A DNA stretch of 48,059 bases from Actinomycetales bacterium (GTDB lineage: Bacteria; Actinomycetota; Actinomycetes; S36-B12). The stretch is taken from NCBI GenBank assembly GCA_018970765.1, contig JAGWVT010000011.1:1-48059 (forward strand), read 5' to 3'. Each line of letters opens with the position of its first letter. Position 1 is the first letter of the stretch. Positions 1 to 48,059 of the stretch are shown in pieces. The position numbers and the translations under genes are program-made. Below the pieces are notes generated by a model, which was given only the letters and a program-made list of their open reading frames with translations, was not told the origin of the DNA and did not search any database.

Positions 1-578
1 GCGGTCACCGGGAACCCTGTTCCTACTGGCACTCCGATGCTGCAGTCTCCGGTGGTGCGATCTTCGACTGGGGCAGTCACTACATCGACCAAATCCTTGC
101 CATGGTTCCGCAGCCCGTCAGTCATGTCAGTTGCGTAAACCACAAACGCCGCTGGCATCACGCCACCAACGCCGACCATGCGTCCGTCACGATCACCTTC
201 GCCGATGGCACTCAGGCGACCTTCGTCAATTCAGACCTCGCGGCTGCACGCCCGCCGAAGTACCGCCTCTTCGGCACCCACGGGTCGATCGTCGGGGACT
301 GGGACCCGCGCGCCGAACCCGACGTCGCGGACCTGCCCGCGATGCTCACCCTTCACGAACCAGGGAAGTCAGCGGTCACCATGACGTTGGTAGACGTACC
401 TAGCTTCCAGTTCCATGCAGAGTTGGCCGCGTACCTCACCGTGGGCAGCCCAATGCGCGTCACCACGCGACAGTCGCGCGATGTGGTGGCAGTCATGCAG
501 GCAGCTGAGGAATCCGCCTTGGCCAACGGCCAGCCAGTTGTGCCCGACCTGCTTCGCGATCGGCAGCGGGCAGGCTAG
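1..578 (+). CDS. Gfo/Idh/MocA-family oxidoreductase, C-terminal part (5' end outside window)
   Basis: The reading frame is open from base 3 to the stop at 576-578, so the start lies left of the window and about 191 residues of the C-terminal domain are visible. The first codons give a segment containing GGAIFDWGSHYIDQIL, the substrate-domain helix typical of Gfo/Idh/MocA NAD(P)-dependent sugar or polyol dehydrogenases (the G.h.D.g.H.iD pattern, with Asp and His in the catalytic area). The N-terminal Rossmann domain is missing because of the window edge, not through decay. The gene converges on iolD, with stops 10 bp apart, and is one of four genes of this family in the first 11 kb. It probably acts on an inositol or a related cyclitol or sugar, but the substrate cannot be read from the sequence. 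Confidence 0.85.
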   Translation, partial: GHREPCSYWHSDAAVSGGAIFDWGSHYIDQILAMVPQPVSHVSCVNHKRRWHHATNADHASVTITFADGTQATFVNSDLAAARPPKYRLFGTHGSIVGDWDPRAEPDVADLPAMLTLHEPGKSAVTMTLVDVPSFQFHAELAAYLTVGSPMRVTTRQSRDVVAVMQAAEESALANGQPVVPDLLRDRQRAG

Positions 579-587
579 TTTCCCCGG

Positions 588-2444
588 CTAGATTCCCCGA
601 CGCTGGGCGAGCAGGCCGGCATCCATCTGGGCCCGGGCGGCCTGGACCTCGGGTCGTTCGCTGACCTCGGGGATACCCACCTGCCAGAAGGAACCGCCAC
701 CGGTCCAGTCGCTCTCCCGAACGGTCACGATGATGACCACGGTGCGATCCGACGTACGCGTAGCCGCCACAAGATCACGGACCTCGTCGGCCGAGGTCGC
801 AGTGTGAACCTCGGCGCCCAGTGCAGCAGCATGAGCTGCGAAATCAACGCGCGCCTGGGCCGGGCCGCTTCCGTTTGCTTGCAGGCTGTCCCGCAGCATG
901 TTGTTGTAGGAGGCGCCACCTTGCCCGACCTGTAGCCGCTCGATCACTGCGTACCCGCCGTTGTCACAGACCACCAGGGTGAAGGGGTAGCCGGTGAGCA
1001 CCGCGGAATAGATGTCGCTGTTCATCATCAGGTAGGAGCCATCGCCGACGAGCGCCAGCACGCGACCGCTGCGACGTGCCATCGCAGCACCCCAGGCACC
1101 GGAGATCTCGTAGCCCATGCAGGAGTAGCCGTACTCGCAATCGAAGGTGCCCACACCCTTACTTAGCCAGTTGATGTTCAACTCGCCGGGCAGCCCACCC
1201 GCAGCGGTGAGGACGTAGTCCTGCGCATCAGCTGCCTGATGGACGGCACCGACGACCTGCGCGTAACTCAGCGGCAGGCTGCCATCCGGGGTGATGCGTT
1301 CGCTGATAAAGGCACGCAACTCCTGCTGGGCTCGGGCCGCGCGATCCGGCCAGGGTGACTGCCAGGGCCCAAGTTCTACGTCGAGAGCAGCAAGACCCTC
1401 CTTGGCATCGGCGACCACGGCCAAGGATTGGTGCTTGCGCGCATCGAAGCGTGCCGCATTCAGCGCAATGATGCGCGCACCAGGCGCAAACGCCGTCCAG
1501 GAGCCCGTGGTGAAGTCCTGCAATCGTGTGCCAACGGCCAGGATCACATCGGCTTCGCCTAGAACGGCATTGGCGGCTGCGGCACCGGTCACGCCAAGTG
1601 GCCCGGCGTAGCAAGGATGGTCAGCAACCAGCGTCGACTTACCCGCGACGGTTTCCAACACCGGAATGGCGTGGCGTTCGGCGAAACTGGCCAGGTCTGG
1701 TTCGGCGAGGGAGTAATGCACGCCACCACCTGCGATGATCACCGGGCGCTGTGCTGACTTCAACATCTCCACCGCGCTGCGCACCTGACGGGAATCAGGG
1801 CGGGTGCGACTCAGGTACCGCAATTGTGTAGCGAAGAAGTCGACCGGGTAGTCGTAGGCATCCGCGCCAACATCCTGGGGTAGGCCAATGAACGCAGGTC
1901 CTGCCTCGGCGGGATCCAACATGGTGTCGATAGCCTGCGGAAGGCTGGCAAGCACCTGAGCAGGGTGCGTGATGCGATCCCAGAACCGGACCACGGACCG
2001 GAATGCGTCGTTAACCGTCGTGGACGGGCTGCCAAAGTGCTCCACCTGCTGCAGCACTGGATCAGGCAGGCGTGAGGCGAAGGTGTCGCCGCTGATGAAC
2101 AGCACCGGCAGGCGATTAGCCATGGCAACACCGGCTGCGGTGACCATGTTTGTCGCGCCAGGACCAACGGACGAGGTGCAGAGCATGAACTGCTGGCGTC
2201 GCATGGCCTTGGCGAACGCGGTCGCAGCCAACCCCATGCCCTGCTCGTTCTGCCCACGCCAGGTGGGCAATTCGCTCTGGTGCATCTGCAAACTGTGACC
2301 AAGGCTAGTGACGTTGCCGTGGCCGAAGATCGCCATTGCCCCTGGCACGAGTGGCTGCTCGGCACCGTCGACGATGCAGCGCTGCGCAATGAGGTAGCGG
2401 ACGATGGCCTCGGCCACGGTGATCCGCACGGTCGCGTCGGTCAT
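588..2444 (-). CDS. iolD: 3D-(3,5/4)-trihydroxycyclohexane-1,2-dione hydrolase (IolD), ThDP-dependent
   Basis: 618 residues, the usual IolD length. It opens the ring of the diketo intermediate to 5-deoxy-glucuronate in cytoplasmic myo-inositol breakdown. It has the three-domain fold of thiamine-diphosphate enzymes. Glu67 in RGQNEQGMG is the cofactor-activating glutamate, the central FAD/nucleotide-like domain contains VIIAGGGVHYS, and the C-terminal GDGSYLMMNSD (about 466-476) is the GDG...N motif that binds Mg-ThDP. The ATG at 2444 has a purine-rich Shine-Dalgarno (AGGAAGAGAAGG) just upstream. It is the last gene of the leftward iol operon, 30 bp after the preceding dehydrogenase. Acetolactate synthases share the fold, but context and the N-terminal sequence favour IolD. 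Confidence 0.95.
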   Translation of the reverse strand: MTDATVRITVAEAIVRYLIAQRCIVDGAEQPLVPGAMAIFGHGNVTSLGHSLQMHQSELPTWRGQNEQGMGLAATAFAKAMRRQQFMLCTSSVGPGATNMVTAAGVAMANRLPVLFISGDTFASRLPDPVLQQVEHFGSPSTTVNDAFRSVVRFWDRITHPAQVLASLPQAIDTMLDPAEAGPAFIGLPQDVGADAYDYPVDFFATQLRYLSRTRPDSRQVRSAVEMLKSAQRPVIIAGGGVHYSLAEPDLASFAERHAIPVLETVAGKSTLVADHPCYAGPLGVTGAAAANAVLGEADVILAVGTRLQDFTTGSWTAFAPGARIIALNAARFDARKHQSLAVVADAKEGLAALDVELGPWQSPWPDRAARAQQELRAFISERITPDGSLPLSYAQVVGAVHQAADAQDYVLTAAGGLPGELNINWLSKGVGTFDCEYGYSCMGYEISGAWGAAMARRSGRVLALVGDGSYLMMNSDIYSAVLTGYPFTLVVCDNGGYAVIERLQVGQGGASYNNMLRDSLQANGSGPAQARVDFAAHAAALGAEVHTATSADEVRDLVAATRTSDRTVVIIVTVRESDWTGGGSFWQVGIPEVSERPEVQAARAQMDAGLLAQRRGI

Positions 2445-2474
2445 CCTTCTCTTCCTTTCGAACTGTTGGTTCTG

Positions 2475-3656
2475 TTACGCGCGCTTGAGATCCCGAACGC
2501 GTTCCCAGGTACGCGACTGCCAGGAGTCGATCAGTGCCTGCTGGACACTCACCACGTCCACGGCCTCGGCGAAACCCGGTGAGAACCGATCCCCCTGGGC
2601 CACGCACTCCATGAAGGCGAGATCCTCAATAGCAACGAGGTCTTCGAAGCCGATGCTGTTGGCCTGGCCGGGCACGAAGGCACCGTGGTACGGGAAGCGA
2701 TCGCCACCGAATACCGTAGTGTAGCCGTCCTCCTTACTCCCACCTGCTCGATAGAACTGCAGTTCGTTCATGCGCTCCAGATTCCAGGCCAGCGCACCCT
2801 TGGTGCCGTAGATCTCGAAGGCATTTTGGGATTCCGGGCCAACCACGGTGCGACTGACTTCGAAGGTTCCCGTCGCACCATCGGTGAAGCGGCAAAGCAT
2901 CGAGGCGAAGTCCTCGTTCTCGACAGGGCCCACCGGATCCTCCGGTCGGCCGCGTCCATAGTGACTCGCCGCACCGCTGGGAAGCGGTCGATGCGTGATG
3001 GTTGTGTGCCGCATCCCGACAACCTCGTCAATATCCCCCACGAGGAACTGCGCCATCGAAACCGAGTGACTGAGGATGTCGCTGGTGACGCCATAGCCGG
3101 CTTCGTCGATGATGAAACGCCAGGTCAGTAACCCCATTGGATCGCTGCCGTACATGGAGAGAAAGCGCCCGCGGTAGTGAGTGATGGTGCCGAGCTCCCC
3201 CGCCTTGATCATTTCTCTGGCGTGCAGCACCAACGGTGACCAGAGGTAGTTGTAGCCAACACCGGTGGGCACACCTGCTGCCTCGGCATATCGCCAGGCC
3301 TGCACGGTCTGCTCTGGCTTACCGCCGATCGGCTTCTCGCTGAAGACAGCCTTACCGGCTGCCGTGGCCGCCTCGATCATCGGCAGATGCAACATGTTCG
3401 GCGCCGTCACCCACACCGCGTCGACGTCATCGGCGGTTGCCGCCGACAGCCAGTCGTCGGTGACTCGAGAGAAGCCAAAGTCGTCCTGAGCACGCGTCCG
3501 ACGAATCGGATCAGTATCTGCGCAGACAGTCAGAATCGGCTCGAAACTGCGCTCGGGGAACAGGGAGGGTATGCGCAGGGCGGACCGAGAGTGCGCCTGG
3601 CCCATCCACCCCAATCCAAGTACGGCAATGCGCAGTGGTCGACGAACCTTTGTCAT
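2475..3656 (-). CDS. Gfo/Idh/MocA-family oxidoreductase of the iol operon
   Basis: 393 residues. The N-terminal Rossmann motif is VLGLGWMGQAH (about 13-23), followed by SEKP (EKP motif, catalytic lysine) near 107-110 and a C-terminal alpha/beta substrate domain with DEAGYGVTSDILSHSVSMA (the D...H pattern). At 393 residues it is longer than classic IolG (about 340) and has an insertion around 230-250, so it is probably a paralogue that oxidises another inositol isomer, an inosose or a derived sugar. Its ATG at 3656 overlaps the iolB stop by 4 bases (ATGA), so it is translationally coupled, and AAAGGTG lies upstream. The position between iolB and iolD firmly ties it to inositol use. The exact substrate is unknown. 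Confidence 0.85.
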   Translation of the reverse strand: MTKVRRPLRIAVLGLGWMGQAHSRSALRIPSLFPERSFEPILTVCADTDPIRRTRAQDDFGFSRVTDDWLSAATADDVDAVWVTAPNMLHLPMIEAATAAGKAVFSEKPIGGKPEQTVQAWRYAEAAGVPTGVGYNYLWSPLVLHAREMIKAGELGTITHYRGRFLSMYGSDPMGLLTWRFIIDEAGYGVTSDILSHSVSMAQFLVGDIDEVVGMRHTTITHRPLPSGAASHYGRGRPEDPVGPVENEDFASMLCRFTDGATGTFEVSRTVVGPESQNAFEIYGTKGALAWNLERMNELQFYRAGGSKEDGYTTVFGGDRFPYHGAFVPGQANSIGFEDLVAIEDLAFMECVAQGDRFSPGFAEAVDVVSVQQALIDSWQSRTWERVRDLKRA

Positions 3657-4579
3657 CGTGACACCTTTCCCTTAGCAGTCGTCATCGGACAGCGCGGATC
3701 CTGGTCCTGCGCCTCCCAGGCCTGACGAATCCAGTGGTGCGCCGGATCGTCACAGAATCCCATCGTGCGCTCAGCGCCCGGACCGGCGAGGACGTTGAGG
3801 AAATACATCGGATACTCCGGCGGGGCCACCGTTGGGCCGTGATACCCCTGCGGGACCAGCACGACATCGCCGTCCCAGATTGTCCAGGTCTGGTCGACGG
3901 ACCCGTCAACGGTGTAGATGCGGAACAGGCCCCCACCGTGGGGCGTGCCATGGTCACTGGTGCTGTTGCCCATCCGGAAGTAGTAGATCTCTTCGTTCTG
4001 ATACGGACAATCGGCTAGACCATCGTGCCGGTGCGGGGGCCAAGACGACCAGTTCCCGCCGGGGGTGAGAACCTCGCAGACATTGATGCGCTGCGCACCG
4101 GTGAACGACGTGGGCGTAGCGATGTTGTTCACCTGACGAGTGGCCTGGCCCGCGCCGCGCACTTCAACAGGCACCGCATCGGCGCGTACGACCTGCATCG
4201 GTAGGACCTGCTCGGCCACTGCCGTGCACAGCGCCACCTCACCGGGTTCCCCCGTCACCCTCACCTGCGAGCCCACCGGCAGGTAGGCCCAGTCACTCAC
4301 ACCGGCGAAGACGCCGGACCGCCCGGTGAGGTCGACGATGGTGCCATCGACCTCCAGGCGAACGTTGGGTGATGACAGACTCAACAGCACGGCTTCGGTG
4401 TCACGAAGATCGAGATGCTGCTCTGGCATCGCCGCGAGATCGAGTATCTGCATCCCGCTGTACGGCCAGCCGGCCGCCTTGGGATCGATCACCATGGGTC
4501 GGCCAGGTTGGGCAAGGCTGCCCGCGCGTCGCAACCAGTCCGTGCCGTCGGTACCTGTCGTTCCTGGACTACCGCTCAT
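3653..4579 (-). CDS. iolB: 5-deoxy-glucuronate isomerase (IolB)
   Basis: 308 residues, the normal IolB size. It converts 5-deoxy-D-glucuronate to 2-deoxy-5-keto-D-gluconate, the step between IolD and IolC. It is a bicupin. Metal-binding residues are visible in SWPPHRHDG and NEEIYYFRMG in the C-terminal half, followed by the second-half signature VLVPQGYHGPTVAPP. The ATG at 4579 is preceded by GGGAAGGG. The intercistronic gap to the upstream barrel-protein gene is 78 bp and carries the 15-bp tandem repeat described separately. The stop overlaps the next start (ATGA). Cytoplasmic. Confidence 0.95.
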   Translation of the reverse strand: MSGSPGTTGTDGTDWLRRAGSLAQPGRPMVIDPKAAGWPYSGMQILDLAAMPEQHLDLRDTEAVLLSLSSPNVRLEVDGTIVDLTGRSGVFAGVSDWAYLPVGSQVRVTGEPGEVALCTAVAEQVLPMQVVRADAVPVEVRGAGQATRQVNNIATPTSFTGAQRINVCEVLTPGGNWSSWPPHRHDGLADCPYQNEEIYYFRMGNSTSDHGTPHGGGLFRIYTVDGSVDQTWTIWDGDVVLVPQGYHGPTVAPPEYPMYFLNVLAGPGAERTMGFCDDPAHHWIRQAWEAQDQDPRCPMTTAKGKVSR

Positions 4580-4609
4580 CCGGAAACCCTTCCCATCTCA
4601 GTTCACTTC

Positions 4610-4669
4610 GGTTCAAAGCAGGTTGGTTCAAAGCAGGTCGGTTCAAAGCAGGTCGGTTCAAAGCAGGTC
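4610..4669. repeat. 15-bp direct tandem repeat, four copies
   Basis: The unit GGTTCAAAGCAGGTC (plus strand) occurs at 4610-4624 (last base T), 4625-4639, 4640-4654 and 4655-4669, with no spacer. On the minus strand it reads GACCTGCTTTGAACC. The stop codon of the upstream leftward gene (4658-4660) lies inside the first copy met by transcription; the other three copies fill most of the gap before iolB. Because 15 is a multiple of 3, every copy carries an in-frame TGA, so gain or loss of a unit leaves the upstream protein unchanged and alters only the spacing to iolB. Confidence 0.95.
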
Positions 4670-5587
4670 AGTTGAATTCGTGCCCGACGGATGCACCAGT
4701 GCCACGGCACGACGCACCGCCTCCGTCACGTCCAACTCATGCGGGTACAGCAGTGGCCGACCGGGTACTAACCCTCGAATATTTGGCGCACGAAGGGCCG
4801 CTTCCCACCGACTAAAGGTCTGCTCCCAGTTGGCCCCAGGATCACCGCCGAGCAGCAGGATCGGCAGCGTGGTCGTTGAGGCCACCTGCGCGGCATGCTC
4901 GGTCGCCGGGATCTTCAACCAGGTGTAAGCCGAGGTTGACGCCAGGCCAGAAGCGATAGCCACCACCTTCATCAGTCGATCCTCACTGGGATCAAGCACA
5001 GCTCGACCATCAGGTGCCTTGTGGTACGGCAATGGCTCCACCATCGCCAGCACACGATGGTCGGCCAGCTGGGTCGTCACGCGCGCGACCATCTCCAGAG
5101 TGCGGGCAGTCCCCGGGTCTTCATGATCGATGCGCAGCAGCGTTTTGCCACCATCGAGCCCGAATCGCACAATATGTTCCGCGTCATAGGCCGTCAGTCG
5201 ATCGTCGAGTTCCCAAGTGGCGCCAATGATTCCCCCGCGGTTCATCGTGCCGATCGCGAGCATGCCGTCCAGTCGACCCAACCAGGCCAGTTCCTCAAGC
5301 ACATCGGCGCTGGCCATCACTCCGTCGACTCCCGGCACCGCCAGTGCCAGGCAGAGGCGTTCCAGCAGTGTGAAGCGATCGGCGACCGCGAGCGGATCAG
5401 CACCTACCGCCAGCATGCCGCGAGCGGTGTGGTCCGCAGCGACAATCATCAACCGACCATCGGGGCCGGCAACCGGGCGACGTCGACGATTGATCAACGC
5501 GGCCTGCAGTTCCTCAGGTGCTCGAACTCGAGCTTCGATCAGCGCAAGGTAATCCGAACGTGCCAGGCCCCCGCGTAGTCCATCCAT
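4658..5587 (-). CDS. Cgl0158-type (beta/alpha)8-barrel protein, probable aldolase of inositol catabolism
   Basis: 309 residues from the ATG at 5587, chosen because it starts 11 bp after the iolC stop; an open frame continues back to 5653 but would overlap iolC. Segments such as RLMIVAADHTARGML, LLRIDHEDPGTA and TWLKIPATEHAAQ followed by PILLLGGDPG fit a class I-like TIM barrel, with the Lys in WLKIP a plausible Schiff-base lysine (inference). Actinobacterial iol clusters often carry this barrel protein where other bacteria have IolJ, the aldolase that splits 2-deoxy-5-keto-gluconate-6-phosphate into DHAP and malonic semialdehyde. That role is likely because no other aldolase is in the cluster, but it is not proven by sequence. 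The last residues (TDLL) are encoded by the tandem-repeat unit. Confidence 0.75.
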   Translation of the reverse strand: MDGLRGGLARSDYLALIEARVRAPEELQAALINRRRRPVAGPDGRLMIVAADHTARGMLAVGADPLAVADRFTLLERLCLALAVPGVDGVMASADVLEELAWLGRLDGMLAIGTMNRGGIIGATWELDDRLTAYDAEHIVRFGLDGGKTLLRIDHEDPGTARTLEMVARVTTQLADHRVLAMVEPLPYHKAPDGRAVLDPSEDRLMKVVAIASGLASTSAYTWLKIPATEHAAQVASTTTLPILLLGGDPGANWEQTFSRWEAALRAPNIRGLVPGRPLLYPHELDVTEAVRRAVALVHPSGTNSTDLL

Positions 5588-5597
5588 GTCCGCTACC

Positions 5598-6533
5598 TCA
5601 GCCTTCGTCTGCGAATGCCAGCAGCGCAGCCAGGTCTGGCATTGCATCGGCACAGGTCAGTCGCGCGGCCACATATGCCCCTGCGGCGTTCGCGAACGCA
5701 CCAATACGCGCGATGTCCCATCCGGCGAGCAGCCCATAGACCAGTGCACCGCCGAAGGCGTCGCCAGCACCCAGCCCGCACACCACCGAGATCGACTTCG
5801 GCGCGACGGTGATCCGCTGTGTTGCGTCGGCCAGGAGCACGCCACCGCCACCCATCTTGACGATGGCAAGTCTGATGCCGCGCGCCAGCAAGGCATCGGC
5901 TGCGCCATCCGGATCGCTGATGCCCAAGGCCATCTCGCATTCGGCACGATTGCCCACCACCACATTCACCTGCTCCAAGGCGCGTTGCGCGGCGGTACGC
6001 GCAGTAGTGATGTCGGGCCAGAAGCTCGGCCGGTAGTCCAGGTCCAGGATGGTGTGCTCGGCCCGCGCTCGTTGCTGCAACCAAGCGAAGCTGGCCTCGG
6101 CGGTGCTTCCAGTGGCTAGCGCGCAAGCACTCATCCAGAACGCTCGGCACTGGCTGACCTGGGCCTTCGGGAGGTCATCGACGGTGAGCGTGGTGTCGGG
6201 GGCCGCCAGTCCCCGGTGGAAGACGATGACCGGATCCTCTGGCGGATCGAGTGCCGCGAGTACGACTGGCGTCAGGCCGTTGTGCTGCGTTCCCACGAAC
6301 TGCGCGTCAACGCCAAACTCGGCTAGGCGCCTTCGCACATAGTCACCGAGTGGATCGCCCCCAACCTTCGTAACCACCGCAGAGCGCAGACCCAGCCGCG
6401 CGCCCGCAACGGCAACGTTGGTGGGGCTGCCACCAATTGACTTGTCGAAGGTTTGCGGTTGCTGGAACGAGGCACCGATCTGCTGCGCGTACAGGTCGAC
6501 ACTGACTCGACCAACGGTGATGAGGTCGAGCAT
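5598..6533 (-). CDS. iolC: 5-dehydro-2-deoxygluconokinase (IolC), PfkB family
   Basis: 311 residues. It phosphorylates 2-deoxy-5-keto-D-gluconate at C6 with ATP, after IolB and before the aldolase. PfkB signatures are clear: the N-terminal GGSPTNVAVAGARLG (34-48) and the C-terminal GLGAGDAFGGALVYG, with the catalytic base Asp258 in GAGD (255-258). The ATG at 6533 is only 3 bp past the stop of the upstream iolE-like gene and has no good Shine-Dalgarno, so translational coupling is likely. Other ribokinase-family sugar kinases share these motifs; the operon context decides for IolC. Confidence 0.93.
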   Translation of the reverse strand: MLDLITVGRVSVDLYAQQIGASFQQPQTFDKSIGGSPTNVAVAGARLGLRSAVVTKVGGDPLGDYVRRRLAEFGVDAQFVGTQHNGLTPVVLAALDPPEDPVIVFHRGLAAPDTTLTVDDLPKAQVSQCRAFWMSACALATGSTAEASFAWLQQRARAEHTILDLDYRPSFWPDITTARTAAQRALEQVNVVVGNRAECEMALGISDPDGAADALLARGIRLAIVKMGGGGVLLADATQRITVAPKSISVVCGLGAGDAFGGALVYGLLAGWDIARIGAFANAAGAYVAARLTCADAMPDLAALLAFADEG

Positions 6534-6536
6534 CGA

Positions 6537-7451
6537 TCAGTTGCCGGCTGACGTTGCGAGCGACGGGTCGACCACATCGCGCAGGTAGTCCAGCGAACGC
6601 TGGACATCGCGCACTGGACCTTGACCCTCCGGTGGCAGGCCCTGCGTCAGCGCGGTGTCCTGCTCGATGACGTACCAGCCCTGATATCCAGATGACTCCA
6701 GCACCTGCACAACCTCGGCAATCGGCACGTCCCCTTCACCCAAGGGCGTGAACAGGCCCTGTTGCACACCCGCCATGATCGATATCTCTCGGTTGAGTAC
6801 CGCTGCGGCCTTGGACATGTCGACGTCTTTCAGATGGACGTGCCCGACGCGGTCTGCGGCTTGCTTCGCGAACTCCACCGGATCCACGCCACCAATCGCC
6901 ATGTGACCGGTGTCCAAGCACCAGTGCACGTCGCAGTCCTGCAGGATCCGTTCCACATCGTCCCGCGTTTCAACCATGGTCTGCAGGTGCGGATGCACAA
7001 CTTGCTCGAGTCCATGTTCCGCACAGATCTCGTCGACCACGCCAAGCATCTCAATGAGGTGCCGCTGCTGGGTGCTGTCTAGTGGCCGCGGCACGCTCCA
7101 GGCGTCGTCCATGACCAGGGCAGAGATGAACTTCGTTGCCCCGCAGTCCTCGAACAGTTTGGCGGTGCGCTTGGCGTAGGCGATGGCCGCTTCGCGCTCG
7201 GAACGCTCATGCAGTACCAGCGGGGTAAAGCCACCCAGCAATGCCATGTCGAAGGCCCCAAGTTCGGCTCGCAGGTCACTTGGCTGCGTTGGCAGGAAGC
7301 CAGGCGCTCCGAGTTCGGTGGCCGGCAGCCCGAGTTCAGACATCTCATGGAGCACCCGGGGGGTGGGCAGCATGGCGCCCCAGCCGGGCACCTCGCAGAT
7401 TCCCCAGGAAATCGGGGCGGAGGCAATACGCGACAGGAAAGGCTTTGACAT
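6537..7451 (-). CDS. iolE: IolE-like inosose dehydratase / sugar-phosphate isomerase-epimerase TIM barrel
   Basis: 304 residues from the ATG at 7451, chosen over an upstream in-frame start because GAGGAG sits 6-11 bases before it. It is an AP-endonuclease-2-type TIM barrel: SAPISWGICEVPGWG near the N terminus, VVHPHLQTMVE, WCLDTGHMAIGG and VGHVHLKDVD, which hold the His/Glu/Asp metal ligands of the fold. These patterns fit IolE, which dehydrates 2-keto-myo-inositol to the diketo substrate of IolD. It is the first gene of the leftward operon and supplies the step otherwise absent here. IolI or IolH isomerases are related alternatives. A LacI-type palindrome lies just upstream. Confidence 0.75.
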   Translation of the reverse strand: MSKPFLSRIASAPISWGICEVPGWGAMLPTPRVLHEMSELGLPATELGAPGFLPTQPSDLRAELGAFDMALLGGFTPLVLHERSEREAAIAYAKRTAKLFEDCGATKFISALVMDDAWSVPRPLDSTQQRHLIEMLGVVDEICAEHGLEQVVHPHLQTMVETRDDVERILQDCDVHWCLDTGHMAIGGVDPVEFAKQAADRVGHVHLKDVDMSKAAAVLNREISIMAGVQQGLFTPLGEGDVPIAEVVQVLESSGYQGWYVIEQDTALTQGLPPEGQGPVRDVQRSLDYLRDVVDPSLATSAGN

Positions 7452-7468
7452 CGATAGATCTCCTCGAA

Positions 7469-7482
7469 TTGGAGCGTTCCAA
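7469..7482. promoter_or_regulatory. Candidate LacI-family operator between the divergent iol operons
   Basis: TTGGAGCGTTCCAA is a 14-bp palindrome with 12 of 14 bases symmetric and a central CG, the layout typical of LacI/GalR operators. It sits 18 bases before the iolE-like start and 56 bases before the start of the rightward dehydrogenase, so one bound dimer could control both operons. A weaker dyad (TTCCCTGGAA) follows at 7495-7504. The likely binder is the LacI protein encoded at 10778..11788. This is inferred from position and symmetry only. Confidence 0.55.
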
Positions 7483-7537
7483 CACAGGCTATCGTTCCCT
7501 GGAAAGTCGGCGCAAGGAATCACCTGAGGAGGCAGTC

Positions 7538-8554
7538 ATGGCCGGCAACCCGCTGCGCGTCCTGGTTATCGGCGCCGGCCGGATGGGTGCCATTCGAGTC
7601 GAGGACTTAAGTGGCCTCGTTGACCAGGTGTTCGTGACGAACCGAACTCCGGATGTGGCCGCAGGTCTCGCCGAGCAATTCGGTGCACAAACGGTTGGCT
7701 GGTCCGAGTTGGGGCAGGTCGATGTCGATGCCTACGTGCTCACCACGGCCAGCGCCCTGCATGCAGACCTGCTCAGCTCGTTGATCCCGCGTGGGCTGCC
7801 GATCCTGTGCGAGAAGCCTCTGGCCCTGACCATGGCCGACACCGATCGTCTGATCGCCTTGATCGATGCGCACCGGACGATGGTGCAGGTTGGCTTCCAA
7901 CGTCGCTTCGATCCGGAGATTGCCGAGGCGCAGCGTCGCATCCGGGCCGGTGAACTCGGCACGCTTTACGCCGTTCACGCGTTTTCCCACGACCACCAGC
8001 CCTCCAGCCCGGAGTTCATGTCCCAGGCCGGCGACATCTTTGCCGACCTGCTCGTTCATGACTTCGATCTCATCGCCTGGCTCATCGACAGTCAGTTCGA
8101 GCAAGTGTTCGCGAGTTTGGCGGTGCGTGAACATCATCAATACGGCGATCGTGTCGATGGTGTCCGCGATGGCGACGTCGCGCTTGTACACGCAACCATG
8201 GCCAACGGTGTTCAGGTGGCAATTTCCGGTACCCGACATGATCCGGTGGGCCACGACGTACACATGGAGATCTTCGGCTCCATGGACAGCATCACCATTG
8301 GGTTCAACCAGCGAACACCGCTTCATCCGGTTTTTGGGGAACTGCCCATGGCCCTGGACCCGTACGTCGGCTTCGTCGACAGATTCCGCGCGGCCTTCGC
8401 CGCCGAGACCACGGCCTTTGTCAACGCGGTGCGCACGAATGCGCCCAGCCTGTGCTCGGCCATCGATGCCCGTCGTGCTTTCCAAGTCGCCCAGAGTTGC
8501 TCAGCATCGGTAGCCACCGGGCAACCGATAAGAATGGACGGAGGTTCGCCATGA
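7538..8554 (+). CDS. Inositol 2-dehydrogenase-like Gfo/Idh/MocA oxidoreductase
   Basis: 338 residues from the ATG at 7538. An open frame runs back to 7241 across the divergent promoter, but GAGGAGG lies 6 bases before this ATG. It has the N-terminal NAD-binding GAGRMGAIR, CEKPLAL (EKP motif), GFQRRFDPE and LLVHDFDLIAW, with His-Asp of the catalytic site, as in myo-inositol 2-dehydrogenases. It is the first gene of the rightward operon and overlaps the dioxygenase-like gene by four bases (ATGA). A second, very similar enzyme is encoded two genes downstream, so the two probably differ in inositol isomer or in derivative used. Confidence 0.85.
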   Translation: MAGNPLRVLVIGAGRMGAIRVEDLSGLVDQVFVTNRTPDVAAGLAEQFGAQTVGWSELGQVDVDAYVLTTASALHADLLSSLIPRGLPILCEKPLALTMADTDRLIALIDAHRTMVQVGFQRRFDPEIAEAQRRIRAGELGTLYAVHAFSHDHQPSSPEFMSQAGDIFADLLVHDFDLIAWLIDSQFEQVFASLAVREHHQYGDRVDGVRDGDVALVHATMANGVQVAISGTRHDPVGHDVHMEIFGSMDSITIGFNQRTPLHPVFGELPMALDPYVGFVDRFRAAFAAETTAFVNAVRTNAPSLCSAIDARRAFQVAQSCSASVATGQPIRMDGGSP

Positions 8555-9729
8555 TCCAGGAGACCCTGCCGGGTGTGCCAGCCTGGCTCGATCCGATGCA
8601 GATTGACGTCGGTGAGGTGAGTCGCATCTGCTCGCAGCGCACCACTCGCTCGCAGTACCCGCAGGCAAGCGATGTAGCGCTCGGCATTCTCATCTACGAC
8701 GCAGGCACGTTTCCTGCCGTAACCTCACCCCAAGCCAAATCGCTACAGGCTGAGCTCACTCATGCGTTGTTAGACGGACCGGGCATCGTGGTCCTCGCCG
8801 GCGCCTTTGCTGACACAACGGTTATCGATCGTGCTAGCGCGCTGTTCGAGACCATCATTGCCGACCAACACGCCAGTGGCGCGGCTGCAGGCGATCACTT
8901 CGCCAAGGCGGGAGCCAACGATCGCATTTGGAACTCGCTTGAGAAGCATGCGCTGTCGGACCCTGATTCCTTCATTGACTACTACGCGAACGAGCCCATC
9001 GCCTTGATCTGCCAGGCGTGGCTGGGGCCTGGGTATCAGGTGACGGCTCAGGTCAACGTGGTCAACCCAGGGGGTCAAGCGCAGGTCCCGCACCGCGACT
9101 ACCACTTGGGCTTCATGTCCAATGAACAGGCTGAGCAGTACCCGGGTCATGTGCATCGGCTTTCTCCGGTATTGACGTTGCAGGGCGCCATTGCCCATTG
9201 CGACATGCCATTGGAGACCGGTCCGACGATGTACCTGCCGCATAGCCAAAAACTTGTGGATGGCTACTTGGCCTGGCGCGATCCACAAGTGGCTGAGTAC
9301 GTCCGTACAAACTGCGTGCAGGTACCACTGAACAAAGGCGACGCCGTGTTCTTCAATCCAGCAGTCCTGCACGGTGCGGGCACCAACACCTCCGCGAACG
9401 TTCGGCGCATGGCAAATCTCCTGCAAGTTTCCAGCGCCTTCGGACGCGCCATGGAAGCCGTCGACCGCGCATCCATCTGCCGCGCAATTTTTCCTCGGCT
9501 GCGCGAACGAGCATCAGCGGACCTCACCGCCGAGCGACTGGCCTGTGTGATTGCCGCCAGCGCAGAGGGCTACCCGTTCCCCACCAACCTGGACCGCGAT
9601 CAGCCGATCGGCGGACTTGCCCCGGCATCACAGGCCGTACTTCTGAGCCAAGCCGTGACTGAATCCTGGCCAACGGACCGGCTCGATGCCGCCCTGCAGG
9701 CATACGACGAGCGAAGGATGACTCGATGA
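8551..9729 (+). CDS. Phytanoyl-CoA-dioxygenase-family (PhyH) Fe(II)/2-oxoglutarate oxygenase
   Basis: 392 residues from the ATG at 8551, which overlaps the previous stop (ATGA). The facial triad is visible: His181 and Asp183 in VPHRDYHLGF and His274 in NPAVLHGAG, with Arg285 in SANVRRMANL as candidate 2-oxoglutarate-binding residue. GPTMYLPHSQK (225-234) is the usual PhyH-type core strand. Such enzymes hydroxylate or oxidatively demethylate small molecules using O2 and 2-oxoglutarate. It is sandwiched with 4-base overlaps between two inositol-dehydrogenase-like genes, so the substrate is probably a cyclitol or inositol derivative such as an O-methyl-inositol (inference). It is not part of the standard iol pathway. 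Confidence 0.8.
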   Translation: MIQETLPGVPAWLDPMQIDVGEVSRICSQRTTRSQYPQASDVALGILIYDAGTFPAVTSPQAKSLQAELTHALLDGPGIVVLAGAFADTTVIDRASALFETIIADQHASGAAAGDHFAKAGANDRIWNSLEKHALSDPDSFIDYYANEPIALICQAWLGPGYQVTAQVNVVNPGGQAQVPHRDYHLGFMSNEQAEQYPGHVHRLSPVLTLQGAIAHCDMPLETGPTMYLPHSQKLVDGYLAWRDPQVAEYVRTNCVQVPLNKGDAVFFNPAVLHGAGTNTSANVRRMANLLQVSSAFGRAMEAVDRASICRAIFPRLRERASADLTAERLACVIAASAEGYPFPTNLDRDQPIGGLAPASQAVLLSQAVTESWPTDRLDAALQAYDERRMTR

Positions 9730-10757
9730 CCGGCGATACAACCAATCACGCATCGATCGGCATAGCCATCAGTGGAGCAGGTCGTATCGGGCGCCTGCAT
9801 GCCCGACTGATCGCTCGCGAGGTACCCGGCCTGCATGTCGCCGGCGTGACTGACGTCAACGAGGGTGCTGCCCAGGAGTTGGCCGATGAACTTGGCGTGC
9901 CCGTATTCGCCGACAGCGCGCAGGCCGTCGCCACTGATGCCGTACAGGCACTGGCGATCTGCTCAGCCACGCCAGCCCACGTCGATGCGATCGTGGCTGC
10001 CGCACAGGCAGGCAAAGCCGCCTTCTGCGAGAAGCCCATCAGCACTGACTTAGCCGACGTCGATCGTGCGCTCGCTGCGGTTAACCGATACGGCACCCCA
10101 TTCATGGTGGGATTCAACCGCCGCTTCGATCCCACGCACGCTGCGGTTCGCGATGCTGTTCACAGTGGCGAGGTCGGCGCAATCACGATGGTGCGCATCA
10201 CGAGCCGTGATCCCGCACCGCCCCCACCCGAGTACGTCGCTAGCAGCGGCGGGATCTTTGTGGACATGATGATTCACGATTTCGATATGGCTGGCGCACT
10301 CGTCGACTCCCCCGTCACTCATGTGTGGGCTCATGGCGCCTGCCTTATCGACCCACGTATCGGCGAACTCGGCGATTTCGATACCGCACTAGCCGTGCTC
10401 ATCCACGCCAATGGTGTGACCACGACGATTGATGTCAGCCGGCAGGCACCATACGGCTACGACCAGCGCATCGAAGTGCTCGGTGTCGCGGGCATGGTCA
10501 CCTCAGGCAACGTTGCCCAGAACCAGGCTCAGGTGGCTCGCGCGGACGGCTTTCGGGGTGCGCCCCTGCAGCATTTCTTCCTCGAGCGCTACATGGATGC
10601 CTACCGGCGCCAGTGGCTGGCATTCGAGGAATACCTGCGCACCGGGGGCCAATCGCCGGTCAGTGGCGAACAGGCACGCATCCCTGTTGCCCTGGCCCTG
10701 GCAGCCACGCGTTCGGCACGCGAACAACGCCTGGTGGCGGTCGATGACGTTGACTAA
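9726..10757 (+). CDS. iolG: Inositol 2-dehydrogenase (IolG-type)
   Basis: 343 residues. The N-terminal Rossmann motif is ISGAGRIGRLHA, then FCEKPIS (EKP motif), MVGFNRRFDPTH and GGIFVDMMIHDFDMA, the pattern seen in IolG, which oxidises myo-inositol to scyllo-inosose with NAD+. The ATG at 9726 overlaps the preceding stop (ATGA), so translation is coupled to the dioxygenase-like gene. Of the dehydrogenases in this window it looks closest to classic IolG in length and motif spacing; the assignment between this and the gene at 7538 is a judgement by eye. Cytoplasmic, and the entry step to the IolE-IolD-IolB-IolC chain encoded on the opposite strand. Confidence 0.85.
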   Translation: MTGDTTNHASIGIAISGAGRIGRLHARLIAREVPGLHVAGVTDVNEGAAQELADELGVPVFADSAQAVATDAVQALAICSATPAHVDAIVAAAQAGKAAFCEKPISTDLADVDRALAAVNRYGTPFMVGFNRRFDPTHAAVRDAVHSGEVGAITMVRITSRDPAPPPPEYVASSGGIFVDMMIHDFDMAGALVDSPVTHVWAHGACLIDPRIGELGDFDTALAVLIHANGVTTTIDVSRQAPYGYDQRIEVLGVAGMVTSGNVAQNQAQVARADGFRGAPLQHFFLERYMDAYRRQWLAFEEYLRTGGQSPVSGEQARIPVALALAATRSAREQRLVAVDDVD

Positions 10758-10777
10758 CCAAACTTGAGCGGCCAACG

Positions 10778-11788
10778 ATGACCACACGGCGGCCCACCAT
10801 CAATGACGTTGCTGAACGTGCTGGGGTATCAAAGTCACTGGTCTCACTTGCCTTGGCGGGGTCTGCCAAGGTGGCGCCAGCCAGCCGTGCGGCAATTCAA
10901 GCGGCCGCTGAGGAGCTTGGCTATCGCCGCAACGCGGCCGCACGTAGCTTGGCTGAGCGACGAACTCGAACAGTGGGAGTACTGGCCCTTACTCTGCACA
11001 ACCCGGTATTTGCCGAAATCCTCGACGGTGTTCAGTCACGGGTGCGCGAGCGGGGCTACCACTGCGTCCTAGTGACCGGTGACTCCGACCCGCTGGTGGA
11101 ACGCCACCAGATCGAACAACTGCTTGACCTGCAGGTGGAAGGGCTCATCCTCATTGCGCATCGACAGGATCGGTCCTATCTGCAGGAGGTCGCTGAGCAG
11201 GTACCCATCACCGTGATCACCCAGCCGGCCGAGGTCGGTGCACATATCGACCTAGTCAGCAACGACGACATCGCTGGTGTGGGACTTGCCGTCGATCACC
11301 TAGTCGCGCTTGGACATCGACACATCGCCCACGTAACCGGCGGCACCTCCTCGGTCGCAAATACGCGCCTGGCGGGCTACCGCCGAGCCATGCAAGCCCA
11401 CGGTCTGCAGGATTGCATGCGAACACAGGATGGGACGTTTAGTGACGACGGTGGCTACCGAGGAACTCGAGCGCTGCTCTCGGCCGACCCAACGGTGACC
11501 GCGATCGTGGTCGCCAACGATATTGCAGCGATCGGTGCCCTAGCCGCCGCACAGGAACTGGGACGCAGCGTTCCGAAGGACCTGTCCGTAATCGGCTACG
11601 ACGGGATCGCACTAAGCGGCTTGCGCTCCATCGATCTGACCACCGTGGCTCAACCACTCACCGAACTAGGCATCACGGGCGCGGACCTACTGATGGATCG
11701 CATTGCCGAACCTTCAGCGCCAGCTCGGCGCATCGAACTCGCTCCGCAACTTATTGTGCGCGGATCCACCGCGCCCGCAAACGGCTAG
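10778..11788 (+). CDS. LacI-family transcriptional regulator of the inositol locus
   Basis: 336 residues, standard for LacI/GalR. The N-terminal helix-turn-helix and hinge are PTINDVAERAGVSKSLVSLAL (about 5-25) through ELGYRRNAAARSLAERRT. The periplasmic-binding-protein-like effector domain follows, with typical IDLVSNDDIAGVG, TAIVVANDIAAIGAL and LSVIGYDGIALS. It begins 20 bp after the iolG-like stop and is the last gene of the rightward operon, so it probably autoregulates with that operon. The divergent operator at 7469 is the likely target, and an inositol-derived ligand is the expected effector (inference). No clear Shine-Dalgarno precedes the ATG. Confidence 0.9.
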   Translation: MTTRRPTINDVAERAGVSKSLVSLALAGSAKVAPASRAAIQAAAEELGYRRNAAARSLAERRTRTVGVLALTLHNPVFAEILDGVQSRVRERGYHCVLVTGDSDPLVERHQIEQLLDLQVEGLILIAHRQDRSYLQEVAEQVPITVITQPAEVGAHIDLVSNDDIAGVGLAVDHLVALGHRHIAHVTGGTSSVANTRLAGYRRAMQAHGLQDCMRTQDGTFSDDGGYRGTRALLSADPTVTAIVVANDIAAIGALAAAQELGRSVPKDLSVIGYDGIALSGLRSIDLTTVAQPLTELGITGADLLMDRIAEPSAPARRIELAPQLIVRGSTAPANG

Positions 11789-11790
11789 TC

Positions 11791-11803
11791 AGCCGCGACG
11801 GCT
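11791..11803. terminator. Weak candidate bidirectional terminator between convergent genes
   Basis: AGCCG-CGA-CGGCT forms a 5-bp stem at the meeting point of the LacI gene and the leftward MFS gene, overlapping the MFS stop. An alternative pairing with CGGCT at 11782-11786 is possible. There is no T-tract, so support is weak. Confidence 0.25.
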
Positions 11804-13442
11804 ACGCAGAACCCTGCTTCTCTTTTGGCGGGGCATAGCCCTCACTGAGCACGCGAGCAGCATTTCGCGGTAGCAACAGGCTCGTCAACAGACCCAGACC
11901 CACGAGGAACGCTGCCACCCAGGCAACAATGCGCGTGGCGCTCACCGAGCCTTCCTCCGCCCCGGCCACCAACACTGCACCATCGGGTTGGGACGCCAGG
12001 CCCGGGATAGCCTGCCCGGCACTGGATTGCACGACCTCGGCAACCTGTTCGGCACCGGCTGACGGAACTCCTCGGTCTTCCAGCGATGACTTCACGCCTG
12101 CACCAAGACCAATGATGAGCGTGGTACCCAGAATGGCCGTACCAATCGCGGCCCCAACCTGTCGCGCCGTGGATTGCACGGCACTTGCCTGACCAGATTC
12201 AGCTACGGGCACCTCGGACAGGATCACGCCAGTGAGCTGCGCGGTCGCAAAGCCGACACCCATGCCGTAGCAAAACAGCCCAGGCACCAGCTGCCAGCCG
12301 GTAACGCTCGTGGAGATGACCAGACCGAGCGCGAGGATGCCAAGCACCTCCAAAGCCATGCCTAGTTGCAGCACTCGCACTGGGCCGACGCGCTGCGCTA
12401 ACCCTGCACCGGCACCGGAGGCGACGAATGAACCAACGGCAAGGGCAAGCAGAATCACGCCGGTATCGAGTGCGTTGTAACCGCGCACCGACTGCAGGAA
12501 TAGCGGCAGGGAAAACAGCAGTCCGAACTCCCCCAGGCTGACCACCATGGCGACGGCGTTGCCAGCACCGAAACTGCGCACCTTGAACAGTGAGAGATTC
12601 AGGACCACGACGCGTCCTGCAGCAAGCCTTCGGCGTTCCAGCGGGATCAGTATCGCCAAGGCAATGGCACCGACAACCCCAGCGATCAAGACCACCGATA
12701 TCCCACCCGTCCCCCAGGTGATCGGGCCCGCCTTGAATTCGCGAATCGCGATGACCCAGCCGTAGCGCTGCCCTTCGATCAGCGCGAACACCACGCCGAG
12801 TAGGCCCAGGGTTACTAGCGCGGTCCCCGGCAGGTCGATACCGCGCGGCCCGGTCGTGTCCTTTGTCTCCGGCACCAGGGCAATGACGCCGATGATGACG
12901 ATGATGCCGATTGGCACGTTGATGAGAAAAGCCCAGTGCCAAGACGCGTAGGTGGTCAGCCAGCCGCCAACCAGCGGCCCGAGAGCTGCCATGCCGCCGA
13001 TGGTCGCGCCCCACACCGCGAACGCGATGGCGCGCGACTTGCCGACGAAGACTGCGTTGATCACGGACAGCGACGCCGGCAGGATCATCGCAGCTCCGAC
13101 GCCCTGCAGGGCGCGAGCGCCAATGACCTCGATGGCATTACTGGATAGCGAGACCAGGACGCTGGCGAGGACGAAGCCGAGGATGCCGATCAGGAAGATG
13201 AGTCGACGCCCGGATCGGTCGGCGATGCGGCCCGCCAGGATTAGTAACGATGCGAATGTCAGCGAGTACGCGGCATTAACCCACTCAGCGTCATTCGTCG
13301 TCAGACCCAGATCCCGGATCATCGTCGGGATGGCGACGTTCACCACCGTGGCGTCCAGGATGATCATGGCAACGCCTAGGGCAAGAAACACCAAGGCGAA
13401 CCATCGGCGGCGTCCGGACAGCACTGCGGTCTCGCTCATCAC
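11802..13442 (-). CDS. MFS transporter of the DHA2 (EmrB/QacA, 14-TM) drug-exporter family
   Basis: 546 residues. The N-terminal half has the family signature LDATVVNVAIPTMI (motif D1), GRIADRSGRRLIFL (motif A) and ALQGVGAAMILPASLSVI (motif C-like, antiporter), followed by many hydrophobic helices; length and pattern fit a 14-helix proton-drug antiporter. A polar loop near residues 450-500 precedes the last helix. The start is the GTG at 13442 or the ATG three bases later, with GAGGGAG upstream of both. It converges on the LacI gene and diverges from dusB. The family exports diverse hydrophobic compounds. Despite its neighbourhood, nothing suggests inositol import, which uses 12-helix sugar porters or ABC systems. 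Confidence 0.9.
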   Translation of the reverse strand: MMSETAVLSGRRRWFALVFLALGVAMIILDATVVNVAIPTMIRDLGLTTNDAEWVNAAYSLTFASLLILAGRIADRSGRRLIFLIGILGFVLASVLVSLSSNAIEVIGARALQGVGAAMILPASLSVINAVFVGKSRAIAFAVWGATIGGMAALGPLVGGWLTTYASWHWAFLINVPIGIIVIIGVIALVPETKDTTGPRGIDLPGTALVTLGLLGVVFALIEGQRYGWVIAIREFKAGPITWGTGGISVVLIAGVVGAIALAILIPLERRRLAAGRVVVLNLSLFKVRSFGAGNAVAMVVSLGEFGLLFSLPLFLQSVRGYNALDTGVILLALAVGSFVASGAGAGLAQRVGPVRVLQLGMALEVLGILALGLVISTSVTGWQLVPGLFCYGMGVGFATAQLTGVILSEVPVAESGQASAVQSTARQVGAAIGTAILGTTLIIGLGAGVKSSLEDRGVPSAGAEQVAEVVQSSAGQAIPGLASQPDGAVLVAGAEEGSVSATRIVAWVAAFLVGLGLLTSLLLPRNAARVLSEGYAPPKEKQGSA

Positions 13443-13517
13443 AACGACTCCCTCTTCACGTGATCTGCTGGGCCGACCGTACCCCTGGGTCGTACCGCGA
13501 CACCGTCATGGCCGCAG

Positions 13518-14738
13518 ATGGGACAGCAAGTGGGACAATGGCGCGTGTCCATTGTCGGTGCAACCTCGCAGGCAGTCGGTCTGCGCGTGGGGGACACACA
13601 ACTCGAGGCACCGGTGGTCCTGGCTCCCATGGCGGGCATCACCAATCGCGCTTTTCGCCGTCTGTGCCGACAGGCCGGCGCAGGCCTATACGTCTCGGAA
13701 ATGGTGACGAGTCGGGCGCTCGTGGAGCGCAATGCCACAACTCTGGACATGGTCACCTTTGCCGCAGATGAGAATCCTCGTTCGCTGCAGCTCTATGGCG
13801 TTGATCCCGCGGTGATGCACCAGGCAGTTCGACTGGTGGTCGACGAGAATCGCGCGGACCATATCGACTTGAACTTCGGCTGCCCGGTGCCCAAGGTGAC
13901 CCGTCGCGGGGGCGGTAGTGCGTTGCCATGGAAAGTCGACCTCTTCCAAGCCGTGGTCGACGGCGCCATTCGTGCGGCGAACGGGCGAGTACCGATCTCG
14001 GTGAAGATGCGCATGGGCATCGATGACAATCATCTGACCTACTTAGAGGCAGGGCGGATCGCCGCCGAACTCGGCGTGGCCTGGATCGCCCTGCATGCGC
14101 GCACCGCGCTGCAGTTCTACAGCGGCCAGGCCGACTGGTCGGCAATCGCTCGCCTGAAAGAGCACCTGGCCCACGTCGGTCACCCAACCTGTCCGGTGCT
14201 GGGCAACGGCGATATCTGGACTGCTCAGGACGCACTGGCCATGGTCGAACAGACGGGTGCGGACGGGGTGGTTGTTGGCCGTGGGTGCTTGGGGCGACCC
14301 TGGCTGTTCGCGCAACTGGCTGCGGCGTTCGCCGGGCAACCGATTCCACCCGACCCCCGACTGCCCGAGGTCTTGTCGACGCTGCGCCAGCATGCGCAAC
14401 TACTGTGCATGGAGTTTGGCGAGGTAAAGGGATGCCGGGATATTCGCAAGCACATGGCCTGGTACCTCAAGGGCTTCCGCGTGCGTCAACCGATACGTGC
14501 GGCCCTCGGCACGGTGAGCACCCTGGAAGAACTGGACAGCCTGCTAGCGCAGGTTGATACCGACCAGGACTTCAATGCCGACGTGGCCTCAGGTCCCCGC
14601 GGTCGCACCTCACCCCAACGCCAGGTGGCCCTGCCCGATCACTGGCTCGACTCACGACTGTGTGATGCGCCCACTGCCGCACGACTGCTCGCTGAGGACG
14701 AGGCGGCCGCTAGCCAGCACGCAATAAGTGGCGGTTGA
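13518..14738 (+). CDS. dusB: tRNA-dihydrouridine synthase (DusB-type)
   Basis: 406 residues. It reduces uridines in the D-loop of tRNA with FMN and NADPH. The N-terminal APMAGITNRAFRRLC and LYVSEMVTSRAL belong to the FMN barrel; DLNFGCPVPKVTRRGGGSAL holds the catalytic cysteine; NGDIWTAQDAL and GVVVGRGCLGRPWLF bind the FMN phosphate; and a C-terminal helical domain recognises tRNA. ATG 13518 is used here; in-frame GTG codons at 13530 and 13545 are alternatives, and none has a clear ribosome-binding site. The order dus-dgt-dnaG is a common actinobacterial arrangement. Confidence 0.92.
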   Translation: MGQQVGQWRVSIVGATSQAVGLRVGDTQLEAPVVLAPMAGITNRAFRRLCRQAGAGLYVSEMVTSRALVERNATTLDMVTFAADENPRSLQLYGVDPAVMHQAVRLVVDENRADHIDLNFGCPVPKVTRRGGGSALPWKVDLFQAVVDGAIRAANGRVPISVKMRMGIDDNHLTYLEAGRIAAELGVAWIALHARTALQFYSGQADWSAIARLKEHLAHVGHPTCPVLGNGDIWTAQDALAMVEQTGADGVVVGRGCLGRPWLFAQLAAAFAGQPIPPDPRLPEVLSTLRQHAQLLCMEFGEVKGCRDIRKHMAWYLKGFRVRQPIRAALGTVSTLEELDSLLAQVDTDQDFNADVASGPRGRTSPQRQVALPDHWLDSRLCDAPTAARLLAEDEAAASQHAISGG

Positions 14739-14740
14739 AG

Positions 14741-15967
14741 ATGCCTGAGCTTGCCGGCTACGAGGTAGCGGACACGCAGCGCCAAGTAGTCGAACCCATC
14801 AAGGAAACGGTGCGCAGTCCGTTCGCCCGGGACCGCGCCCGGGTATTGCACTCCTCTGCCCTGCGCCGCCTGGCCGCCAAGACTCAGGTGATGCTTGCCG
14901 GACAGTCGGATTTCCCCCGCACTCGGCTGACGCACACCCTTGAGGTCGCCCAGATCGCCCGAGAACTGGGCGCCTCACTCGGATGCGATGCGGATCTGGT
15001 GGAAGTCGCCGGGCTCGTCCATGACCTGGGGCATCCTCCGTACGGCCATAACGGCGAGGATGCACTCAACGACATCACCAAGAACATCGGGGGCTTCGAA
15101 GGGAACGCACAAACCCTGCGCGTGCTTACGCGTTTGGAAGCAAAGGTGGTCGATGATTCTGGTGCGAGCGTTGGGCTGAACCTCACGCGCGCCAGCCTGG
15201 ATGCCGGATGCAAGTACCCCTGGCCGCGCCGAACTGGTGAACGCAAATTCGGGTACTACGCCGACGATGCGGCGAGTTTCGACTGGCTGCGCACCGGCGC
15301 CCCCGGCGAACGTACCTGCCTTGAGGAGCAGGTCATGGATTGGTCCGACGATGTCGCCTACTCCGTGCACGACGTCGAAGATGCCGTGCACGCCGGTCTC
15401 ATTGATCCCGCAGCACTTCTGTCGAGCCATGAGCAGGCCATGTTGGTCACGATTGCCCACACGCGCTACCGACCTGAGTCCGAGCCTGCCGCACTTGCCG
15501 CGGCAATCGACAGGCTGACGGGACTGCCGAGTTGGCCGAGTCGCTTTGACGGATCGCTGCGTTCAATGGTCGGTTTGAAGCAGTTCACCAGCACACTCAT
15601 CGGACGATTCAGTCGGGCTGCTCAAATCGCCACACAGATCGCCTATGGCGACAGCGTCCTTACCCGGTACATGGCCGATCTGATTGTGCCGGACGAAGCC
15701 AGGGACGAGGTCGCAGTGATGAAGGCAATGGCCGTGCAATACGTCATGCAACGCCCAGGAGCAGAAGAGATCTACGCGGAACAACGCGCGATTATCACCG
15801 AGGTGGTGCAGGCGCTACTGAGTCGTGAAGGTCGCGATCTTGATGCGCTACATAGCAGTGCGTTCGTCGCCGCCGATGACGATGCCCTAAGGCTACGTGC
15901 CGTCGTCGATCAGGTCGCCAGCCTGACCGATGTGAGCATCGTGGAATGGCACCAACGACTCACCTAG
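14741..15967 (+). CDS. dgt: Deoxyguanosinetriphosphate triphosphohydrolase (dGTPase)
   Basis: 408 residues from the ATG at 14741; a TTG at 14735 is an alternative that overlaps the dus stop. It is an HD-domain enzyme that cleaves dNTPs to the deoxynucleoside and triphosphate and helps set dNTP pools. SALRRLAAKTQV and RTRLTHTLEVAQIAREL (His65) are followed by GLVHDLGHPPYGHNGEDAL (His94-Asp95), and EEQVMDWSDDVAYSVHDVED supplies the distal Asp, together forming the metal-binding H...HD...D set. It lies 2 bp after dus and 9 bp before dnaG, so the three are probably one operon. Confidence 0.95.
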   Translation: MPELAGYEVADTQRQVVEPIKETVRSPFARDRARVLHSSALRRLAAKTQVMLAGQSDFPRTRLTHTLEVAQIARELGASLGCDADLVEVAGLVHDLGHPPYGHNGEDALNDITKNIGGFEGNAQTLRVLTRLEAKVVDDSGASVGLNLTRASLDAGCKYPWPRRTGERKFGYYADDAASFDWLRTGAPGERTCLEEQVMDWSDDVAYSVHDVEDAVHAGLIDPAALLSSHEQAMLVTIAHTRYRPESEPAALAAAIDRLTGLPSWPSRFDGSLRSMVGLKQFTSTLIGRFSRAAQIATQIAYGDSVLTRYMADLIVPDEARDEVAVMKAMAVQYVMQRPGAEEIYAEQRAIITEVVQALLSREGRDLDALHSSAFVAADDDALRLRAVVDQVASLTDVSIVEWHQRLT

Positions 15968-15976
15968 ACTCCAAGC

Positions 15977-17830
15977 GTGGCAGGACGGATTCGCGATGAG
16001 GACATCGCGACCGTGCGTGAGCGGGCTCGCATCGACGACATCATTCGCGAGTACGTCACCCTGAAACCTGCCGGCGGTGGGTCCTTGAAGGGTCTGTGCC
16101 CATTCCATGATGAGCGCACCCCAAGCTTTCACGTCACCCCGTCCCGCGGTATGTGGTACTGCTTCGGCTGCGCCGAAGGAGGGGACCTGATTGCCTTCCT
16201 GCAGAAGATCGACCACCTGACATTCAGCGAGGCTGTCGAGCGCCTAGCCGAACGTTCCGGTGTCACGCTCACCTACGTCGAGGGAGGTGCCTCACCGCAG
16301 CGTCAGCAGGGTCAGCGCACGAGGCTGGTAGCAGCGCACCGCGCGGCGGCTGAGTTTTTCGCGCAGGCACTGTCCACCTCCGCTGCGCAACCAGCCAGGG
16401 ACTTTCTCGACCAGCGCGGCTTCGACGATGCCGCCCGCCTGCAGTTCGGGGTCGGATTTGCTCCGAAGTCGTGGGACGCGCTGACGACGCACCTACGCGG
16501 TGAGGGCTTCACCGATACCGAACTGCTGACTGGAGGTCTACTGAGTCAGGGTGCGCGTGGTGTCTACGACAGGTTTCGTGGGCGCCTGGTCTGGCCGATT
16601 CGCGATCTCAGCGGCGATGTGGTGGGGTTCGGAGCGCGACGTCTCTTTGAGGACGACGATGGTCCCAAGTACCTGAATACCCCAGAAACACCTATCTATC
16701 GAAAGAGCCAGGTGCTCTATGGCATCGACCTGGCCCGACGGGCTATCGCCAAGCAGCAACAGGTCGTGATCGTCGAGGGCTACACCGACGTGATGGCCTG
16801 TCATCTGGCCGGCATCGGCACCGCCGTTGCCACCTGCGGAACCTCCTTTGGCACCGAACACGTCAAGGTCATTCGCCGTTTACTGATGGACGACGACCAG
16901 GTGCGAGGTGAGATCGTCTACACCTTTGATGGCGACGAGGCCGGTCAGCGGGCGGCCCTACGGGCCTTCGGCGAGGACCAGCGGTTCGTGGCACGCACAT
17001 TCGTTGCCGTCGAGCAGTCTGGTTTGGACCCATGCGATCTGCGCCTTGCCCAAGGTGATGGTGCCGTGCGAGCACTGATAGAGCGTCGAGTGCCACTGTT
17101 CGAGTTCGCCATCCGATCAACGCTGTCCGGTTTCGACTTGAACACCGCCGAGGGGCGCATCGCTGCACTGCAGCAAGCAGCCCCGGTGGTGGCACGCATT
17201 AGGGACACCGCGCTGAGGCCGGAATACACCCGACTGCTCGCCGGCTGGCTAGGCATAGACCTCAACACGGTATCCAAGGCGGTGAGTTCGGGGCGCTCAA
17301 GCGCACCTGCCAGCAACGCACCACCTACTGCAAGCAGGGTGGCGACGACCGGTGACCCGACGAGGAAGATCGAGCGGGAGGCGTTGAAGTGCGCCCTGCA
17401 GCAGCCGGCTGCCGTGACCGAGTGGTACGCCAGCTTGGAGGAGGCCAGTTTCACCCACCCTCAGGCGCTTCGGGTTCACCATGCGATCGTGAATGCCGGT
17501 GGCCCCCGGGCGGATCTGGACGGATTGCGGTGGATCGACGAGGTCCTGCAGGCAGCGGAGGATGATGAGGTGCGAGGCGTGATACGTGAACTTGCCGTGG
17601 AACCGCTACCGGCCGAGTCAGGTACCGACTCCCGATACGCAACCAGCATGGTGGCTCGACTGCTCGAACTCGATGCAAATCGCCGAATCGACGACCTGCG
17701 CGGGCAGTTGCAGCGCTGTGACCCCACTGAGCACCCAGATGAGCATCAGCAACTGTTTGCCGACCTGCTGGCGCTGGAGGACTACCGGCGCAACCTACGC
17801 ACTGAGTCGATGGGCAGCACACCGCAATGA
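15977..17830 (+). CDS. dnaG: DNA primase DnaG
   Basis: 617 residues from a GTG at 15977, 9 bp after dgt. It makes RNA primers at the replication fork. The N-terminal CHC2 zinc finger has Cys41, His44, Cys62 and Cys65 in CPFHDERTPSFH...WYCFGCAEGGD. The catalytic core contains FGARRL and TPIYRKSQVLYG; the Toprim domain has VVIVEGYTDVMACHLAG with the metal-binding Glu and YTFDGDEAGQRAALRAF with DGD. The C-terminal 150 residues are helical, consistent with the DnaB-helicase-binding domain. Length is normal for actinobacterial DnaG. Confidence 0.97.
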   Translation: MAGRIRDEDIATVRERARIDDIIREYVTLKPAGGGSLKGLCPFHDERTPSFHVTPSRGMWYCFGCAEGGDLIAFLQKIDHLTFSEAVERLAERSGVTLTYVEGGASPQRQQGQRTRLVAAHRAAAEFFAQALSTSAAQPARDFLDQRGFDDAARLQFGVGFAPKSWDALTTHLRGEGFTDTELLTGGLLSQGARGVYDRFRGRLVWPIRDLSGDVVGFGARRLFEDDDGPKYLNTPETPIYRKSQVLYGIDLARRAIAKQQQVVIVEGYTDVMACHLAGIGTAVATCGTSFGTEHVKVIRRLLMDDDQVRGEIVYTFDGDEAGQRAALRAFGEDQRFVARTFVAVEQSGLDPCDLRLAQGDGAVRALIERRVPLFEFAIRSTLSGFDLNTAEGRIAALQQAAPVVARIRDTALRPEYTRLLAGWLGIDLNTVSKAVSSGRSSAPASNAPPTASRVATTGDPTRKIEREALKCALQQPAAVTEWYASLEEASFTHPQALRVHHAIVNAGGPRADLDGLRWIDEVLQAAEDDEVRGVIRELAVEPLPAESGTDSRYATSMVARLLELDANRRIDDLRGQLQRCDPTEHPDEHQQLFADLLALEDYRRNLRTESMGSTPQ

Positions 17831-18336
17831 CTAGCCGTGACGAGGTCCGTGCGACCTGCCATATCCCCAAGTCCGAGCACCTCATCGCCTGGTGTACCGA
17901 CGATGACGGTAGGTTCCTGGCTGCAACGAGCAGCGCTCTGTATCGCGGCCCCGGAGACTGGGGCCATGGCGACGGGCAACAAATGCCCTGGGTGCGCATC
18001 GCCACAGCCGTGTGGGACACACCCAGACTGGTGATCAACTGGGAGGTTGACGGCGAACTGCGGCAGGAATCACTTCGGATCAGTCAACCTGGCGAACTTC
18101 CGTCCGCTATCCAAGCCATGGTCACTGAGAGCGTCGTCTACCGACAGCACTCCCCCCTGCTTGATCTCCCAGACGAAGCCGGCGCGCTCCTCGTGGCGCG
18201 GCGTCAACCACGTCAGCCTGACGCTGCGATCAATTGGTCCGTGGTGTTCGATACCGGCTTGGACCCAACGGACCCCGACCTGCGGGCTGCAGCCGACCAG
18301 GCCCTGCTGCGGGTACGTGCGGCCCTAGGGATCTAG
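17827..18336 (+). CDS. Conserved actinobacterial protein of unknown function downstream of dnaG
   Basis: 169 residues. The ATG overlaps the dnaG stop by four bases (ATGA), so the protein is co-translated with primase. I do not recognise a catalytic motif. The sequence looks like a soluble beta-rich domain: an early segment LIAWCTDDDGRFLAATSSAL resembles a beta-propeller-like blade, followed by a Trp-rich stretch (PWVRIATAVWDTPRLVINWEV) and a C-terminal helix LRAAADQALLRVRAALGI. There is no signal peptide or membrane segment. The position between dnaG and tRNA-Asn suggests a housekeeping gene of this group; its function is unknown. Confidence 0.8.
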   Translation: MTSRDEVRATCHIPKSEHLIAWCTDDDGRFLAATSSALYRGPGDWGHGDGQQMPWVRIATAVWDTPRLVINWEVDGELRQESLRISQPGELPSAIQAMVTESVVYRQHSPLLDLPDEAGALLVARRQPRQPDAAINWSVVFDTGLDPTDPDLRAAADQALLRVRAALGI

Positions 18337-18366
18337 GTGCGAGCACTGGTACCCTGTTCCTCGCCT

Positions 18367-18442
18367 TCCCCCATAGCTCAATTGGCAGAGCATTCGACTG
18401 TTAATCGAAGGGTTATTGGTTCGAGTCCAATTGGGGGAGCCA
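18367..18442 (+). tRNA. tRNA-Asn (anticodon GTT)
   Basis: The cloverleaf can be drawn in full: acceptor stem TCCCCCA/TGGGGGA (18367-18373 with 18432-18438), D-stem GCTC/GAGC, anticodon stem TTCGA/TCGAA around loop CTGTTAA with anticodon GTT, variable loop GGGTT, and T-arm ATTGG-TTCGAGT-CCAAT. The discriminator base is G, and CCA is encoded at 18440-18442. Anticodon GTT specifies asparagine. Confidence 0.97.
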
Positions 18443-18465
18443 GAAGCCGTGGCCCAGTCGCGCGT

Positions 18466-19770
18466 CTACGCCGCCGCGGTCGCAGTCGCCAAGGTGGCAC
18501 GCAGCCACCTGGCTGCAATGGAGGCCACGGAGTCCAGGGTGCCGAATTCCTCGAACAGATGCGAAGCCCCAGGCACCACGGTCATGTCGACGGGGCAATG
18601 CATCTGGTCACGCGCCTGCTGGTTTAGTTCCAAGACCGATTCGTCACGCTCACCGACGATCAGCAGCGTTGGGCAGCGCACTCGGCCCAGCGCAAGCCCC
18701 GCTAGGTCTGGGCGACCGCCACGACTAACGATGGCGCGAATGGGCGGAGAGCAATCCACGGCTGCGACTAAGGCCGCTGCAGCCCCCGTGGAAGCACCAA
18801 AGTAGGCGAAGGGTACGTGGCGAAGCGAGCCCTGGGTGCCAAGCCAGGTCGTTGCGGCACGCAATCTTCCGGCAAGCAGTGGAACATCGAAAACCTGTGA
18901 GCGATGCCTCGCCTCCTGATCAGTCAGGAGGTCGAAAAGCAGCGTGGCGAATCCGGCCTCATGCAGGATGTCGGCAACTGCGCGATTTCTTGGACTCAGA
19001 CGACTGCTACCGCTGCCGTGCGCGAAGATCACGGCGCCCCGCGGCTGGGAGGGACTGAACAGGTGCCCGGACAACAACACGTCACGAAGACCGTCAGCAT
19101 GAATGGGAATGATCACCTCCCTGTCGACAGCGGTGTGTAACAGGCGCACGACCTCGTCATCGGTCACCTGCGTGAAGTCCTGGTAGTGCTCTCCCACGGC
19201 GATGAAGTCCTCGGGCTGCTCAACAGTGATGACTTCGTCGGCAACTTCACGCAGCACCCTGATTGCATCGGTCGAAGCTGTTGGTGCTGCCACGATGACG
19301 CGCTCAGCGCCTAACTTTCGAAGGACAGCCACCGCAACGCGTGCCGTTGAGCCGGTTGCCATGCCATCATCAACGAGGATCACCTGGCGTCCCCGCAGAA
19401 CTGGAAGATCTCGCCCATGACGGTACTGCTGAATCCTGCGACTCAGCTCCGCTTCCTGGGTAGCAATAATGCGGTCCAACTCTACGTCTGAAATCCCGAG
19501 ACGCTGGCGCAGATGCTCGTCGATGATCGTGACAACTTGCTCTCCGTCGGCACCCGGCTCGCCGATGGCGCCAAATCCGAACTCCGGCTGAAAGGGGGCG
19601 CCCAGTTTGCGGACGATAAGAACATCCATTGGTGCCTCCAGCATGCTTGCTACTTCCCAGGCCACCGGCACTCCCCCACGAGGTAGTGCCAACACGACTG
19701 GCGACTCCAAACGGAGGCTGGCAAGTGCGCGCGCTAGGCGCTGTCCGGCTTCAAATCTGTCGATGAACAT
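18466..19770 (-). CDS. Phosphoribosyltransferase fused to dienelactone-hydrolase-type alpha/beta hydrolase
   Basis: 434 residues from the ATG at 19770 (AGGA upstream); an open frame extends to 19905 but would run over the divergent gene. Residues 1-215 form a type I phosphoribosyltransferase domain, with PRGGVPVAWEVA near 30-41 and the PRPP loop ILVDDGMATGST at 131-142. Residues about 220-434 form an alpha/beta hydrolase with oxyanion-region FAHGSGSS, nucleophile Ser327 in GASTG, acid Asp376 in GERDES and His404 in GASHLF. Predicted phosphoribosyltransferases of this kind are known beside or fused to hydrolases in soil bacteria and mycobacteria, but their substrate is unsettled. It shares a 123-bp divergent promoter region with the erythromycin-esterase-like gene. 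Confidence 0.88.
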   Translation of the reverse strand: MFIDRFEAGQRLARALASLRLESPVVLALPRGGVPVAWEVASMLEAPMDVLIVRKLGAPFQPEFGFGAIGEPGADGEQVVTIIDEHLRQRLGISDVELDRIIATQEAELSRRIQQYRHGRDLPVLRGRQVILVDDGMATGSTARVAVAVLRKLGAERVIVAAPTASTDAIRVLREVADEVITVEQPEDFIAVGEHYQDFTQVTDDEVVRLLHTAVDREVIIPIHADGLRDVLLSGHLFSPSQPRGAVIFAHGSGSSRLSPRNRAVADILHEAGFATLLFDLLTDQEARHRSQVFDVPLLAGRLRAATTWLGTQGSLRHVPFAYFGASTGAAAALVAAVDCSPPIRAIVSRGGRPDLAGLALGRVRCPTLLIVGERDESVLELNQQARDQMHCPVDMTVVPGASHLFEEFGTLDSVASIAARWLRATLATATAAA

Positions 19771-19893
19771 GTGGCAATCCTGACTAGCCAGGTACCTGCC
19801 ACGCCAACGTCGAGCGCGGTTCAGGACCTTTGCCCGCTTTGAGGTGACCTGTGACCGAAGCCGCTCATTGCTGTCGCACACCATCGTGAAGGC
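19771..19893. promoter_or_regulatory. Divergent promoter region between the PRT-hydrolase fusion and the EreA-like gene
   Basis: This 123-bp gap must hold the promoters of both divergent genes. I see the ribosome-binding AGGA of the leftward gene but no convincing -35/-10 pair or palindrome. Confidence 0.4.
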
Positions 19894-21225
19894 ATGACGA
19901 CACACGCATGGCCCACAACCGACTATCCCCTCACATTGATCCAGCCATTGACCGGTTCGGACGAAGACTTCGATGACCTCCTAGAGTCAATCGGCAGCCG
20001 TCGCTTGGTTCTCATCGGTGAAGCCACGCATGGGAGCCATGAGTTCTATCGTGAACGGTCACGTCTCACAAGGCGACTCATTGATGATCTCGGCTTCAGC
20101 GCGGTGGCTGTTGAGGCTGATTGGCCGGATGCCTACCGCGTCAATCGCTATGTGCGTGGTCTCTCCGGAGACCGCGACCCACAGACGGCCCTCTCTGATT
20201 TTCGGCGCTTTCCATCATGGATGTGGCGCAACACCGATGTGGTTGCCTTCCTGCACTGGCTTCGTGCCCGAAATGACGCTCAGTCCCACATGGAGACAAA
20301 AGTGGGTTTCTACGGGCTAGACCTATACAGCTTGCGTGCCTCTATCGAAGCAGTTATTGCCTATCTCGATGACCATGATCCCGAAGCTGCCGAGTTAGCA
20401 CGGGATCGCTATTCCTGCTTTGACATGGTGAACATGGAAGGCCACGAGTACGGGCGTAGCTTGACAACCGATCTGCGTGCAGATTGTGAGAATGAGGTTA
20501 TTGATCAACTTGTCGATCTACAGCGTCGGCGCACTGACCTGGTGCAAGGCGATGGCTGGCTTGCAGAGGACGACTTCTTCTTCGCTGAACAGAATGCGCG
20601 CCTGATCTTAAATGCCGAGCAGTACTACCGACAGATGTTCCGTGGATCCATTTCAACCTGGAATATCCGCGATACACACATGACGCAGACCCTCCAAGAC
20701 CTTGTGGAGTACTTGGATCGCTATGACGGACCGGCCAAGGTCGTGGTTTGGGCTCACAATTCACATGTCGGAGATGCGCGAGCAACGTACTTGGGTAACC
20801 GCGGCGAGCTGAGCCTGGGGCAACTTGTTCGACAACGGTGGCCGAAGGACAGTTTCCTGATCGGGCTCACGACTGACCACGGTCGAGTCACTGCTGCTTC
20901 TGAGTGGGGTGCGCCTGCGGAACGTAAGCAGGTTCGCCAGGCATTGCCAGACAGTTACGAGCACATGTTCCATCAACTTGGTCATGCCGGATTCGTGATG
21001 CCCTTGCGCGGCGCACACGGCATACCGGGAAACCTGTTGCAGCGTGCTATCGGTGTGATCTACCGGCCAGAGACCGAGCGTGCCAGTCATTGGTTCAGGG
21101 CAGACATTCGCGAGCAATTTGACGCAGTCATCCACATCGACAGGACCTCGGCCCTGCAGCCCCTTGAAAGAACTTCCCTCTGGGATCTCAGTGAGCCGCC
21201 GGAAACCTACCCCTCCGGCCTTTAA
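19894..21225 (+). CDS. Erythromycin-esterase-family hydrolase
   Basis: 443 residues. The EreA/EreB-type core is recognisable: LVLIGEATHGSHEFYRERSRL (about 35-55, with Glu and His of the active site), SAVAVEADWPDAYRVNRYVRG, FLHWLRARND and KVVVWAHNSHVGDARAT, which carries the second histidine. There is no signal peptide. Most chromosomal members are of unknown role and only a few have been shown to open macrolide lactones, so resistance should not be assumed. It diverges from the phosphoribosyltransferase-hydrolase fusion, which suggests a shared function, possibly salvage or modification of a nucleoside-like or ester compound (inference). The stop overlaps the convergent hydrolase gene by 4 bp. 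Confidence 0.88.
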   Translation: MTTHAWPTTDYPLTLIQPLTGSDEDFDDLLESIGSRRLVLIGEATHGSHEFYRERSRLTRRLIDDLGFSAVAVEADWPDAYRVNRYVRGLSGDRDPQTALSDFRRFPSWMWRNTDVVAFLHWLRARNDAQSHMETKVGFYGLDLYSLRASIEAVIAYLDDHDPEAAELARDRYSCFDMVNMEGHEYGRSLTTDLRADCENEVIDQLVDLQRRRTDLVQGDGWLAEDDFFFAEQNARLILNAEQYYRQMFRGSISTWNIRDTHMTQTLQDLVEYLDRYDGPAKVVVWAHNSHVGDARATYLGNRGELSLGQLVRQRWPKDSFLIGLTTDHGRVTAASEWGAPAERKQVRQALPDSYEHMFHQLGHAGFVMPLRGAHGIPGNLLQRAIGVIYRPETERASHWFRADIREQFDAVIHIDRTSALQPLERTSLWDLSEPPETYPSGL

Positions 21226-22034
21226 GTAAAGAAGGCACGCAGAGCACTGTTGACCTCGTCCGCGTATTCAATTTGGGCCCAGTGACCGCAGTTCGCGATT
21301 CCGAGCAAGCGCGAGTTGGGCAAAGCTTGGAAGAGGTTAAACGAACTGACAAACGGAACCACCTGATCTTCCCGGCCGTGCACGATGAGCGTTGGGGTGG
21401 CAAGTTGAGCAACTTCCTCCGCGGTGACCACGTAGTCTTCAATCCACCGCTGGCGCGGATCAGGGAACATGCGGCTGTAGACATCCTGGGCCACCAGGCT
21501 GTTCTCATAGCGCAGTTGCACGATGTCGTCCGATATGCCGGCAGCATCGTGCACAAAGGTATGCATCAAGGCATCCATGGCGGGCAGGCTTGGTTGATAG
21601 CCCCACACCCGCTCAAGGCCCGGCGTGATCGAAAACGATGAGCCCAAGGGTGCGATTAGGGCGAGCCTGCCAATGCGGTCCGGCCTGCGCAGGGCCAGGT
21701 GCAGGGCGAGTCCGCCACCGAGGGAGCTGCCAACCACCTGAACCGAAGGAGCGTCCACGCTATCCAGCACGGCGAGCAGTTGCGCGAGCCATCGTTCGCG
21801 ATCGTGGCGACCGTCCGAGGCCGGCGCTGTTCCACCGAACCCCAGCAGGTCCGGAGCAATTACCCGGTAGTGCTCGCCTAGGAATGGGAGGGTTGCACGC
21901 CAGGCCCCTGCTGCACTCGCACCCGGGCCCGAACCGTGAATCAGTAGGACGACGCTGCCATCCGCCGGCCCCGCCGTCTGCACGGCGATCTCAGTTTGAC
22001 CGAGCCCCTCGATCACCACGTTCAGCGCCGTCAC
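21222..22034 (-). CDS. Alpha/beta hydrolase (MhpC/BphD-like)
   Basis: 270 residues. GSGPGASAAGAW near residue 33 is the oxyanion loop typical of meta-cleavage-product hydrolases, VVGSSLGGGLAL contains the nucleophilic Ser, LIVHGREDQVVPF the catalytic Asp and IANCGHWAQIE the catalytic His. The family acts on C-C bonds of ring-cleavage products or on esters. The GTG start at 22034 overlaps the stop of the PAP2 phosphatase gene, so the two are translationally coupled on the minus strand. No aromatic-degradation genes are nearby, so the natural substrate is unclear. Confidence 0.88.
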   Translation of the reverse strand: MTALNVVIEGLGQTEIAVQTAGPADGSVVLLIHGSGPGASAAGAWRATLPFLGEHYRVIAPDLLGFGGTAPASDGRHDRERWLAQLLAVLDSVDAPSVQVVGSSLGGGLALHLALRRPDRIGRLALIAPLGSSFSITPGLERVWGYQPSLPAMDALMHTFVHDAAGISDDIVQLRYENSLVAQDVYSRMFPDPRQRWIEDYVVTAEEVAQLATPTLIVHGREDQVVPFVSSFNLFQALPNSRLLGIANCGHWAQIEYADEVNSALRAFFT

Positions 22035-22888
22035 CGTACCTCCACTTCACGAAGAATCCAGCCTGCCGTGCAGACCACCAGCAGAGCAGACCCCACCAAG
22101 AGGGCCTCCGCGATGGGAAATGCCCACAGGTTCACCGAGTTCACCGAGTTCACCGAGTTCACCGAGTTGACTGAGTCGGCCAGCAACTGGAACTGTTCAT
22201 GTGCCAGCACGACGACGACCACGGTCATCGTCGCCAGCATCACCCCTGCCACGGCAGGCCAAAACCAGCGGGCCGGCACGCGCTGCGAAGCGAAAACTCC
22301 CGCCCTCCTGACAACCCACCAGCTCACAAGCCCCTGCCAGGCCAGGGCCCAACCAAGTCCACCGATGGCGTCGCTAGGACGGTGCCACCCAGCGGCAACC
22401 ACCGAGCCGGCCACACAGGCAACGAAACTGGCACCGATGAGCGCAAGGGGTAGTCGGGCCGTCACCGGAGCAATCGCGAGCAACGCGATGACGGAAGCCG
22501 TCGCGATGGTCACATGCCCACTTGGAAATGAGTTGGCCGCATGTTCACCCATCATTGCTTCCAGTCGTGGGGCAAGGTCTGGACGCGGTAGCACCACCTT
22601 TAAGAGCTCAGCGCTTGCCGCCGCGCCAAGTACTCCGCCGGCTAGCACCGCACCAATACGCCAGTTGCGGCGCACGGCAGTAACGACTATCAGGATCACG
22701 ATGACCCCTATGACGCTGCCGATATCGATGAACTCCAGCACATGCCGCGAGACCTTGAGTAGAACCCGGCCCTCAACAACCCGCGCCAACCAAGCCTCGT
22801 CAACGATGGCCTGCCCCCAGGTCGTGAATGTCGTGGTCAGATACGTGACCGCCATGACGATGGCACCTGCAGTTGCCAGCGAGCACAT
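22031..22888 (-). CDS. PAP2-family membrane phosphatase with SVN repeat
   Basis: 285 residues from the ATG at 22888; the open frame continues upstream into the divergent TetR gene, and a GTG at 22939 is an alternative start. It is a multi-spanning membrane protein with the type 2 phosphatidic acid phosphatase motifs LLKVVLPRPD (motif 1), NSFPSGHVT (motif 2) and GWHRPSDAIGG (motif 3, last His/Asp). Such enzymes dephosphorylate lipid phosphates or undecaprenyl diphosphate at the membrane. Near the C terminus, before the last helix, five SVN tripeptides in tandem are encoded by a 9-bp DNA repeat; they lie in a loop between helices. Coupled to the downstream alpha/beta hydrolase gene. Confidence 0.85.
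   Translation of the reverse strand: MCSLATAGAIVMAVTYLTTTFTTWGQAIVDEAWLARVVEGRVLLKVSRHVLEFIDIGSVIGVIVILIVVTAVRRNWRIGAVLAGGVLGAAASAELLKVVLPRPDLAPRLEAMMGEHAANSFPSGHVTIATASVIALLAIAPVTARLPLALIGASFVACVAGSVVAAGWHRPSDAIGGLGWALAWQGLVSWWVVRRAGVFASQRVPARWFWPAVAGVMLATMTVVVVVLAHEQFQLLADSVNSVNSVNSVNSVNLWAFPIAEALLVGSALLVVCTAGWILREVEVR
22131..22175. repeat. 9-bp tandem repeat inside the PAP2 phosphatase gene
   Basis: TTCACCGAG is repeated four times exactly (22131-22166) and once with two changes (TTGACTGAG, 22167-22175). The unit is a multiple of three and on the minus strand encodes Ser-Val-Asn, so copy-number change would lengthen or shorten a loop without a frameshift. Confidence 0.95.
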
Positions 22889-22990
22889 TCGTCGAGCAGC
22901 GCCCTGTTCAGGCGATAGCCGCGGGGCAGTGCTGAGCACAGTGCCGTGCCTACCACATTCGCAACTTCGCGATCCTGGTAGAAACACTGT

Positions 22991-23581
22991 GTGGCCAGTA
23001 GGACGAAACTTTCCGGTAGCCCTGGCTACGGCGAAGGCCGCGAGGCCCTGCTCCAGGCCGCAGTCACGGTGGTGGCAGCCGGGGGGCTTCGTGCACTTAC
23101 CTACCGAGCCGTCGCTGAGAAAGCTGGCGTCACGCACGGCCTGGTCCGACATCACTTCGGCTCGCGCGACGCACTAATCGTTGCGGCCACCGAATACTCG
23201 CTCTCTCCGGTCCTCGTGGCAAGTGGTGTCACTGAGTCAGCAGGCAACCTGCGGTCATTCGCAGGCGGAATCCCCACCATGATCCAGCGCGAGCAGGAAA
23301 TGGTTGCCTTTCAGTACGAGGTCATGCTGGAGTCTGTCCGACGCCCCGAACTTCGCCCGGCAGTCAAGGCCATGCTGGAAGGGCTGCGCGGCGGCATCGT
23401 GGCAGACCTTCGGCAGCGCGGGCTGCCAGTCACACCCGCAACTGGTGCCATGGTGACCGCAGCCCTGGACGGGATCGTGCTACAGGGGCTGACCCTGCAG
23501 GATCCAAAATTCGTGCAATCGGCACTTCGGGAGCTGCGATCGCTGCTCGCTCACCTACCTGGTTCAGCCGTAACCTCATAG
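22991..23581 (+). CDS. TetR-family transcriptional regulator
   Basis: 196 residues from a GTG at 22991. The N-terminal DNA-binding domain is clear: EALLQAAVTVVAAGGLRALT, then YRAVAEKAGVTHGLVRHHF (helix-turn-helix), followed by the usual SRDALIVAATEY. The C-terminal ligand-binding domain is helical, with a MALxSxxRxP-like stretch VMLESVRRPELRPAV. It is transcribed toward the aminomethyltransferase, P450, permease and ureohydrolase genes, about 100 bp ahead of them, so it is the likely regulator of that set. It also diverges from the PAP2 gene. The effector is unknown. Confidence 0.9.
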   Translation: MASRTKLSGSPGYGEGREALLQAAVTVVAAGGLRALTYRAVAEKAGVTHGLVRHHFGSRDALIVAATEYSLSPVLVASGVTESAGNLRSFAGGIPTMIQREQEMVAFQYEVMLESVRRPELRPAVKAMLEGLRGGIVADLRQRGLPVTPATGAMVTAALDGIVLQGLTLQDPKFVQSALRELRSLLAHLPGSAVTS

Positions 23582-23686
23582 ACGGATTCGCCTGACAAAT
23601 CCCCCGCCGGTCAGTAGCCTCCAGGAACTCTCCATTTGGATTATTCATTCCAGGTGGAGGTGGCGCCATCATTCGGAGGTGTACCG

Positions 23687-24805
23687 GTGAAACCCGAAAC
23701 CTTGAAGGCAACCCCTTTCCACTTCGCGTACCCACCCGACCTAGAAACCGAGTGGATCGACGTGATGGACTACGGAGTTCCCCTCTGGGTCAGCGACCCG
23801 GAAGATGAGTACGACGCCTTTCGGAATCGTGTCGGACTCCTGGAGTACTCCATGCTCTATCGCTGGGACATCCAGGGGCAGGGGGCGGTCGCTACCGTTG
23901 ACGCCGTTTTCAGTCGTAACGTGGCCAAGCTTGCGCCCGGAACGATGGCCTATGGGGTAATCGTCGACGCCGATGGCAACATGGTCGATGACCCAACCGT
24001 CACGGTCTATGGCCCCGAACATGTCCTGCTGGTGGGCGGCAATCCCGATGTGGGCCAGATTCTCAACAAGCATCTCGTGGACAATGCCCGCGTTCACGAA
24101 CGTCGCAGCGAATGCTGCGTCCTATCTGTACAAGGGCCGCAAAGTCGCGCTCTGCTGTCTCGCCTTGTCGATACAGATATGTCGAATGACGCCTTCCCGT
24201 ACTACACCTTTCGAACGGGCGTCACTCTCGCCGGCGTCGTGTGCCAAATCAACCGCATCGGATTCACTGCTGAGTTGGGGTTTGAAGTCGTCGCTCCTAT
24301 TGATGCGGCCCCGCATCTCCTAGCCGCCGTCCAGGAAGCGGGTGCAGATCTGGGGGCAACGTTGTGTGGCGCTGCCGCGCTCATGATGTGTCGCATCGAG
24401 TCGGGCATGGTCATGGCTGGTTTGGAGTACGACGAAACTTCTTCGCCGTTTGACTGCCGACTCGGCTGGGCGGTCGATTTCGACAAAGGTTCGTTTGTCG
24501 GTCGTGACGCACTCCTGTCCCTCCGCGACACCGCACCCGATCGGGTGATCACGTTGGAGGTTGACGGTGATGCCGACGGGCTCGACGGCGTGCCGCTGCT
24601 GCATGATTCCAATACGGTCGGCGCGATCACCATGGCTGTGCCATCGCCAGCCCTCGGTGGCTCCACCATCGCGATGGCACGTATACAACGTGCATTGGCG
24701 GAACCGGGTACAAAGCTAGAAGTTGCGGCCCCAGATGGACACCGGCGCGCGACGGTGCTGCGCACACCCGCGTATGACCCCGACCGGACACGGGTGCGCT
24801 CGTGA
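23687..24805 (+). CDS. GcvT-like folate-dependent aminomethyltransferase/demethylase
   Basis: 372 residues from the GTG at 23687, chosen because GGAGGT lies 7 bases before it; a TTG at 23636 is in frame. Family features: WIDVMDYGVPLWVS, LEYSMLYRWDIQGQGAVATVD, CCVLSVQGPQSRALL, RIGFTAELGFEVV and the C-terminal barrel WAVDFDKGSFVGRDAL. GcvT-type proteins transfer one-carbon groups to tetrahydrofolate; stand-alone members include demethylases for DMSP, glycine betaine derivatives and methoxy-aromatics. No glycine-cleavage genes (gcvP, gcvH) are adjacent, so this is most likely a catabolic demethylase working with the P450 encoded 44 bp downstream. The substrate is not readable from sequence. Confidence 0.85.
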   Translation: MKPETLKATPFHFAYPPDLETEWIDVMDYGVPLWVSDPEDEYDAFRNRVGLLEYSMLYRWDIQGQGAVATVDAVFSRNVAKLAPGTMAYGVIVDADGNMVDDPTVTVYGPEHVLLVGGNPDVGQILNKHLVDNARVHERRSECCVLSVQGPQSRALLSRLVDTDMSNDAFPYYTFRTGVTLAGVVCQINRIGFTAELGFEVVAPIDAAPHLLAAVQEAGADLGATLCGAAALMMCRIESGMVMAGLEYDETSSPFDCRLGWAVDFDKGSFVGRDALLSLRDTAPDRVITLEVDGDADGLDGVPLLHDSNTVGAITMAVPSPALGGSTIAMARIQRALAEPGTKLEVAAPDGHRRATVLRTPAYDPDRTRVRS

Positions 24806-24849
24806 TCCATGGGTAGCGCCATTAAGCCACGAAACGAGAGGAAGCAGCA

Positions 24850-26022
24850 TTGAGCACTGCCGTGGAGATTGACCTTCTCCCCTTCGGTGACCCGGAGTAC
24901 CAGAACAATCCGTACCCGTACTACGAGGTCGTACGCAACATGACTCCGGTTTACGCGAGTCCTAGCGGTGTACATGCCGTCTTGCGTCATGCCGATATCT
25001 TCAAAGTCCTGCGTGACAAGCGGCTGAGTTCGCGGCAACTGGATTTCGGAGTTGCCAATCTGTTCCACGATTCGATGTTCGGCCAGGACCCGCCAGATCA
25101 CGCCCGACTCCGCAAGCTCAGTACCCCATTTTTCGCGCCAGGCCGGATGGACGAGTGGGCCGTGGTCATGCGTGACTATGTGGATCGAGCCCTTGACGCG
25201 GCCGCCCGTGAGGGTGGGATGGATGTGTGCCAGGACCTGTCCTTCACTGCGACCTTCGGTGTCATGGCACACATTCTTGGCGTGGGTACGCACGAAGCGG
25301 CTGAATGTCGTCAGAAGGTTGTTGAGATGGGGCGCGCGCTGAGACCCTCTGCGACAGACGAAGATATCGAAATCGCTGTGAGCGCCTTTGCCTGGTGTGT
25401 GGCCTATGTTCAAGACCTCATCGCGACAAAGCGGCGCAACCCAGGCGACTCCATGCTGGATGCCTACTTGGCTGCCATGGATTCCGGAGGCATGACCGAA
25501 CGCGAAGTGATGTCCACTGTCACGTTCTTTTATGCGGTGGGACACCTGGATAACTCATTCCTGATTCAAAACGGTGCCCGTCTCCTAGCGCAGATGCCCG
25601 AGGTACGCCGCGCGTACATCGAGCACCCTGAACTACGCGCGGCGATTATTGAGGAAATTCTTCGAATCGATGCCGCAGAACAGTTTGTGACCCGGGCAAT
25701 CCTGGAAGACATCGATGTTGATGGCGAGGTCCTCCCCGCCGGTGGTATCGCGCTCATGATGCTGGGCTCGGGCAATGTTGATGAGCGGGCCTACGACAAT
25801 CCGATGCAGTTTGACCACACAAGGCCGAACTTGGCCAGGATGCAACTCGCTTTCGGTGCCGGCCTGCACGGATGCCAAGGCCAGACCCTTGCTCGGGTGC
25901 AAGGCGAGGTGGCGCTAACGGCGCTGCTTGAGCGTTTTCCGAACTACCGAATTAGTGGAGAGGTGGAGTTCGCCCACAACGAGTTCATCCGAGCGATTCG
26001 ACACCTACCGATCGAGTTCTGA
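24850..26022 (+). CDS. Cytochrome P450
   Basis: 390 residues from a TTG at 24850 with a strong GAGAGGAAG upstream. The heme-binding loop is FGAGLHGCQG, with axial ligand Cys342; ExxR is Glu269-Ile-Leu-Arg272; and the C-helix segment is DHARLRK. The I-helix reads YAVGHLDNS (228-236) where most P450s have AGxD/E-T, so the usual acid-Thr proton-delivery pair is replaced by Asp-Asn/Ser. There is no membrane anchor, so it is a soluble class I-type bacterial P450, but no ferredoxin or reductase gene is in the window. Placed directly after a folate demethylase gene and before an amine permease and a ureohydrolase, it may hydroxylate or demethylate the imported compound. Confidence 0.92.
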   Translation: MSTAVEIDLLPFGDPEYQNNPYPYYEVVRNMTPVYASPSGVHAVLRHADIFKVLRDKRLSSRQLDFGVANLFHDSMFGQDPPDHARLRKLSTPFFAPGRMDEWAVVMRDYVDRALDAAAREGGMDVCQDLSFTATFGVMAHILGVGTHEAAECRQKVVEMGRALRPSATDEDIEIAVSAFAWCVAYVQDLIATKRRNPGDSMLDAYLAAMDSGGMTEREVMSTVTFFYAVGHLDNSFLIQNGARLLAQMPEVRRAYIEHPELRAAIIEEILRIDAAEQFVTRAILEDIDVDGEVLPAGGIALMMLGSGNVDERAYDNPMQFDHTRPNLARMQLAFGAGLHGCQGQTLARVQGEVALTALLERFPNYRISGEVEFAHNEFIRAIRHLPIEF

Positions 26023-26114
26023 AGGTTCCAAATCTGTAGCCCAGATCACACTACGGTCTACACGAGCACGCCGCCGTGACCAGCAGGGTCTCGGCTCCGG
26101 AGGAAGGAAGGCAC

Positions 26115-27575
26115 ATGGCAAGTCAAACCCAGCAGGCCAATACGGGCCTGTCTCGAGGTGCACTCAGCACCTTCGGCATCGTTGTCATGGTGCTAGCCGC
26201 CGCTAGCCCACTGATCGGCCTCACCGGGGCCATGCCCTTGGCCATGATCACCGGCAACGGTAATGCCGCCCCAGCCGCGTACGTGCTGGTCGGCATCATC
26301 CTGTTGGTCTTCGGCGTTGGGTTTGTGGCCCTGTCTCGCCACGTCACTAACGCCGGCGCCCTCTATGCGTATGTTGGTCGAGGACTCGGCCTCCCGATGG
26401 GCATTGGAGCGGCGGGCGTCGCATGGTGGGCGTACACGACCATTCAGGTGGCTGTTTACGCGTTCTTCGGAGTCGTCGCGAGCGGGACGCTTGCGGCGTA
26501 CACGGGCATCACACTTCCTTGGTACGTCCTCAGCATCGCACTGATCATCCTTGTGCAAGTTTTCGGCTACCTGCACATTGAGATCGGCGCTCGGGTCCTA
26601 CTCATCATCATGGCCCTGGAGTGGGGCATCATGATCATCCTTGGCCTGGTGATCTTGTTCACCGGAGGTGCCGACCAAGGCTTTGGTACCGATCAAGTCT
26701 GGGCACCGGCTGCGGTCTTCTCTGCCGGCTTACCCGTAGCCCTTATCTGGGGCTTCGCCTCGATGTTCGGGTTTGAATCGAGCGCCATCTACGCCGAGGA
26801 GGCGAAAGATCCCCGCAAGTCGGTGGCGCGCGCCGTAGTGATCTCAGTGGTTGCGATCACGGTCTTCTTCGCGTTTACCGGCTGGATGGCAATCGTCGGG
26901 TACGGTCCCGCCGACGCGGTCAATCAAGCGATTGCCGCTCTCGAAGGCGGCGACCCCGCCCAGTACATCTTCCAACTCGGGGATGGCTACCTCGGATCAT
27001 GGGCGCCGGTGATGATGAGCCTCTTTGTCATCACGTCGATGTTTGGCTGCGTGCTGGCATTTCATAACGGCATTGCGCGCTACCAGTACCGCCTTGGTCG
27101 CGACGGGGTTCTCCCAGCGGCGTTGGCCCGGACCCGTGCCAACGGAGCGCCAGCTGTTTCTTCCGTGGTGCAGTGCGTCACCGCGCTGATCTTCATCGTG
27201 ATCGGTGTTGTGGTCGGTGCAGACCCCGTGGTCATCTTGTTTACCTGGGGTGGCGGAATCGCCGTCGTCGGCATCATTGGTTTGTACATCTTGACGGCGA
27301 TCTCGGGCATCGTTTTCTTCCGTAAGAATCCGCAACTGAACAACAACATCTGGACGACGCTTTTGGTACCCATCGTCGGGCTGGCGCTGTTGCTGATCGC
27401 TGAGTACCTGATCGTCACTCAGTTCAGCCTGCTGGTTGGTACCGACCAAGGCACTGCCTATCTCATCGCCGGTACCTGCGTTCTGGCGTTTCTGGTGGGC
27501 CTTGTGCTCTTCGTTGCTCGCAAGCGCTCCCTGAGTCCAGATGCCCTGGCAGATCTGGAAACGGAACTGACCTAG
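26115..27575 (+). CDS. APC-superfamily amino acid/polyamine permease
   Basis: 486 residues from the ATG at 26115 (AGGAAGG upstream; an earlier in-frame start at 26076 lacks support). About 12 hydrophobic helices are seen. The first helix region GIVVMVLAAASPLIGLTG and LSRHVTNAGALYAYVGRGLG (the family's N-A-G-A-x-Y motif) are typical of APC transporters, as is GFASMFGFESSAIYAEEAKDPRKSVARA. The family imports amino acids, polyamines or related cations with protons or by exchange. Here it sits between the P450 and ureohydrolase genes, suggesting it brings in a guanidino or amine substrate. A strong hairpin follows the stop. Confidence 0.9.
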   Translation: MASQTQQANTGLSRGALSTFGIVVMVLAAASPLIGLTGAMPLAMITGNGNAAPAAYVLVGIILLVFGVGFVALSRHVTNAGALYAYVGRGLGLPMGIGAAGVAWWAYTTIQVAVYAFFGVVASGTLAAYTGITLPWYVLSIALIILVQVFGYLHIEIGARVLLIIMALEWGIMIILGLVILFTGGADQGFGTDQVWAPAAVFSAGLPVALIWGFASMFGFESSAIYAEEAKDPRKSVARAVVISVVAITVFFAFTGWMAIVGYGPADAVNQAIAALEGGDPAQYIFQLGDGYLGSWAPVMMSLFVITSMFGCVLAFHNGIARYQYRLGRDGVLPAALARTRANGAPAVSSVVQCVTALIFIVIGVVVGADPVVILFTWGGGIAVVGIIGLYILTAISGIVFFRKNPQLNNNIWTTLLVPIVGLALLLIAEYLIVTQFSLLVGTDQGTAYLIAGTCVLAFLVGLVLFVARKRSLSPDALADLETELT

Positions 27576-27587
27576 GCATCACCAAAC

Positions 27588-27632
27588 GTGCGGGCCGGGC
27601 CAACCCCTCCTCCGGGGCGGTCCGGCCCGCAC
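27588..27632 (+). terminator. Strong GC-rich hairpin between the permease and ureohydrolase genes
   Basis: The left arm GTGCGGGCCGGGCC (27588-27601) pairs with GGTCCGGCCCGCAC (27619-27632) over 14 bp with one G-T wobble. A nested CCCC/GGGG stem (27604-27607 with 27614-27617) lies in the loop. Only a weak T-run (AAGGTTTCC) follows. It could act as an intrinsic terminator or attenuator that lowers ureohydrolase expression relative to the upstream genes, or stabilise the upstream mRNA. Confidence 0.75.
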
Positions 27633-27682
27633 AAGGTTTCCCACACGGTTCCCCACACGCTCTAGCAAAGGTGGTAGGCACC

Positions 27683-28741
27683 ATGACCCCTCAACTCCCG
27701 TTTGCCAACCACTACGTATCAGGGGTGGGGCCCTACGAGGGCATCCCGACCTTCGGTGGCTTTCCCCACCTGCCATGGCAGGAGTTGGCCGGTGCTGATG
27801 CGATAGATGTTGCCGTCCTCGGTGTCCCCTACGACAACTCCACGGTCAATCGTCCAGGCTGCCGCTTCGGGCCGCGAGCACTACGGGCCAACGGCTTCAA
27901 CTCGGGCTATCACCATTTAACTCTCGGCATTGACATCACGGATTGGCTGCGGATTGTCGACGCTGGCGATGTGCACTGCCCGCACGGCTTGACTGAGGTA
28001 TCACACTCAAACTCCTACCTCGCGGCGAAGGCTGTGGCGAATTCAGCAGACTTCAGCGTCTTTCTCGGGGGCGATCACTCGATAACCTGGCCCACCGCCG
28101 CGGCTGTCGCATCGGTCTATGGCTGGGGCGAACTGGGACTGATTCACTTCGATGCCCATGCCGACGCTGCCTCTGACGCGGATGGCAACCTCGCATCGCA
28201 CGCCACGCCCATGCGCCATCTGCTCGAATCTGGAGCCTTGCGGAAAGGCCACTTCGAGCAGATCGGACTTCGTGGCTATTGGCCTCCACCCGAGGTCTTT
28301 GAGTTTGTTCGGGACCAGGGAGGCCGATGGGCCCTCATGCAGGAAGTCTGGGAACGGGGCATCGACGCAGTGGTTGACGACGTGATCGAACGTATGGTGA
28401 ACAACTGCCAAGCGGTCTACCTATCAGTGGACATCGACGTGCTCGATCCAAGCGCTGCACCAGGGACCGGCACTCCCGAGCCTGGGGGCATGCAGCCAAT
28501 CGACCTGCTCCATGCCGTGCGACGAATCGCCCTGGAAACCCCTCTGGTAGCCCTGGATGTCATGGAGGTTTCTCCTCCTTACGACCATGCAGATGTCACA
28601 GTCAACAACGCCCACCGCGTGGTCTTTGAAACATTGGCGGCGCTTGCTGCCAAGAAGCGAGCCCTGGGTGGCGGGACCCCTCATCTACCTGGGATTCAGC
28701 CGGAGCTGTTGAGGCAGCGCCCGCCCCGATCTAACGCCTGA
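27683..28741 (+). CDS. Ureohydrolase (agmatinase/arginase/guanidino-acid hydrolase family)
   Basis: 352 residues from the ATG at 27683 (a GTG at 27671 is possible). All six di-metal ligands of the family are present: His132 in GGDHS, Asp157, His159 and Asp161 in FDAHAD, and Asp250 and Asp252 in SVDIDVLDP. These enzymes hydrolyse guanidino groups to urea and an amine with Mn or Ni. The loop after DAHAD (AASDADGNLASHATPMRH) differs from typical agmatinases (DTYDTYFG...HGTPFRRA in memory), so agmatine need not be the substrate; guanidinobutyrate, guanidine or methylguanidines are alternatives. No urease or arginine-decarboxylase gene lies in the window. The upstream permease probably feeds it. 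Confidence 0.9.
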   Translation: MTPQLPFANHYVSGVGPYEGIPTFGGFPHLPWQELAGADAIDVAVLGVPYDNSTVNRPGCRFGPRALRANGFNSGYHHLTLGIDITDWLRIVDAGDVHCPHGLTEVSHSNSYLAAKAVANSADFSVFLGGDHSITWPTAAAVASVYGWGELGLIHFDAHADAASDADGNLASHATPMRHLLESGALRKGHFEQIGLRGYWPPPEVFEFVRDQGGRWALMQEVWERGIDAVVDDVIERMVNNCQAVYLSVDIDVLDPSAAPGTGTPEPGGMQPIDLLHAVRRIALETPLVALDVMEVSPPYDHADVTVNNAHRVVFETLAALAAKKRALGGGTPHLPGIQPELLRQRPPRSNA

Positions 28742-28783
28742 TCCACAAATGGACAGGGTCCAGATTCTGGCTAGGCTGACGGG

Positions 28784-29206
28784 GTGATGGAAGATCCCCA
28801 AGCGCTACTTCGCGAACAGGGGATCCAGGTCACGGCCCAGCGGCTAGCCGTACTCCGCGCTGTGGCTGCGCAGCCGCATGCAACGGCTGACACGCTGATT
28901 GACCTGGCGCGCAGTGAAATCGGGTCGATCTCGCGGCAGTCGGTCTACGACACCTTGGCCGTCCTCGTGGAAGTCGGACTGATCCGGCGCATACAACCTG
29001 TTGGATCAGCTGCGCGCTACGAAGATCGCGTCGGTGACAACCACCATCACGTGATCTGCCGCGAGTGCGGCGAACTTGCCGATGTCGACTGCGCGGTGGG
29101 GTCGGCTCCCTGCCTCACCGCCGTTGACGATGCCGGCTACCAGATCGACGAAGCCGAAGTCGCCTACTGGGGTCGGTGCCCGACCTGCCAACAGGAGCCC
29201 TCCTGA
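28784..29206 (+). CDS. furA: Fur-family regulator (FurA type)
   Basis: 140 residues from the GTG at 28784, with ATG 28787 as an equal alternative. The N-terminal winged helix has [12 protein letters not shown] and [20 protein letters not shown]. The metal-binding region [18 protein letters not shown] and the C-terminal CPTC (structural zinc) are typical of Fur/PerR/FurA proteins. It is followed 87 bp later by katG in the same direction, the mycobacterial and streptomycete FurA-KatG arrangement in which FurA represses katG and itself until peroxide or iron signals release it. The start lies very close to a possible promoter, so a leaderless transcript is plausible. Confidence 0.93.
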
Positions 29207-29232
29207 GAAATGCCAACTTGAGAAATGCCAAC
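29204..29232. repeat. 14-bp direct repeat between furA and katG
   Basis: TGAGAAATGCCAAC occurs at 29204-29217, overlapping the furA stop, and again at 29219-29232, one base apart (15-bp period). It may be a duplication by slippage or a paired binding site in the furA-katG intercistronic region. Position alone cannot decide. Confidence 0.85.
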
Positions 29233-29242
29233 CTGGGTATGA

Positions 29243-31471
<2,229 letters not shown>

Positions 31472-31480
31472 AGGGGTCAA

Positions 31481-31514
31481 TGGTGGGGCGGAGATAGCAA
31501 CTTCCGCCCCACCA
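31481..31514 (+). terminator. Hairpin terminator after katG
   Basis: TGGTGGGGCGGA (31481-31492) pairs perfectly with TCCGCCCCACCA (31503-31514) around a 10-base loop. It lies 10 bp past the katG stop. Only a short T-poor tail follows, as is usual in high-GC actinobacteria. It separates katG from the heliorhodopsin gene. Confidence 0.8.
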
Positions 31515-31592
31515 GTCGTTCTCAGCCTCAGACATGCCGCCTCGACAGCAGATGAACTGGTGTTCCGTCCGGCCGTGCGACATGCTGCTGAC

Positions 31593-32381
31593 ATGAACAA
31601 AACCGTGGGACAGGTCGACGAGTCGACTCAGGTAGGGCGGATTCTGCGCTGGAATGTCATTGCGGGAATTGCCCACTTGGTGCAGCTGATCCTGATCTTG
31701 GTTCTGGCGACCGACTTCTCGTTGCCCGTGACAGCGGCCTACATGGAAGGCCCGCCAGGCACTCCCCCATCCGATCCGGTCGTCCTCTTTGACAGCCGCG
31801 TTGCCTGGGGTGTGGCGCTGTTCTTCGGGCTGTCCGCCTTCTTCCACTTCCTCGTTGTTCTGCCCCCGTTCCGGCAGCGTTACATCAACGGTTTGCTGAA
31901 CCAGCACAACTACTTCCGCTGGGTGGAATACTCCATCAGCTCATCTGTGATGATCGTGCTAATCGCACAGATCTGCGGTGTATCCGACGCTGCCGCACTT
32001 ATTGCGATCTTTGGCGTGAACGCGTCCATGATCCTGTTCGGCTGGCTGCAGGAGAAATACGAATCCCCAGGCAACGGTGGGTGGTTGCCGTTCATCTTCG
32101 GCTGTATTGCAGGCATCGTGCCATGGCTGGCCATTCTGCTGTTCGTTATCGCCCCCGGTGCGCGCACTGACGTTGAGCCGCCCGCTTTCGTGTACGGCAT
32201 CGTGATCTCGCTCTTCATCTTCTTCAATATCTTCGCGCTCGTGCAGTGGTTGCAGTACAAGCGCATCGGGCGATGGGCGAATTACCTCAACGGTGAGCGC
32301 ACGTACATCACGTTGAGTCTGGTCGCGAAGTCGGCCCTCGCCTGGCAGATCTTTGCGGGAACCCTGGTTCCACCCGCCTGA
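31593..32381 (+). CDS. Heliorhodopsin
   Basis: 262 residues from the ATG at 31593, close to the 253 of the founding member 48C12. Seven hydrophobic segments are visible. Family hallmarks: His28 in GIAHLVQ and His85 in FFHFLVV (the conserved helix A/B histidines), Glu112 in YFRWVEYSISSSVM as Schiff-base counterion, and the retinal-binding Lys246 in SLVAKSALAW in the last helix. It lacks the DTD/NDQ helix-C motif and the DxxxK pattern of pump rhodopsins, so ion pumping is not expected; heliorhodopsins have long photocycles and are thought to signal or modulate a partner. No retinal-synthesis gene is in the window. The 3' end overlaps a convergent gene by 74 bp. No ribosome-binding site is seen, so it may be leaderless. 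Confidence 0.93.
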   Translation: MNKTVGQVDESTQVGRILRWNVIAGIAHLVQLILILVLATDFSLPVTAAYMEGPPGTPPSDPVVLFDSRVAWGVALFFGLSAFFHFLVVLPPFRQRYINGLLNQHNYFRWVEYSISSSVMIVLIAQICGVSDAAALIAIFGVNASMILFGWLQEKYESPGNGGWLPFIFGCIAGIVPWLAILLFVIAPGARTDVEPPAFVYGIVISLFIFFNIFALVQWLQYKRIGRWANYLNGERTYITLSLVAKSALAWQIFAGTLVPPA

Positions 32382-33156
32382 CCTCGCCAGGGACCATCGG
32401 TACCACCTCGACATCTTGGACATCGGGGCCCAGTAACCGCTGCACGATGTCGGCTCCACCGTCCACTCGGTACATGGCGCGCTGCCAGGTACTCATGTCG
32501 CGGCGCGGATCTGTCGCAGTAGGGACTATGGTCCGCGCCGCGCAGGCACGAGCCACATCGGCGATGGTCTGAGGCCCTGCGGTCACCGGCATCACCATCG
32601 CTCGCACACCATGGCATGGCAGTAGGGCAAGGTCGACTGGAGCCACGGACTCAGCCACCTTTACGCCTGGCAGGTGGGGGTCGATCCAGATTCGCCCACC
32701 CAGCTGCTCTTGCGCATCAATGGCCTCGATGAGATACCCAACAGCAATCATGCCGAGCGGTAGGCCGGTTCGCGTGACCGTAATTCGAAGGGTCCCACCG
32801 TCTGGGCAAGCTACGACGTGAACATCTGCAGGTTTGACTCTCGTGATCTGGCGGCAGCCAGATTTCCTCGCAACTGCCATTGCCCCGGATGGCCCAAGGA
32901 TTCGTTGATCCTTGAGTAGGGCCAAAGTTTGCGGGCGTGCATGGTCACTCACTCCAGTGCACAGCAACACTGCAGCCACTGATTCGCGATCGAGCAGTTC
33001 CTTACCTACGAACCAGTCAGTGTGCTCTCGCCTGAAGGACCCTCCGATGGGTTCGCCCGACAGCCATGGATCAATGAGGATTGAGGTGCCCCCCCAGCGC
33101 ACCTGCCAACTCTGATAATCGTCAAGTCGTCGAAGTTCCAACGTTGCATGGGCCAT
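32308..33156 (-). CDS. Metallo-beta-lactamase-fold protein with degenerate metal motif
   Basis: 282 residues from the ATG at 33156 with GGAGAG 4 bases upstream (a GTG at 33171 is in frame). The N-terminal strand pattern WGGTSILIDPWLSG is typical of the UlaG/YtnP-like branch of the fold. Where the active enzymes have HxHxDH this protein has CTGVSDHA (66-73), so both first histidines are absent and only the Asp-His remains. Later segments (IWIDPHLPG, VDLALLPCHG, TIVPTATDPR) keep the fold. Either metal binding has changed or the protein is non-catalytic. The gene ends inside the heliorhodopsin gene on the opposite strand (74-bp overlap), so the two transcripts are complementary at their 3' ends. 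Moderately sure of fold, unsure of role. Confidence 0.7.
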   Translation of the reverse strand: MAHATLELRRLDDYQSWQVRWGGTSILIDPWLSGEPIGGSFRREHTDWFVGKELLDRESVAAVLLCTGVSDHARPQTLALLKDQRILGPSGAMAVARKSGCRQITRVKPADVHVVACPDGGTLRITVTRTGLPLGMIAVGYLIEAIDAQEQLGGRIWIDPHLPGVKVAESVAPVDLALLPCHGVRAMVMPVTAGPQTIADVARACAARTIVPTATDPRRDMSTWQRAMYRVDGGADIVQRLLGPDVQDVEVVPMVPGEVRRVEPGFPQRSARRGPTSRPDST

Positions 33157-33284
33157 GCGCTCTCCGGTCACGAAGTGTGCAGATTCGCGAAGGTGCCGTC
33201 ATTAAGCCCGCTTAGGGTACCGATCAGAGAATTGGTCTCCAAGCGTCGGGATGCGATCCTCACCAACCCCCGCATAATGAAACC

Positions 33285-34394
33285 GTGACTTTCGATGCGC
33301 TGCACCTAGGTGCCCTGAGTTTGCGTCGAACGTTTGCTGTGTCGCTTGTCCCGGTTCTGCTCCTCTTAGCCCCACCGGCGAATGCCGCTGAACTAGGCGT
33401 GGCCAACGTGGTAGCGACTAACCTGAAGTCTCCCTGGGGGCTTGCTTTCCTCCCCGACGGCAGTGCCTTGGTCAGTGAACGCGATACCGGGCGCATTTTG
33501 CGCATCGACCCAGGTCGACCCGCCGGGCAGAATACGGTGCGACTGGGCAGGGTCACTTCTTCGGTGCCTGATGGTGAAGGTGGTTTGCTCGACATCGCAC
33601 TTCCACCCACAACAGGGAGCGCGCCAACTTTTCTCTATGCCTATACGACAACCCGGCGTGACAACCGGGTCCTACGGATAGAACTTCTCAACGGGGCGAC
33701 GCAACTGGGAAAGGTCACACCCGTGCTCACGGGGATTCCGAAGAACAGTTATCACAACGGAGGTCGACTTTTGGTCGACAACGATGGCACACTTTTTGTG
33801 GCCACCGGGGATGCCGGGGACATGCCCTCGGCGCAGAACAGCAGATCCCTGGCCGGCAAGATCCTGCATATCAATCCTGATGGAACACCTGCCGCAGGAA
33901 ACCCAAATCCAAATTCACCGATTTTCAGCCTGGGCCATCGCAATGTGCAGGGCCTGAGCTTCGACAGTGCCGGAAACCTCTGGGCGAGTGAATTCGGTTC
34001 CAATGAATCCGACGAACTCAATCTTGTCGTTGCCGGTGGCAATTACGGATGGCCGACCGTGGAAGGCAACGGCAATGACTCCCGCTTTCGAAACCCGAAG
34101 GTCACGTGGTCTCCGACTTCCCTGGCCTCCCCCAGTGGCATCGTCATCCGAGACGACATTGCCTACGTGGCGAGCCTGCGCGGTGAGGTGCTCTGGGAGG
34201 TCCCGCTGAGTGGCGTGGAGTCCACAAATCCACGAGCCGGCAAGCCAAAGGCTTTGCGGCTCGGCCCATATGGCCGCCTACGCACAGTTGAAGTCGCGCC
34301 AGACGGATCACTGTGGCTGATGACCTCAAACACGGACGGTCGCGGCGATCCCCGCCGCGCTGATGACCGGATACTGCGCCTCACCGGCCGATAG
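33285..34394 (+). CDS. Secreted PQQ-dependent sugar dehydrogenase (glucose/sorbosone dehydrogenase family)
   Basis: 369 residues from a GTG at 33285. An N-terminal signal peptide (LRRTFAVSLVPVLLLLAPPANA, cleavage likely after ANA) is followed by the six-bladed propeller of the GSDH family: LKSPWGLAFLPDGSALVSER, YHNGGRLLVDNDGTLFVATGD, GHRNVQGLSFDSAGNLWASEFG and NYGWPTVEGN. These match soluble aldose dehydrogenases that use PQQ and calcium outside the cytoplasm. No PQQ biosynthesis genes are nearby, so cofactor would have to be scavenged, or the protein may lack the enzymatic role. It diverges from the metallo-beta-lactamase-fold gene and lies 9 bp before the CoA-transferase gene. Confidence 0.88.
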   Translation: MTFDALHLGALSLRRTFAVSLVPVLLLLAPPANAAELGVANVVATNLKSPWGLAFLPDGSALVSERDTGRILRIDPGRPAGQNTVRLGRVTSSVPDGEGGLLDIALPPTTGSAPTFLYAYTTTRRDNRVLRIELLNGATQLGKVTPVLTGIPKNSYHNGGRLLVDNDGTLFVATGDAGDMPSAQNSRSLAGKILHINPDGTPAAGNPNPNSPIFSLGHRNVQGLSFDSAGNLWASEFGSNESDELNLVVAGGNYGWPTVEGNGNDSRFRNPKVTWSPTSLASPSGIVIRDDIAYVASLRGEVLWEVPLSGVESTNPRAGKPKALRLGPYGRLRTVEVAPDGSLWLMTSNTDGRGDPRRADDRILRLTGR

Positions 34395-34403
34395 CATCCA
34401 ACA

Positions 34404-35687
34404 GTGGCTGCCAACGTCCCCGTTCCCGTGTCTCCTGACACCATTCTCAGACTCATCAAATCCCACGGCAATGTTGTCGTTCCTACGGCAAACGGGGAGC
34501 CAGTCACGGTCATCGATGCTCTATTGGCCCAAGCTGCAGACCTTCAAGGTGTTCGGATCCATCAGGTGTTCGGTATCCGTCCACGCGACTTCAGCACCAT
34601 CGACGCGCGTCAACTGCGCTATGTCTCCTACTTCCTTTCGGCCGCCCTGCGTGACCCCTTTGCTCGCGGCGAGATAGACCTGGTGCCGACTGATCTTTCA
34701 GCCATGCCTGCCCTCATGCAGGCACTACCCGATGTGGTCTTGGTCGCAGCATGCAGTCCACCAGATGAGTACGGCTATGTCAGCCTGGGCTGCGGTGCGA
34801 ACTATGCCGCCACGCTCCTCGGCCAGGTGCCAACATTCCTGGAAGCAAATCCCAACATGCCGCACACTCCAGGCCACCATCGTGTGCACCTGTCCTCAAT
34901 CACGGGCTGGTGCGAAGCCGACTACCCCCTCATCACAGTCGACCAGGCAACCATTACCGACACAGACCGCAAGATTGCGGAGCATGTGGCCGATCGCATC
35001 GTCGATGGCTCAACTCTGCAGGTTGGCGTCGGCGCCGTACCGGACGCCATTGCCGCGAGCCTTACCGACCATAGAGATCTGGGAATTCACACCGAGTTGT
35101 TCAGCGATGGACTGCGTATGCTCGTCGAATCCGGGGCAGCCACGGGTGCTCGCAAGCGATCCGGCCGCAACCTCGCTGTTACTACAGATGCACTTGGCTC
35201 CCAGGCACTCCTGGATTTCCTTGACGGCACTCAGGCGGTTGAGTTCTGGGCAGTCAATGAGACCAATGACTTCACCACAATCGCGTCCGAGCCCAACTTC
35301 GTGGCGATCAATGCAACCATGCAGATTGACCTGCTTGGTCAATGTGCCTCGGAAAGTCTCGGTACGCACTACGTATCTGGGTCTGGTGGCCAGAGTGACT
35401 TCATGAATGCCGCGCGCTACTCCACCGGCGGCCAATCCTTCATGGTCACCCATGCGACAGCCAACACCGCTGATGGACCCGTGTCCCGGATCGTCGCGGA
35501 GCTTTCCCCCGGCGCTGTCGTCACCACTCGCAAGAATTCGATCGACAAGGTCGCCACCGAGTACGGCGTTGCCGAACTTCAAGGAGCATCCATCGCCGAC
35601 CGTGCCCGGGCACTAATAGCGATTGCTCACCCAGATCACCGGGATGCCTTGTTCGCCGACGCTCGACGGTTGGGGTATCTGCACTGA
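34404..35687 (+). CDS. Acetyl-CoA hydrolase / class I CoA-transferase family protein
   Basis: 427 residues from a GTG at 34404. It resembles 4-hydroxybutyrate and butyryl-CoA:acetate CoA-transferases: LVPTDLSAMPAL, LQVGVGAVPDAIA (CoA-binding loop), GIHTELFSDGL with Glu231 where the catalytic glutamate of this subgroup is expected, FVAINATMQIDLLGQ, and SGSGGQSDFMNAARYS near 325-340. Such enzymes move CoA between short-chain acids. The gene starts 9 bp after the sugar dehydrogenase gene, and its stop overlaps the start of a small unknown gene (TGATG), so these two are co-translated. The natural acyl group is unknown. Confidence 0.9.
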   Translation: MAANVPVPVSPDTILRLIKSHGNVVVPTANGEPVTVIDALLAQAADLQGVRIHQVFGIRPRDFSTIDARQLRYVSYFLSAALRDPFARGEIDLVPTDLSAMPALMQALPDVVLVAACSPPDEYGYVSLGCGANYAATLLGQVPTFLEANPNMPHTPGHHRVHLSSITGWCEADYPLITVDQATITDTDRKIAEHVADRIVDGSTLQVGVGAVPDAIAASLTDHRDLGIHTELFSDGLRMLVESGAATGARKRSGRNLAVTTDALGSQALLDFLDGTQAVEFWAVNETNDFTTIASEPNFVAINATMQIDLLGQCASESLGTHYVSGSGGQSDFMNAARYSTGGQSFMVTHATANTADGPVSRIVAELSPGAVVTTRKNSIDKVATEYGVAELQGASIADRARALIAIAHPDHRDALFADARRLGYLH

Positions 35688-36064
35688 TGGCCAAGTTGAC
35701 CTCACGCCCCGACCGCCTCATCGGTATCTACCGCGCGGACGGCGGACTGATTGGCGAACTTCGATACCTAGCCGGGCACTACCTGCGTGGGGAGCACTGC
35801 AGTCTCTGCGACATCACGCACGCCGGCCTGGGACGAAAACGCGCATGGGATACCGCTGTGGCACAACTTGGAATTCCCTTCACGCTATTGCACCGTAACG
35901 AGATGGATGCCGATCTTGCTGCGTTTGTTGCCGACCGAGTCGCATGCGTTGTCGCCGTAGATTCGAACGGGTTTCGCATGCTCCTGCAGGACGCTGACCT
36001 CACCGCCTGCGACGGTGAGGTCAGTGCGCTGTTTGATCGGCTACGTGCCTTGACCTCCCCCTGA
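35687..36064 (+). CDS. Small conserved protein of unknown function coupled to the CoA-transferase gene
   Basis: 125 residues; the ATG shares one base with the CoA-transferase stop (TGATG). I recognise no enzyme family with certainty. The N-terminal GIYRADGGLIGELRYLAGHYLRGEHCSLCDITH contains a CSLC pair and two nearby histidines that could bind a metal, then GRKRAWDTAVAQLGIPFTLLHRNEM and a C-terminal ACVVAVDSNGFRMLL, which looks like an alpha/beta fold. There is no signal peptide or membrane helix. It may be a redox, metal-dependent or regulatory partner of the neighbouring enzyme (inference only). Confidence 0.75.
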   Translation: MAKLTSRPDRLIGIYRADGGLIGELRYLAGHYLRGEHCSLCDITHAGLGRKRAWDTAVAQLGIPFTLLHRNEMDADLAAFVADRVACVVAVDSNGFRMLLQDADLTACDGEVSALFDRLRALTSP

Positions 36065-36067
36065 CTG

Positions 36068-36093
36068 GCGCTCTGCTAGGCAGTAGCAGGCGC
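36068..36093. terminator. Candidate bidirectional terminator between convergent genes
   Basis: GCGC-T-CTGCTA pairs with TAGCAG-GCGC around the loop GGCAG: a 10-bp stem with one bulged base. It lies where the rightward small gene and the leftward MFS gene meet, overlapping the MFS stop. There is no T-tract. Confidence 0.4.
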
Positions 36094-37653
36094 AGCACCC
36101 TCGACGTTCGGAGGTGGCGGTGCGGCCTCGGCACGTTCGGCATTGCGCTTGAGCAGCAACATGCCAACCACACCAGCGACCAGCATCAGCACGGCTGAGG
36201 CCAGCATCACCGCGGTAAAGGAAGTGCCGTAACTGGTCACAGCATCCGCCAGAGCCTGCTTGCCAGTTTGCGTGGATGGGTCATCGCCGGTCTTGACGTA
36301 CTGGTTCACTGACGTTACCGCGGTACCGATCATGTCCGGCTGCACACCTGCATCAGTGAGCTTCTTGACAACACCGCCCATAGTCAGTTTGTCCACCATG
36401 ACGGTGGCCAGAGCGAATCCAATCGAGTACCAGAACTGACCAATCGTGGTTCGGGAACTGGTAACGGGGCCATACTGCGCGGGCGGCGCCTCCTTGATGA
36501 TGAGGTTGCCGAATGGAATTGATACTGAGGTTAGGCCCGCGCCGGCGAGAACTAGGCCGGGTAGGAACAGCCAGAACGACTTTTGGCCAGCAACGAGCGC
36601 CAGCAGGATAAAGCCGATCACCGTGATCAACGTGCCTACGAGGAGCGCTGTACGGTTCGACATACCCTTGGCCATTTGCCGACCCGTGAGCAGTGCACCC
36701 AGGATGCCCGCCGCAATCAAGGGAATCTGCCAGAAAGCAACATCCTGCGTCGAAACCCCCGTGACGTACTGCCACAAGTTGGTCGTCTGGAGGAATGCCA
36801 CCGCGGTGCCGAAGTTGTACACAAAGCCGGCCAGGATTGCAGCGATGAATACTGGTGACTTGAAGATGTGTACCGGGTAAAAGGCACCCTTGGCCTTCGA
36901 TTCGTAGACGAAGAATAGGGCGAGTACCACTGCGCCGCCGATGAGTGGCCCAAGCGTGGTGATCGCGGTGAGACTGCTACCCAACTGGCTCACGCCGTAA
37001 AGGAAGCCGATGATGCCCACTGCCAGGATGACCTGCCCAACGACGTCCAGGCTGGAGTTCTTCAGAGTCGGGATACGCGGCAACGTGACGGGCACCACGA
37101 AGAACGCGACGACAGAGAGCGCGGCCAGAATGATGAACCCGAATCGCCAGTCCACACCCACCAGCGCCCCACCCATGAAGGTGAAAATCATGGTGGCCAG
37201 CCCGATCACGGCACCGAACGTGCCCAGTGCCGCCGCCAATTTTCCGGGCTTGGCCACGGCGTGGATAAAGCCGAAGGCCGCTCCGTACACCGCACCTAGA
37301 CCCACGCCGGTAACCGCCTGACCGAGCAGGTAGACGGCTGACACAGGCGCCAGGCCAGAAATGGCGTTACCCGCCGCGCTGACCAGCAACGCGACCATCA
37401 GCACGTTGCGTCGACCCAACCGGTCTGCGAGGAGGCCCGTGGTGATGACCGATGCCGCGATAGCAATGGTTTGAATGCTGGCCGCCAGCGCAACTTCACC
37501 GCCGGCCATGTTCAAAGCTTTGGTGAGGCTGACCAGGGCCGTACTGTTGATGTTCGGCGCGGATCCCTGCAAAGCACCGAGTACACCCAGGAACGGGACC
37601 GCGAGCGCTAGGAATTTGGGGCCCTTGGACGCCACAGGTGCGGGTGTTGCCAT
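36076..37653 (-). CDS. MFS transporter
   Basis: 525 residues from the ATG at 37653, fixed by GGAGGAG 5 bases upstream; an open frame runs back to 37782 into the preceding gene. There are many hydrophobic helices with LLADRLGRRNVLMVALL (motif A) after helix 2 and an N-terminal region reminiscent of drug or organic-anion porters. A long polar segment near residues 440-490 precedes the last helix, as in 14-helix DHA2 proteins. The substrate cannot be told. It starts about 100 bp after the metallophosphoesterase gene on the same strand but has its own strong ribosome-binding site, so it could be independent. Confidence 0.87.
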   Translation of the reverse strand: MATPAPVASKGPKFLALAVPFLGVLGALQGSAPNINSTALVSLTKALNMAGGEVALAASIQTIAIAASVITTGLLADRLGRRNVLMVALLVSAAGNAISGLAPVSAVYLLGQAVTGVGLGAVYGAAFGFIHAVAKPGKLAAALGTFGAVIGLATMIFTFMGGALVGVDWRFGFIILAALSVVAFFVVPVTLPRIPTLKNSSLDVVGQVILAVGIIGFLYGVSQLGSSLTAITTLGPLIGGAVVLALFFVYESKAKGAFYPVHIFKSPVFIAAILAGFVYNFGTAVAFLQTTNLWQYVTGVSTQDVAFWQIPLIAAGILGALLTGRQMAKGMSNRTALLVGTLITVIGFILLALVAGQKSFWLFLPGLVLAGAGLTSVSIPFGNLIIKEAPPAQYGPVTSSRTTIGQFWYSIGFALATVMVDKLTMGGVVKKLTDAGVQPDMIGTAVTSVNQYVKTGDDPSTQTGKQALADAVTSYGTSFTAVMLASAVLMLVAGVVGMLLLKRNAERAEAAPPPPNVEGAAPATA

Positions 37654-37753
37654 TGTCTCCTCCTTTTTGAACCATTGAGGATCGTGCTTTGATGAATGAG
37701 GCCTCAGCCAATCAGCGTAGCGTCGAACATCAGAGCAGATCGATGGAAATCCC

Positions 37754-39265
37754 CTATCGTGACGCCACTGACCACCAGCCATTCAGGGCACCCCCGGCCG
37801 ATTCAGCCTTCGGCACACCGTACTGGTGGTAGTCGTTCGCGCTCAAGAGGCGCGACACCGCTGCCAAGTTGCGATGATCGTGAAGGTTCGTCAAGTTTGG
37901 CATGACCGGCGCCTGATGGTCCACCGCCGTGCTTACCACCACTACGTGCGACCCAAAATCCTCTTTCACACGGAGGATCTCAATCATGCTGCCTTGCTGC
38001 GGCCAGTCAATCAACGAAGCAGTCGTGATTTCCAGGAACGCATGTCCATTCCTGGCGTGACGAGTCAGCGAATGATGGTGCACGTGACCGGCGAGCCAGA
38101 GCACCACCTGATCCGAATCGAGCAGCAAATCCAAAACCTCATCGCGAAGGACTCGGGAAGGCGACCCTGCCGGTACGTAGTCGTTTGTCAGTGTGAACGA
38201 GGGATGATGCGAAGCAATCACAACAGGACGGTCAGTCGACTGCAACTCCCTGTCCAGCCAGGCGAACTGCGGGTGATCGAGTGACCCCTCCCAGCCACCG
38301 TAGGGATTCACGGTGTTAAGGCAAATGATGCGAAGTTCGGCAACATCCATTGCAAAGAACGTGGCTTGCGCACCAGTTGCGGTGGCGAACTCACGACCGG
38401 TTATTAAACGTCGATTGCCGTCAGCGGCCACGGCCATTCGCGGCGACTGGTCTGTGTGAATGTAGCGGGCCGGGCCGTGCTTAGCGATTGCCCAGGTGAT
38501 TTCCATGGGATCCATGCCCGGTGGCAACCCGGTCACACGTTCACCACCAACAGCCAGGGACTGTAGTTCGCTCGTTGGAGCCACAGTGCCCTGCAACAGG
38601 CCATCGTGATTACCGTAAACGCTGATCCACGGAAGACGCAGCCCCGGCGAATGCACCGGGGCCCGTGCCGCGTCCACCAACCCTGGAATTTCCGGGAACC
38701 CGTGTACGCGCGTTAGTCGATCGCGAGCTTGTCCCAACGATGGCCCATCGGGATGCCAGTAGCGATCATCCCATTGGATGTGCGGTGATCCCACCCAAGA
38801 ACTACGAATGCCATCGCCGCTGACAGGCGCCACCTCGCCACCTTGCACAATGGTCTGGTACCACTGCAGTTCGTTCTCCTGGGCGTTATCAATTAGGTCC
38901 CCGGTGAGTAAAACCACATCCGCCACGCGGTCGGTAGTGGGGCCACGTGCGTTGTCATTAACGGTCTCCACCATGGTCGCAGCCACCTGCACGGTGAGAA
39001 TCTCTTGGGGCCGGTAGGTTCCTACGTCTCCCAACGCATGTGCGTAGGGTGAATCGGGATCGCTGAATCTGTCGAGGTACTCAAGTCGAGCCGGCGACTC
39101 AGCGTCACAGATATGAACATCGCTAAGATGCCAAATAACTCCAAGGACATCCCCATGTGGAACGGGCGGGCACACCAGCGGAAGACCCGGTGTCAAATTC
39201 ACCCAGCCATACGAATTGGCAGGCCCCTTGCCGATGATGCCTCGGTCTGTGCGTCCGGGTCTCAT
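37754..39265 (-). CDS. Metallophosphoesterase coupled to an ABC importer
   Basis: 503 residues. The calcineurin-like di-metal motifs are all visible: HLSDVHICD (Asp49, His51), LLTGDLIDN, YGNHDG, ASHHPS and AGHVHHH. Long inserts between them place it in the large actinobacterial metallophosphoesterase group (it resembles the PPA1498/TIGR03767 type). No signal peptide is seen, so it is probably cytoplasmic. Its ATG at 39265 overlaps the stop of the ABC ATPase gene (ATGA), which ties it to the importer. The simplest reading is that the transporter brings in a phosphate ester or phosphonate-like compound that this enzyme hydrolyses (inference). Confidence 0.88.
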   Translation of the reverse strand: MRPGRTDRGIIGKGPANSYGWVNLTPGLPLVCPPVPHGDVLGVIWHLSDVHICDAESPARLEYLDRFSDPDSPYAHALGDVGTYRPQEILTVQVAATMVETVNDNARGPTTDRVADVVLLTGDLIDNAQENELQWYQTIVQGGEVAPVSGDGIRSSWVGSPHIQWDDRYWHPDGPSLGQARDRLTRVHGFPEIPGLVDAARAPVHSPGLRLPWISVYGNHDGLLQGTVAPTSELQSLAVGGERVTGLPPGMDPMEITWAIAKHGPARYIHTDQSPRMAVAADGNRRLITGREFATATGAQATFFAMDVAELRIICLNTVNPYGGWEGSLDHPQFAWLDRELQSTDRPVVIASHHPSFTLTNDYVPAGSPSRVLRDEVLDLLLDSDQVVLWLAGHVHHHSLTRHARNGHAFLEITTASLIDWPQQGSMIEILRVKEDFGSHVVVVSTAVDHQAPVMPNLTNLHDHRNLAAVSRLLSANDYHQYGVPKAESAGGALNGWWSVASR

Positions 39266-40299
39266 TCAGACAGCACAACGACACGACTTACATCGGCGCG
39301 GAGACCTACCTCAACCGGCCCATTGATAACTAGGTCGCGGGCATCGGCGCTAATGAGATCAGCCACCAACTTGCCCAGCTGCTCGTCGTGAAGGCTTACC
39401 CTCGTGATGGGGCCCAAAAAGGCCACTGACTGGACAGTAGCTGAACCTCGACCGGCGTCAATCGTGACATCCTCGGGTCTGATCGCAACCAAAGCCTCCT
39501 CGCCTCCAGCCGACGCGCGTGATCCAGTGACAGACCTACCCATAACTGACCAACGACCGGAATCGGTTGCTCGGGCAGGAATCCGATTCATTGATCCAAC
39601 AAACCCCGCCACAAACGCATTCACGGGATCGCGATAAAGCTCGGCCGGTGGCGCGAGTTGCTCGAGACGCCCTTGGCTCATCACACCAACCTGGTCAGCA
39701 ATAGCCAGTGCCTCATGCTGGTCGTGTGTGACGAAGAGCGTAGTAATGCCAAGCTCGCGTTGTAGGCGGCGGATCTCATCGCGGAGTGATTCTCGTACTT
39801 TCGCATCAAGTGCAGAAAGAGGCTCATCTAACAGCAGCAGTCTTGGTTCAGTTGCAACTGCACGTGCCAGAGCAACACGCTGCTTCTGCCCACCGGACAT
39901 CTGGTGTGGATACTTGTCGGCATGGGCCTGCAGATCGGTGAGTGTAATCAGTCGGTCTACCGTCGCAGTGCGCTCCACGGCGGACTTTCGCTGAATTCGC
40001 AATCCAAAGCCGATGTTCTCACGTGCAGTCATATTGGGAAACAGGCTGTAATCTTGAAAGACCATGCCGACACGACGCTTCTCAACCGGTTGACTGAGAA
40101 AGTTCTCGCCGTCGACGGTGACACTGCCTTGCTCGGGCTGCTCGAATCCGGCGAGGATACGCAGAGCAGTTGTCTTGCCACAACCGCTTGGACCCAGCAG
40201 GCATACCAGTTGACCCGACTCAATGGTCAACGAAAAATCATCAAGCGCGATCGTTGACCCGAATACTTTGCGGATCCCGGTCATCTGGACCGTTGTCAC
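39262..40299 (-). CDS. ABC transporter ATP-binding protein (PotA/FbpC-like)
   Basis: 345 residues from the GTG at 40299, chosen because GGAGGAACT directly precedes it; the frame is open to 40356 inside the permease gene. The Walker A is GPSGCGKTT, the Q-loop VFQDYSLFP, the signature MSGGQKQRVALARA, the Walker B LLLLDEPLSALD and the H-loop FVTHDQ. A C-terminal TOBE-type regulatory domain follows after about residue 240. It energises the two permeases encoded upstream. The family takes up polyamines, ferric iron, thiamine, sulfate or 2-aminoethylphosphonate. The downstream metallophosphoesterase start overlaps its stop. Confidence 0.95.
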   Translation of the reverse strand: MTTVQMTGIRKVFGSTIALDDFSLTIESGQLVCLLGPSGCGKTTALRILAGFEQPEQGSVTVDGENFLSQPVEKRRVGMVFQDYSLFPNMTARENIGFGLRIQRKSAVERTATVDRLITLTDLQAHADKYPHQMSGGQKQRVALARAVATEPRLLLLDEPLSALDAKVRESLRDEIRRLQRELGITTLFVTHDQHEALAIADQVGVMSQGRLEQLAPPAELYRDPVNAFVAGFVGSMNRIPARATDSGRWSVMGRSVTGSRASAGGEEALVAIRPEDVTIDAGRGSATVQSVAFLGPITRVSLHDEQLGKLVADLISADARDLVINGPVEVGLRADVSRVVVLSE

Positions 40300-40309
40300 A
40301 GTTCCTCCA

Positions 40310-41173
40310 CTAGATGCCTGCTGCCTGGACAGCGATTCCACGGCGACGCAGGCCACGCACGATGATCCACAGCAGGGCTGCGGTTAAGACCATCACGACT
40401 AGGGCCAGCGCTAACCCCCCTCGGGGATTTCCCTTCTGATACACCAGCATCATGACTGGCAGTGTTTCCTTGAGCAGTAGCGACGCAAACGCGAATTCAC
40501 CGAGCACCAGCGCTCCAGTCAGGCCCGCTGCCGCAATCATCGAGGCCCGCAGGTTGGGAATCAGAATGCGAAACACGATGGTCCACAATGATGCACCTAG
40601 ACTTCGTCCAGCCTCGTAGAGCGTGCGAGCGTTGATTGCCCTGAGTCCGTTATCCAGCGCACGATAGGTAAACGGCATCGACCACATCGCATAGAAGGGA
40701 ACCAGGCTTAGGTCACTGGCCAAGAACCAAGGAACCGTGGACCGGAAGGTCGCTGCGACACCCACCACCAGAGCGATCGGCGGAATAACCCATGGGAGCA
40801 ATGTCACCGCAGTCAAGGCCGGCCGAGTCCGCGGACTGCGCACCTCGACGACTACCGCCAGGGGCAGGAGCAATACAAAATTCAAGACGATGGTCAGGAC
40901 CACCAGAGTGAGGCTGACCCGTACCGACTCCAGAATGATCGGGTCCGTCATTGCACTCCACAGCCCTGACACGCCCCAGCCTGTAAACATGGTTTCCGGT
41001 GTCAGGAGTGCCGTAGGCACCGACTGGAAGGCAAAACGAGCCATAGCAATCAACGGCACGAGGAAGTAGGCGGCGAGCAATGCCAGGAAGGTCCAGCGCA
41101 ATGCCGAGGCCGTACGGCCTGCTCCGACTCGCCTGTTGCCTGGCGAAACCCACGTTATGGACGAGGCTGTCAT
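40310..41173 (-). CDS. ABC transporter permease (second)
   Basis: 287 residues from the ATG at 41173, which overlaps the stop of the first permease gene (ATGA). There are about six transmembrane helices, with the inner-membrane coupling loop EAGRSLGASLWTIVFRILIPNLRAS (the EAA motif that contacts the ATPase). It is a PotC/PhnV-type subunit. A longer open frame upstream is only the other frame of the first permease. The downstream ATPase gene starts 11 bp after the stop. Confidence 0.93.
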   Translation of the reverse strand: MTASSITWVSPGNRRVGAGRTASALRWTFLALLAAYFLVPLIAMARFAFQSVPTALLTPETMFTGWGVSGLWSAMTDPIILESVRVSLTLVVLTIVLNFVLLLPLAVVVEVRSPRTRPALTAVTLLPWVIPPIALVVGVAATFRSTVPWFLASDLSLVPFYAMWSMPFTYRALDNGLRAINARTLYEAGRSLGASLWTIVFRILIPNLRASMIAAAGLTGALVLGEFAFASLLLKETLPVMMLVYQKGNPRGGLALALVVMVLTAALLWIIVRGLRRRGIAVQAAGI

Positions 41174-42018
41174 GACTGAGCCCACCGCGCCGTCCTTCGC
41201 TGCAGCAGGGTCATCCCGATGAGTGCAACCAGGAGCAGCAGAATCACCCAGGCGACAATCGCATAGCCCAGGTCCTCCTCGCCACTGATGACATTTCCCT
41301 GGAGCAGGAAGCGAATCTGCAGCGGGACCAACTGCCCGCCTGAATTGAGCACGTATGCAGTGGCGTAGGCGCTGAATGCATTCACGAAAAGCAGCAGGAC
41401 GCCGCCGAGCGTGGCCGGGATGAGGAGTGGGATTCCTACCCGGCGCCAATAAGTGAACGAGGAGGCCCCCATTACCGCAGCCGCTTCGCGCCAGGTATCG
41501 CGCAATCCGTGAACGGCGGGCATCATCACCAAGAACATAAGAGGTATCTGAAAGTACAGATAGACGATGACTAGGCCCCAAAAGCCCGAGACGGAGATCC
41601 CTGCCTCGACTGGATCAAACCCGACTTGCTTCAGCAACTTTGTCAGCAACCCCTGAGTACCTATCGTTGCGATGAACGCAAAAGCTAGTGGCACACCGCC
41701 GAGTTGTGAGGCTACCGCCGACCAGGAGTCAGCCGTGGAGCGCAGCCAGGCAGGTCGCTGGGTATATCGCAGGGTCAAAGCCAGCACAGTGCCAAGGATC
41801 CCACCCAGAATTGCGCTCACACCGGACAGTTGAATCGAATTAATGAAGCTTGTGCGGTACGACCCACTCATCGCTCGAAGAAGAGAGTCGAATCCGAACC
41901 TGCCGCCGGGCGTGATGGCTTCCCACATTGCCACAGCTGTGGGTAGCAGCAGAAAGACAAAGACGAAGGCGAGAAATGGCGCAGCAACAATCAGCGCTGC
42001 TCGCGTCTCACGGCGCAC
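41170..42018 (-). CDS. ABC transporter permease (first)
   Basis: 282 residues from a GTG at 42018 with AGGAG upstream. A first helix (ALIVAAPFLAFVFVFLLLPTAVAMW) and about five more follow, with the EAA loop REAAAVMGASSFTYWRRVGIPLLIPA. It is a PotB/PhnU-type subunit that forms the channel with the second permease. It lies 84 bp downstream of the lipoprotein gene on the same strand. Confidence 0.93.
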   Translation of the reverse strand: MRRETRAALIVAAPFLAFVFVFLLLPTAVAMWEAITPGGRFGFDSLLRAMSGSYRTSFINSIQLSGVSAILGGILGTVLALTLRYTQRPAWLRSTADSWSAVASQLGGVPLAFAFIATIGTQGLLTKLLKQVGFDPVEAGISVSGFWGLVIVYLYFQIPLMFLVMMPAVHGLRDTWREAAAVMGASSFTYWRRVGIPLLIPATLGGVLLLFVNAFSAYATAYVLNSGGQLVPLQIRFLLQGNVISGEEDLGYAIVAWVILLLLVALIGMTLLQRRTARWAQS

Positions 42019-42102
42019 GTTTCACTCCTCTGATGTAGAGCCGTGCGGGCCAGAGTACGAATTCCAGCCCGCACGGCTCCCATGACCGCCGCTAACTATT
42101 CC

Positions 42103-43266
42103 TTACTTATCCGCCACCATGGGGCCCCAGTTTTCGGTGAGCTGGGCCTTCATGGCATCCACCTGTGCCGGCGTCGGGAAGGCAATCTGCGCCAGCTGCT
42201 CCGCCGTGGGCAGCTTCGCCTGCATCTCGGGCGTGATCAGGCCTGCCTCTTGAAGGGCCGCGAGGCGAGCCGGGACAGCACCGCCCTCGATGTAGCCCAG
42301 CGCACCTGCATCACCGGTGATGTGCTCCATCCACAGCCGAGCGGCGCACGGATGGACCGGATCAGAGACCACCGACTGTGCGTAGTAGCCACCGTAGAAC
42401 CCGTCGGTCGGAATCTTGATTTGGAAGTCAAACCCGGCCTCCTGCAAGGCTGGAACCAGACCTGGGAAGTTGTAGGTCCAGTCCAATGCAATCGGCACGT
42501 CACCGGAGAGCACCGCGGCCTCAGTCACGTCAATGACCTGCAGGTTACCGGCCTCCTTGAGCTTGGCGAAGTACTCGATGCCAGGCATCAGATCGTCAAA
42601 TGAGCCACCATTAGCCAACGAGGCGGCAACGACCGCAGCAAATGCTGCTCCAGCCTCACGCGGATCACCATTTAACGTAACCATTCCCTTGTACTCGGGC
42701 TTGAGCAGGTCGGCAAAGCTCGTTGGCACATTAGGAACCAACGTCGCATTTGTCGCGATGGACATGATTCCGTAGTACGAACCAATCCAGTTACCGTTTG
42801 CATCCTTCAGGTTGTCTGGAATCTGGTCCCAGTTGGTGGTCTTATATGGCTCAACCAAACCCTCATCAATGGCTTGCTGAGTGAATGACGGGCCGATGTC
42901 GATTGAGTCTGGCTTGTCTGGCTGGCCCTGCAGCGTGGTGACTGCTGTGAGCTCATCTGCTGATGATGCATCGGGATTGGCTACCGGCGCCTCGATCCCA
43001 TAGGTCTCGCGGAATGACTTCAAGATCCCGCCGTAGTTCGCCCACGTATCAGGAAGGGCAATGAGATTGACCTGGCCCTCCGCTTGGGCAGCCGCAGCAA
43101 TTTCCTCAACGGTGGTACCACAGGAATCACCCGCTGCTGCTGCTTCGGAGGCCGCCGCTGACTGCGCGGGCGCCGATTCCGTAGACGTGGTCGTGCCACT
43201 CGAGCAGGCGGCCAAAAGCGCGACACCTGCTAACAGAGGCAGAACCCGAGATATGGACTTTCTCAT
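42103..43266 (-). CDS. ABC transporter substrate-binding lipoprotein
   Basis: 387 residues from the ATG at 43266 with AGGAGG upstream. The N terminus has a lipoprotein signal, MRKSIS...LLAGVALLAAC, with Cys21 to be lipidated, then an Ala/Ser/Glu-rich linker. The mature part is a type II periplasmic-binding fold of the iron/thiamine/polyamine/2-aminoethylphosphonate group: EGQVNLIALPDTWANYGGILKSF, DSIDIGPSFTQQAIDEGLV, FADLLKPEYKGMVTLNGDPR and ALDWTYNFPGL. It captures the substrate outside the membrane and is the first gene of the importer operon. Substrate is unresolved; the coupled phosphoesterase hints at a phosphorylated compound. Confidence 0.93.
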   Translation of the reverse strand: MRKSISRVLPLLAGVALLAACSSGTTTSTESAPAQSAAASEAAAAGDSCGTTVEEIAAAAQAEGQVNLIALPDTWANYGGILKSFRETYGIEAPVANPDASSADELTAVTTLQGQPDKPDSIDIGPSFTQQAIDEGLVEPYKTTNWDQIPDNLKDANGNWIGSYYGIMSIATNATLVPNVPTSFADLLKPEYKGMVTLNGDPREAGAAFAAVVAASLANGGSFDDLMPGIEYFAKLKEAGNLQVIDVTEAAVLSGDVPIALDWTYNFPGLVPALQEAGFDFQIKIPTDGFYGGYYAQSVVSDPVHPCAARLWMEHITGDAGALGYIEGGAVPARLAALQEAGLITPEMQAKLPTAEQLAQIAFPTPAQVDAMKAQLTENWGPMVADK

Positions 43267-43417
43267 GCAATGTCCTCCTGAATGTCCGAGGTACCCGTCG
43301 CGGGTCCCCGTTTGGAACTTACTGACCCAGTCATCCTGGCCGGGGCCGGTTGCCAAAGTTTGACCCTCACAGACCTGTCAGGCGAACGAATGATGAACGA
43401 CTTATGCCCGAAATTGC

Positions 43418-43450
43418 CCAAAAATGAGTCGACCAGGTCGGTATTTTTGG
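43418..43450. promoter_or_regulatory. Composite inverted repeat upstream of the ABC importer operon
   Basis: Outer arms CCAAAAAT (43418-43425) and ATTTTTGG (43443-43450) flank an inner perfect dyad CGACC-A-GGTCG (43430-43440), nested with a two-base offset. It lies about 150 bp upstream of the lipoprotein start and 51 bp upstream of the rightward unknown gene, within the 235-bp divergent gap. It could be an operator or an RNA stem-loop; no known consensus is recognised. Confidence 0.5.
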
Positions 43451-43501
43451 CTGGTGACTGCCGCAGCACTCAGACTCTTGGAAAGCGACATCGCATAAAC
43501 C

Positions 43502-44362
43502 ATGGAGGGGAATCGGAACCACATCTGGCCCACGGCCATGCAATGGGGAGAGCGCCTGTACGCAATTCAAGCCGAGCCGGACATCGTCACCCGCAACCTT
43601 CGCATTACTGAGATGTACGCCGACCTGTCGCTCGCTATGAGTGCTCTTCTTGGCGATGTCGATGCCAACTGGCTCACCTTTGGTCTATGGGCAAGCAGAA
43701 CGGCAGGTGCTTATATCCGGGGTGAGGCCACTTGGGTTGATTGGGGCCGCGAGGCAGTGGCTGCCGGCAATCTCGCGATCATCGAAGACATCGCCCCGTG
43801 CTTTATTGCATATCTCGGTACGTGCAGACCCGTCCCTCAGGATCTGAGTCACCCTGTGGCGCAGGCGGGTCTGGCTCGTATTCGCGAATTCCCCCACCTG
43901 CAGAATGCCTTTGACAGGTACGAGCGAGCGCGCCAGCGAAAAGCTGATCCCAGCGACGCAATCCGCGCTCAGCAGATTCTGTCGGCCAACATCCACATTG
44001 CGTACCACGAACAGGCACTAGCTGATCGATTTGTAGATGCCGCAATACCCCTCGGTGGCGGTTTCGGAATTGTCGCCACACGGTTTGTGACACTGTTGCT
44101 GCCACACACCGAACTCCACCTTGGGCGCCCGCTTGAACCCCCCGCTTACCTCAACGGCAGACAATGGCCCGAAGTACTAGATGAGCTTGACGACCCTGAT
44201 CTGCAGGAACTCTATGCGGCGTTCAAACACACTCCGCATGATGTTCAGGCCAGCGCTGCGCGAAGTTGGGAGGATTTTGATGAACGCATGGGGTATATCG
44301 CCACCTTCTTTCGCGCCTATCAGCGTGACCCAGCGCTCATACCAGTATCAATGTCGAAATGA
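43502..44362 (+). CDS. Conserved protein of unknown function
   Basis: 286 residues, mostly alpha-helical by eye. I do not recognise a named domain. Conspicuous segments are NLRITEMYADLSLAM, ANWLTFGLWASRTAGAYIRGE, NIHIAYHEQALADRFVDAA and SWEDFDERMGYIATFFRAY. The HIAYHEQ segment holds two His and a Glu, and the Trp-rich ANWLTFGLWAS is striking; together they could suggest a metal- or heme-dependent helical enzyme, but this is speculation. There is no signal peptide. It diverges from the ABC importer across the composite dyad and converges on the DUF4287 gene. The ribosome-binding site is weak. Confidence 0.8.
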   Translation: MEGNRNHIWPTAMQWGERLYAIQAEPDIVTRNLRITEMYADLSLAMSALLGDVDANWLTFGLWASRTAGAYIRGEATWVDWGREAVAAGNLAIIEDIAPCFIAYLGTCRPVPQDLSHPVAQAGLARIREFPHLQNAFDRYERARQRKADPSDAIRAQQILSANIHIAYHEQALADRFVDAAIPLGGGFGIVATRFVTLLLPHTELHLGRPLEPPAYLNGRQWPEVLDELDDPDLQELYAAFKHTPHDVQASAARSWEDFDERMGYIATFFRAYQRDPALIPVSMSK

Positions 44363-44475
44363 GTACATTCCTCATCATTAGTCCTGAACCTGCTAAGTAA
44401 ACGAAACCGCAGAGGGACTGTTGCAGAGCAACTCTCCGGCTTACTTGGGCAGTAATTGCAAGACTAGGACCGGAA

Positions 44476-45033
44476 TCAGTCGCTGCCCTCTGCTATCCGC
44501 GCGGCAACCATGTCACGCAGAAGTTCGACATCGACCTTCCAGTCGATGGGCACTCGGATGGTCTTCTTGTTCACCTGCAGATCCGCTAGGCGCGGTCGGA
44601 ACTCGTCAATGACATCCACACTCCATGGCGACATGAGGATGTGGTTCTTGAAGACCGAAATACCGAAGATGTACTGCTTGTCGAGTTTGACCATCGGCTG
44701 ATTCCAGGCCATCACCACTTCGGCGGTCCGGTACTTACTCGTAATGGCCTTGAGAATTGCTCGAGCAGTCTTGCGCTGGCCGGCGTCGAACTGCTCGAGA
44801 TAATCGTCAAGAGTTTCGTAACGTTTGGACGTCGTTGAGCCTCGGGTATACAGAACCAGCGCATTTGCGTGCTCGCGCGTGAAACCGAAATTCTCGCGCA
44901 GGAATGCCACCTGCTCGGGGTACTTGCGGTCGCTGACCACCTTCATCCTGGTGAACCAGTACTTCATCGGCTTGCCGTACTTGGCCTCAATGGCCGGAAA
45001 GTACGCAGAGCGATCTCCACTTCGCGCAACCAT
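44476..45033 (-). CDS. DUF4287 plus DUF1801 domain protein
   Basis: 185 residues. Residues about 1-75 match the DUF4287 pattern (YWFTRMKVVSDRKYPEQVAFLRENFGFTREHANALV) and residues 75-180 the DUF1801/YdhG pattern (YLEQFDAGQRKTARAILKAI, MAWNQPMVKLDKQYIFGISVFKNHILMSPW). Both are small domains of unknown biochemical role, common in soil actinobacteria, often found together and predicted cytoplasmic. The start at 45033 faces the divergent decarboxylase gene across a 76-bp gap. The 113-bp gap to the convergent gene on the other side holds only a very short stem (GTTGC/GCAAC). Confidence 0.8.
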   Translation of the reverse strand: MVARSGDRSAYFPAIEAKYGKPMKYWFTRMKVVSDRKYPEQVAFLRENFGFTREHANALVLYTRGSTTSKRYETLDDYLEQFDAGQRKTARAILKAITSKYRTAEVVMAWNQPMVKLDKQYIFGISVFKNHILMSPWSVDVIDEFRPRLADLQVNKKTIRVPIDWKVDVELLRDMVAARIAEGSD

Positions 45034-45109
45034 GTGTGCAGCGTAATAGCAGCCGATTGCCAGATGCCCCAGCCACGGCCGCCGTGTCTGTGCTCGCTAT
45101 GTTCGGCAG

Positions 45110-46528
45110 ATGCAACCGGGTCATTTCAGCGATGAGGCAGCGGATCCGGGCCTCGCGATCCCACCCGATGTTCTCGCGGTTGACCCTGAGGTGATGCGGG
45201 CCTTGGGCTACGCCATGGTCGACCGCACCGTTGATCACCTTTTGCGACTCCCAGACCTGCCAGCAATTCGCGAAGGAAGCCCGGCTGAACTCCGCGCCGC
45301 GGTCGGCGGCCCAGTTCCGGTCGCGGCACACGACCTAGCCTCTGATCTTGCGCTACTTGCCGACACAGTTTTGGCGAATCAACAACATGGTGATCACCCT
45401 CGTTACTTCGCACGTGTCGCCGGACCATCATCGTTCCCGGGAATCCTCGCCGACTGGTTGGGTACCGGGCTGCAGTCCGTGGCCGCCTCTTGGGGAGGGG
45501 CATCCGGTCCCACCACCGTGGAACTCGTAGCGCTCGAGTGGCTTCGAGATGCACTTGGACTTGCGAACGACTGTGAAGGAATCCTGCTGTCCGGTGGCTC
45601 AATGGCGAACATCAATGGCCTCATCGCCGCTCGACATCTGCGGGGCGCAGGCGTTGTGTACCTGACCGATCAGACCCACGCGTCAATCCCCCGCGGGTTG
45701 CGAGCCATGGGACAGCCAGACGAGGACCTACGTTTTGTTGGAACCGATGATCAATTGCGATTCTCCCCATCGGCACTGCGTCAGGCAATAGAGCGCGATA
45801 TTCAAAACGGACGCCGACCTGCGATCGTGATCGCCACAGCAGGCACTACCAACACGGGAGCTGTCGACGATCTTGTTCAACTCGCCGAACTCTGCCGTCA
45901 GTACGACATGTGGCTACATGTAGATGGTGCATTCGGCGGAGCAGCGGCGCTTTCACCTCGAGGCCGGAAGGCGATGCCAGGATTGGAATTGGCTGATTCC
46001 TTCGTCACCGATCCACATAAGTGGCTCTTCCAGCCGTACGACATCGCCTGTCTATTCGTCCGAGGGGCGGGCAGCCTAGAACAAACATTCGCTATGCATC
46101 CGGAATACCTCGCCGATCTGGCCGGCGATCAGGTCGATCTCCACAACAGAAGTCTTGAACTCACACGACGCAGTCGTGCTCTCAAGCTGTGGTTGACATT
46201 TCGTGCATACGGTCTTCCCACACTGCAGCAGGCCATTGATCGAGGCATTGCTCTAGGTGAACACGCCCAGCGATGCATCGAGGCTCGTCCGGAGTTAGAA
46301 ATTGTCACCCCAGCACAGCTAGGGATCGTGACATTCGCCGGGCGAGCAAGGACCGACGCTGAGCACAAGGCGTCAATCGCTGCACTTAACCATGAGGGCT
46401 TTGCCGCTGCATCATCAACAGTGTTGCGTGGACGAACTGTGTTTCGACTCTGCATCATCAATCCACGCACAACGCTCGACGATATCGACGCAACCCTTGA
46501 TCGGCTCGTAAGTAACCTGGGCTCCTAG
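45110..46528 (+). CDS. Group II PLP-dependent decarboxylase (aromatic-L-amino-acid decarboxylase family)
   Basis: 472 residues. The PLP-binding lysine is Lys304 in DPHKWLFQPYD. Asp272 in HVDGAFGG pairs with the pyridine nitrogen and His190 in DQTHASI stacks on the ring. SGGSMANINGL (161-171) binds the phosphate. Family members decarboxylate tryptophan, DOPA, phenylalanine, histidine or glutamate, or act as amine-forming oxidases; I cannot assign the substrate. No dedicated transporter is adjacent. The ATG at 45110 lacks a clear ribosome-binding site, so a leaderless start is possible. Confidence 0.93.
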   Translation: MQPGHFSDEAADPGLAIPPDVLAVDPEVMRALGYAMVDRTVDHLLRLPDLPAIREGSPAELRAAVGGPVPVAAHDLASDLALLADTVLANQQHGDHPRYFARVAGPSSFPGILADWLGTGLQSVAASWGGASGPTTVELVALEWLRDALGLANDCEGILLSGGSMANINGLIAARHLRGAGVVYLTDQTHASIPRGLRAMGQPDEDLRFVGTDDQLRFSPSALRQAIERDIQNGRRPAIVIATAGTTNTGAVDDLVQLAELCRQYDMWLHVDGAFGGAAALSPRGRKAMPGLELADSFVTDPHKWLFQPYDIACLFVRGAGSLEQTFAMHPEYLADLAGDQVDLHNRSLELTRRSRALKLWLTFRAYGLPTLQQAIDRGIALGEHAQRCIEARPELEIVTPAQLGIVTFAGRARTDAEHKASIAALNHEGFAAASSTVLRGRTVFRLCIINPRTTLDDIDATLDRLVSNLGS

Positions 46529-46584
46529 TCTTAGATCCGGTAATCAGGGCACAGTACGAGGTACCTGGGCCCTACACTCCACCT

Positions 46585-47742
46585 GTGCGCTCCGGCCGAA
46601 GTATCTGGCCTGCTGCCTTGCTTTGCCTGGTTGCTGCAAGCATTCAGCCGGCGTATGCCACTGCACACATGCCCATGGTGCGGGTGGTCAACGGCTGCTC
46701 ACTGCAAGCAGGTGCGATTTGTCCGAACTGGAACTTCACCAACCAGCAGTTCACAAATGAGAATCTGCACTCTGTCGACCTCAAAGGCTCAGACTTCTCA
46801 GTGTCCCGCTTCACTGGGGTGATCTTTCATAATGCCTCGCTAAGCAACTCCGTCATGATCTTGACTGAGCATAAGAACACGGATTTTCGAGATGCAGCCT
46901 TGATCGGTTCCAACTTTTCATCCGCAACACTCGAGGGGGCTTCGTTTTTGGGATCTACGCTTACCGATGCAAAGTTTGCATCGGTAACAATGACCAATGT
47001 GACGAGCTTTTCGGCTCAATGGACTAGAACCAATTTTTCCGATTCAACAATTTTCTCCAGTTCTTTTCGCAGCGTCGACTTATCCGATAGTCGCTTCGAG
47101 AAGGCACAAATTGGCGCATCCAATTTCAGTCAAAGCACGCTCTTGCAAGTAAACTTCCGACAAGCAAAGATCTTTGATGCGTCAAGCTTCTCCGAGTCAC
47201 GCTTGGATCACAGCGATTTCGCTGATTCGGTGATGACTGATGTTGACTTTTCGGATGCCTTGCTGCCCGCGACGATCCTCTCCGGAAGTTCACTGTCGAA
47301 AGTTGATTTCACCGGCAGTGACATAACGGGCGGGTACATGATCGGGGTGACCTCACGCGAGGGAGAGTTTGCTGAAGCGACCATGAACGGTACCGATTTC
47401 ACTGCTTCAGATTTCAGTACGCCTGACTTGGGTGTCCAAGCACGAAACGATTTCACCAAGGCGTACCTTCGCGCAGCCAACTTTACCGATGCAAATCTGA
47501 CGTCTGCGTGGTTCGCAGGCGCAGACCTCACTGGTTCGAATTTCACCGGCGCAAAGGTTTCCGGCGCTAACTTTGCGGGCGCAGACCTTCGCGGCGTCAC
47601 CCTGCCCCAGGATGCCTTCGACACGCGTGGCCGGCCACGATTCACATGTGATCGCAATACGAAGCGGGACGGCGCTCTGCGCACTCAGTTACGGCGCTTT
47701 TGCAAGGGTGTACGCAACGTGATCTACCTGCAGGCAAAGTAG
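46585..47742 (+). CDS. Secreted pentapeptide-repeat protein
   Basis: 385 residues from a GTG at 46585. A signal peptide (SIWPAALLCLVAASIQPAYA) is followed by a short Cys-containing stretch (NGCSLQAGAICPNW) and then some 50 pentapeptide repeats of A(D/N)LxX type, for example NLHSVDLKGSDF and ADLTGSNFTGAKVSGANFAGADL, which fold as a right-handed quadrilateral beta-helix. A basic C-terminal tail with two Cys (FTCDRNTKR and FCKG) follows. Base composition is lower in GC than neighbouring genes and the repeats are unusually rich in Ser, Thr and Phe, so recent acquisition or rapid evolution is possible. Secretion argues against a gyrase-protecting Qnr/MfpA role. Function unknown. Confidence 0.88.
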   Translation: MRSGRSIWPAALLCLVAASIQPAYATAHMPMVRVVNGCSLQAGAICPNWNFTNQQFTNENLHSVDLKGSDFSVSRFTGVIFHNASLSNSVMILTEHKNTDFRDAALIGSNFSSATLEGASFLGSTLTDAKFASVTMTNVTSFSAQWTRTNFSDSTIFSSSFRSVDLSDSRFEKAQIGASNFSQSTLLQVNFRQAKIFDASSFSESRLDHSDFADSVMTDVDFSDALLPATILSGSSLSKVDFTGSDITGGYMIGVTSREGEFAEATMNGTDFTASDFSTPDLGVQARNDFTKAYLRAANFTDANLTSAWFAGADLTGSNFTGAKVSGANFAGADLRGVTLPQDAFDTRGRPRFTCDRNTKRDGALRTQLRRFCKGVRNVIYLQAK

Positions 47743-47751
47743 CGCTACCCG

Positions 47752-47922
47752 CTAGCCAAATAGGCGCCCCAAAAAGGTTTGCTTTCGCGCCGCGTCCTTT
47801 TGAGCCTGGGTGCAGGCGCACCGTTCGTTCTTGGGGATGCCCCGCAAAACTTCGTTCTTGTGTTGCCCGCAACCGGTCCAGGTTGCCTTCTTGCAGACCT
47901 TGCAGGTCGTTTGCTGACACAT
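47752..47922 (-). CDS. 56-residue Cys-rich protein, probably metal-binding
   Basis: 56 residues from the ATG at 47922, strongly supported by GAGGAG 7 bases upstream. Six cysteines: Cys2, Cys7 and Cys10 (CKVC), Cys18 (GCGQH, with His21), then Cys35 and Cys37 (CAC), followed by a charged helix and the tail FLGRLFG. The CxxC...CGxH pattern resembles a small zinc-ribbon-like family that I recall as common in bacteria without known function. A CsoR/CstR-type palindrome lies 40-57 bp upstream of the start, so copper or persulfide control is possible. Cytoplasmic. Confidence 0.85.
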   Translation of the reverse strand: MCQQTTCKVCKKATWTGCGQHKNEVLRGIPKNERCACTQAQKDAARKQTFLGRLFG

Positions 47923-47961
47923 GTGCGTTCTCCTCACTCTCCGCTTTCCAATGACCTCTTT

Positions 47962-47979
47962 TATACCCCCTGGGGTATA
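47962..47979. promoter_or_regulatory. CsoR/CstR-like operator
   Basis: TATACCCCCTGGGGTATA has perfect 8-bp arms around a CT centre. It matches the ATACCCC-NN-GGGGTAT form known for operators of the CsoR/RcnR/CstR family (copper, nickel/cobalt or persulfide sensors). It lies in the 65-bp gap between the partial gene at the right edge and the 56-residue Cys-rich gene, 40 bp upstream of the latter's start, where a promoter would be. The two-base centre and lack of a T-run argue against a terminator. Confidence 0.7.
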
Positions 47980-47987
47980 CGACACCC

Positions 47988-48059
47988 TTACTCCCACACC
48001 TCGAGGTCTTCGTGGATGACTTGGCCGGAAAGGAGGGCGTTGATGTGCTCGGGCAGGGT
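47988..48059 (-). CDS. C-terminal end of an unidentified protein (5' part outside window)
   Basis: Read on the minus strand, the last 72 bases are open and end in TAA at 47988-47990, giving a C terminus ending ...NALLSGQVIHEDLEVWE. Too short to identify. It lies upstream of, and in the same direction as, the Cys-rich gene, with the CsoR-like operator between the two. Confidence 0.6.
   Translation of the reverse strand, partial: TLPEHINALLSGQVIHEDLEVWE

Follow-up and report, generated by a model that had tools for sequence, protein, structure and literature searches.

A cysteine-rich mini-protein gene behind a perfect palindrome

The window analysed here, a stretch of 48,059 nucleotides, is the whole of one contig from the 2.96-Mb draft genome, 96% complete, of an Actinomycetales bacterium. 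Close to its right-hand end, the minus strand encodes a 56-residue protein whose translation contains six cysteines (C2, C7, C10, C18, C35 and C37). The gene and the elements around it are as follows:

47752..47922, minus strand: gene for the 56-residue Cys-rich protein, long type, read as an open reading frame (stop codon 47752-47754, ATG 47922-47920)
47930..47935, minus strand: probable ribosome-binding site GAGGAG, from the sequence
47960..47965, minus strand: probable -10 element TATAAA, from the sequence, overlapping the downstream arm of the operator
47962..47979, no strand: predicted CstR-type operator TATACCCCCTGGGGTATA, from the sequence and from conservation of its core upstream of family genes of the order
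47988..48059, minus strand: 3' end of the upstream gene, which runs off the contig (stop codon 47990-47988)

Read along the minus strand, the end of the upstream gene (47988) is followed by TATACCCCAGGGGGTATA (47979-47962), TATAAA, GAGGAG (47935-47930) and the ATG (47922). Because the upstream gene is on the minus strand like the 56-residue gene, the operator lies between two genes that run in the same direction. The frame of the small gene stays open still further upstream of this ATG, yet GAGGAG precedes the codon. Comparison with seven orthologues gave dN values of 0.11-0.16, with dS of 1.4, 3.8 and 3.8 for three of them and saturated for four, and 44 aligned codons held 1-5 second-position against 19-24 third-position differences. 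The open reading frame is a real gene under strong purifying selection. Named relatives matched by the protein are uncultured Actinomycetota, including Candidatus Nanopelagicales. Convergent with the gene is one for a 385-residue pentapeptide-repeat protein (window 46585-47742, plus strand; PF00805, E 1.3e-36).

The initial annotation had placed a palindrome ahead of the six-cysteine protein, and it is there: TATACCCC-CT-GGGGTATA at 47962-47979 is a perfect 8+8 inverted repeat with a 2-nt spacer, 39 nt before the ATG. Within the window it is the sole place found at up to three mismatches. Its 16-mer core, ATACCCCnnGGGGTAT, has 2 zero-mismatch sites in the 2.96-Mb genome (reversed control, 0) and 7 places at up to two mismatches (reversed control, 1). 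The palindrome is far from chance. Compared with published operators, it shows the type 2 CsoR/CstR pattern, a TAC/GTA inverted repeat around G/C tracts.

The palindrome is conserved upstream of orthologous genes

A search of 146 genomes, the window's own included, returned a family match in 119. Upstream regions within the order were counted only where they reached at least 120 nt, and genes with shorter ones were dropped, which left 93. The operator core lies within 120 nt of the gene in 67 of these 93 at up to two mismatches (66 at up to one, 51 perfect), and 26 have none. The initial annotation had called the palindrome a CsoR/CstR-type operator and named its presence upstream of orthologues as a test; conservation before these 67 genes bears the assignment out. 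Letter-shuffled upstream regions contained the core in 0 of 930 cases. Control windows elsewhere in the same loci contained it, with at most one mismatch, in 20 of 815, probably because neighbouring operators of the same loci were included.

The median distance from the start of the core to the start codon is 57 nt. In 41 of the 67 operators an A follows the core, and two bases on a T stands in 53, giving GGGGTATAnT. The consensus for the order, tATACCCCc.GGGGTATAnT, thus has the right arm of the operator built into the -10 box. Upstream sequence differs among the orthologues, yet the palindrome is conserved there and overlaps their -10 elements. At the level of the taxonomic family, 52 of 59 genomes have the perfect 16-mer and 7 lack a perfect site, while the reversed control occurs in none of the 59.

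One small-genome family (f6) departs from this arrangement, with no palindrome directly upstream in 8 of 10 copies read. At two mapped loci, L156 and L157, the gene belongs to an operon that also contains rhodanese and cstR, with the palindrome ahead of the operon's first gene. The order in L156 is rhodanese, family gene, rhodanese, cstR, the rhodaneses having been called by eye.

Apparently broken family copies were also seen. Loci L041 and L043 (G072:C55:5233-5394 and G041:C22:334-495) each have a perfect operator followed by a copy that lacks a start codon at position 1 and whose frame ends early. A second family match in the first of these genomes, G072:C55:7228-7386, has a stop inside it, as judged from the match row.

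A single CsoR-family regulator of the predicted CstR class

Whether the genome has a CsoR-family protein was a further test named in the initial annotation, and one such match is found in the draft, on contig C67 (L002:489-749; PF02583, E 2.8e-22, 81.5 bits, over the cut-off). Both of its sensing positions are Cys, and Gly takes the place of the copper-group His (C-G-C, against C-H-C in the copper group). We read 71 CsoR-family proteins from this genome and its relatives: 39, this one included, are C-x-C and 32 are C-H-C, and the score to the window organism's regulator splits the two sets cleanly, with a clear gap. Its best sequence match in the PDB is the sequence of 7mq1/7mq2, deposited as 'copper-sensing transcriptional repressor csoR'; 7MQ2 is called a CstR in PMC9774590. 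Judged by these residues and scores, the genome's single CsoR-family regulator is assigned to the CstR class, and by class it would sense persulfide. The company and targets of CstR-class genes in these genomes are rhodanese, persulfide dioxygenase-type and sulfide enzymes. In the window's genome, a pair of genes for rhodanese and thioredoxin converges on the regulator gene and has a separate palindrome copy, TATACCCCTAGGGGTATT.

No copper-class (Cys-His-Cys) regulator was found in the draft, which at 96% completeness may have missed a copper CsoR. None of the genome's P-type ATPase matches reaches the copper-ATPase cut-off, and their contigs are not those of the operators. In 93.5 kb of copper-class sequence, made up of 30 loci of roughly 3 kb, the 16-mer does not occur at up to two mismatches. 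Among the matches listed, 105 genomes have a family match, 95 a low-score and 50 a high-score regulator, the classes being divided at a bit score of 86, a cut that puts at least one copper-class protein (L182, 85.4) on the wrong side. On the same matches, 73 genomes have both a family gene and a low-score (CstR-class) gene, and in 22 of them the two are no more than 5 kb apart; for high-score (copper-class) genes this is so in 0 of 36 genomes.

Since the operator of the Streptomyces lividans copper CsoR is almost identical, DNA alone does not decide between copper and persulfide, and the persulfide assignment rests on regulator class and gene company. The initial annotation had left the choice open between a copper and a persulfide sensor. 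Support is good for the persulfide half, given the CstR-class regulator and the gene company, and was not found for the copper half, given the missing His ligand and the absence of an operator from the contigs of the ATPase matches, all of them below the copper-ATPase cut-off. A metallochaperone role, which it had also suggested, finds no support, since the Cu(I) His ligand is absent from the one CsoR-family protein found in the draft. We consider it strongly supported that the palindrome is a CsoR/CstR-type operator and the predicted target of the genome's CstR-class regulator.

Genes of sulfur metabolism share the operator

Besides the 56-residue gene, the operators of the window's genome precede a thioredoxin-rhodanese gene (both with 0 mismatches in the 16-mer), a gene for a 479-residue metallo-beta-lactamase-fold/rhodanese protein of the persulfide dioxygenase type (1 mismatch) and, in a weaker form, cstR itself (2 mismatches). 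For the 479-residue protein, no NCBIfam model reached its cut-off. Three other places have 2 mismatches each and may be chance: two fall within genes, and the third precedes, by about 40 nt, a gene called peptidase-like by eye. In the window's genome, we saw no sulfur gene next to the 56-residue gene; the csoR, cstR or rhodanese company for which the initial annotation would have looked is found elsewhere in the genome, with operators before rhodanese and persulfide dioxygenase-type genes.

In relatives, we took loci around one perfect site each from 29 genomes and scored them for the family and for a sulfur set made up of persulfide dioxygenase-type, CoA-disulfide-reductase-type/rhodanese, rhodanese, cstR, thioredoxin and SLAC1/TDT-type transporter genes. 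A sulfur or family gene is present in 27 of the 29. The family gene itself is in 11, one of them (L280) being the broken copy of G041. At the other two loci, perfect operators precede genes for a DCC1-like thiol oxidoreductase (L299, 1093-1491 minus, PF04134; L300, near 1501, by eye), which is probably a further member of the persulfide regulon. Of 75 perfect sites listed, at least 19 have a listed family gene directly behind them and another 3 a listed CsoR-family gene, and 53 have no assignment among the matches listed.

Two further kinds of gene recur near operators. PIG-L type deacetylase genes lie beside an operator at L161 (8856-9671, weakly matched by BshB, MshB and Mca models), L162 (5793-6467) and L011 (7688-8114), the latter two called by eye; they possibly link the regulon to a low-molecular-weight thiol. 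A small membrane protein with FFAVGCPVCNKL, weakly MerT-like and without a family name, is encoded at L010 (231-704), L011 (2318-2791) and L157 (3899-4360). Its gene is divergent from a SLAC1/TDT-type transporter over the operator in L010 and L011, and by eye lies within the cstR operon in L157.

Two types of one protein family

The protein occurs in two types. The long type, which includes the window protein, is mostly 52-64 residues within the order and ends in a conserved FFxRxFG-like C-terminal tail, kept down to Hoyosella. The short type, of 38-44 residues, is the core alone, with no tail. Seven fetched loci hold two family copies on opposite strands, and five of these pair a copy of 52-57 residues with one of 38-39. 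All 14 copies at these loci have a perfect core within 120 nt, either their own or apparently shared (L067, L076, L095). In L144 and L150, cstR lies between the two copies.

We searched frames of up to 110 residues, a range without long C-terminal fusions, with a pattern that fixed T/S/N14, an aromatic residue at 15, G17, G19 and H21 and no cysteine. It gave 145 distinct hits. ATG or GTG at position 1 together with C2, C7, C10 and C18 is found in 143, none of which has an N-terminal extension; the two hits without a start codon there are a false frame (L076) and a broken copy (L041). After C18 the 143 continue with CxC (131) or CxxH (12), so that C37 alternates with H38. H21, being part of the pattern, is not tested by this count; in 35 aligned rows it is invariant. 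C35 is conserved alongside C2, C7, C10 and C18, and so are W/Y/F15, G17, G19, P30 and a fixed spacing.

Models of both types predict a beta-hairpin of strands 3-6 and 13-16 with C7-C10 in the turn (mean pLDDT 80.7 and 85.0; pTM 0.51 and 0.50). A fold search with the two models returned nothing significant in the PDB, a result with no bearing on fold novelty, and the best hit of a sequence search of the PDB (E 0.15) is at the level of chance. Up to E 1, nothing in Pfam or NCBIfam matched the window protein, and a short-type and a CxxH member likewise had no match in Pfam.

The exchange of C37 for H38 suggests a metal ligand. On the conserved residues, a metal (zinc) site of C7, C10, C35 and C37 or H38 is probable, which would make this a zinc-finger-like protein, and C2, C18 and H21 are likely to form its chemical end. 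If strands 3-6 and 13-16 pair antiparallel, their register would bring C2 and C18 close together. With a Met-Cys start and the usual removal of Met, the mature protein would begin with Cys.

The family in the phylum, on plasmids and in a phage record

With a profile of both types, the family was found in 36 of 296 genomes of the phylum, the window's own included. Within about 6 kb, 18 of 37 phylum regions (38 family genes) hold a gene of the sulfur set and 16 a CsoR-family gene, and none of 20 control windows 60 kb away holds a sulfur-set gene. Fifteen of the 16 regulators are readable (that of L216 is not), and all are C-x-C, as are three plasmid regulators. The other 19 of the 37 regions have no gene of the sulfur set, and outside the order a strict operator precedes 5 of the 38 family genes. 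The association of the family with sulfur genes across the phylum is real and not universal. Because operators are sparse outside the order and these 19 regions lack a sulfur gene, the role of the family may be wider.

Plasmid records with the family number 67 with the long query and 76 with the short query, from 72,556. The genera named are all actinobacterial, with two (long) and one (short) records carrying no genus name, and include Rhodococcus, Clavibacter, Arthrobacter, Curtobacterium and others. Among the 40 plasmid rows listed, 34 have no listed gene over the family match, in a gene table that is incomplete. On plasmids of Arthrobacter sp. YC-RL1, R. qingshengii TG-1 and R. jostii RHA1, the family stands among MBL-fold hydrolase, TauE and DUF302 genes and near a 'metal-sensitive transcriptional regulator' that is C-x-C; a rhodanese is also near it in YC-RL1 and RHA1. 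The RHA1 gene, RHA1_RS51140, has a perfect 16-mer 60 nt ahead of it, an arrangement similar to that of the window. In that same incomplete table, the family gene of the YC-RL1 and TG-1 plasmids has no listed annotation. A full-length, unannotated member with 41% identity was also seen at 19139-19297 of MT835623.1 (L310), an UNVERIFIED 'Bacteriophage sp.' human fecal scaffold.

Discussion

We propose that the single CstR-class repressor binds the palindrome over the -10 box and so keeps the 56-residue gene off. Sulfane sulfur, as persulfides or polysulfides, would modify the two cysteines of the repressor, which would then leave the operator. Release by persulfide was shown for ScCsoR of S. coelicolor (PMC7533328), and by analogy we infer it for the window organism. 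The small gene would then be expressed together with those for the thioredoxin-rhodanese, the persulfide dioxygenase-type/rhodanese fusion and cstR. In its product, zinc at C7, C10, C35 and C37/H38 would hold the fold, and a pair of exposed thiols, on N-terminal C2 and on C18 close to H21, would accept, pass on or hold sulfane sulfur, with rhodanese, dioxygenase and CoA-disulfide-reductase-type enzymes as its partners. For zinc binding we go by the sequence and the secondary structure of the models, for the carrier step by the regulon.

Taken as a whole, this account of a CstR-repressed, persulfide-induced, zinc-finger-like thiol protein that handles sulfane sulfur is in our judgement likely to be right. 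Its regulatory part, persulfide/CstR control of the 56-residue gene, we hold with high confidence. That the mini-protein has a role in sulfane-sulfur handling is reasonably probable, and the sulfur-trafficking role suggested by the initial annotation is compatible with all the findings. The specific reading as a sulfur carrier is tentative. Actinobacteria use mycothiol rather than glutathione. Equally tentative is the broader suggestion that this phylum-wide family, whose members measure about 37 to 75 residues and start with Met-Cys in 143 of the 145 hits, represents a new class of protein sulfur carrier in actinobacteria. Once Met is removed, an N-terminal Cys and a second thiol on a zinc-held hairpin might then shuttle sulfane sulfur among sulfide-oxidising, rhodanese and dioxygenase enzymes in mycothiol-using organisms.

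Two other readings accept the same persulfide regulon and give the protein a different job. It could be a metallothionein-like metal buffer or zinc store, not a sulfur carrier, that holds metal while persulfide or sulfide strips or precipitates zinc or copper during stress. Seven conserved potential ligands lie within the first 38 residues, the C37 to H38 exchange fits a metal ligand better than it fits thiol chemistry, and no known domain matched in Pfam/NCBIfam. However, the fixed spacing, W/Y/F15, G17, G19, P30 and the predicted hairpin argue for a structured protein and not a flexible metallothionein, and the frequent company of rhodaneses and persulfide dioxygenase-type genes also speaks against a buffer, which we regard as rather doubtful. 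It is unlikely, too, that the protein is a regulatory adaptor which, once persulfide has opened its zinc site, binds to a partner, with the conserved C-terminal FFxRxFG tail of the long type as one candidate contact. A zinc site that opens on persulfide reaction is reported for PerR in the title of PMC9952342. Such an adaptor would fit a tail conserved in the long type and missing from the short type, with long and short copies side by side in some genomes as if one core had two uses; but no partner is known, no DNA-binding domain was found in the protein, and the short 38-residue type is the core only.

The remaining readings concern the palindrome itself. A copper CsoR could read it, the protein then being a copper chaperone or scavenger, since the sequence is nearly identical to the S. 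lividans copper CsoR operator and copper-class CsoR genes are present in many relatives. Against this stand the missing His ligand in the genome's only CsoR-family protein found, the absence of the 16-mer from the 93.5 kb of copper-class loci, ATPase matches that all fall below the copper-ATPase cut-off on contigs without an operator, and, among the matches listed, the 0 of 36 genomes with a family gene near a high-score gene; we judge it very improbable. As for a terminator of the upstream gene, behind whose stop codon the palindrome directly lies, we rejected it: no T-run follows, and the loop is 2 nt. Conservation before orthologues in differing upstream sequence, overlapping their -10, speaks against terminator and chance alike and makes both scarcely credible.

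CstR-type control of the mini-protein, the reading we favour, has relatives among known systems. The CstR targets of Staphylococcus aureus are a rhodanese and a persulfide dioxygenase-rhodanese, and to our knowledge its cst operon has no counterpart of the mini-protein. TusA/DsrE-type carriers pass on sulfane sulfur; their folds are larger, and the likeness to the mini-protein lies in the proposed job, the relay of sulfane sulfur. MymT of Mycobacterium tuberculosis is a small Cys-rich metallothionein under the CsoR-family regulator RicR. The sequence patterns of MymT and other bacterial metallothioneins are not known to match that of the mini-protein family.

The closest likeness is to ScCsoR (SCO0620) of S. 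coelicolor, a two-Cys repressor that answers sulfane sulfur at the palindrome ATACCn6GGTAT and targets a persulfide dioxygenase-rhodanese, a sulfite transporter and a rhodanese (PMC7533328). The system described here likewise has a two-Cys CsoR-family repressor, a similar palindrome and persulfide dioxygenase/rhodanese targets. No small Cys-rich protein is named in that description of the four-gene ScCsoR circuit, whereas in the order studied here the mini-protein gene is frequently operator-bearing, and thioredoxin, CoA-disulfide-reductase-type/rhodanese, SLAC1/TDT-type transporter and DCC1-like protein genes are further targets. CstR of the S. aureus cst operon is likewise described as a persulfide-sensing CsoR-family repressor (PMC9774590). 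By contrast, the copper CsoR of S. lividans, with nearly the same operator sequence as the window's (ATATACCCCTNAGGGGTATAT, type 2, a TAC/GTA inverted repeat with G-tracts), is described as copper-responsive, with copZA and csoR as targets (PMC3902906). In actinobacteria, ATACCCCnnGGGGTAT calls for a look at the regulator before it is taken for a copper site.

The regulatory circuit is already known, a CstR-type regulon like those of S. coelicolor and S. aureus. The novelty lies in the mini-protein family, which often belongs to such a regulon; among the matches listed in open PubMed Central papers, no title or abstract beginning was on this family. An unnamed small protein can thereby be added, as a component with a proposed role, to a known sulfur-detoxification system. 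The enzymes of persulfide defence are known, and the movement of sulfane sulfur between them in actinobacteria is a gap that the mini-protein might fill. Often operator-bearing, present in two types and easy to test, it is a candidate for the missing piece.
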